From: an uncultured Ectothiorhodospiraceae bacterium
GTDB lineage: Bacteria > Pseudomonadota > Gammaproteobacteria > UBA6429 > Thiohalophilaceae
Direction: 5' to 3'
Assembly (NCBI GenBank): GCA_947259575.1
Contig: CAMYMU010000056.1
Location: 1-37,696 of the forward strand
DNA: 37,696 bases
Positions within the stretch are counted from its first letter, which is position 1; every line of letters begins with the position of its first letter. The notes under the pieces are model-generated. The model saw only the letters and a list, made by a program, of their open reading frames with translations. It searched no databases and was not told the DNA's origin. The position numbers and the translations under genes are program-made. This document shows, piece after piece, positions 1 to 37,696 of the stretch.

Positions 1-4
1 ATAT

Positions 5-11
5 TCTCCTT
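5..11 (-). promoter_or_regulatory. Ribosome binding site of a gene beyond the left edge
   Basis: Read leftward, the sequence is AAGGAGA followed by AATAT-like spacing to position 1, so a start codon should lie just outside the window. Downstream of rplM-rpsI many Proteobacteria carry petABC (cytochrome bc1 complex), so petA is the likeliest owner. That identity is inference from conserved gene order only. Confidence 0.6.
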
Positions 12-44
12 AATGAGATTTAGGTTAGGTAAACTCAGTTACGT

Positions 45-73
45 TTTATACAAGAGCGTTGGGGTAAACGCAA
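45..73 (-). promoter_or_regulatory. Sigma-70-like promoter for the gene off the left edge
   Basis: On the minus strand TTGCGT (68-73) is followed after exactly 17 nt by TATAAA (45-50). Transcription would start near 38 and reach the ribosome binding site at 5-11. It lies after the rpsI terminator, so the leftward gene appears to have its own promoter. Confidence 0.55.
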
Positions 74-80
74 CACTTTT

Positions 81-147
81 CTGTAAAAATGCAACAAAAC
101 AGCAGGCGCGTTGTAAAAGTACAACAAACGACTGTTGTAAAATGCAT
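81..147. promoter_or_regulatory. Array of three related dyad motifs upstream of the promoter
   Basis: Three variants of a motif close to GTTGTAAAA(A)TGCAAC occur at 81-95, 110-125 and 134-147. The middle copy is a perfect dyad, GTTGTA-AAAG-TACAAC. The copies begin 29 and 24 bp apart and lie immediately upstream of the -35 box at 68-73, where activator or repressor sites are expected. An AT-rich near-palindrome (145-159) follows. I cannot name the regulator. Confidence 0.45.
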
Positions 148-271
148 AATAATATTATGTATTACTAATATTCTGTGACTAAGATCCAGTTTTTAAATGT
201 TTTTTCCCATTTAGAGAAAAAAGGGAGAATTTCTGCAGATCAAGCGAGGTTTGTGGTAAAAAAGATACAAA

Positions 272-309
272 CAAAAACGCCCGGTCATTGCTGAACGGGC
301 GTTGTTGTT
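272..309 (-). terminator. Rho-independent terminator after rpsI
   Basis: The stem CGCCCG/CGGGCG is extended by AACA/TGTT-type pairing, and on the minus strand it is followed by GTTTTTGTTTGT. It lies just downstream of the rpsI stop codon and would end the rplM-rpsI transcript. Confidence 0.8.
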
Positions 310-325
310 TAACTGGTAACCTGAA

Positions 326-715
326 TTAGCGCTTAGAGTATTGCGGACGCTTACGCGCTTTGTGTAGACCAACCTTCTTACGTTCGACTTCACGGGCATC
401 GCGAGTCACGTAACCGGCTTTGCGTAGAGATTTGCGTAGGGTCTCGTCGAAACAAATCAGGGCACGGCTGATACCGTGGCGAATCGCGCCGGCCTGGCCG
501 CTACCACCACCGCCTTTTACAAAGACGTTGATATCAAACTTGTCCTCGGCATCGGCAACCTGAAGTGGTTGACGCACAATCATACGGGCTGTTTCACGGC
601 CGAAGTACTGGTCCAGTGGGCGGTTATTTACGTTGATGGTGCCTGAGCCTGCTGTGATATACACACGTGCTGATGAGCTCTTGCGACGACCCGTACTATA
701 ATATGTATCTGCCAT
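326..715 (-). CDS. rpsI: 30S ribosomal protein S9
   Basis: Protein of the small ribosomal subunit head whose C-terminal tail reaches the P-site tRNA. The 129-residue product has the usual family length. It has the family start ([15 protein letters not shown]), the glycine-rich [21 protein letters not shown] block in the middle and the basic C terminus [11 protein letters not shown]; the last residue, Arg, is the one that contacts tRNA in the family. It lies 37 bp downstream of rplM on the same strand, the classic two-gene operon, and is followed by a terminator. Expression should follow the rplM promoter and leader. Identification is secure. Confidence 0.98.
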
Positions 716-752
716 TTTCCTACCTTAAATTAACTCGTTTAGATTTCCGATT

Positions 753-1181
753 TTATAGCTCTAGGGCCAGTGGCTGTTGTGCCTGATGCTGGTGATCTGG
801 ACCAGCATAGACTTTGAGTTTGCGGAACATTGCGCGACCCAGTGGGTTCTTTGGCAACATACCTTTTACAGCAGTCTCGATAATACGCTCAGGGTGAGTC
901 GCACGAACCTTTTCTACGGTGCGGGACTTCAAACCACCAGGATAACCACTGTGCTTGTAATAGGTCTTGTCTTTTTCTTTGTTACCGGTCACACGGATTT
1001 TCTCGGCGTTGACGATAACTATATAGTCACCCGTGTCCACATGGGGGGTGTAAACCGCCTTGTGTTTACCGCGCAGGCGGCTGGCAACTTCACTGGCAAG
1101 ACGGCCCAGAACAACGTCTGTGGCGTCGATTACAAACCAGTCACGCTTAACCTCATGGGCTTTTGCGCTGAACGTTTTCAT
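753..1181 (-). CDS. rplM: 50S ribosomal protein L13
   Basis: Early-assembly protein of the large ribosomal subunit. The 142-residue length equals that of E. coli L13. Diagnostic blocks are [20 protein letters not shown] at the start, [19 protein letters not shown], and [20 protein letters not shown] near the end. The ATG at 1181 is preceded by TTGGAGCAG, a good ribosome binding site. It is the first gene of rplM-rpsI and is preceded by a well-formed promoter and a hairpin close to the start codon. L13 autoregulation through the mRNA leader has been reported in E. coli, so the hairpin may be the regulatory site here. Confidence 0.98.
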
Positions 1182-1199
1182 AAATCTGCTCCAACATAG

Positions 1200-1230
1200 G
1201 GCTGTACGGTCAAAAATTTAGCGTACAGCC
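1200..1230 (-). promoter_or_regulatory. Leader hairpin in the rplM 5' UTR
   Basis: A perfect 9-bp inverted repeat (GGCTGTACG at 1200-1208, CGTACAGCC at 1222-1230) encloses a 13-nt loop. Given the promoter at 1246-1274, it falls inside a leader of about 57 nt and ends 18 nt before the rplM start codon. The position suits autogenous control by L13, or an mRNA-stability element. No U-run follows, so it is not a terminator. Confidence 0.6.
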
Positions 1231-1245
1231 GGAAAAAGAGGCGGA

Positions 1246-1274
1246 ATAGTACAGAAAAACCGGTCCCGTCACAA
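1246..1274 (-). promoter_or_regulatory. Promoter of rplM-rpsI
   Basis: On the minus strand TTGTGA (1269-1274) is separated by 17 nt from TACTAT (1246-1251). Transcription would begin near 1239, giving a short leader that contains the hairpin at 1200-1230. Confidence 0.65.
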
Positions 1275-1433
1275 GGGTGATCAGGGGCTATTCGGCCGAT
1301 TATTGCGAATATCTGTCTTTAGCCAGCACTAACACGCTCAATTTATTGCCCATATGAGAAAAAACCTTTTTTTTCATTCGCTTAGCACGGCGACTAACCC
1401 GCCTGCTTTATGGCTCTGGATCAAATTTCAGGC

Positions 1434-1466
1434 AAAAAAATGGCGCGGAAAAGGGGGATCCGCGCC
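1434..1466 (-). terminator. Rho-independent terminator of the candidate sRNA
   Basis: A perfect 8-bp GC-rich stem (GGCGCGGA at 1442-1449, TCCGCGCC at 1459-1466) with a 9-nt loop is followed on the minus strand by A and seven T. It could also stop read-through from the ABC transporter genes further upstream. Confidence 0.85.
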
Positions 1467-1562
1467 GTTTAAGAATACCACCATAAGGAGGATGGAGGAG
1501 TTAAAACTTTTGTCTTCCACTACATCGCTGGTTACCTAACCAGGAAGACGTAAATCAGTAAT
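1434..1562 (-). ncRNA. Candidate small RNA with C-rich loops
   Basis: A stand-alone transcription unit of about 127 nt in the gap between rplM and the ABC permease. A strong promoter (TTGACA, 17 nt, TATATT) sits at 1567-1595 and a strong terminator at 1434-1466. Between them the RNA can fold a 5' domain closed by GUCUUCC/GGAAGAC (1543-1549 with 1512-1518) containing an inner UGGUU/AACCA hairpin. A second hairpin (1478-1484 with 1492-1498, one U-U mismatch) has the loop CCUCCUU, and the terminator stem has the loop UCCCCCUUU. Exposed C-rich loops complementary to Shine-Dalgarno sequences are known from sRNAs such as Xanthomonas sX13. No protein-coding frame of useful size is present. I cannot assign it to a named family. 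Confidence 0.75.
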
Positions 1563-1566
1563 TGCT

Positions 1567-1595
1567 AATATAGTAATTTTGTTAACTTCTGTCAA
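1567..1595 (-). promoter_or_regulatory. Strong sigma-70 promoter of the candidate sRNA
   Basis: A consensus -35 TTGACA (1590-1595 on the minus strand), the optimal 17-nt spacer and TATATT (1567-1572). It is the best -35/-10 match I found in the window. Predicted start is near 1559-1562. Confidence 0.75.
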
Positions 1596-1673
1596 CAAAA
1601 AATGTAGAAAAAACGCGCAACGCATCTTACAGGGCACGATAAGCACTCTTACTTATTGATAAATAATAGGTTT

Positions 1674-2450
1674 CTAGCGAAGAAGACGGCGAGATATGAG
1701 ACGAATGGCAATCGGGAGAGCCACTAGAATATATAAACCGAGTACAGTCAGGTGCAAGAGTACGTCTGTCGGCAGCTGACCTATCATCAGCGGCCGCATT
1801 AACGCGATCGCATGGTAGAGGGGTAATATCTTAGCGATGGTCTGAACAAGCTCGGGCATGCCGTCAATGGGAAAAAACACGCCACTGAGTAATAACATGG
1901 GGGTCACCAACAGGGTGAAATAGTACAAAAAGAAGTCATAGGTTTTCGCTATCGACGTCATAACCAGTGCCATGGAACCAAAGCAGGCACCCACCAGCCA
2001 GCCCAGGGGCAAGACCAGGATGGCCCTGGCATCGGCCACCAGACCCATTGCGGTCGCAACCAGTAAAATCGCGGCCACACTTATAACGCTCTTGGTTCCG
2101 CACCAGATCACCTCGGCATAAATAATATCTCGTAAGGTGAGCGGCGCAGTGAGCATGCCGATCCAGGTGTCCTGGACTGCCATGCGGGTGTAAGCTGAGT
2201 ACATGCCTTCAAAACTTGCTGTGTTCATCGCACTGGAACAGACCAGGCCCGAGGCGAGAAAGACCACGTATTCCAGACCTTCAATTTTTTGTCCCAGGAA
2301 ACTGCCAAGCCCATATCCCAGCGCCAGCAGATACAACAGTGGCTCACCAATGTTACCTAACAAGGCAGGTCCAATTAGCTTGCGCCAGACACGCATGTTG
2401 CGTGACCACACAGGGTACCAGCGTAACCAGGCTGTTTGTTGAGTCTTCAT
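1674..2450 (-). CDS. ABC-2 type transporter permease, NodJ-like
   Basis: Inner-membrane subunit of an ABC exporter. The 258 residues contain about six hydrophobic spans (for example near 30-48, 60-80, 115-135, 145-165, 170-195 and 230-250) and the ABC-2 pattern of the NodJ branch, with conserved EGLEYVVFLASGLV and NTASFEGMYSAYTRM stretches. It follows its ATPase by 21 bp on the same strand, the usual NodI-NodJ pairing. NodIJ export lipo-chitin signals in rhizobia, but homologues are widespread in gammaproteobacteria with unknown substrates, so the cargo cannot be predicted. Downstream lies the small RNA, whose terminator may also end this transcript. Confidence 0.88.
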   Translation of the reverse strand: MKTQQTAWLRWYPVWSRNMRVWRKLIGPALLGNIGEPLLYLLALGYGLGSFLGQKIEGLEYVVFLASGLVCSSAMNTASFEGMYSAYTRMAVQDTWIGMLTAPLTLRDIIYAEVIWCGTKSVISVAAILLVATAMGLVADARAILVLPLGWLVGACFGSMALVMTSIAKTYDFFLYYFTLLVTPMLLLSGVFFPIDGMPELVQTIAKILPLYHAIALMRPLMIGQLPTDVLLHLTVLGLYILVALPIAIRLISRRLLR

Positions 2451-2471
2451 AGTAGTACTTTCAATTCTTCC

Positions 2472-3398
2472 CTACTCCTCGCGGAGATCTCGACCTGTCA
2501 TTTTTAAAAAGACGTCTTCCAGATTGGCACGCCGATGAATAAAGTCCAGGTGACTAAATTTACATAAGTCCTCAATGACTGGCTTCTCGTCCTGCGCATA
2601 AATAAATAGTGATTCACCTAATGACTCAAACCGAGTTGAGTCCTGTTTGTTGAACTGTGCTTGCCACCGTTCAACATCATTACCCACCACTTCGATAACA
2701 TGGGGTTCAACATGTGCATCAATTAATTCTTGTGGGGTCCCCTGCACAATGACCTTGCCATGATCCATAATCGCAAGCCTGTCACAAAGTCTCTGCGCCT
2801 CTTCCATGTAGTGTGTCGTCATAATCAGAGTATGTCCGCTATGCTTTAATTCCCGCAAGCGCTGCCAGATAAGCTGCCGGGCCTGTGGATCCAATCCAGT
2901 CGTAGGCTCATCAAGAATTAATAATTCTGGTGCATTCACCAGAGCACGAGCTAATGTTAGCCGGCGTTTCATACCACCGGAGAGACTATCGATTTGCTCA
3001 TCCGCCTTATTGGTCAGGCGCGCGAACTCCAGTAATTCCTGTATTCGGTTTCTAACAATCTCACCCGATAAATTGAAATAACTCGCATAAGTCCTAAGAT
3101 TCTCGACTACGCTGAAATCAGGGTCGAGGTTATCCATTTGTGGGACAACACCAATTTTCTGGCGCACCTGATACGAACCTTGCGATACAGGCTGCTCTAG
3201 AATATTGAGCTCACCACTTTCCGGTGGTGTCATACCCAACATCATTCGCAGGATAGTAGTCTTGCCTGCACCATTCGGTCCAAGCAATCCAAAACACTCG
3301 CCACGCTGCACTTGCAGATCAAAATTATCGACCACACGTTGGCCATCGTATGATTTGCAAAGCGATCTGATGTTAACGACTGGGTTTGTAGTATCCAT
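2472..3398 (-). CDS. ABC transporter ATP-binding protein, NodI-like
   Basis: Cytoplasmic ATPase that powers the neighbouring permease. The 308 residues carry Walker A GPNGAGKT (40-47), the Q-loop around Q87, the signature LSGGMKRR (139-146), Walker B LLILDEP (159-165) and the H-loop His at 196. A C-terminal extension of about 80 residues follows, as in the NodI/CcmA-like exporter branch. It is co-oriented with the permease and 21 bp upstream of it, and is preceded by a hydrolase gene 21 bp away, suggesting one transcription unit. The substrate is unknown. Confidence 0.93.
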   Translation of the reverse strand: MDTTNPVVNIRSLCKSYDGQRVVDNFDLQVQRGECFGLLGPNGAGKTTILRMMLGMTPPESGELNILEQPVSQGSYQVRQKIGVVPQMDNLDPDFSVVENLRTYASYFNLSGEIVRNRIQELLEFARLTNKADEQIDSLSGGMKRRLTLARALVNAPELLILDEPTTGLDPQARQLIWQRLRELKHSGHTLIMTTHYMEEAQRLCDRLAIMDHGKVIVQGTPQELIDAHVEPHVIEVVGNDVERWQAQFNKQDSTRFESLGESLFIYAQDEKPVIEDLCKFSHLDFIHRRANLEDVFLKMTGRDLREE

Positions 3399-3419
3399 CC
3401 TGTTGATTCCAGCTAACGG

Positions 3420-4055
3420 TTATTGCCAGAGGTCGAGTATACGATCCTTAACGACATTTAACTGACCATGAAAAAAATGTCCGGTATCCTCTAAAACTAT
3501 TTGTTTCGCCGGGTACTCCTGTTGTTTTCCCCATGCTAATACGGCCTCACTGGAGACAATCTCATCCTGCCCGCCTTGTATCAACACCCAATCCTCCGTT
3601 TGGATTTGCACTGATTCCATCTCAGGATACATATCAACAGCGGGGGCCACCAGCAGTAAACGCTGTGGCTTTATTTGCGCATGACTCACCGCACAAATAA
3701 ACGCACCAAAAGAAAATCCTGCTAACCAGATGGGTGCCTCAGGCCATTGTTGTTTAACCCATTCAACTACAGCTAATAAATCTTCACGTTCGCCGATGCC
3801 ATCGGCAAACTGTCCCGTTGACTGGCCGACACCGCGAAAATTAAATCGTACTACCTTTGCATTTAAAGTCAGAAACGTCTTAGCAAGAATATGCACGACT
3901 TTATTTTGCATACTGCCGCCATGCTGGGGATGAGGGTGGCAACAAATGGCAATCGGGTCAGAGGCATTCCACTGTTCAGGAGACTCAACATAAATCTCGA
4001 GCTTACCCTGCGACCCATCAGGATTAGTAGCACCTTCAATTAGCTTATTAGACAT
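3420..4055 (-). CDS. Alpha/beta hydrolase
   Basis: A 211-residue cytoplasmic alpha/beta-hydrolase. It has the nucleophile elbow GFSFG (113-117, Ser115), a likely acid Asp164 in GGQDEIV and catalytic His193 in DTGHFFHG. The oxyanion-side motif CCHPHPQHGGSMQNKVV (38-54) is typical of the small family often annotated as a CocE/NonD-like or YcjY-like hydrolase. The longer reading frame to 4124 runs into the repeat at 4081-4214 and lacks a ribosome binding site, so I start at ATG 4055. Substrate unknown. It lies 21 bp upstream of the ABC ATPase and may be co-transcribed. Confidence 0.85.
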   Translation of the reverse strand: MSNKLIEGATNPDGSQGKLEIYVESPEQWNASDPIAICCHPHPQHGGSMQNKVVHILAKTFLTLNAKVVRFNFRGVGQSTGQFADGIGEREDLLAVVEWVKQQWPEAPIWLAGFSFGAFICAVSHAQIKPQRLLLVAPAVDMYPEMESVQIQTEDWVLIQGGQDEIVSSEAVLAWGKQQEYPAKQIVLEDTGHFFHGQLNVVKDRILDLWQ

Positions 4056-4080
4056 AAGAACTCGGAACCTGAGGCTTAGC

Positions 4081-4214
4081 GACCTGCTGTTGAAGAAGTC
4101 TCTGGTGAGTGCGAGACAAGGCAAAAAATTACGAAAAGGCGGAATTTACATAATAGTAAATGAGTAGTTTGAGTCATTTTTTAACGCCGTATCGTGCCAC
4201 CAGAGACTTCTTCA
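4081..4214. repeat. Palindromic MITE/REP-like element
   Basis: A perfect 17-bp inverted repeat (4091-4107 and 4198-4214, TGAAGAAGTCTCTGGTG) bounds a roughly 124-bp sequence. Pairing continues imperfectly inward: AAAAAA near 4122 faces TTTTTT near 4177, and the centre is ATTTAC-ATAATA-GTAAAT. It carries no gene and touches the stop codon of the ferredoxin gene at 4216-4218. Similar palindromes are familiar to me as dispersed intergenic repeats in gammaproteobacteria, but no second copy is in this window. On either strand the RNA would fold into one long hairpin. Confidence 0.7.
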
Positions 4215-4215
4215 T

Positions 4216-4524
4216 TTAAATCTTCAAGCGTTCAACAATACGCCCATTAACAAAGTGTTCCTGAATAATCTCATCCAGGTCTTCTTTGTCAACATAGGTG
4301 TACCAAATTTCATCCGGGTAAACAGCAATCGTTGGACCTAATTCACATCGTCCAAGGCAACCCGCTATATTGATACGCACACCACCTTCTTTGTGAATGC
4401 CTAATTCTTTACATTGTTTTTTTGCATAGTCGCGCATGTTGCGCGCATCAAAATCGGCACAGCAAGCCGCACCAGATTCGCGCTGGTTGGTACAGAAAAA
4501 TGCATGATATCTATAATAACTCAT
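4216..4524 (-). CDS. (2Fe-2S) ferredoxin-like protein, thioredoxin fold
   Basis: A small iron-sulphur protein of 102 residues in the thioredoxin-like 2Fe-2S ferredoxin family. Cysteines fall at FFCTNQRESGAACC (11, 21, 22) and GCLGRCELGP near the middle, the spacing seen in family members that bind one 2Fe-2S cluster. The start at ATG 4524 fits the family N terminus (YYRYHAFFCTNQR); the upstream ATG at 4557 would add 11 unsupported residues. Partner and redox role are unknown. It is transcribed divergently from coq7, and its 3' end abuts the palindromic repeat, which may act as its transcript end. Confidence 0.85.
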   Translation of the reverse strand: MSYYRYHAFFCTNQRESGAACCADFDARNMRDYAKKQCKELGIHKEGGVRINIAGCLGRCELGPTIAVYPDEIWYTYVDKEDLDEIIQEHFVNGRIVERLKI

Positions 4525-4618
4525 TATTTTACCTGGCCTGGCAAGAAAGGAATGCACAGATCATATCGGGAACTGCCCTGCTTTACAAAATAAGCACCTG
4601 AATTGCCACACAAATCAC

Positions 4619-4648
4619 TTGCCAGTTTAACGGGCACTTGGCTATCCT
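4619..4648 (+). promoter_or_regulatory. Putative coq7 promoter giving a leaderless mRNA
   Basis: TTGCCA (4619-4624) and TATCCT (4643-4648) are 18 nt apart. The expected start of transcription coincides with the coq7 ATG at 4655, and no Shine-Dalgarno sequence precedes that ATG. A TATATA run at 4648-4655 is an alternative -10. Confidence 0.4.
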
Positions 4649-4654
4649 ATATAT

Positions 4655-5338
4655 ATGGCCCAGGCAAAATACACAGCTCGCTCGTATAGCCCACTCGATC
4701 AACTCATCAATGTAGTTGATACGGGTTTAAGGACCGTACTGAGCACACCCGAGAGTCAACGGGACTACCCTGCTGGCGCTCACTATGACGAAAATAGTGA
4801 TGACAACCTGTCAGATGCCAATTTGAGTGAAATGGATAAAACACTAGCCGGCCGTTTTATGCGCATCAACCATGCCGGGGAAGTCGCTGCCCAGGGCCTC
4901 TACACCGGTCAGGCACTAACCGCAAACATGCAAGACGTGCGCGAAAAAATGCAGGAAGCCGCGCAGGAAGAAAACGATCACCTCAACTGGTGCGCCAATC
5001 GCATTAACGAACTCGGCACCCACACCAGCTACCTTGATCCTCTCTGGTATGCAGGCTCCGTTACCATCGGTGCCCTCGCCGGGATTGCCGGAGACAAATG
5101 GAGCTTAGGTTTTGTTGCCGAAACAGAGAAACAAGTTGTTAAACATCTTGATAGTCATTTAAACCAACTGTCTGAAAACGACACCCGCTCGCGTGCGATT
5201 CTCGAACAGATGAAAAAAGACGAAAGTAAACACGCCACCACCGCACTGGAATCAGGTGGTGCACAACTCCCTGCGCCTATCAAAGGGTTGATGCAGATTA
5301 CAGCGAAGGTAATGACGAAATCGGCCTACTGGATCTGA
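4655..5338 (+). CDS. coq7: Diiron ubiquinone-pathway monooxygenase Coq7
   Basis: Hydroxylates 2-polyprenyl-3-methyl-6-methoxy-1,4-benzoquinone, a late step of ubiquinone synthesis at the inner membrane. The 227-residue protein shows the carboxylate-bridged diiron ligands in family order: E76 (AGEVAAQ), E106 and H109 (EENDH), E158 (ETEK) and E190 with H193 (DESKH). A hydrophobic stretch near 132-148 fits interfacial membrane binding. The first ATG lacks a ribosome binding site, and a -10 element lies directly upstream, so translation may be leaderless. It converges with speD, leaving 5 bp between the stop codons. This neighbourhood (speD, OsmC, crp, trp genes) resembles Pseudomonas. Confidence 0.95.
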   Translation: MAQAKYTARSYSPLDQLINVVDTGLRTVLSTPESQRDYPAGAHYDENSDDNLSDANLSEMDKTLAGRFMRINHAGEVAAQGLYTGQALTANMQDVREKMQEAAQEENDHLNWCANRINELGTHTSYLDPLWYAGSVTIGALAGIAGDKWSLGFVAETEKQVVKHLDSHLNQLSENDTRSRAILEQMKKDESKHATTALESGGAQLPAPIKGLMQITAKVMTKSAYWI

Positions 5339-5343
5339 TTATC

Positions 5344-6150
5344 CTATCCAGACAAATTTCTTCCATAAAAAATCTCTAACATCTCCCGCTCTAATGCTTT
5401 GTGAATTTTCTTTCGTGATATCGAAGACAGATCGGTTTCATCTATACCGAATATATAATTATCCAGCTCGATTTCCTTTAACAACATTTTAGTGTGGAAT
5501 ATATTTTCCTGATAAACATTCACGTCAATCATTTGATAAAGCTTTTGAATATCTTTACCAATAAAATTTTGAATAGAATTAATCTTATGATCGATATAGT
5601 GTTTCTTACCACGCACATCTCGGGTAAAACCTCGGACACGATAATCGATGATAACGATATCAGAATCAAAACTATGAATCAGATAGTTCAAGGCTTGCAG
5701 TGGTGAGACGCGTCCACAAGTCGATACATCGATGTCTGCTCTGAACGTGCTAATCCCTGCATCAGGATGACTCTCTGGATAGGTGTGCACAGTGATATGA
5801 CTCTTATCCAGATGCGCTGCGACGGCCTCCGGAGTGGGTCCTGGTGATTCTTTATTGGATATAGACTCGGCGGCAATAGGTTCTTCCGAGATCAACATCG
5901 TGACACTCGCACCTTGTGGATCATAATCCTGGTGTGCAATATTCAGAATGTTAGCACCAATAAGATCGGAAACATCGGTTAAAATATTCTTTAAGCGTTC
6001 AGCATTATATTCTTCATCGATATATTCAATATACGCTTGTTGCTGTTCACGGTTAGCAGCGTAATTAATATCATAGATATTGAAACTAAGGGTCTTGGTA
6101 AGATTATTGAACCCATGTAGTTTTATTTTTCTTTCGGCTTTTTTTATCAA
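5344..6150 (-). CDS. speD: S-adenosylmethionine decarboxylase proenzyme
   Basis: Decarboxylates S-adenosylmethionine to supply aminopropyl groups for spermidine synthesis. The 268-residue chain aligns along its whole length with the E. coli-type SpeD ([44 protein letters not shown]). Self-cleavage should fall between Lys116 and Ser117, leaving a pyruvoyl group on the alpha chain. The only usable start is TTG at 6148-6150: an in-frame TAG lies eight codons upstream and no ATG or GTG occurs before LHGF. TTG would lower expression. A spermidine synthase is not in this window. Confidence 0.95.
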
Positions 6151-6171
6151 GTCAGTTTGCTCATTGAGTGA

Positions 6172-6567
6172 CTACAAATGTTCCAACGGTGGGTGGTATA
6201 TCATTTGTACTACTGTTCCAGCTGGGTCTTCACAATAAAAGCTCCTGGCACCATCACGATGTGTTTTTGGTTCTGTGCGCATCGGCACACCATGCTGTTT
6301 TAGAAAATCATACCAGGTATCGACGTCCTCAGGCTTGCGCATGATGAAACCAATATGATCCAGCCTTTGACGCCCATCAATTTGTTTGTCTGTATGATGT
6401 AAAGCAACATTATCGCTACCAGAACACAAGTAAACATTTTCTGCATCAGGGCGCCACTCTACATCCATCCCTAATAGGTCAATATAAAATTTTTCACAGG
6501 CTGCCATGTCTTCTACATAGAGCGCAACATGATGCATGCCAGCTGTGGCAGGAGGTCTCGTAGTCAT
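6172..6567 (-). CDS. VOC-family (glyoxalase/dioxygenase fold) protein
   Basis: A 131-residue metal-dependent-fold protein of the vicinal oxygen chelate superfamily, which includes glyoxalase I, extradiol dioxygenases and resistance proteins. The sequence MHHVALYVEDMAACEKFYID starts a first beta-alpha-beta module; HTDKQ...LDHIGFIM and FYCEDPAGTVVQMIYHPP give the second. The possible metal ligands are His11 or His12 of the first module, the His of LDHIGF and the Glu of YCEDPAG. The long reading frame to 6771 overlaps the DUF885 gene and has no VOC homology before MTTRPPATAG, so I start at ATG 6567. The substrate cannot be told. Same strand as speD, 21 bp upstream of it. Confidence 0.82.
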   Translation of the reverse strand: MTTRPPATAGMHHVALYVEDMAACEKFYIDLLGMDVEWRPDAENVYLCSGSDNVALHHTDKQIDGRQRLDHIGFIMRKPEDVDTWYDFLKQHGVPMRTEPKTHRDGARSFYCEDPAGTVVQMIYHPPLEHL

Positions 6568-6661
6568 TAAGGTGTGGGCTCCGCGGCTAAATATGGATAG
6601 TGTTACTGGGTATGTATTGTAGCAAATCTTATTTATATAAAAGAAGAAAAAGTGACATAAC

Positions 6662-8296
6662 CTATTCTGGACCAAATACACTCTGTCTGACACTACTCCA
6701 TAATGGCTTACCAAAGCTACGACGGATAGCCCAGGGCAAACCAATACTACCGGCAGACAAAAGCCGATCATGAAAGCTCTTTAGCGAAAAATCTTTTTCC
6801 ATGCCTTGCAGTCGATCGCGGGTCTCATTAATCAGTGCCCAACCCGTCGCATAGCCCATCGGCACAGTCGGCGACTGGCTGTACCAGCTAAGATCTGCCA
6901 TTGCCTGGCTTTGGCTAAATCCTAGCTTATCCTGCATCCGCTGAGCACAACTTTCCAGCGGCTGATTCTTCGCATGTAACTCCACATCGATCATTACTCT
7001 CAGTGCTCGCCACAAGCGATCTTTTAATAATATGAACTCAGACTCTTTCTTATCGAGAAAACCCTGCTCAACCATGTGTTGTTCGCAGTACAAGGCCCAG
7101 CCTTCATACATGGTAGCTGATGCATTTAACAAGCGCGGCAGTGTTCGTGAATGCGGTGCAATGTTTGCGGTAACGAACTGTAAATGATGGCCGGGCCATG
7201 CCTCGTGTACACAAGTGTGCTGTAAGCTCACCAGGTTGTGTTCGCCCCAACTATCTTCATCGACGGGTGGTGTTACATAGTAATATGCAGTTTGTGATGG
7301 GTCAGTGGGCATGGGATCCAGGTAGGCCGCAAAGGGGATCTGGTGTTTTAGAAAAGTCGGTGTCTCAATCACATGTAAGAACTGTTGTTCTGGCATGCTA
7401 ACAAGGTCATGACTCTTTACAAACTCATAGGCCGCTTGCATGCGATCTTTATAAATATTTAGCAGATCACCCTCGGGTTTAAATTGATTCTGAATTTTTT
7501 CTGTCAGGGCATGAATGTCGTGGTTACCCTGCAAGGTCTCGGTAACATTGAGAAGGTCTTGCCATGTTTCATCATAGAGTTTGTTGCCAAAACGATGTAG
7601 ATCGTCTGCGTTGACATCCAATCCATGTTTATACGCCAGCTTGAGGTCAAACATTTCTCGGCCGCAGGCAAAATCACCTTTTGCTCTTTTAACCAAATCC
7701 TTCTGCATGAAACGCGCGAAGTCTTCTAGCGCATGGGCCGCAGCTTCAAGTTCAGGATCAATACGACACTGCTGAATAAACGGATGGTGAGGTAACTGAC
7801 GGAAGTATTTTACTCCCTCCTCGGCTTCGGTGATTGCAGACTCCAACCAAATGGCAGGAATGCTCTCCGGCTCAGTTTGCAGGTGTGATTTGGCTCCCCG
7901 TAAATATCCTGGGATGGATAGTAATCGCGCCTTGAGTGCAGAGCATCGATCCTTAACTGGTCTCAGGGTTAATTGATAAATAGCATTAACGGGAACAAAT
8001 CGAGTCGGATCCTTAATTCGCCAGTCATGATCGATAAGTTTTTTGCTTTCAAGAATGGCACTTCCGGCCATTAATTGAAGATCGATTTTCTGATCGTCAT
8101 CAAGATCGTCTTTGTTCAGTTCATCAATTGCATCTATCAGTTTTTCATTTAATGTGATTAGTGCACCTATGTCATCGTCCCCATAAGGTGCAAGCAGCTC
8201 ACTATAACCTTCAACACCCATATCAACCGCGGCCTCGGGATGAAACCGAAACCAGGCACGATAATAACTATCCACTAATTCGTTATATACAGACAC
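6662..8296 (-). CDS. DUF885 family protein, predicted metallopeptidase-like
   Basis: A 544-residue protein of the DUF885 family, members of which are thought to be zinc carboxypeptidase-like enzymes. The hallmark HEAWPGHHLQF (about residues 365-375) supplies a His-Glu-x(3)-His-type metal site, and a Glu in ATMYEGWALYCEQ some 25 residues on is the likely third ligand. The C-terminal GYATGWALINETRDRL is also typical. No signal peptide is visible, so it is probably cytoplasmic. It is the first gene of a leftward set with the VOC protein and speD. Substrate unknown. Confidence 0.88.
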   Translation of the reverse strand: MSVYNELVDSYYRAWFRFHPEAAVDMGVEGYSELLAPYGDDDIGALITLNEKLIDAIDELNKDDLDDDQKIDLQLMAGSAILESKKLIDHDWRIKDPTRFVPVNAIYQLTLRPVKDRCSALKARLLSIPGYLRGAKSHLQTEPESIPAIWLESAITEAEEGVKYFRQLPHHPFIQQCRIDPELEAAAHALEDFARFMQKDLVKRAKGDFACGREMFDLKLAYKHGLDVNADDLHRFGNKLYDETWQDLLNVTETLQGNHDIHALTEKIQNQFKPEGDLLNIYKDRMQAAYEFVKSHDLVSMPEQQFLHVIETPTFLKHQIPFAAYLDPMPTDPSQTAYYYVTPPVDEDSWGEHNLVSLQHTCVHEAWPGHHLQFVTANIAPHSRTLPRLLNASATMYEGWALYCEQHMVEQGFLDKKESEFILLKDRLWRALRVMIDVELHAKNQPLESCAQRMQDKLGFSQSQAMADLSWYSQSPTVPMGYATGWALINETRDRLQGMEKDFSLKSFHDRLLSAGSIGLPWAIRRSFGKPLWSSVRQSVFGPE

Positions 8297-8320
8297 GTAA
8301 GAGACCCACCTACTTTATTA

Positions 8321-8737
8321 TTATACTTCTACCAGCTCAAAATCATGTGTTATGTCAGCAGTCTTCGCTAACATGATCGATGCGGAACAATATTTCTCTG
8401 CTGACAATTCAACCGCCCGTGCTACTCGCTTTTCACTTAGGTTTTTTCCCGTCACAATAAAATGTGCATGAATTTTGGTAAACACTTTTGGTTCTGTTTC
8501 CGCACGCTGGGCATCCAGCTGGACTACACAATCAATTATTTCTTGTCGGGCCTTTTTCAGGATAAGGACCACATCGAAGGCTGAACATCCCCCCATCCCT
8601 AGCAATAATAGTTCCATTGGACGCGCCCCCTGATTTTTCCCACCATATTCTTCTGCACCATCCATGATCACAGTGTGGCCGGTTTCAGACTTACCATCAA
8701 AACGTGCTTCACCCGCCCATTTAACCTCTGCCTTCAT
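8321..8737 (-). CDS. OsmC family peroxiredoxin-like protein
   Basis: A small OsmC/Ohr-superfamily protein of 138 residues, predicted to reduce organic or lipid hydroperoxides with two cysteines. Cys51 lies in GGCSAFDVVLIL and Cys117 in AEKYCSASIML, matching the catalytic pair of the YhfA-like branch. It lies 24 bp upstream of the DUF885 gene on the same strand and diverges from crp, an arrangement I recall from Pseudomonas (PA0653 beside vfr and speD). AAGGGG lies 10 nt before the ATG at 8737. The exact substrate is unknown. Confidence 0.92.
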   Translation of the reverse strand: MKAEVKWAGEARFDGKSETGHTVIMDGAEEYGGKNQGARPMELLLLGMGGCSAFDVVLILKKARQEIIDCVVQLDAQRAETEPKVFTKIHAHFIVTGKNLSEKRVARAVELSAEKYCSASIMLAKTADITHDFELVEV

Positions 8738-8892
8738 ACTTCATAACCCCTTGTTTTTTTTAATCATCTCGACTTTTCCACATAAAAACTTGTGTTAATC
8801 CTCATTTGGCTAATCTATGTTCAAGTTCAGTAAAGAGCTGTCGATAAGCCAGTGACGCCGGTCGCATTTTTCTTACGATTTATAGGATAACC

Positions 8893-8921
8893 TTGCGCCA
8901 ATCTAAAAGCACTGGTATACC
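8893..8921 (+). promoter_or_regulatory. Putative crp promoter
   Basis: TTGCGC (8893-8898) and TATACC (8916-8921) are separated by 17 nt. The predicted start near 8928 leaves a 22-nt leader that contains AGAAGGAC (8933-8940) as ribosome binding site. A TATATA run at 8923-8930 is an alternative -10. Confidence 0.5.
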
Positions 8922-8949
8922 ATATATATAGTAGAAGGACGCCCGCAAT

Positions 8950-9615
8950 ATGGCACAAGCACAAAGGAACACTATGTCTGTCACAGCAACACCGCAACAA
9001 ACAGGAATTGCCCACCTGGATCGATTTCTGGAGCATTGTCACCGACGTCACTACCCAGCAAAAAGTGTCATTATTTATGCTGGAGATAAACCCGATGTCT
9101 TATATTACATCATTGATGGTTCCGTCTCGGTTTTGATTGAAGACGAAGACGGTCACGAGATCGTACTCGCCTACCTGAATAAAGGTGACTTTTTTGGTGA
9201 AATGGGTCTGTTTAGTGAAGACCCGAATCGCAGCGCCTGGGTGCGTACACGCACCGCCTGTGAGGTCGCTGAAATCAGCTACACCAAATTCCGCCAGCTT
9301 TATCAGGAACACCCAGACATTATGTTTGCGATGGCCTCGCAAATGGCTTCCCGTCTAAGAGACACTAGCCGTAAAGTTTCAGACCTTGCCTTTATGGATG
9401 TAACGGGTCGCGTTGCCCGCACACTGCTGGATCTATGTAAGCAACCTGACGCAATGACCCACCCCGATGGCATGCAAATTCGCATCACCCGTCAGGAGAT
9501 TGGTCGAATCGTAGGCTGCTCACGTGAAATGGTGGGACGCGTACTCAAAGCAATGGAAGAACAGGAACTTATTTCTGTAAAAGGTAAGACGATTGTCGTA
9601 TTCGGTACGCGGTGA
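8950..9615 (+). CDS. crp: cAMP-activated global regulator Crp/Vfr
   Basis: A global transcription factor that binds cAMP and then DNA. The 221 residues align with E. coli CRP across the full length: the cyclic-nucleotide pocket has FFGEMGLF (Glu) and RSAWVRT (Arg-Ser), and the T-S pair in [13 protein letters not shown] matches the residues contacting the adenine. The helix-turn-helix [20 protein letters not shown] has the recognition residues Arg, Glu and Arg as in CRP, so it should read TGTGA-type sites. Two starts are plausible: ATG 8950 (AAGGA 9 nt upstream) and ATG 8974 (AAGGA 5 nt upstream). It is followed by a strong terminator. Confidence 0.96.
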
Positions 9616-9635
9616 TTTTATTTTTTTCTGATTTT

Positions 9636-9664
9636 AAAAAAGGCAGCCTAGGCTGCCTTTTTTA
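9636..9664 (+). terminator. Rho-independent terminator after crp
   Basis: The sequence is self-complementary, AAAAAAGGCAGCC-TA-GGCTGCCTTTTTT. The GC stem followed by at least six T is a terminator on the plus strand, and its symmetric A-run lets it also act on leftward transcription. Confidence 0.9.
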
Positions 9665-9675
9665 TTACATCATTA

Positions 9676-9800
9676 TTTTTTTCGCCCACTGGGACGAGAT
9701 TCTTTTCTTTGCTTGTCATTGGTGTTTTTTCGCTCTCGCCGAGAGCGACCTACTTATTTTTATTCCTATTTCGCTTCGCTCGAGCGAGTCCCTGTACTGC
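9676..9800. repeat. Truncated copies of the hairpin module
   Basis: Two degenerate copies of the end-module of the neighbouring element lie here. One at 9676-9697 has a T-run and CG-CCCAC-TGGGACG. The other at 9725-9756 has a T-run, the palindrome CGCTCTC-GCC-GAGAGCG (9731-9747) and ACCTACTT before diverging. A further perfect palindrome, TCGCTCGAGCGA, is at 9776-9787. None carries a gene. The sequence of the palindromes differs while the symmetry is kept. Confidence 0.55.
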
Positions 9801-9869
9801 TCTCGGCCTTCCATGGCCTTTGCAGTATAAGCACATCCATGTGCAAATCTTTCTGCTTGTCATGTTGTG

Positions 9870-10379
9870 CTTTTTCGCAGCACTGCTGCGACCTACTTTC
9901 TTGTATCGACAAGAAAGTAGGCAAAGAAACTCCTCCCCTGCGCTTGCCAACCATTCGAGTCTTATTGGCTTACTCAGTGAAACTTTGTGATTCGCCTTCC
10001 ATAGCTCATCACAAAGGCTCGGCGTCGTGCCTCGCCCCGTTCGGGTTTCACTTGCGTTTAGCCAAACGCCTCTCATGGCAGCGCAAGGGGATTGTCCACT
10101 GAGCCAGTACAGTGAAATAAAACGCACCCTTATTTCTGCTCTAGGTGTGAGCAACAATGCCCCCATGTGTGGGTGTGTGAGTTTTGTATTTTTTGAGGAC
10201 GTAAAAATAGAGCGAGCCATGGACGGCGAGCCCGGTTTTGCTGAGCAGGGAGGCGAATCAAAACCGGACAGGGCAGAAAAATACTAAAACTCACTGATTA
10301 CACCCGCAACGGGGGAGCATTTCTTTGCTTACTTTCTTGTTGCGACAAGAAAGTAAGTCGTCCCAGTGGGACGAAAAAG
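9870..10379. mobile_element. 0.5-kb non-coding element with 60-bp imperfect inverted ends
   Basis: The left end (9870-9929) and the reverse complement of the right end (10320-10379) match at about 49 of 60 positions. Each end consists of a T-run, a 7+1+7 palindrome (CGCAGCA-C-TGCTGCG left, CGTCCCA-G-TGGGACG right), a 13-bp hairpin with a 4-nt loop (9892-9921 and 10328-10357) and GCAAAGAAA. Differences fall in the hairpin loops or change both arms of a stem together. No transposase is encoded; the frames inside (for example 9750-10220 minus) look like chance. I see no clear target duplication. It looks like a non-autonomous mobile or structural repeat; the class 'mobile element' is inference. 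Confidence 0.6.
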
Positions 10380-10389
10380 ACAAATAAAG

Positions 10390-11190
10390 TTATAGATCAA
10401 ACAACTCCCGGAGCTTCACTCCAGGATCATCCGCCACCATAAACGCCTCTCCAACTAGAAAGGTATGCACGTTATTATCACGCATTAGCTTGACATGTTC
10501 TGGGGTATGAATTCCGCTTTCTGTCACAACAAGTCGATCGTTGGGGATTTTGTCGAGCATTGATAAGGTCGTATTCAGTGAGGTCTCAAAGGTACGCAGG
10601 TTTCGGTTATTAATTCCAACCAGCTTATTTGGTAGTCTCAATGCGCGTTGCAGCTCTTCTTCATCATGTACTTCGACTAAAACATCTATCCCAAGTTGGT
10701 TTGCAAGATCGGAGAGTTCTTTCAGTTTGTCATCGTCTAGAGCAGCGACTATCAATAAAATACAATCAGCACCCATGATCCGCGCTTCATAGACCTGGTA
10801 TGGGTCGATAATAAAATCTTTGCGAATAACGGGAAGCTCACATGCCGTTCGTGCATCGACGAGGTAGGCATCACTTCCCTGAAAGAAATCAATATCGGTC
10901 AATACCGACAAGCAAGCTGCCCCTGCCTTGGCATAAGACTCGGCTATTTCGGCAGGATGAAAGTCTGGGCGCATGACGCCTTTACTTGGTGAGGCCTTTT
11001 TGATCTCTGCGATCACGGCGGGTTTACCCGCTTCCACCTTGCTGACTAAGGCATTCACAAAACCACGCGCGGCGGGAATTGACTCAACTTGCTGCTTCAG
11101 CTTTTCTATCGATATTTTTTCACTACGTTCGGCGATTTCTTCGCGTTTACGATTCAGGATTTTAACCAGAATATCCGGCGTGTCACTCAT
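10390..11190 (-). CDS. trpC: Indole-3-glycerol phosphate synthase
   Basis: Closes the indole ring in tryptophan synthesis, converting carboxyphenylamino-deoxyribulose phosphate to indole-glycerol phosphate. The 266-residue TIM-barrel protein begins with the family helix ([14 protein letters not shown]) and contains [19 protein letters not shown] (catalytic Lys and Ser), [49 protein letters not shown], and [12 protein letters not shown] near the end. It is monofunctional, with no TrpF fused. It lies 12 bp downstream of trpD and is the last gene of the operon. The repeat element starts just beyond its stop codon. Confidence 0.97.
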
Positions 11191-11202
11191 CGATTCTACC
11201 CA

Positions 11203-12222
11203 TTATTTAAACGAACTGGTCAGGGCTACCAGCTCATTTAGTTTTTGTAGGGCTGCACCTGAATCAATGACTTGTTGTGCTTTTTCTATACCCGCCTTAT
11301 GTGAATCCGCAAGACCGGCCACATAGATCGCAGCACCAGCATTCAATACGACAATATCACGCGCTGGTCCGGTATGACCTTCAAAGATTAGTTTAATCAT
11401 GCCCAGAGATTGTTCTGCCCCGTCAACGACCAGGTGTTTGATATCATCCTGGCGCATACCGAAGTCTTCAGGCGAAATTGAATAAGTGGTAATTTTTCCA
11501 TCTTTCAATTCTGCAACTTTAGTCGCTGCGCCGATACTGATCTCATCCATTCCATCTTCTGAATGCACCACCATGACATGGTTACTGCCGAGTTTCTTTA
11601 AGACATTCGCTAATGGTTCTACCAACTCATCAGAAAATACACCAAGTAACTGGTTCGGTGCACCGGCTGGATTTGTCAGCGGACCTAATACATTAAAGAT
11701 CGTACGTATCCCCATTTCCTTACGTGGACCAATAGCATGCTTCATGGCACTGTGATGCAACGGTGCAAACATAAATCCAACACCTATTTCATCAATACAC
11801 TTCGAAACTTGTTCTGAATTAATGTTTAGATTAACACCCGCCGCCTCCAGTAAGTCCGCACTGCCTGAACTACTGGTTACTGACCGATTACCGTGTTTGG
11901 CAACTTTACCGCCCGCCGCGGCTACCACAAAACAACTGGCAGTTGAAATATTAAAAGTCGAGAGACTATCGCCACCGGTACCGACGATATCCACGACATG
12001 ATCGCCTGTAACTTTCACGCCGGTAGCAAGTTCACGCATAACCTGCGCTGCGGCGGCGATCTCATCAATCGTTTCGCCCTTCATTCGCAGACCCACAAGG
12101 AAACCACCAATTTGTGCAGGTGTCGCTTCACCAGTCATGATAATTTTCATGACCGTCGCCATATCATCATGGCTCAAGTCTTTTCTTTCTAAAACAGATT
12201 TAAGTGCTGCTTGTATATCCAT
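11203..12222 (-). CDS. trpD: Anthranilate phosphoribosyltransferase
   Basis: Transfers phosphoribose from PRPP to anthranilate, the second step of tryptophan synthesis. The 339 residues show the family glycine-rich PRPP site ([21 protein letters not shown]), [23 protein letters not shown] and the [26 protein letters not shown] block with catalytic basic residues. GPLTNPAG follows at the expected spacing. It lies between trpG (19 bp upstream) and trpC, the standard trpGDC order, and is separate from trpG rather than fused as in enteric bacteria. Confidence 0.98.
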
Positions 12223-12241
12223 AGCCGTATCTCCAGATTAC

Positions 12242-12826
12242 TTATTTATAGGCTTCCAGAAAATTTCGTAACAACTGATGACCTGGGTTGGTTAGAATCG
12301 ACTCAGGATGAAATTGCATCCCCTCGATTGCATATTCTTTGTGCCCCACACCCATAATTTCATCGACTTCACCTTTATCGTTTTCAGTCCAGGCAGTAAC
12401 TTCCAGGCAATCCGGTATTGTATTTTTATCAATCACCAGCGAATGATAACGTGTTGCTTCAAAGGGATTATCAATACCTTTAAAGACACCCACATCACTG
12501 TGATACATCATTGAGGTCTTACCATGCATAATCGCATTGGCATGCACAATGTCACCACCAAAGGCCTGACCAATACTTTGATGCCCCAGGCATACGCCCA
12601 GGATTGGTTTCTTACCTGCAAAATGTTTAATCGTATCAATCGAGACGCCAGCTTCATTTGGTGTGCAGGGGCCAGGCGATACAACAATATACTTTGGATT
12701 CAGTTTTTCGATCTCTGACACCGTGATCTGATCATTACGATGCACAACCACGTCAGCACCCAGTTCACCAAAATATTGCACCAAGTTATAAGTAAAGGAA
12801 TCGTAATTATCAATCATCAATAACAT
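12242..12826 (-). CDS. trpG: Anthranilate synthase component II, glutamine amidotransferase
   Basis: Supplies ammonia from glutamine to TrpE. The 194-residue class I amidotransferase has the triad Cys79 (LGVCLGHQ), His173 and Glu175 (QFHPES), and the oxyanion motif [12 protein letters not shown]. It follows trpE by 10 bp. In some bacteria the same subunit also serves 4-amino-4-deoxychorismate synthase (PabA role); the trp operon context makes TrpG the main job, but dual use cannot be excluded. Confidence 0.96.
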
Positions 12827-12836
12827 TCTTCATCCC

Positions 12837-14324
12837 TCACTTATGCACGCCATCGAGACCAGCTTCCGCCATGGCCACTGCTCGAAAAACTGCCCTGCCC
12901 TTATTCATGGTCTCATCCCATTCATTGGTCGGCACAGAATCATAAACAATCCCGGCACCTGCCTGAATATGTAACGTTTGATCCTTGATCACTGCAGTAC
13001 GAATCGCAATTGCCGTGTCCATGTTTCCTGACCAGCCAAGATAACCCACTGCGCCAGAATAAACACCACGCTTTACGGGTTCCAATTCATCAATGATTTC
13101 CATGGCGCGAATCTTAGGCGCACCTGATACGGTGCCCGCGGGGAAGGTCGCTCGCAGGACATCCATCGCACTCATGTTTTCTTTGATAGTGCCCGTCACA
13201 TTAGAAACGATGTGCATCACGTGTGAATAGCGCTCGATTAACATTTTATCCGTTAACTCAACACTACCTGTTTTAGCGATCCGCCCTACATCATTTCGCC
13301 CAAGGTCAATCAACATTAGATGCTCGGCAATCTCTTTTGGATCAGCTAATAAATCCTGTTCAAGCTGCTTGTCCTGATCTTCAGTTTCACCGCGAGGCCG
13401 TGTGCCCGCAATCGGTCTCACTGTCACTACATCGTCTTCGTAGCGCACCAGAATTTCTGGCGACGAACCGACAACATGGAAGTCACCCAGATCCAGATAA
13501 TACATATAAGGTGAAGGATTCAGGCTACGCAGTGATCGATAAAGATCTAGTGGTTGAGCATGAAACGAGATCGACATACGTTGTGAGATCACGACTTGCA
13601 TTGCATCACCATCGGTGATGTATTGCTTAATCTTGTTGACCGCATCCTCATACCCAGCCTGTTTGAAGCCTGAGATAAAGTCTGTCTCTTTAACTTCACG
13701 TGACTTAGCATGCTCCTGCCTGGGCAGAGCCTGATGCATTTGATTAATTAAATCATCGATACGTCCCTGCGCCTGAGCATATGCCTCTTTTTCATCGGGC
13801 TTCGCATGTACGATGATATATAACTTACCACTCAGGTTATCGAATACGATCACCTGTTCTGAAACCATCAACAGGATATCAGGTAACTTTAGTGGGTCAT
13901 CTTTCTCGGCAGTTTTCGCTAACTTTGGTTCGATATAACGAATGGTCTCGTAACCAAAATAACCGACCAGTCCACCGGTAAACTTTGGCATACCCTCAAT
14001 CTCTGGATGCTTAAACGTCGCTTGATAATTCTCGATCCAGGAGAGTGGATCCTCTACCTCAATCTCTTCGTCCAGCTCATTGCCGATAAAGGTCTTGACT
14101 GTTTTGCCATAGACACGAATAACCCGTTCACAGGGCAAACCAATGATGGAGTAACGGCCCCACTTCTCGCCACCATGAACGGATTCAAATAGATAAGAGT
14201 AAGGCCCGTTGGCTAGCTTAAGATAAGTGCTTAATGGGGTATCAAGATCGGCAAGGACTTCCCGCATAATGGGGATAGCTGTATAGCCTTGCTTGGCAAG
14301 TGCCTGAAATTCCTGTTCTGTCAT
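12837..14324 (-). CDS. trpE: Anthranilate synthase component I
   Basis: Converts chorismate and ammonia to anthranilate, the committed step of tryptophan synthesis. The 495 residues contain the chorismate-binding domain with [34 protein letters not shown] and [20 protein letters not shown]. The N-terminal region includes [16 protein letters not shown], close to the Ser-containing feedback site (LLES-type motif), so tryptophan inhibition is expected. A 166-bp gap upstream holds a possible attenuation leader. Unlike P. aeruginosa, where a pyocin cluster separates trpE from trpGDC (recalled), here the four genes are contiguous. Confidence 0.97.
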
Positions 14325-14397
14325 TATTGTTACCTAGTTTTCTCATTACACAAACAAACCACAACTGCATCGAAATCAGTTGTCTCCAATTAAGGCC

Positions 14398-14433
14398 TTA
14401 TCGCCATCGTTTGTTTAGTGTTTTCATTTTCAT
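14398..14433 (-). CDS. Candidate trp leader peptide, MKMKTLNKRWR
   Basis: An 11-codon frame (ATG at 14431-14433, TAA at 14398-14400) sits in the gap before trpE and has a Trp codon next to the end. Downstream in the same RNA are a perfect 7-bp hairpin (ACAACTG/CAGTTGT) and a GTTTGTTTGTGT tract that can pair with ACACTAAACAAAC inside the leader frame. Attenuation of trpE is known in Pseudomonas putida. Against it: only one Trp codon, no strong ribosome binding site and no perfect U-run. Treat as a hypothesis. Confidence 0.4.
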   Translation of the reverse strand: MKMKTLNKRWR

Positions 14434-14490
14434 TGTTACTAGGTTTAGCAACTCAGTCTAGCTGCCAGTTCTCGCTATTATTAGGTTCGG

Positions 14491-15198
14491 CTAGGCCGCG
14501 CCCTGTTCCTTATTTGTAGCCGTCCCGGCTGATTCCAACAAACCTTCCAGTTCCGCCATAGAGTCTATCACAGCATCCGGATTTGCTTCGCGAATATCCA
14601 CGCCATGATTATAACCATAGCTCATGCAAATAATCTGAAAACCCGCTGCCCGTGCAGCCTTCACATCACTGACAGAATCACCGAGCATGGTCGCCTCTGC
14701 AGGAGTCACACCTAACTGCTCAGCTACGTGTAGCAATGGCATCGGATCAGGTTTTTTCTTAGGTAATGTGTCGCCGCTGACAATAATTTCAAACTCATCA
14801 TGGATACCCAGGTCCTGAAGTAAAGGAAGAGTAAACTGTGCTGCCTTATTGGTGACACAACCCAACTTGTAATCCGCTGACTTAAGATAGGCCAGGCCTT
14901 CTTTCACGCCTGGATAGAGCACACTGCGCTTTGATGTATTCTCTGCGTAGAGGGCCATAAAGATCGGATACGCCTTTTCAAACAAGGCATCATCCGGCTC
15001 GCCTTCAAGCTGACCAATCAATGCACGCCGCGTTAGACGTTCTACACCATTCCCCACCCACTCGCGCACTTTGGCCTCACCGTGAACCGGCATGCCAAGT
15101 TGCTTCATCATTTCATCTACGCAATAGGCGAGATCAGGGACACTATCTACTAAGGTCCCATCCACATCGATAAGGACCATTTTTGGCTTGTTTAACAT
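14491..15198 (-). CDS. gph: Phosphoglycolate phosphatase, HAD family
   Basis: Hydrolyses 2-phosphoglycolate formed by oxidative damage repair or by Rubisco oxygenation. The 235 residues have HAD motif I LIDVDGTLVDS (Asp11 nucleophile and Asp13), the motif II threonine in CVTNKA, the motif III lysine in LPKKKPDPMPLL and motif IV MLGDSVSDVKAA. The cap lies between motif I and II, as in Gph. It is placed 22 bp after rpe and before trpE, the rpe-gph-trpE order common in gammaproteobacteria, which supports the gph call over other HAD phosphatases. Confidence 0.92.
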   Translation of the reverse strand: MLNKPKMVLIDVDGTLVDSVPDLAYCVDEMMKQLGMPVHGEAKVREWVGNGVERLTRRALIGQLEGEPDDALFEKAYPIFMALYAENTSKRSVLYPGVKEGLAYLKSADYKLGCVTNKAAQFTLPLLQDLGIHDEFEIIVSGDTLPKKKPDPMPLLHVAEQLGVTPAEATMLGDSVSDVKAARAAGFQIICMSYGYNHGVDIREANPDAVIDSMAELEGLLESAGTATNKEQGAA

Positions 15199-15220
15199 CG
15201 TAACTAGTCAACTTCTTACA

Positions 15221-15910
15221 TTATTTAGCTTTGGCTAGCTCATCTTTCATTTGTTTGACGATGGTGTCATACCGATTTGGATCTTTATCATTAGCACCAC
15301 CAAAAACGCCTGAACCAGAAACAAATGTATCGGCACCCGCTTCCGCGATCTCGCGGATATTGTCGACCTTGACGCCGCCGTCGATCTCAAGGCGAATGTC
15401 ACGACCTGATGCATCGATAATCTTGCGTGCTTCGCGCAACTTATCCAGGGCAGATGGGATAAAGCTTTGACCACCAAAACCTGGGTTCACAGACATCAGT
15501 AACACCATATCGACTTTATCGATAACGTAGTTCAGATAATCCAGTGAAGTTGCTGGGTTAAATACCAAACCCGCCTTACAGCCTTCATTATGAATAAGCT
15601 GTAAAGAGCGGTCGATGTGCTCAGAAGCCTCAGGGTGGAAGGTAATATAGGTTGCACCTGCTGCGGCAAAGTCAGGGATGATGCGATCAACGGGTTTCAC
15701 CATCAAATGCACATCAATCGGAGCAGTGACGCCATGCTTGCGCAACGCTTCACAGACCAGCGGCCCGATGGTCAGGTTAGGTACGTAATGGTTATCCATT
15801 ACATCAAAGTGAACGATCTCACATCCGGATGCGAGTACGTTATCAACCTCCTCGCCCAACTTCGCAAAGTCTGCGGATAGGATGGATGGAGCAATTGCAA
15901 AATCTGCCAT
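15221..15910 (-). CDS. rpe: Ribulose-phosphate 3-epimerase
   Basis: Interconverts ribulose 5-phosphate and xylulose 5-phosphate in the pentose phosphate pathway. Starting at ATG 15910 gives 229 residues, the normal family length. GAGG lies 8 nt upstream, whereas the longer frame to 15943 adds 11 residues before the conserved start [14 protein letters not shown]. Active-site blocks are [17 protein letters not shown] (metal and catalytic Asp), [16 protein letters not shown] and LEIDGGVK (second catalytic Asp). It heads the leftward rpe-gph-trp series and is divergent from the secreted hydrolase gene. Confidence 0.97.
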
Positions 15911-16093
15911 AGTGACTGCCTCATTACTGAATTCTGTATCCAATCGTATTTGGCGCCGCCGAAAAGCTCAGCACCCCGAAAAATCGAACCGCCAACTCTA
16001 CCGGAAAAGCCCTCGTAATGCAGCTTTTTAGGTGACCCATTCCTATATATACTCTCAGCTGTATCTTGTTCCATTTTAGCCGGAGATATAACC

Positions 16094-16903
16094 ATGCAAT
16101 CAATCATGAAATTACCCATCTATCTGATTGGCCTTATGTTTTTGGTCATAACTAACCAGGGACTCGCTGCCTCGAAGTCCGATCAGGCCAAGGAAAAACG
16201 CTGGGAAGAACAAATAGTACCCAGTTTACTGGTTGGTGAAGCGGTTAAATTAAAGACAGCTGGCGTGGAATTTTTGGGTCTCTACGCAGAAAATGACACT
16301 GACAAAGCCCAGGGCGGCATCATCCTCCTACATGGAATCGGGGTGCATCCAGCCTGGCCTGAAATCATTGACCCCCTGCGCATGAACTTGCCTGAGGCTG
16401 GTTGGCACACCCTCTCGCTACAAATGCCGATATTGAAAAATGAGGCAGATGGCAAAGACTATCCTCCACTGTTTGATGAAGTCCCTGGGCGCATTCAGGC
16501 CGGCGTGGATTTCCTAAAAGCCAAGGGAATAAAAAATATTGTCATCATCGGCCATAGCCTGGGTAACACCATGGCCACCTACTATCTCGCCACAAAAAAA
16601 GACCCGGCAGTTAACGCCTTTGTCGCCGTCGCATTCGGGCCTGGTCATCCCGATGACCCACGCATGGACAGTTATAAAAATTTCAGCAAGGTCACCATCC
16701 CTACCCTCGACATTTATGGGAGTGCCGACTTTGACCGCAACCTGAAAGGTGTCGATAAAAGAAGAAAGGTTGCCAAAAAATCTGGCAACACCAAGTTTAG
16801 ACAAGTCAGAATAGAGGGTGCCAATCACTTCTTTAGTGGTATGGATGATGTGTTACTGCAACGCGTACGCGGTTGGCTTAAGAAAAATGCATCAGGTACC
16901 TAA
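16094..16903 (+). CDS. Secreted DUF3530-like alpha/beta hydrolase
   Basis: A 269-residue protein with a signal peptide (hydrophobic 6-24, cleavage likely after GLAA), so probably periplasmic. It has the hydrolase core GGIILLHGIGVHPAWPEI, a nucleophile elbow GHSLG (Ser), a likely acid in DIYGSADFD and a catalytic His in EGANHFFSG. The HGIGVHPAWPEIIDPLR-to-SLQMP region resembles the DUF3530 family. A ribosome binding site (CCGGAGATATAACC) precedes the ATG. The substrate is unknown. The CopD-like gene follows 26 bp on and is probably co-transcribed. Confidence 0.8.
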   Translation: MQSIMKLPIYLIGLMFLVITNQGLAASKSDQAKEKRWEEQIVPSLLVGEAVKLKTAGVEFLGLYAENDTDKAQGGIILLHGIGVHPAWPEIIDPLRMNLPEAGWHTLSLQMPILKNEADGKDYPPLFDEVPGRIQAGVDFLKAKGIKNIVIIGHSLGNTMATYYLATKKDPAVNAFVAVAFGPGHPDDPRMDSYKNFSKVTIPTLDIYGSADFDRNLKGVDKRRKVAKKSGNTKFRQVRIEGANHFFSGMDDVLLQRVRGWLKKNASGT

Positions 16904-16929
16904 CGTAAAAAATAATTAGGAAATCAAAT

Positions 16930-17406
16930 ATGGATTTAAAATCAGTCAGCAGTTTGCTGCATGTATTAGCCGTTGTCATTTGGGTAGGCGGAATGTTCTT
17001 TGCCTATACTTGCTTGCGCCCAACTGCCGCTCAGCAGCTCGAACCTCCCCAACGCCTGACTTTATGGCTGGGCGTATTTGAAAAATTCTTCCCCTTTGTC
17101 TGGGCGAGTATTATTCTTCTTCCTCTGACAGGCTTCGGATTGATGTTTTCAATCTGGAAAACGTTTGCAGCCACACCACTATACGTACATATCATGTACG
17201 GTCTGGGCATTGTAATGATCATGATTTACTTGCATGTCTTCTTTGCACCGTACAAGCGTCTCAAGCAAGCCGTTATTATCCAGGATTGGCTCGCGGGCGG
17301 GAAACAACTAAATCAGATAAGGGTGCTAATCAAGATAAATCTTAGCATTGGCATCATCGTTACCGTCATTGCCAGTGGCGGACGTTATCTTGCTGCACTT
17401 ACTTAA
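16930..17406 (+). CDS. CopD-like four-helix membrane protein
   Basis: A 158-residue integral membrane protein with four hydrophobic spans (about 7-28, 55-77, 84-105 and 133-153). HVLAVVIWVGGMFFAYTCLRP in the first span and HIMYGLG and HVFF in the third carry histidines typical of CopD-family or related heme/copper membrane proteins. AGGAAA stands 7 nt before the ATG. CopD proteins are linked to copper import or resistance, and copper genes follow downstream on the other strand, but function is inferred only from family resemblance. Its last 8 bp overlap the end of djlA, transcribed toward it. Confidence 0.7.
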   Translation: MDLKSVSSLLHVLAVVIWVGGMFFAYTCLRPTAAQQLEPPQRLTLWLGVFEKFFPFVWASIILLPLTGFGLMFSIWKTFAATPLYVHIMYGLGIVMIMIYLHVFFAPYKRLKQAVIIQDWLAGGKQLNQIRVLIKINLSIGIIVTVIASGGRYLAALT

Positions 17407-18229
17407 TACCACGTGCCTTGCAGATAGCTTCGTAAGCCGCATTGATCTCATGCGATTTTTCATTGGCCAGCTTGATCATCTCTTCTGGCAAGCCTTTTGC
17501 GACTAATTTGTCAGGGTGATGTTGATTCATTTGCCGACGGTAGGCCTTCTTAACTTCAGCATCACTTGCGGTTTTTTCAACACCTAATGCCTCATAAGCT
17601 TCAGCAAGCATATTTTTAGGCGGTGCCTGTGAAGCCCCACCGTAGCCACCACCTGCTCTGCCATGAAATGCCTGCTGCGCATGCACCATTCTTTCGAGGC
17701 GTTTGAATTCAAACTCTGAAATGCCCATACGTGAACAAATACGATAAAAGATATGGCTTTCCGCTTCATGCAAGACGCCATCAGCGTATGCGGCATGTAA
17801 CAGTATCTCGACAAACATTCGTTCGAGATTGCGATTGTGGTGACACTCCCGATGAAAATCATCAATCACATCTTCTAAGGGAAAATCTGCCGCCTTACCT
17901 TTGTTGAAAAGACCAATCGCCTTTTTTTCCTGTTCGCTATCTAACTGCATCTGACGCATGATGTTTCGTGCCAGAGTAATTTCAGATTCTGAAACACGGC
18001 CATCGGCTTTGGCCATATGCCCCATCACAGAAAATACCGCAGTAAAAAAAGTTTGCTGGATTTGTTGTTGATTACCAGGGCGATGATGAAAACCAAACTG
18101 ATCCTCTGAAATAACCTTTTTAAGTGCATTATCCAAATAGTGGCCAATGAGCACACCTATAAACAAACCTGGAAAGCCACCAATCGAATAACCGAATATC
18201 GCCCCTGCGATTTTTCCCCAAATAATCAT
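17399..18229 (-). CDS. djlA: Co-chaperone DjlA (membrane-anchored J protein)
   Basis: Inner-membrane DnaK co-chaperone of 276 residues. Order of parts: an N-terminal glycine-rich transmembrane segment (about 5-30), a TerB-like helical domain (about 50-170) and a C-terminal J domain beginning AEAYEALGVEKTASDAEVKKA, with the essential HPD in NQHHPDKL. This is the standard DjlA architecture and length. It lies 11 bp downstream of the cupredoxin gene and so may be co-expressed with copA. In enteric bacteria DjlA affects envelope stress signalling; a link to copper here is inference from position. Confidence 0.93.
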   Translation of the reverse strand: MIIWGKIAGAIFGYSIGGFPGLFIGVLIGHYLDNALKKVISEDQFGFHHRPGNQQQIQQTFFTAVFSVMGHMAKADGRVSESEITLARNIMRQMQLDSEQEKKAIGLFNKGKAADFPLEDVIDDFHRECHHNRNLERMFVEILLHAAYADGVLHEAESHIFYRICSRMGISEFEFKRLERMVHAQQAFHGRAGGGYGGASQAPPKNMLAEAYEALGVEKTASDAEVKKAYRRQMNQHHPDKLVAKGLPEEMIKLANEKSHEINAAYEAICKARGIK

Positions 18230-18240
18230 TTATAAACCTC

Positions 18241-18597
18241 TTATATTACTTTTAAAATACCCCGATACATTTGCATCTGGCAGGTAAATATAAATTCGCC
18301 TTTTTCCTCTGTCGGTATTTTTATTTCAGTTGCTTGTTCGACAGGCAAATCGGCTGAAAGATTCCACTTTTCGAAAATAACTTTCTCTGCACAGGGGCTC
18401 GCGTCTTTTCGGATAAAACGTAAAGTCAGCTCCTGGCCTTGCTTTACTTCGATAGGGGATGGCGTATAAACGCCATTATCGACAATCACATCAATTATCT
18501 TGCTATCCACCTTCTGGACACGGGGCGTGGAAAACCAAAACCACCAAATCACGAAAACGAATAGTAGAAGGCCGATGATGTTGGTTAGTAAAATCAT
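18241..18597 (-). CDS. Membrane-anchored cupredoxin-domain protein
   Basis: A 118-residue protein with an N-terminal membrane anchor (about 3-22) and a single cupredoxin-like beta domain facing the periplasm. Candidate copper ligands are the Cys of [12 protein letters not shown] and the Cys/Met cluster [10 protein letters not shown] near the C terminus. Family members carry a matching FTCGMGMLRG motif, from memory. It overlaps the end of copA by 4 bp (ATGA), so the two are translationally coupled. The obvious idea is that it takes or buffers Cu(I) at the outer face of CopA. Family function is not established. Confidence 0.82.
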
Positions 18598-20822
18598 TGT
18601 TCACGCCCCGACTTCATCATTCGCAAACGATTAGCATTCAATACCACCGTTACCGATGACATGGCCATCGCAGCACCAGCAATCATTGGATTTAATAATA
18701 GAGCGAAGACGGGATACAGTACCCCCGCCGCGATAGGGATACCTAAAGAATTATAAATAAAGGCGCCAAAGAGATTCTGTTTGATATTACGAATTGTCGC
18801 CTTTGATACGGTGATGGCATCAATCACACCATAAAGAGAACCACCCATTAGCGTAATATCTGCACTTTCAATAGCTACGTCGGTGCCTGTACCAATAGCA
18901 AAACCAATGTTCGCTCTTGCCAGAGCAGGCGCATCATTAATACCATCACCAACCATCGCAACCACTTCGTTATTTTCCTGTAGCTTGCGAACCTGGTTTT
19001 CCTTATCTTCAGGTAACACTTCTGATATTACATGCTTAATTCCGACCGAGTCAGCAACTGCTTGCGCTGTTTTATGATTATCACCGGTCAACATCACGAC
19101 TTTTAAACCAAGTTTAATCAGCAATTTAATGGCCTTACGTGAATCTTCTTTTACTGGATCCGAAACGGCGACAATACCGATCAGCTGACCCGCCTGCGCT
19201 AAATACACGACAGTCTGTGCTTGTCGCAAAAGTTGCTCTGACCTGGCATTCAAAGAGGAAACATCAATGGAATATTCACTCATTAGTTTTGAGTTACCCA
19301 ATATAGTCTGCTCATCATTAATCGTTCCCACTACCCCTTTACCTGATACTGCGTGAAATGCGTTAACTTCGAACAGGTTAAGCTGTCTCTCGTGAGCAGC
19401 CTTCAGAATAGATGAAGCCAGTGGATGTTCGGAGCCTTGTTCCAAACTTGCAGCTAATTGCAGTAATTGCTCTTCAGTCGCGCCGTCTGCCGCATCCAGG
19501 GAGGTCACAGTTGGCTGACCTTTAGTGATAGTGCCGGTTTTATCAAGGACAATGGTGGTTAACTTGGCCGCACTTTGTAATGCCTCACCGTTTCGGATCA
19601 GCACACCTAACTCAGCGGTCTTGCCGACTCCAACCATAATCGAAATGGGTGTCGCAAGTCCCAATGCACATGGGCAGGCAATAATGAGAACGGTCATGGT
19701 TGTTACAATAGCTAAACTAATACTATCGTTCTCTGCAAAGTTAAACCAAACGAGAAAAGTAACGATGGCAATAAGCAATACCGTTGGTACAAACACGGCT
19801 GCGACTTTATCAACAATACGACCAATAGCAGGCTTACTCGACTGTGCTTGGCGCACGAGTTGAATAATCTGCGCAAGCATGGTTTCTGCACCAATACGTT
19901 TTGATCTAAACAAAAAGGTACCTGAAACATTTATTGTCCCGGCTGCGACTTCATCCCCTTGTTGTTTTTCGACGTGCATGGGCTCGCCAGTCAACATGGA
20001 TTCATCCACACTAGAGTGGCCATCAATAACTTCACCATCTACTGCGATGCGCTCACCTGGCCGCACACGTAGGGTTTCACCCAAACCTACCTGACCGATA
20101 GCAATATCCAGTTCTTTACCATCACGCACAACCCTTGCTGTCTTAGGTTGCAGTTGGATTAACCGTTGAATAGCTTCAGAGGTCTTACCCCTCGCCCTCA
20201 TTTCCAACGCCGACCCAAAATTGATAAGCGCAATAATAATCACCGCCGCCTCATAGTAAGCATGTTGTGCCAACTTTGGAACGGTATCGGGCGCGATAGT
20301 AATGATGAGTGAATAAATCCACGCGGTACCTGTACCTAATGCGATCAGCGTGTCCATGTTGGCGTTATGGGCAAGAAAGGAATGCCAGGCACCTTTGAAA
20401 AAATGACGGCCGGAATACACCATGACAAACAGCGTCACCAACCCAATGCCAAACCAAACCAACTGACCCGATGCAGTTGATAGCTCGGGCAAAAAGCCAC
20501 CCATACCAAGAACAAATAATGGGGCACCAACGGCACCCGCTACAATCGCCTGTTTTAAAAGCTGTTTGTAGTGAGCAAATTCGGCAGCCTGCTTTTGTTC
20601 GGTATCACTTTCATCTTTCAGCTCAGCAGCTTCATATCCAGCCTTTTTGACCGCGTCTAATAAATGTTCAACCGCGACATCACCTTCAACGAATGCCGTA
20701 TGTTCTGCAAAATTGACGCTTGCCTGCTCAACACCGGCAACACCACGTAAAGCGGTCTCAACGGTATTAACGCAACCGGCGCAGCTTAATCCATTAATTG
20801 AAAGTTGGGCTTTTTTTGTCAT
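18594..20822 (-). CDS. copA: Cu(I)-exporting P1B-type ATPase
   Basis: Pumps Cu(I) from cytoplasm to periplasm. The 742-residue protein has one N-terminal HMA metal-binding domain (Cys14-x2-Cys17 in GLSCAGC) and the transmembrane CPC motif at 383-385 ([11 protein letters not shown]), diagnostic of Cu/Ag pumps. It also has the TGE loop (278-280), the phosphorylation site Asp427 (DKTGTITKG), the HP motif (466-467) and [13 protein letters not shown]. Length and single HMA domain are usual for gammaproteobacterial CopA. It heads the copA-cupredoxin-djlA unit. I could not recognise a CueR-type operator upstream in 20823-21107. Confidence 0.96.
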
Positions 20823-21107
20823 ATTTTATTCAGTGTGGGTTATGTGTTGTATTTCAATTTTTAATATTGCACCAACAAAACGCATACCACTGAAAAGTGT
20901 GAATGTGTGCAAATTTTCTACTTACATTACAGCAACCGAGCAAAATTTCATGCTATATAGTCAAATATTAGAAAAATGTAATATCTATACTAATATAATA
21001 AGCTGGCGTGCCGTTATAATGTGGACCCTCTGTAGTCATCACATTAAAATAAATGCGGGAACAGAGCGCATCGATTACAGGCCGAGATTCAAATAAGGAT
21101 ATATTCT
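20823..21107. other. Divergent intergenic region, copA / HDOD
   Basis: An AT-rich 285-bp region. A TATAAT at 21015-21020 could serve the rightward HDOD gene, leaving a leader of about 80 nt, but no good -35 precedes it. On the copA side, TTGCAC is followed 20 nt on by TATGCG, a wide spacer reminiscent of MerR-family promoters, with the short dyad CACTGAAAAGTG near the start. Neither is convincing. Confidence 0.3.
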
Positions 21108-21962
21108 GTGGCAACAATGACACCTCAAGAGCTGATTGGAGATAATCTCAAGCTCGTTTCACTACCCGAAATAGTGGCAAAAATTAACCAACTATTGAAT
21201 GATCCTAAATCATCGGCTGCCGATATTGCTCACCTGATTGGCCAGGACCCTGTACTGACAGCCAGACTCCTTAAACTTGTTAATAGTCCTTTTTATAATT
21301 TTCCGTCACAGGTAGATACCTTAAGCATGGCCGTTACTATTTTAGGTACACGCCAGCTACGTGACTTAGTGATTGCCACTACAGTCGTCAATCACTTTAA
21401 GGATACAGATCATAATTTCGATCTCGAAAAATTCTGGTGCCACAGTATCACCACTGGCCTGGCTGCACGTACCATCGCCCTGGCACAAAACGTTCCTAAC
21501 TCAGAACGATTATTTATTAGTGGCCTGCTCCATGACATCGGTAAAATGATCATGGCACTGTTACTCCCGAAGGAGACAGAGAGTCTTAACAAGGTCAACG
21601 AAAACACTAACATCAAAATCGAGAATCCCGAGGAACAGATTTTTGGCTTTACCCACGGTCACCTTGCCAATGAACTGCTAGCCAGCTGGCACTTCCCGGA
21701 ATCAATTTCGCAGCCTATTCACCATCATCACACACTAGCATGTGATGAAGAATTTAAAGTTGATACCGCCATTATTCACATCGCCAATGTGATTGCAAAC
21801 AACATACAAGCGCCTATATCTGCAGATGACGACACGATACTAAAAATGGAAGCGCTAGTAACCTTAGGCATAGATCAGGCAACCGTCGAGTCACAATATG
21901 AAGAAGTCTATAGCTTACTCGACGATATCCTTCAGCTACTGTATTACGACCTGGCTGCCTAA
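21108..21962 (+). CDS. HDOD domain protein
   Basis: A 284-residue protein consisting of one HDOD domain, a catalytically degenerate relative of HD phosphodiesterases found in bacterial signalling. Visible landmarks are LPEIVAKINQLLNDPKSSA at the start, the DPVLTARLLKLVNSPFY block and GLLHDIGKMIMALLLP. GTG at 21108 is the likely start, because AAGGA (21095-21099) stands 8 nt upstream; the next ATG is at 21117. It is divergent from copA and convergent with the DUF302 gene. Partner and signal are unknown. Confidence 0.88.
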   Translation: MATMTPQELIGDNLKLVSLPEIVAKINQLLNDPKSSAADIAHLIGQDPVLTARLLKLVNSPFYNFPSQVDTLSMAVTILGTRQLRDLVIATTVVNHFKDTDHNFDLEKFWCHSITTGLAARTIALAQNVPNSERLFISGLLHDIGKMIMALLLPKETESLNKVNENTNIKIENPEEQIFGFTHGHLANELLASWHFPESISQPIHHHHTLACDEEFKVDTAIIHIANVIANNIQAPISADDDTILKMEALVTLGIDQATVESQYEEVYSLLDDILQLLYYDLAA

Positions 21963-21979
21963 TCTAAAAAGACAATTAT

Positions 21980-22366
21980 TTATAGCGCCTTCATTACCCG
22001 TTGCAGACGATCACGCACTTCACCCGCTAATTCCTTGATACCTTCTTTTTCAACCAGGGTTAACACTGCGGCAGGATCCATGAATGCTACGGTAACATCA
22101 CCATTCTCTTCTTCGCGGACCAACACATTACAAGGTAGTAACAAACCAATATCTGGTTCTGCGGTAATAGCCTGATTAGCTAAAACGGGATTACAAGCGC
22201 CCAGAATAGTATATGGTCGCTTGTCTACATCCAGTTTCTTTTTCATTACAGCTTTGACGTTGATTTCGGTCAAAACACCAAAACCTTCTTTAGAAAGCTC
22301 TTCTGTTACTTTGGCAATAGCATCATCGAAACTGCCAGAAATAGTAGTGCTAAATCCATAACTCAT
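21980..22366 (-). CDS. DUF302 family protein
   Basis: A 128-residue soluble protein matching the DUF302 family: YGFSTTISGSFDDAIAKVTEELSKEGFGVLTEI at the start, YTILGACNPVLANQAI in the middle and LLLPCNVLV with a conserved Cys. ATG 22366 is chosen because GGTG lies 7 nt upstream; a GTG at 22378 would add four residues. It is the last gene of the leftward copper-efflux cluster. DUF302 proteins often neighbour redox or sulphur genes; their role is not known. Confidence 0.88.
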   Translation of the reverse strand: MSYGFSTTISGSFDDAIAKVTEELSKEGFGVLTEINVKAVMKKKLDVDKRPYTILGACNPVLANQAITAEPDIGLLLPCNVLVREEENGDVTVAFMDPAAVLTLVEKEGIKELAGEVRDRLQRVMKAL

Positions 22367-22445
22367 TTTATTCACCAAATCTATTAATAATTATCAATAT
22401 TGCATTTTACAATTATAGCCTGGCTAAAACCAGAGCATATCGTCA

Positions 22446-23090
22446 TTAACCATGTTTAACACTTACGGCTATATAAACACCCCCAAGATAGATCTCACAC
22501 ATGCTCATATTACCAAATGTTTGTTGCATATCTTCCCATGGGTGGCGTTGTCCAAGATCTAAACTGACAGCAAAAGGTCGAAGAAGTAGAACAGCAAGCT
22601 CAATCAATAGCTTAGGCCAATCTGGAAGCTTAATATCCAGTAGCACCATATTCTTTTCAGGAGATAATGAGCCAGCAGCTTTCTCAATTATAAGTTTATA
22701 CTCAGGTATCAGAGTCAAAGCAAAAGTTGAAATAATACCCCTAACATTCTTAGGAAATTCAAATAACGCTGCATTTTGCTCTAGGAGCTCAACGTTGCTC
22801 CAGTTGTGTTTTTTGCATCGTTTTCTAGCAACAGATAACATATCCGGTGTTAAATCAACCCCTATGATTCTACCTGTTGGCCCAACTTGCTCCTGAAAGT
22901 ATTGAAAATTTAACCCTGTACCGCAACCAATCTCGACTACTGTATCTCCTGGTTGCAGATTTAATAGTTTAACTGCTTTTTTTCGATATGCATTTTCACG
23001 AAAACCTACAAGATAGTAGAGGTTCGCAGAAAAATCATAATATCTTGCTCGCCGTCTGTATAACTCACGTATTTCTAAAATCGATAACAT
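22446..23090 (-). CDS. Class I SAM-dependent methyltransferase
   Basis: A 214-residue Rossmann-fold methyltransferase. Motif I is VVEIGCGTGLNF, motif II ends in IIGVDLTPDML and post-motif regions follow (LLEQNAALFEFP). The N-terminal YDFSANLYYLVGFRENAYRKKAVKLL resembles the UbiE/PmtA-like group acting on quinones or lipids. A hydrophobic stretch near the C-terminal third (LIELAVLLLRPFAV) suggests membrane contact. It lies 72 bp downstream of the SHOCT gene in the same direction. Substrate unknown. Confidence 0.82.
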   Translation of the reverse strand: MLSILEIRELYRRRARYYDFSANLYYLVGFRENAYRKKAVKLLNLQPGDTVVEIGCGTGLNFQYFQEQVGPTGRIIGVDLTPDMLSVARKRCKKHNWSNVELLEQNAALFEFPKNVRGIISTFALTLIPEYKLIIEKAAGSLSPEKNMVLLDIKLPDWPKLLIELAVLLLRPFAVSLDLGQRHPWEDMQQTFGNMSMCEIYLGGVYIAVSVKHG

Positions 23091-23162
23091 TGCGAGTACT
23101 CTTTTTATAAATACATAGTAAGAGATGCGTAGCTGTCAGGAACGATTGCCTTTTATATGAAA

Positions 23163-23399
23163 TCAGTTACTTTCTAATTCCTTTTTACGCCGCTCGAATT
23201 CAGCCTCGTCAATTTCACCTTGTGCGTAGCGCCGTTTCAGAATGTCTAAAGCATCATCTTCAGGTTTCGATTTGGAAGATGAAGAACCACCTATTAAATC
23301 TTTTAACACATAAACAATAACAACAATCAAAACAATCCATAGTATCCACATAAATCCTCCGCCAAAAAAACCATGAATGCCTTCTTCACCAAACATCAT
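23163..23399 (-). CDS. SHOCT-domain small membrane protein
   Basis: A 78-residue protein with a single transmembrane helix (about 17-36) and a C-terminal SHOCT motif (DDALDILKRRYAQGEIDEAEFERRKKEL). SHOCT is a short oligomerisation-type motif found at the ends of many small membrane proteins. Such proteins are frequent beside heavy-metal efflux genes. It lies 15 bp downstream of the cytochrome c gene and is clearly part of the operon. TTCGGAGGAAAT gives a strong ribosome binding site before the ATG. The molecular role is unknown. Confidence 0.85.
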   Translation of the reverse strand: MMFGEEGIHGFFGGGFMWILWIVLIVVIVYVLKDLIGGSSSSKSKPEDDALDILKRRYAQGEIDEAEFERRKKELESN

Positions 23400-23414
23400 A
23401 TTTCCTCCGAATGA

Positions 23415-23894
23415 TTATCTTGCACTCTTTGATTCACGATCTCGTCTTGCCCATGACTGGTATAGCTCATCAGGCCATTTTGATTGAAACCAAAAGATAA
23501 TCGATTCTATTTCCTGGTCTGAAAGTTTGTCTTTCCAGGCAGGCATATCACCACCTAAAGCCTTCGTGCCATTTTTAATCGTATAAATTAATGCTTTTTG
23601 TGGATGATGCCAGGCATGGCCAGTACCGTTTAAGGGAGGGGCGGGGAATTTACCTTCTGCATCACGCTTTCGCCAATCTTTGCCACCTTCGGCATTAGGG
23701 CCATGACAGGCTGAACAGGTTTTCAAATAAAGATCTCTGCCCTGCTTGATGCGTGCAGGATCAACTTTGCTACGATCATAAACATTACTAACCGCGGTCT
23801 GAATAGAAGGTGGAGCTTTCTCTTCAGCCACCTTTTCACATCCCACCAAAGTAAAACCCGCTACAAGTAAGATAAGATTAAATATAGCATTCAT
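23415..23894 (-). CDS. Lipoprotein c-type cytochrome
   Basis: A 159-residue monohaem cytochrome c. It begins with a lipoprotein signal peptide whose lipobox is LVGC, so it should be anchored in the periplasm by Cys19. The haem site is CSACH in KTCSACHGPNAEGG, and the distal Met is probably that of GGDMPAWKDKLSDQEI. Its start codon overlaps the cusA stop by 1 bp, so translation is coupled to the pump. A role in electron transfer linked to copper oxidation state is possible but is inference from position. Confidence 0.88.
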   Translation of the reverse strand: MNAIFNLILLVAGFTLVGCEKVAEEKAPPSIQTAVSNVYDRSKVDPARIKQGRDLYLKTCSACHGPNAEGGKDWRKRDAEGKFPAPPLNGTGHAWHHPQKALIYTIKNGTKALGGDMPAWKDKLSDQEIESIIFWFQSKWPDELYQSWARRDRESKSAR

Positions 23895-26800
23895 TATTGC
23901 ATTTTCTCCACCTGTTTTTTCTTCATAAGATAAAATACCGCAGGGATTACAACCAGTGTTAATAACGTCGCACTCACCATACCGCCAACCATCGGTGCTG
24001 CAATCCGGCGCATGACTTCAGAGCCTGTGCCTCCACCCAGCATGATCGGTAACAAGCCAGCGATAATCGCTGCGACAGTCATCATGATGGGTCGCACCCT
24101 TAGCAGGGCTCCTTCAATCACCGCATCCTTGAGTTCCTCTATTGTTGGTGTATGCACACGCCCCTTATCAAGGATATGTCGCTTATAAGCTTGATTGAGG
24201 TACACCAGCATAATAACCCCAATCTCTACACTGACACCGGCTAATGCAATAAATCCAACATGAACGGCAACCGATGTGTTATAGCCCAAAACGTACAACA
24301 ACCAGTACCCGCCGAGTAAAGCTAAAGGCAAGGTGCCCATAATGATTAACACTTCGGAGATCTTGCGGAAGTTTAAATAGAGCAACAATATTATAATCAC
24401 CAGGGTTAACGGACCGACCAAAAGCAGCCGCTTCTGCGCACGCACCAGATATTCATACTGACCTGACCAGGTTATTGAATACCCAGGTGGTAGGTCAACT
24501 TGTTCACTCACGACACGTTGCGCTTCGGCGACATAAGAACCCAGGTCACGTCCATCAATATCAACAAAGGTCCAGCCATTCGGGCGCGCATTTTCACTCT
24601 TGATCATCGCCGCACCTTCTTCGATTCGTACCTCAGCAACTTCACCTAAGGGAATACGTGCACCAGCAGGTGTCACGATGGGCAGGTTTCTTAGCTTCTC
24701 CGCCGAGTCGCGCACATCTCTTGGGTAACGTACATTTATGGGATAACGTTCAAGCCCTTCGACACTCATCGCCACGTTCATGCCACCCACTGCGGTGCGT
24801 ACGACATCGTGTACATCAGAAATATTCAATCCAAGACGCGAGGCTTTTATGCGATCGATATCAACCGTGACATAACGGCCACCAACAGTTCGTTCTGAAT
24901 AAGCAGATACCGTTCCCGGTACCGTTTGCACAACTTCCTCAATACGCGTACCAATGTCTTGCAGGATTTTTAAATCCGACCCGGAAACTTTAATACCGAC
25001 CGGAGTTTTAATGCCTGTCGCCAACATGTCGATCCGGGTTTTAATTGGCATCACCCATGCGTTAGTCAGGCCAGGGAATTTAATTTTTTGATTTAATTCC
25101 TGCTTGAGCTTGTCAATGGTCATGCCTTCACGCCATTCACTCTTGGGTTTGAATTGAATAGTCGTCTCGATCATAGTCAGAGGCGCTGGATCGGTCGCGG
25201 TGTCGGCACGACCGATTTTACCGAACACGCGTTTAACTTCCGGCACTGTTTTGATCAGCTTGTCTGTTTGTTGTAGCAATTCCTGCGCTTTGCCGACAGA
25301 CACACCCGGAAATGTTGTTGGCATATACATCAGATCGCCCTCATCCAGATCAGGCATAAACTCACTACCAACCTGCGTCATCGGAATAACAATGGTCGCT
25401 GACATGACCAACGCAATCATCAAAGTTGTCTTAGGTTTATCCAATACATAATGAATAAAAGGCCTGTAGGCTTTTATCAACAACCGATTTACAGGATTTT
25501 CATGTTCCGGTTTTATCTTGCCGCGTATAAAGTACCCCATCAACACCGGTACCAATGTAACGGATAAACCTGCCGCAGCCGCCATCGCATAAGTTTTGGT
25601 AAAAGCCAATGGACTGAACATGCGACCTTCCTGTGCTTCCAGGGTAAAGACGGGTAGGAAACTCAGGGTAATAATCAGCAATGAGAAAAATAACGGTGGC
25701 CCAACTTCGATGGTCGATTCGCGAATTATTCGCCAGCGGTTTTCATCCGTTAAGGGTTCCTTCTCAATATGTTTGTGCACATTCTCGATCATCACGATGG
25801 ACGCATCCACCATCGCACCAATCGCAATAGCAATACCTCCAAGTGACATGATGTTGGCATTAATACCCTGGTAATACATGACGATGAATGCCGTCAAAAT
25901 ACCAATCGGTAAACTAATAATCGCAACAAAAGCAGAGCGCATGTGAAACAGGAAGACCATACAAACCAGGGCAACAACCAGAAATTCTTCGAGTAATTTA
26001 AACCCCAGGTTATCAACTGCTCGTTTAATTAAAGCAGAGCGATCATAAGTCGTGACAATCTCTACTCCTTCAGGTAAACCGTTTTTAAGTTCTTCAAGTT
26101 TTACTTTTACAGAATCAATAGTCTTCAGGGCATTTTCACCGTAACGCATGATAACCACACCACCGACCACTTCACCTTCACCATCCAGCTCGACAATACC
26201 ACGACGCATCTGTGGTCCAAGGCGAATATCAGCGACATCCTTCAATAAAATTGGCGTGCCCTGTTGATTCACACCCAACGGGATATGTCGCAAATCATCC
26301 AGGTCATCAATATAACCGGTAGCACGTACCATGTATTCGGCCTCGGCCATTTCAATCACCGAACCACCGACTTCCTGGTTGGCCATCTTGATCGCCATTC
26401 TCACTTTCTTTAAAGGCAGGCCGTAGGCGCGCAGACGATCCGGGTCAAGCACCACCTGATACTGCTTAACCATGCCACCGACTGTGGCGACTTCAGAAAC
26501 ACCTTCTACGGTTTGTAACTCATATTTTAAGAACCAGTCCTGCAAGCTACGCAGTTGAGCGAGATCATTTTTGCCTGTTCGATCTACCAGCGCATACTCG
26601 TAAACCCAGCCGACACCGGTTGCATCGGGTCCTAATGCTGGTCGTGCTTCACGTGGTAGACGGCTGGCAACCTGGCTTAAATACTCCAGTACTCGAGAAC
26701 GCGCCCAATACGGATCAGTACCATCTTTAAAGATTATGTAAACATACGAGTCATTAAAAAATGAATAACCGCGCACAGTGACGGCACCCGGTACGGATAA

Positions 26801-27019
26801 CATCGCAGTGGTTAATGGATAGGTTACCTGATCTTCAACCACGCGCGGCGCCTGACCTGGGTAAGTGGTCTTGATAATCACCTGCACGTCAGATAAATCA
26901 GGGATTGCATCTAATGGAGTATTCTTTACCGTATACAAACCCCATGCGACAAGAATCACGGTTAATAACAGAACCAAAAAGCGGTTCTGCAATGACCATT
27001 CAATAAGTTTAACGACCAT
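23894..27019 (-). CDS. cusA: CusA/CzcA-family heavy-metal efflux RND pump
   Basis: Proton-driven inner-membrane pump that ejects metal from the periplasm through an adaptor and an outer-membrane channel. The 1041 residues show the RND layout: a TM helix at the N terminus, two large periplasmic loops and two TM clusters. Mets in [12 protein letters not shown] and RIDMLATG align by eye with the Cu(I)/Ag(I)-binding triad of E. coli CusA (M573, M623, M672, from memory), favouring copper/silver over zinc or cobalt. The [19 protein letters not shown]4 motif is typical of heavy-metal RND pumps. It lies 2 bp after the adaptor gene. Confidence 0.93.
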
Positions 27020-27021
27020 GA

Positions 27022-28635
27022 TTAGTTACCTCTCATTTCATCGTGTTTTTTTATTGAGGTAATCACGAAATCATCACCGATTTTTTCGATATCAAAAAAT
27101 ACCTTGTCTTCTGATTTGAGACTGTCCAAATCAATATCGTCGGCGACTTTAAAATCCATCGTCATTGCTGGCCACTCCAGTTCAGGTACCGGATCGTGTT
27201 TCATATTAATGATATTCTGATCCGCCTTGACCGCCTGAATAATCCCGCGCACTGAACTTGCCCCCTTACCTTTCTCGGGCATACCTTCCATTTTCTTTTC
27301 AGGCACAGCGGTCATACGTTTCATGCTCGCCTTCAGGCTGGCTTCTGAATCCAGTAAAAACTGACCGGACGTCACCACTACATCGCCTTCATCCAATCCC
27401 TCGGTGACCTCGATCCAGTCACCCGACTCGATGCCAATCACTACTTCACGTGGCTGAAAACGCCCCTTGCCCATCGACAAAATTACCCGATTTTGCGAAC
27501 CCCTGATGACCGCTTCACGAGGGATAACAATAATCTCAGATTTTGGATCCGCATAAACGGTGACTTTTGCAAACATGTTCGGCTTAAGCGATTCATCCTT
27601 GTTATCAAAACGCAAACGCACTTTTAATGTCCGGGTCTTTGGATTCAAACTTGGGTAGATAAACTCAACCTTGCCCTTCCAGACGCGACTCGGTAAATAG
27701 GACAAACGTACCTCTGCAGACTGACCTTCCTTAACCCAGTCCGCCTGCTTTTCAAACACCTCAGCTAGCAACCATACTGATGATAGGTCGGCAAGGCTCA
27801 TTACCTCTTTCGATGGCATTACAAACATGCCTTCACGGACATTCAGTTTATCGATGATTCCAGTTTGTGGTGCATAAACCTGTACGTATTGTTCAACTCT
27901 GCGTTTCTTTTTCAGACTGGCTATCTGTTTTTCGGAGATCCCCAGTGCGATCAGGCGTTCTTTAGAAGCGGGGATTAAGCGGCGACTGCCCGTACCCAGT
28001 GCCTGTAGGTATTCCTCCTGTGCATTCACTAACTCGGGGGAGTACACTTCAAAAAGTAATTGACCTTTTTTAACCCGCTCCCCTTCTGATTTCACCAAGA
28101 GCTTATCGATCCAGCCTTTGGTGCGCAGGTGAATATGTGCGATACGATTCTCATCAAAGCCCACATAACCCACTGTCTCTACACGCCGCCAGAGTTTGTT
28201 ATATTCTGCTACGGCAGTGCGCACACCCATATTGTTTTCAACAACAGGTGAGATCTTGACTGATAAACCTGCGCCTTCATCATACACGGGCACTAGATCC
28301 ATCCCCATAGGCGATTTACCAGGTTCATCACGACGATAGTTTGGATCCATCGGTGCAACCCAGTAGAGAATTTTTTTCTCCCCCGTTTCTTCAGGCTCAT
28401 CTTCTTCCTTCTCTACCAGATCCATACCACAGATCGGACAACTACCAGGCTCATCTTTAATAATATTAGGATGCATAGGACACACATATGTCGGGTCAGT
28501 ATGCTTTTGCGCATGTTCAACTGCTGTTTCTTTTTTAGCGCCTGATTTCTGATCCATGTCCGTCGACTGTTCTGAACATCCCACCAAAATAGCGGCTCCA
28601 CTTAAAAGCAAAATAATTAATAATGATTTTTTCAT
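27022..28635 (-). CDS. cusB: CusB-like RND adaptor with fused CusF-like domain
   Basis: Periplasmic membrane-fusion protein bridging pump and outer-membrane channel. It is a 537-residue lipoprotein (lipobox LVGC). Near residues 50-80 is a heavy-metal-binding domain with [26 protein letters not shown] second copy, [27 protein letters not shown], follows and lacks the cysteines. The hairpin, lipoyl and beta-barrel adaptor core comes next. The last 75 residues resemble CusF, with His, Trp and two Met in [18 protein letters not shown] matching CusF's Cu(I) ligands. Thus chaperone and adaptor are one chain. Its 5' end overlaps the stop of the outer-membrane gene by 4 bp. Confidence 0.93.
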
Positions 28636-29921
28636 TGAGTTTCTCCTACCAGATACAGGAGCCTGGCCTGTGTCTTTAATAATTTACTATGTAAACGTGA
28701 AAACTTGAGTTCTGTTTCTAATTCGGTAATTCTTGCGCGCATCAGTGAGGTAAAGTCACCACGGCGACTTTGGTAAGCCAACAAGGCTGCGCTGGCATTT
28801 TCTTTTGACTGTGGGACGATGGTGCTTTGGAAGCGCTGCAACCGAGACTTCAATCGTAACCAGGTTGCTTTTGCCTGTTGATATTCACTTTGCAGTTCAC
28901 GTATCACGTCTTCACGCGCATCTTCACTCGCCTGATATCTCAACTGGCTAGCGGCGACCTTCCGGTCTTGTCTATCTTTAGTAAATAAGGGGATGTCAAA
29001 ACTGATCATCGCGGAGGCAAAATCAGCGCGTTCTGAACCATTTGGGTTGGTGCCATCACGAAACCCGTAAGACAGCTCAAACATCCACTCAGGTTTATAC
29101 GACTGTCTCGCCAACTCAATACCGTACTGACTTCTTGCCACTCTGGCATCTTCCATCAATACCTTTGGATGGCTTGCAAAAAGATTCGCCTGCTCGTTCT
29201 CCAGGTTAACATCAGCCAATTCAGGAAAACCTTCATCAATAGATTTGCCCTGCGCTTCAGGCCCAACCAGTTTAACTAACTTAGCACGTGTTTGTTGTTG
29301 CTTTGTGCGAATCGCATCCAGTCGATCTTCGAGCATATCTAATTCGAGTTCGGCCCTAATCACATCCTGTTGACGTTGTATGCCAGAGGCATATTGTGAT
29401 TCTGTGATCCTAACTAGTTTCTTAAATAGTTTTTTATTCTGCTCAACCACATCCTCTGCATGCGTCCAATACAGTAGCTCTAGAAACACAGTACGTACCT
29501 GCATTAATACCATGCGCTCTCTATTAGAGGCACCGGCACTCGTCGCTTCACTACTTTTAAGTGTACGCTGTGACTTCAATTCAAGCGTATCGCCCCGGGG
29601 AAACATTTGCGAGACAGCAATCCGTGTCTGTGTCATCGGTTCCTGCTCGCGGTCAAAAGTGTCAGTCGGATAATTTAACAAACCAAGTTTGACTCTAGGA
29701 TCAGGCAAGGTATCGGCAGCGATTGACTGCTCATAAAGTGCCTTCGACTGGGCACGTTTCATTTGTAGAACAGCATCATGTTCCACCGCCAGTCGTTCGG
29801 CCTGCTTTAAATCCAGGCCGCCGACAGGATTGGCAGCGGCTGTATTGACGGAAATGGTAGCTATTGCAGCCGTCAAAAATATGGATCTCATCCAATTTCG
29901 TTTTTGTTTGGAAGAACGCAT
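28632..29921 (-). CDS. cusC: TolC-family outer-membrane efflux protein, CusC-like
   Basis: Outer-membrane channel for the pump, 429 residues. It has a signal peptide (hydrophobic up to AAAN near residue 31) and two repeats of the long-helix outer-membrane-efflux domain: [18 protein letters not shown] with [14 protein letters not shown] at the start, and a second half with helices such as [21 protein letters not shown]. There is no lipobox, unlike E. coli CusC. GGGAGCAATCT precedes the ATG. It lies about 97 bp downstream of the small Cys-rich gene, with a hairpin in the gap, and is coupled to cusB. Confidence 0.9.
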
Positions 29922-29967
29922 AGATTGCTCCCACGCACATAATATTATTTTTGAGATGTTGTATATA

Positions 29968-29992
29968 CGTCTCCATTAAAAATGCAGAGACG
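29968..29992 (-). promoter_or_regulatory. Intercistronic hairpin upstream of cusC
   Basis: CGTCTC/GAGACG (29968-29973, 29987-29992) encloses CATT/AATG with a short loop. It lies between the small Cys-rich gene and cusC, with no U-run. It may be an mRNA-processing or stability structure, or nothing. Confidence 0.3.
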
Positions 29993-30018
29993 ACTTACAT
30001 CAAGAAACTTCTAAAATG

Positions 30019-30390
30019 TTATGCAGTATGCCGTGGGGGGCGATATAAAGAGGATGGAGCAAGACCTGTAGGGGAACGATCAGGATTAACACTGATGGAT
30101 TGTGAAAAAACGACACTGTGTAGCAGTGTTACGTTATTAAAGATAGCCGATGAAGACAGGTTAACGCCAGGGACACAAAAACTGTTTGCACAGTCGTTAG
30201 ATTCACAGCAATCTGCTGCTTTACCAGAGGTTTCATCCGAAGCCATGTCTTTCATCATACAATGACTTGTTGAGTTGGCATCCATGGGAAACATCTCATA
30301 GGATGCGAAGACCACAGATGTCTGAGCAACAAAGATAGCCAGCACCAATAGGCCAGCCAGGAATTGTAATTTTCTTCTTGCTCTCAACAT
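30019..30390 (-). CDS. Small secreted Cys/Met/His-rich protein
   Basis: A 123-residue protein with a clear signal peptide (basic MLRARRK, hydrophobic core, cleavage after VVFA) and a mature part holding a thiolate/thioether cluster: SHCMMKDM, then DCCESNDCANSFC, about residues 42-72. These spacings suggest Cu(I) or other soft-metal binding in the periplasm. It heads the cusCBA run on the same strand. I do not recognise a named family. Small Met/Cys-rich proteins of this type are common at copper loci. A TATAAT at 30398-30403 lies so near the ATG that the mRNA would be almost leaderless, or the true promoter is elsewhere. Confidence 0.7.
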   Translation of the reverse strand: MLRARRKLQFLAGLLVLAIFVAQTSVVFASYEMFPMDANSTSHCMMKDMASDETSGKAADCCESNDCANSFCVPGVNLSSSAIFNNVTLLHSVVFSQSISVNPDRSPTGLAPSSLYRPPRHTA

Positions 30391-30709
30391 GTTCTAAATT
30401 ATAACGAATTATTCCAGTTACACCAGTAGACCCTGTAAATCATAAGCAGTTCCATGCTCTATTTCGGGTGTAGCTGGATACCATCCAAGTGGTTAATCAG
30501 ATGCTGTGCTGCCCTTACTGGACCTTCCAATGTCTAAAGGCTGTATTTAACCATAGCAATTAATCTATAAATACTGGCAATCCCATAGATTTTTAGCGAA
30601 TACTTAAAAGCTAGCTTAACCCCATCACCATAACAGCCGACAAATTCAGGGCAAGTTCATGTAATTAAGGCACTATTTGAACATTCACGGATCAACACGA
30701 GGATTACCT
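30391..30709. other. Divergent intergenic region, cus operon / DUF2799 gene
   Basis: A 319-bp region without a gene. On the minus strand a TATAAT (30398-30403) faces the small secreted protein, but the -35 at 17-20 nt spacing is poor, so an activator-dependent promoter is possible. I found no convincing CueR or CopR-type dyad, no terminator and no repeat. The rightward promoter is not evident. Confidence 0.4.
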
Positions 30710-31849
30710 ATGGTCACTCAGCACATCAATAAGATCGCACTCAGCCTGCTTTTACTCATCACGCTTCAGGGTTGTGCCTCCATGAGCAAAGAAGAGTGTC
30801 AGGGTGCTGACTGGGCGAGCATTGGCTACCAGGATGGAAGCCGTGGCTATACAGAAAGTCGTTTTAATAAACACCGCGAGGCCTGTGCAGATCACAAAAT
30901 CGGTGCCGACTATAGCGCGTATCAAAATGGACACCGACGTGGCCTTGAGCAGGTTTACTGCAAACCTCGCAAGGGCTATTACGAAGGCCTAAATGGTCGC
31001 GGCTATAGCAATGTCTGTCCATCGCATCTGGAAGGCCGATTTCTTGCCGCCTATAACTATGGCCGCGACATCCACAAACTCAAGCAAGACTCAAATCGTC
31101 TTCGTTCAAATTTAAAGATCCTCAATGAAAAGATCGCAGACTACGATCGGCAGATAGATCTACTGCATCGTCAAATACAATCAAGCAATGCTCATGATAG
31201 AAGTCAGGGAATTAAAGCTCATATCAAGAAAGAGATGCGACAATTAGAAGACCGATTAGAAGTTAAAATTTCCCGCGTACTCGCCAATCTCGGTTTACCT
31301 AAACGTCAGGAACATGAATTCTATAATCTTCTTGAACTCGCTTCGAAAAGAGGCAGACTGCAAACTCGCCTGAGTTGGCAACGTGAATATGGTTCCAAGG
31401 CAAAACATGCTGGGTACGGTTCCAATAAGCTGCAGCGCAAGATTCAGGACTTAAATAAGCAGATACACAATAACAAAGTGAAACTGGCAAAGAGCTCACG
31501 AGGCGCGAAACCAATGAAGAAGTTAAATCGTCTTGTTGAAATGGCCGATTATGCAGGTGCGCTTGATGCCCAGCTTAAAATCCTTGTGCATCAACACAAA
31601 AAACATGAAAAACGCAACCTGGCCAGGTTCCACTTCCAATATGAACACACCGATTTTCGCTTGCAAGGACAACATGCTAAAGGACAAGGCCCCCATCATG
31701 GTAAAAGTAATAGGCAGCTACGCCGTGAAATTCAGCAAATACGTCATTCTCGCGAGCATGAACTTCGACAACGAGATGAAATCATTCACGAACTTGAGGA
31801 CTTAGAAAATGATATCCGACACCAGACTGCAACTAGTCCATATAGATAA
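30710..31849 (+). CDS. DUF2799-type lipoprotein with long coiled coil
   Basis: A 379-residue lipoprotein (signal peptide ending LQGC, acylated Cys) whose first 90 mature residues match DUF2799: KEECQGADWASIGYQDGSRG, HREACADHK, Tyr/Gly-rich repeats and NVCPSHLEGRFLAAYNYG. A charged coiled-coil region from about residue 110 to the end follows, with a His-rich stretch (HQHKKHEKRN, GPHHGKSN). ATG 30710 has GAGG 7 nt upstream; the ATG at 30677 has none and would bury the signal peptide. The coiled coil is longer than I expect for the family. It is followed after 15 bp by an HDOD gene. Function unknown. Confidence 0.8.
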   Translation: MVTQHINKIALSLLLLITLQGCASMSKEECQGADWASIGYQDGSRGYTESRFNKHREACADHKIGADYSAYQNGHRRGLEQVYCKPRKGYYEGLNGRGYSNVCPSHLEGRFLAAYNYGRDIHKLKQDSNRLRSNLKILNEKIADYDRQIDLLHRQIQSSNAHDRSQGIKAHIKKEMRQLEDRLEVKISRVLANLGLPKRQEHEFYNLLELASKRGRLQTRLSWQREYGSKAKHAGYGSNKLQRKIQDLNKQIHNNKVKLAKSSRGAKPMKKLNRLVEMADYAGALDAQLKILVHQHKKHEKRNLARFHFQYEHTDFRLQGQHAKGQGPHHGKSNRQLRREIQQIRHSREHELRQRDEIIHELEDLENDIRHQTATSPYR

Positions 31850-31864
31850 GTAAATAGAATAACT

Positions 31865-33103
31865 ATGATTAGTGTACGAATATTATTATCCATGGCTGAT
31901 TTCAACTCACTCGGTGACGTTGGTCTGATTGATATAGCAACTCACTCTGAAATCCGTGAGTTCAAAAGCGGATCAATGTTAGATGGGGGGAAATACACGG
32001 CTAAGATAATTTATTTATTATCTGGTACGCTTGAAGCCTCCGACCCAAATAAAAAGCTAAAAACCATTCAATCCGATACACCTCGTGCGCAACATCCGGT
32101 GTTTCGGTTACGCCTGCCTGGATATAAGGCTACCTGCAAAGATGCATGTAAAATCCTCATCATAGAAGGAAAGGTCTATGATAAATATGTTGGCGACGTT
32201 TGGGATGGGGGAAGCAGTACAATTCTCACCAGTATACAAGATGAAATTCCGAAAAACATCAACGACAAACTTATATCCGAGATAGAACAAAAGTTCCTAC
32301 AGGATAAAATAACATTACCGAGCCTTCCTGAGATGGCGCTTCATATACAAAATGTGATCACAGAAGAAGAGCTGAGTATCAGTAAATTATCAGGCATTAT
32401 TCAGTCAGATCCCGCCATCACAACTCGAATTATAAATGTTGCAAACAGCTCTATTTTTGGCGGCAACCAAAATATAACCAGCATAAAAAAAGCAATTGCA
32501 AAAATTGGGCTGGATGCCGTTCATGCTGTCGTGATCAGTGTTGTGCTCCGCGACTTATTCCAACCTGAATCTGCTTTGATTAAAAAAACAATGGCACGTT
32601 ATTATGAAAATAGTATCCGTATTGGTGTTATAGCCTATGTATTAGCCAAAGGTATGACAGGTTATAACCGTGATCATGCTTTTTTGGCGGGCTTGTTGCA
32701 CGATATAGGTGTCATCCCACTACTCGTTGTTGCAGATATTCACCCTGAACTATCGCATCAGGCAGGTAATTTGGATGCCATTATTGAACAGCTCAAAGGC
32801 AAAGCCGGGAGCATGCTACTCAGAAATTGGGATTTTGACGAAGACCTTTGTAATGTGGCTGAACATGCCTATGACTGGCAATGGCAGTCACCGGAAAATT
32901 CGTTCGATTATGTCGGGCTGGTGCAGGTTGCCCTCATGCACTCTTCCCTCGTCGGCGGTGAAAAAATAAAAGGCCCGCCATTATGCGATATTCCGGCATT
33001 TAAAAATCTTGGCCTTGATAAAGTTAATCCCATAGATGATTTACAAAAACTGAAAAAAGTCACTGCACGTGTAACAGAGATGATTAAAGTATTGTGTAAC
33101 TAA
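31865..33103 (+). CDS. HDOD protein with N-terminal cyclic-nucleotide-binding-like domain
   Basis: A 412-residue predicted signalling protein. Residues 10-130 look like a degenerate cNMP/cupin-type sensor (FKSGSMLDGGKYTAKIIYLLSGTLEA). The HDOD domain begins near LPSLPEMALHIQNVI and contains DPAITTRIINVANSS and AGLLHDIGVIPLLVV. The Lys usual after HDIG is Val, consistent with a non-catalytic HDOD. No strong ribosome binding site precedes ATG 31865; ATG 31892 is an alternative. The 15-bp gap to the DUF2799 gene suggests a common mRNA. Confidence 0.85.
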   Translation: MISVRILLSMADFNSLGDVGLIDIATHSEIREFKSGSMLDGGKYTAKIIYLLSGTLEASDPNKKLKTIQSDTPRAQHPVFRLRLPGYKATCKDACKILIIEGKVYDKYVGDVWDGGSSTILTSIQDEIPKNINDKLISEIEQKFLQDKITLPSLPEMALHIQNVITEEELSISKLSGIIQSDPAITTRIINVANSSIFGGNQNITSIKKAIAKIGLDAVHAVVISVVLRDLFQPESALIKKTMARYYENSIRIGVIAYVLAKGMTGYNRDHAFLAGLLHDIGVIPLLVVADIHPELSHQAGNLDAIIEQLKGKAGSMLLRNWDFDEDLCNVAEHAYDWQWQSPENSFDYVGLVQVALMHSSLVGGEKIKGPPLCDIPAFKNLGLDKVNPIDDLQKLKKVTARVTEMIKVLCN

Positions 33104-33127
33104 ATCAATCTAACGACAATAGCTGTC

Positions 33128-33562
33128 CTAGCTGATCCAACTCTTACGCTTCGTTAGCGTTGTATACCAGATCAATAACGCCGCAACAATAATCGGCAAC
33201 AGAATCATCACAATGATCTCAGCAAGACTGAATTCAATGATCGAACTAGCGACATTAATAGTATGGATCATCGTCACCAGCACACCGAGCAACGCCACAA
33301 TAAACACATAGATTGCAATTGATTTTCTGAACAGAAGAAGTAAACAGCCAAGTCCACCACCGAACACACCTATCGCGAATCCACCAGTGGCCCATGCGGG
33401 TCGGCTATCAATGATTGCACGATGCGTTTCGGGCAGAGTAGCAACAAATTCCAGGTTGGTCTGCATGACGTAATTGATCGCACCACCGACATTCCAGAGT
33501 AGTGCAATAATACCAATGAGCCAAAAGCTCCAGTGAACACCCCCTACACTTTTATCATTCAT
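33128..33562 (-). CDS. Four-helix small membrane protein of unknown function
   Basis: A 144-residue integral membrane protein with four predicted helices (about 11-33, 56-78, 83-106 and 113-135) and a basic C terminus (TKRKSWIS). The loop after the first helix (NYVMQTNLEFVATLPETHRAIIDSRPAWATG) resembles a common bacterial family sometimes labelled 'sugar transporter' without evidence. It lies 15 bp downstream of the TfoX-like gene and converges with the HDOD gene. I cannot assign a function. Confidence 0.75.
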   Translation of the reverse strand: MNDKSVGGVHWSFWLIGIIALLWNVGGAINYVMQTNLEFVATLPETHRAIIDSRPAWATGGFAIGVFGGGLGCLLLLFRKSIAIYVFIVALLGVLVTMIHTINVASSIIEFSLAEIIVMILLPIIVAALLIWYTTLTKRKSWIS

Positions 33563-33577
33563 TGCTTGCTCCTTTTG

Positions 33578-33913
33578 TTATTTATTCTTCTGCTTCTTAG
33601 GTAAACCTGACACAAAGTCGAGACAGCGATTGACCCATTTATCCAAGGCGGTTTTGGTCTTCACCCCTTCTGCAGAAATATATAGTAAGCCCTTCATAGG
33701 TTTACCAGTAAAGTCCATGGGTCTGGCGTATTTTAGCTTTAATAATTTCTCGTAATTCTCCGCGCCGACTCGCATGACTAGATTATTTTTTTCAACGCCA
33801 CACAACATATTGCCATGCATCAGGAAGCACAGCCCACCAAACATCTTGCGCGTGGTTATACCACGCTTATGTTTGAGAGCCGCTTCCAGTCGCTGGGCGA
33901 GTTTTTCATTCAT
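33578..33913 (-). CDS. TfoX/Sxy N-terminal domain protein
   Basis: A 111-residue protein with the TfoX_N fold signature: TTRKMFGGLCFLMHGNMLCGV near residues 21-40, LVMRVG, and MDFTGKPMKGLLYI. It lacks the C-terminal domain of the competence regulator TfoX/Sxy, so it is a stand-alone N-terminal-domain protein and a role in competence should not be assumed. Its start overlaps the stop of the upstream secreted-protein gene by 4 bp. Confidence 0.85.
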   Translation of the reverse strand: MNEKLAQRLEAALKHKRGITTRKMFGGLCFLMHGNMLCGVEKNNLVMRVGAENYEKLLKLKYARPMDFTGKPMKGLLYISAEGVKTKTALDKWVNRCLDFVSGLPKKQKNK

Positions 33914-34590
33914 TCGTCAACAACCTCAAAAAATAACTCCGTCATTAACTTACCCTCAAACCACGCATCAACAATTACGGAGGCATCCGTTTGCCTGACT
34001 GTAAAACCAGGCTCTGCCCCGGGGGTGCTACCCATAAAATGTAGCTTATTGGTAGGGTACTGAACAGTCAGTTGAATATGAAGGGGATAATATCCATCCA
34101 GAAACCTGCGTTCAAAAGGCCCATTGCGCAAAGCAAAGTGCTTCTCACCCTCTTTGTATAAGATTCGTGCTTGCAGACTCACACAAAGGCTTGCCTTATG
34201 GCTAACCTCCTCAAGTTGTACTGAGAGTCCTTCCACCCAGGCTTTCTTTATGTTCTTGGTCGAAATTATTTTCAGGCCACGCATCTTGTGGTATCGGTAT
34301 ACCACTTCGACGGCGGTTATGGGATCAAGGTCTTCATGGCACTGATGAATATTGACCCAGCCAGTTTCAACACTAGAATTTGAAATGGTAATTTGATTCA
34401 CCATAGTGGGAACACGTTTGCGTGGTGATTTAGGTAAAAAACGTAACTCACCTTCACTGATGTTATCAATATAAGGGGTAGCCTGATCATCACTTTCGAA
34501 CCAGTCTTCTAACGCCTGATGTGAGGGATCTGTGTCAGCCCAAACAGGAACAAATAATGCTAATAATATTCCAAATAAAAATATCCGCAT
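33910..34590 (-). CDS. Secreted protein of unknown function
   Basis: A 226-residue protein beginning with a signal peptide (MRIFLFGILLALFVPVWA, cleavage after WADA-like site), hence periplasmic or exported. The mature part is mixed beta-type with no motif I recognise; possible landmarks are VNIHQCHEDLDPI and GYYPLHIQLTVQYP, and two cysteines that may form a disulphide. The frame can be extended to ATG 34629, but that would put 13 residues in front of the signal peptide and overlap the upstream hydrolase gene. It is coupled to the TfoX-like gene by a 4-bp overlap. Confidence 0.7.
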   Translation of the reverse strand: MRIFLFGILLALFVPVWADTDPSHQALEDWFESDDQATPYIDNISEGELRFLPKSPRKRVPTMVNQITISNSSVETGWVNIHQCHEDLDPITAVEVVYRYHKMRGLKIISTKNIKKAWVEGLSVQLEEVSHKASLCVSLQARILYKEGEKHFALRNGPFERRFLDGYYPLHIQLTVQYPTNKLHFMGSTPGAEPGFTVRQTDASVIVDAWFEGKLMTELFFEVVDE

Positions 34591-34606
34591 GGCACTAATC
34601 AGTTTC

Positions 34607-35437
34607 CTACCGCAGCAGAAATTGTTCAATGACTTTCATACGTCGTTGATGGTTAGAAAAACTGGTATCCATAAATGGGTGAGCAAAACTATTATCGCGA
34701 ATAACGCTAGCATTTCGTTTCTCAGCCTGAGCTAGTAGTTCTTCTGACATGGATGCCGTAACAACATTATCACGCTTCCCTGAGATGAGCATGAATGGTG
34801 AGCAGTCTTCAGGCAAGTGCGTCACTGGATCATATATTTTTGGACAACCATAGCCCGACAAGTGACTTGGTGAAGAGTCTATTACGACCCTGTCTAGTTC
34901 AAAATTGATATCAAATCCATCTAACAAAACAATACCACCAAACGAAAAGGCATAGACCAGTCGGCGCTTATAGGGTTTAGCGTTGAGGGCAGTCAATATT
35001 TCCCGTGTATCACTCACCATCGCTTTAAGTCTTCGCTTACCCTGCGATCGACCATAACCACGATAATCATACATGTAGACATCATAGCCAACTTTAGCAT
35101 ATCCAACGAACTCGCCAATAAGCTGATCGGCCAGGATGGCATTGCCCTGAAGAACAAGCAGGTATCCTTTGTTTTGTTCTGTTCGGCTTATAAGTCGATA
35201 ACCACGCAATACCCGATCGTCCTGAGTCGTAAAGGAAATATCCTCTACCCCTTGCAGCCCAGCCAAGCGCGATGCATCGGCTCGCCCAGCCGCGTTACTC
35301 CATAGCCAGAAAAGAAAAGGCTCTTTTATTCCACAAACGCTTGTTTCCAGTTCCATTTTCTTATCTGACTCATCAGCAAGGCTTATGCCTGGAAAGGCCA
35401 ATAATAGAAAAATGACTAAATAAATGCGCGCACACAT
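34607..35437 (-). CDS. Secreted alpha/beta hydrolase of the BEM46/YfhR-like type
   Basis: A 276-residue protein with a signal peptide (hydrophobic 5-21, cleavage after SLA) and the alpha/beta-hydrolase core. YMYDYRGYGRSQGK is the family strand-turn, and the elbow AFSFGG carries the nucleophile Ser. The likely acid lies in LISGKRDNVV and the His in SFAHPFMD. FTTQDDRVLRGYRL is the usual N-terminal entry motif. It is the first clearly secreted enzyme of a leftward run of five small genes. Substrate unknown; esterase or peptidase activity is possible. Confidence 0.8.
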   Translation of the reverse strand: MCARIYLVIFLLLAFPGISLADESDKKMELETSVCGIKEPFLFWLWSNAAGRADASRLAGLQGVEDISFTTQDDRVLRGYRLISRTEQNKGYLLVLQGNAILADQLIGEFVGYAKVGYDVYMYDYRGYGRSQGKRRLKAMVSDTREILTALNAKPYKRRLVYAFSFGGIVLLDGFDINFELDRVVIDSSPSHLSGYGCPKIYDPVTHLPEDCSPFMLISGKRDNVVTASMSEELLAQAEKRNASVIRDNSFAHPFMDTSFSNHQRRMKVIEQFLLR

Positions 35438-35476
35438 ATGGGGATTTCGTTATTCGCTATCATTAGGCCATAATGA

Positions 35477-35752
35477 TTAAGGACTTTTGATTCGACACGT
35501 CGAAAGTGCTTCACGCCAATTATCCAGCATGACCGCATGGGCGACTGCATCATCAGAACCACGCAATAAGTACTCTTTTTCGGCGGTAAGCCGAAACGTC
35601 TCCCATCCCTCATCAATGGCACATTCGAGTTTAATCTCCCACTGTCCCTCTTGTGGCTCAATCTCAAACAAATACGCTTCAAGTTGTAGCTCATCAAGCA
35701 ACGCGGTTACTGTCTCGCGCATTTGCGCAAGCTCATTTACTGATAGCTCCAT
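35477..35752 (-). CDS. Small acidic protein of unknown function
   Basis: A 91-residue soluble, acidic protein (many Glu and Asp), with helix-rich start MELSVNELAQMRETVTALLDE and a beta-type middle (YLFEIEPQEGQWEIKLECAID). No transmembrane segment and no metal-binding motif. It lies 39 bp upstream of the secreted hydrolase on the same strand and may begin that operon. I do not recognise a family. Codon use looks like its neighbours, so it is probably a real gene. Confidence 0.6.
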   Translation of the reverse strand: MELSVNELAQMRETVTALLDELQLEAYLFEIEPQEGQWEIKLECAIDEGWETFRLTAEKEYLLRGSDDAVAHAVMLDNWREALSTCRIKSP

Positions 35753-35851
35753 ATTTAATCCGTATCAAAGTTAATCGACTATTTAATTATAGCAATTGAA
35801 AAAACTTACTTACCCGGTTTTCATGTTTTTGCCAACACTTCTGTTGATTCT

Positions 35852-36613
35852 CTATTCTACTATTCTCGTATTGCTTCTTTTAGTGGCTTCGATGAGCTGT
35901 TGCATGCGCTGGTAATGGCTGCCTTGCCAATAGATTTTGTGGCAATCCGGGCACTGCCAGAAGCTATCGTAATACTCGCGGGTACGCGGTAACAAATGTG
36001 ACTCGATGGTCGCCTTATCAACAGGCTTGATGATTCCATTACAGTGCATACACCGGGTAAAGGGATCCAGCACATTAAACAGATCGAAGCGCTCCAGGAC
36101 TTCCAGAAGTTGTTGTTGTGGTTGTCGTGCACGCACGAAATAACCGCGTGTAATAATTTTTCGCATCAGTAGCTGTCTGTCACAAGTCAGCAGAATACGT
36201 TCATCATCTACCGATAGGCTAGCGAGCGTGACATCGTCATAATCATTACGGTACAGGGTATCGAAACCAAGCATGCGCAAGTAGGCTGCAAGCCGGCCAA
36301 GATGGGTGTCGAGTACAAATCGAGTAGTACGTAGTGGCACAGGCCTTAAATGAACCAACGGTGAGATATCCAGAGCTTCGAACACCGGGTAAACACTAAT
36401 CTGATCACCCTCTTGCACACTGTAGTGAAAATCGACGGATTCACCATTGACCAGGATCAAGTCAACTTCCGGGTGAGGCACGCCCAGTGACTCGATCAAA
36501 TCCTTGATCGAGCCGATTTGTTTTATACTGTGCACAAACTCGACCTTGCGATGCTCAGGTGGCAAGAAATCATTGAGTTCCTCGTAAAAACGAATCGTGA
36601 TCTGACCAGTCAT
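35852..36613 (-). CDS. Ubiquitin-fold and Mut7-C RNase-domain protein
   Basis: A 253-residue two-domain protein. Residues 1-80 form a MoaD/ubiquitin-like fold (Mut7-C ubiquitin, ITIRFYEELNDFLPPEHR with VNGESVDFHYSVQEGDQISVYP). Residues 95-250 are a Mut7-C PIN-like nuclease domain: FVLDTHLGRLAAYLRMLGFDT and YDDVTLASLSVDDERILLTCDRQLL supply acidic residues. A zinc ribbon follows with two CxxC pairs (CMHC and CPDC). The fusion is known in bacteria; substrates are not established. It diverges from the NYN-domain gene. Confidence 0.9.
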   Translation of the reverse strand: MTGQITIRFYEELNDFLPPEHRKVEFVHSIKQIGSIKDLIESLGVPHPEVDLILVNGESVDFHYSVQEGDQISVYPVFEALDISPLVHLRPVPLRTTRFVLDTHLGRLAAYLRMLGFDTLYRNDYDDVTLASLSVDDERILLTCDRQLLMRKIITRGYFVRARQPQQQLLEVLERFDLFNVLDPFTRCMHCNGIIKPVDKATIESHLLPRTREYYDSFWQCPDCHKIYWQGSHYQRMQQLIEATKRSNTRIVE

Positions 36614-36752
36614 GATGAGGTAATTTCTAATTTGTAGTGGCTTGTTAAGAATAGCGTAGCACGAACAGCAAAGTCAGATCCGTTTCGATCGATGAATGAA
36701 ATACGTTTTTCAACTATACTTAAAACCATAATTCCCCTATATCTGGATCAAC

Positions 36753-37274
36753 ATGAGCGACAATCCCACTCCGGAAGTATTGATTAACCAGTCAGTTGCC
36801 ATCCTGATAGATGGCAATAATATCGAACGCAGTATCCACGAAGAGGCCAAAGATCCAAACACGATGATCAACTTTGATACTCTGATTCCACGCCTGCTGG
36901 ATAATCGGGGGTTGAACCGCCTGGTCTATTTCCGTGAGGGCAAACATATATCGGGAAAACTCAAGGAGCGACTACACGCCAATTACCATGGTTCGGTGCG
37001 CCCCTGCCACAAGAGTGCAGACATCCCTCTTACCATCAAGGCGACACAGCTCTCGAGTAAGGTCGATACCATCATTATTATGTCCGGTGACTCTGATTTC
37101 ATTGAGCTAGTCAGCCACCTTAAGGGCGAAGGCGTACGAGTTGAGATCGCCGCTGTAAAACGAACAACGCACCACCTGCTAATCGAAGAAGCAGACCACT
37201 ACCACGAAATCATGCCAGGCGACTGGTTTACACTTAGCCCAAAAAAGGGGGTAAAAAAGAGCCGTCCAAAATAG
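36753..37274 (+). CDS. NYN domain protein, LabA/DUF88-like
   Basis: A 173-residue PIN-like nuclease-fold protein. The NYN hallmarks are AILIDGNNIERSI at about 17-29, with the first acidic residue, and IIIMSGDSDFIELVSHLKGEGVRVEIAA, with the second acidic cluster Asp-x-Asp. A positively charged tail ends the chain (SPKKGVKKSRPK). NYN proteins are predicted or shown RNases. It is divergent from the Mut7-C gene, with 139 bp between the two starts. No strong ribosome binding site is seen before ATG 36753; a TATACT near 36713 may be the -10. Confidence 0.85.
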   Translation: MSDNPTPEVLINQSVAILIDGNNIERSIHEEAKDPNTMINFDTLIPRLLDNRGLNRLVYFREGKHISGKLKERLHANYHGSVRPCHKSADIPLTIKATQLSSKVDTIIIMSGDSDFIELVSHLKGEGVRVEIAAVKRTTHHLLIEEADHYHEIMPGDWFTLSPKKGVKKSRPK

Positions 37275-37624
37275 CTCAAGTGGGGTCGTAATATCAGATA
37301 ATAATTACTTCTTACAGCTAACTGTTTCTAAAGGTCTACCCAAACCCCGATACTTACGCACTGATCTTTATTCTGAAAAAACTCTCCGTATTGACTACGG
37401 CCATGGACAGAATAGCTCGCAACCCTATGTTGTGGAAATAATGACTGATCTACTAAGAAGGACAAAGACATGAAAAGATTGCTTGGCAAAACAGATACTT
37501 GAATTTGTTGCACCAAATCGGGAGCCAGAAAGGCTACCTGTCTGACAAAAAATGGGGCATAAAACCCGGCTACCTGCAGTGATATAAGATGAAAAACCCA
37601 GTTGCGAATCGAGCGATTATCGAG
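37275..37624. other. Intergenic region without a convincing gene
   Basis: A 350-bp stretch between the NYN gene and the partial gene at the edge. The 62-codon minus frame at 37328-37516 has no family resemblance and a poor start. A 10-codon frame, MKRLLGKTDT (37470-37502, plus strand), follows a good AAGAAGGA but is too short to claim. GGCTACCTG occurs twice (37532-37540, 37568-37576). I see no terminator or strong promoter. Confidence 0.5.
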
Positions 37625-37696
37625 CTAACAAATTCGTGGCAGGGGGTCGTCTTCGAGTTCTTCCAGGAAGCGTTCACCCCCCAGTTCTGTTTCAAG
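37625..37696 (-). CDS. C-terminal end of a gene entering from the right edge
   Basis: Reading leftward from the edge, 23 sense codons end in TAG at 37625-37627. The peptide is acidic and leucine-rich, ending in DDPLPRIC. The frame is open to the window edge and codon use is natural, so it is probably the 3' end of a real gene. Too little is visible to identify it; the stop codon position is the only solid fact. Confidence 0.5.
   Translation of the reverse strand, partial: LETELGGERFLEELEDDPLPRIC

Follow-up and report, generated by a model that had tools for sequence, protein, structure and literature searches.

The window analysed here, a 37,696-nt stretch of DNA from an uncultured Ectothiorhodospiraceae bacterium, carries between an ABC permease gene and rplM a segment that, judged from its sequence, very probably represents a genuine small-RNA (sRNA) gene lacking annotation. 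An earlier note on this DNA had described a promoter leading into a segment with a closed 5′ domain that ends in a terminator, and all of these elements were recovered on the minus strand at the positions given in Table 1. The predicted 127-nt RNA has a folding energy of -37 kcal/mol (z -3.13), a value equalled by 1 of 200 shuffles, and the gene scores 63.9 bits with R1, a covariance model built in this analysis.

Table 1. Features of the sRNA gene and of its downstream neighbour in the window
Feature	Positions	Strand	Basis
-35 element TTGACA	1590..1595	-	promoter scan; kept in relatives
-10 element TATATT, 17-nt spacer	1567..1572	-	promoter scan; kept in relatives
TATATTAG element overlapping the -10 element, recurrent upstream of family members	1565..1572	-	TATTAG counts
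Small RNA gene, about 127 nt (predicted)	1434..1560	-	start inferred from the -10 element, end from the terminator
Variable, self-folded 5′ domain	1502..1560	-	fold; length and sequence vary in relatives
Site 1, predicted single-stranded ACUCCU ahead of the hairpin, complementary to GGAG	1496..1501	-	position matches S17S Site 1
Anti-Shine-Dalgarno hairpin, arms CCAUC 1495-1491 and GGUGG 1482-1478, loop 1490-1483 CUCCUUAU (Site 2)	1478..1495	-	
Intrinsic terminator stem-loop, 8 bp, loop 1458-1450 UCCCCCUUU (Site 3-like)	1442..1466	-	pair covariation
Terminator U-tract, 7 U	1434..1440	-	sequence
Separate rplM promoter, TTGTGA 1274-1269, 17 nt, TACTAT 1251-1246	1246..1274	-	read from sequence
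rplM (ribosomal protein L13), usual downstream neighbour in close relatives	753..1181	-	named from sequence

The sRNA promoter matches the consensus at 11 of 12 positions. Since 0.8 sites are expected by chance in the 521-base region scanned at a threshold of 9/12, the case for this promoter rests on its conservation: a site of at least 10/12 was found in 69 of 117 non-redundant regions upstream of recognised family members, compared with 2.4% of mononucleotide shuffles. The consensus promoter with a 17-nt spacer that had been claimed is thus borne out. The hexamer TATTAG, by which the element overlapping the -10 sequence was counted, occurs in 56 of the 117 non-redundant family upstream regions (dinucleotide-shuffle mean 7.1), at a distance from TTGAC of 18 in 23 cases and of 24–25 in 15. 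TATTAG may be either a -10 element shifted by about 7 nt or a separate regulatory element.

Two pairing registers were compared for the hairpin in the anti-Shine-Dalgarno core, ACUCCUCCAUCCUCCUUAUGGUGGU (1501-1477, minus strand), using A2, a set of 24 hand-picked sequences (22 distinct rows) that includes divergent copies from the DNA and Rfam searches. In the CCAUC/GGUGG register every cell is paired in the 22 distinct rows, with one position occupied by U-G in 11, U-A in 7 and C-G in 4 of them. For the window sequence the energies of the two registers are near equal (-4.3 versus -4.6 kcal/mol), and the one preferred by RNAalifold was set aside despite its advantage of 0.3 kcal/mol, since it leaves one pair broken in 7 of the 22 distinct rows. 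The core hairpin has one varying pair only; two-sided changes were counted at zero, its score was reached by 107 of 500 shuffles, and the minimum-energy structure of the full 127-nt RNA pairs this region differently. Sequence support for the core hairpin is thus consistent but thin. A hairpin exposing CCUCCUU had been proposed; a hairpin is present, but the better-supported register exposes the slightly different CUCCUUAU.

The 5′ domain is closed, as had been described, but its sequence is not conserved. Its length varies from roughly 16 to 60 nt across the aligned DNA-match loci, among which only the nearest relative, L002, has a 5′ domain of similar length; promoter, core and terminator are kept in most rows. 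The stretch of 42 nt that precedes Site 1 has a fold energy below -5 kcal/mol, and a last pair at most 3 nt from the site, in 69 of 117 members compared with 22% of mononucleotide shuffles. A C-rich loop is frequent in the 5′ hairpin upstream of the core (L043, L082, L104 and others) and could possibly provide a further pairing site.

The end of the segment is as the earlier note had it, an 8-bp GC stem with a UCCCCCUUU loop followed by seven T. The GC-rich arms (1466-1459 and 1449-1442) enclose a C-rich 9-nt loop, which exceeds the limit of 8 of our feature scan, and the terminator is absent from the list of that scan for this reason. The stem covaries strongly: among 48 sequences, two-sided changes occur at 8 of 8 pairs, and the cells that show them number 76, compared with 15.2 in shuffles. 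CCCCC is held by the terminator loop only, the core loop being CUCCUUAU.

Stems and loops are conserved in related genomes, as an sRNA gene of the kind claimed would lead one to expect. By DNA search 30 of 58 genomes gave a match to the element, and R1 found it in 144 of 369 class genomes at E ≤ 0.001 (own genome counted in both). R1 was built from alignment A1. Most of its 48 sequences were supplied by an exact pattern scan, which partly builds in the invariance of the A1 core; the DNA search, the locus alignment and the class search with the Rfam model RF02278 are independent of the exact pattern. The A1 regex left out divergent copies (L002, L020, L022, L023, L027) as well as truncated or unmatched ones (L026, L096, L103, L109 and two of the three L101 copies). 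The 138 rows behind A1 were reduced to 55, from which seven were then removed by eye (L014, L041, L063, L073, L094 and the betaproteobacteria L080 and L124). At least 119 stretches were obtained by the exact pattern scan of named genomes, and the matches listed include Thiocapsa, Chromatium, Allochromatium, Halochromatium, Thioalkalivibrio, Sedimenticola and Thiodiazotropha, also Thiothrix, Leucothrix, Beggiatoa, Thiomargarita, Arenicella and Acidiferrobacteraceae, together with two betaproteobacteria (Gallionellaceae and Iodobacter). Pattern matches in L042 (Levilinea) and L069 (Desulfobulbaceae) were dropped as chance, with 18.8 and 19.2 bits with R1. A mobile origin was likewise rejected, a 171-base query being without a match in 72,556 plasmid and 50,697 phage records. 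Judged from sequence, the sRNA gene is real, independent and widespread, and the window lies below every Rfam cut-off. In the open literature we found no paper studying this sRNA in gammaproteobacteria; for one strain of Aeromonas salmonicida, the accessible part of a genome paper includes a ‘betaproteobacteria toxic small RNA’ among the annotations (PMC8780938).

That the sequence belongs to no described family, as had been suggested, holds in so far as an Rfam scan of the window gave no family at its cut-off, but the gene appears to be a remote homologue of one. The best weak match, RF02278 (‘Betaproteobacteria toxic sRNA’; 25.3 bits, cut-off 50), runs end to end over model positions 1-64 and takes in the hairpin and a UGG-AUUC linker. 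This family includes the Burkholderia ‘double-hairpin’ RNAs NcS03, NcS05, NcS27 and NcS62, the RNA called bdhR1 being, we assume, NcS27, and Bordetella S17; its ‘toxic’ label is said to originate with Kimelman 2012. The two-hairpin architecture of RF02278 (unpaired CUCCUCC, a hairpin with a C/U-rich loop and an intrinsic terminator) is found in the window RNA, which shares with the family a CUCCUCCA segment, a short hairpin with a C/U-rich loop, the UGG-AUU(C) linker and a GC terminator. In contrast to the Rfam consensus, in which a stem pair is C-G, the gamma copies mostly have U-G or U-A; the copies in close relatives lie mostly before rplM, unlike those of RF02278, and Burkholderia genomes carry 3 to 5 copies, whereas the window's genome has one full copy.

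The RF02278 model matches 24 of 58 genomes, none of them over the cut-off; 21 of the 24 matches coincide in position with the DNA match, and G002, G037 and G050 are without one. In the class set it matches 102 of 369 genomes, with the cut-off exceeded in two of these. At E ≤ 0.001 there was no match in the window's own genome, and none was obtained in 14 named control genomes. Among 16 loci scanned, one exceeded the RF02278 cut-off, the Gallionellaceae locus L080 (51.8 bits), and its core is the common gamma core; the locus of another betaproteobacterium, Iodobacter (L124), is below the cut-off. In the reverse direction R1, which was built without any named betaproteobacterium among its 48 sequences, finds L080 at 67 bits and L124 at 47.9, and the over-cut-off RF02278 copies L155 and L154, from genomes that are presumably betaproteobacterial, at 37.6 and 33.0 bits, chance pattern matches scoring ∼19. 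G259, the genome that carries the strongest RF02278 copy, L154, is absent from the results of the filtered class search with R1; in the locus scan L154 was found.

In 25 of 27 recognised DNA-match loci, rplM lies on the same strand at most 700 nt downstream of the sRNA, an arrangement that would be expected if the ‘sRNA’ were the prematurely terminated 5′ leader of the rplM-rpsI operon. However, the separate rplM promoter, although it scores below the threshold of the promoter scan, is kept in position and motif in the 27-locus alignment and is located between the sRNA terminator and the rplM start codon. Moreover, among the matches listed for the pattern-scan set, rplM is within 700 nt downstream in 51 of 114 recognised copies, whereas 47 lack it over that distance although their records would have room for it, and 16 records are too short; in a few of the 47 rplM lies further off. 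(Loci unrecognised by the core regex are left out of the synteny counts: 3/30, 3/117 and 10/30 in three sets.) The three tandem sRNA copies in L101 also argue against a leader. We rejected the leader reading, to which we give almost no weight, on the strength of the separate conserved promoter, as read from sequence, and the many copies without a nearby rplM, and the same two points make the element most simply a free-standing sRNA gene. The L101 copies, from a Thiotrichaceae genome, place the core in tandem at 5785-6024, with poor U-tracts in two of the three. Within the rplM leader of the window itself, at 1200-1230, lies an inverted repeat, GGCTGTACG...CGTACAGCC, that is absent from relatives in the 27-locus alignment and is possibly an L13-related leader hairpin.

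In Iodobacter the gene row runs from coq7 through two further ORFs, which we read as those of a transporter and an OsmC-like protein, to the sRNA, rplM and rpsI; the L154 and L155 copies are at most about 0.7 kb from coq7, which in the window is about 3.1 kb upstream of the sRNA. Bordetella S17 adjoins coq7 according to the accessible part of its description (PMC11722255). Downstream rplM together with coq7 within 3.5 kb was found for 19 of 114 (matches listed), 5 of 20 and 8 of 30 recognised copies in sets that overlap, and for 0 of 27 in the DNA-match set, where flanks extend only about 1.5 kb. Many sRNA copies are at neither coq7 nor rplM.

The end-to-end alignment of the window RNA with RF02278, including the hairpin and the UGG-AUUC linker, the model matches in both directions, the intermediates L080 and L124 and the coq7/rplM neighbourhood held in common all speak against a separate origin, that is, against an sRNA acting in the same way through C-rich loops but resembling RF02278 through convergence on an anti-Shine-Dalgarno sequence and a terminator. 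Convergence on anti-Shine-Dalgarno sequences and GC terminators comes easily, the window reaches 25.3 bits against a cut-off of 50, and other C-rich sRNAs (LhrC, RsaE, ar14) also give weak Rfam matches; we nevertheless consider convergence improbable. Because the models match in both directions, L080 is intermediate and the coq7/rplM neighbourhood is shared, we read the likeness as homology, with the window sRNA as a probable remote homologue in a gamma sister branch of RF02278, not a formal member. It looks like the gamma branch of a known kind of beta sRNA that has so far been studied in betaproteobacteria.

Described relatives suggest how the RNA could act. The window RNA resembles B. pertussis S17 and S17S in its Site 1 plus Site 2 architecture, its 3′ terminator and its coq7 neighbourhood. 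As reported in the accessible part of one paper (PMC11722255), S17, unlike what is predicted for the window RNA, is a 190-nt precursor trimmed by RNase E to 67 nt, with Bvg-linked expression; it is Hfq-dependent, and the trimmed form, S17S, has two single-stranded sites. The same text states that 92 genes (91 in its introduction) rise without S17, 70 of them complementary at or near the ribosome-binding site, that S17S directly represses BP2158, and that S17S left the exponential growth of E. coli BL21 unimpaired (PMC11722255). NcS27 overexpression, by the accessible parts of two reports, attenuates growth on several substrates, and its role has been placed in metabolic shutdown upon nutrient deprivation (PMC10987360; PMC5688073). 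The activity of S17 was demonstrated in Bordetella (PMC11722255, accessible part), whereas that of the window RNA is predicted from sequence.

Other sRNAs offer more distant parallels. The RNA had been likened to Xanthomonas sX13, with which it has in common C-rich loops set against G-rich mRNA motifs; sX13, as far as its description is accessible, has CCCC/CCCCC loops, lies downstream of polA, occurs in Xanthomonadaceae only and is Hfq-independent (PMC3771888). Membership in the sX13 group was rejected given these differences in location, loop type and reported distribution, and the likeness is reduced to a functional analogy. The alphaproteobacterial CCUCCUCCC RNAs ar14 and CcsR1 also have anti-Shine-Dalgarno-like segments, but the window scores 16.7 and 13.2 bits with these families against cut-offs of 58.8 and 65.3.

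We consider it likely that the gene encodes an sRNA that acts in trans, probably with the help of Hfq, by blocking strong ribosome-binding sites, and that belongs to an old beta/gammaproteobacterial lineage whose beta branch is RF02278. In this model the sigma-70-type promoter would drive an intrinsically terminated RNA of ∼127 nt, in which ACUCCU and the loop of the CCAUC/GGUGG hairpin, two adjacent C/U-rich patches, would mimic the anti-Shine-Dalgarno tail of 16S rRNA, with the terminator loop as a third C-rich patch. With Hfq (an hfq gene in the window's genome scores 102 bits), the RNA would pair with the GGAG-type ribosome-binding sites of strong-Shine-Dalgarno mRNAs and block their translation, its 5′ domain possibly remaining untrimmed or being trimmed in the manner reported for S17. 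By our energy cut, a strong Shine-Dalgarno sequence precedes 32 of 247 predicted starts sampled from the window and 280 kb of its genome, so that such an RNA could have a defined minority of genes as its targets.

Target prediction was carried out on the same 247 start regions. With starts guessed, perfect complementarity of at least 8 nt was found at 3 of 247 starts compared with a mean of 3.8 (range 0–9) for 21 control sequences, and at the window starts, also guessed, the real site beat the reversed one in 14 of 34 only (mean -7.2 versus -7.8 kcal/mol). In the genome there are 4 occurrences of the 17-nt complement with at most 3 mismatches, one of them the gene itself, and 2 of a backwards control. 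Because the control sequences likewise pair with Shine-Dalgarno sites, and the start codons are guesses, the start-region test is a weak one. Repression of many mRNAs, as proposed in the earlier note, is thus backed by conservation, independence from rplM and homology to S17 and NcS27, but target prediction shows no excess over controls. The lack of an excess in the start-region scans would also fit the same sRNA gene having a protein or the ribosome as its main partner, as a sponge or decoy, in place of mRNAs; moreover, there is hardly any variation in the core, which in this sRNA family carries CCUCCUUA, the 16S tail. On the other side, the homologue S17 represses mRNAs at ribosome-binding sites, according to the accessible part of its description (PMC11722255), and we regard a sponge or decoy as unlikely.

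More broadly, we see about even chances that the gene represents an ancient core sRNA that predates the beta/gamma split, was placed at a coq7-rplM locus and serves as a general brake on strong-Shine-Dalgarno mRNAs across much of GTDB Gammaproteobacteria, including many sulfur-oxidising lineages, and that it has gone largely unannotated since the Rfam model is tuned to betaproteobacteria. If so, the betaproteobacterial ‘toxic sRNA’ family would become a wide-ranging sRNA lineage of Proteobacteria, for whose annotation our covariance model can serve, and the sRNA would offer a test of how a mimic of the anti-Shine-Dalgarno tail keeps its selectivity.

In addition to the one full copy, the window's own genome gives a second, weaker model match (G000:C48:14834-14880, plus strand; 36.1 bits; L215 about 1490-1555). 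It directly follows a 148-aa ORF, and its hairpin differs (ACUACA/UGUAGU), exposes CACUCCUCC and is followed by a terminator with an AUCCCCU loop. This match is perhaps a 3′UTR-derived RNA of similar style.
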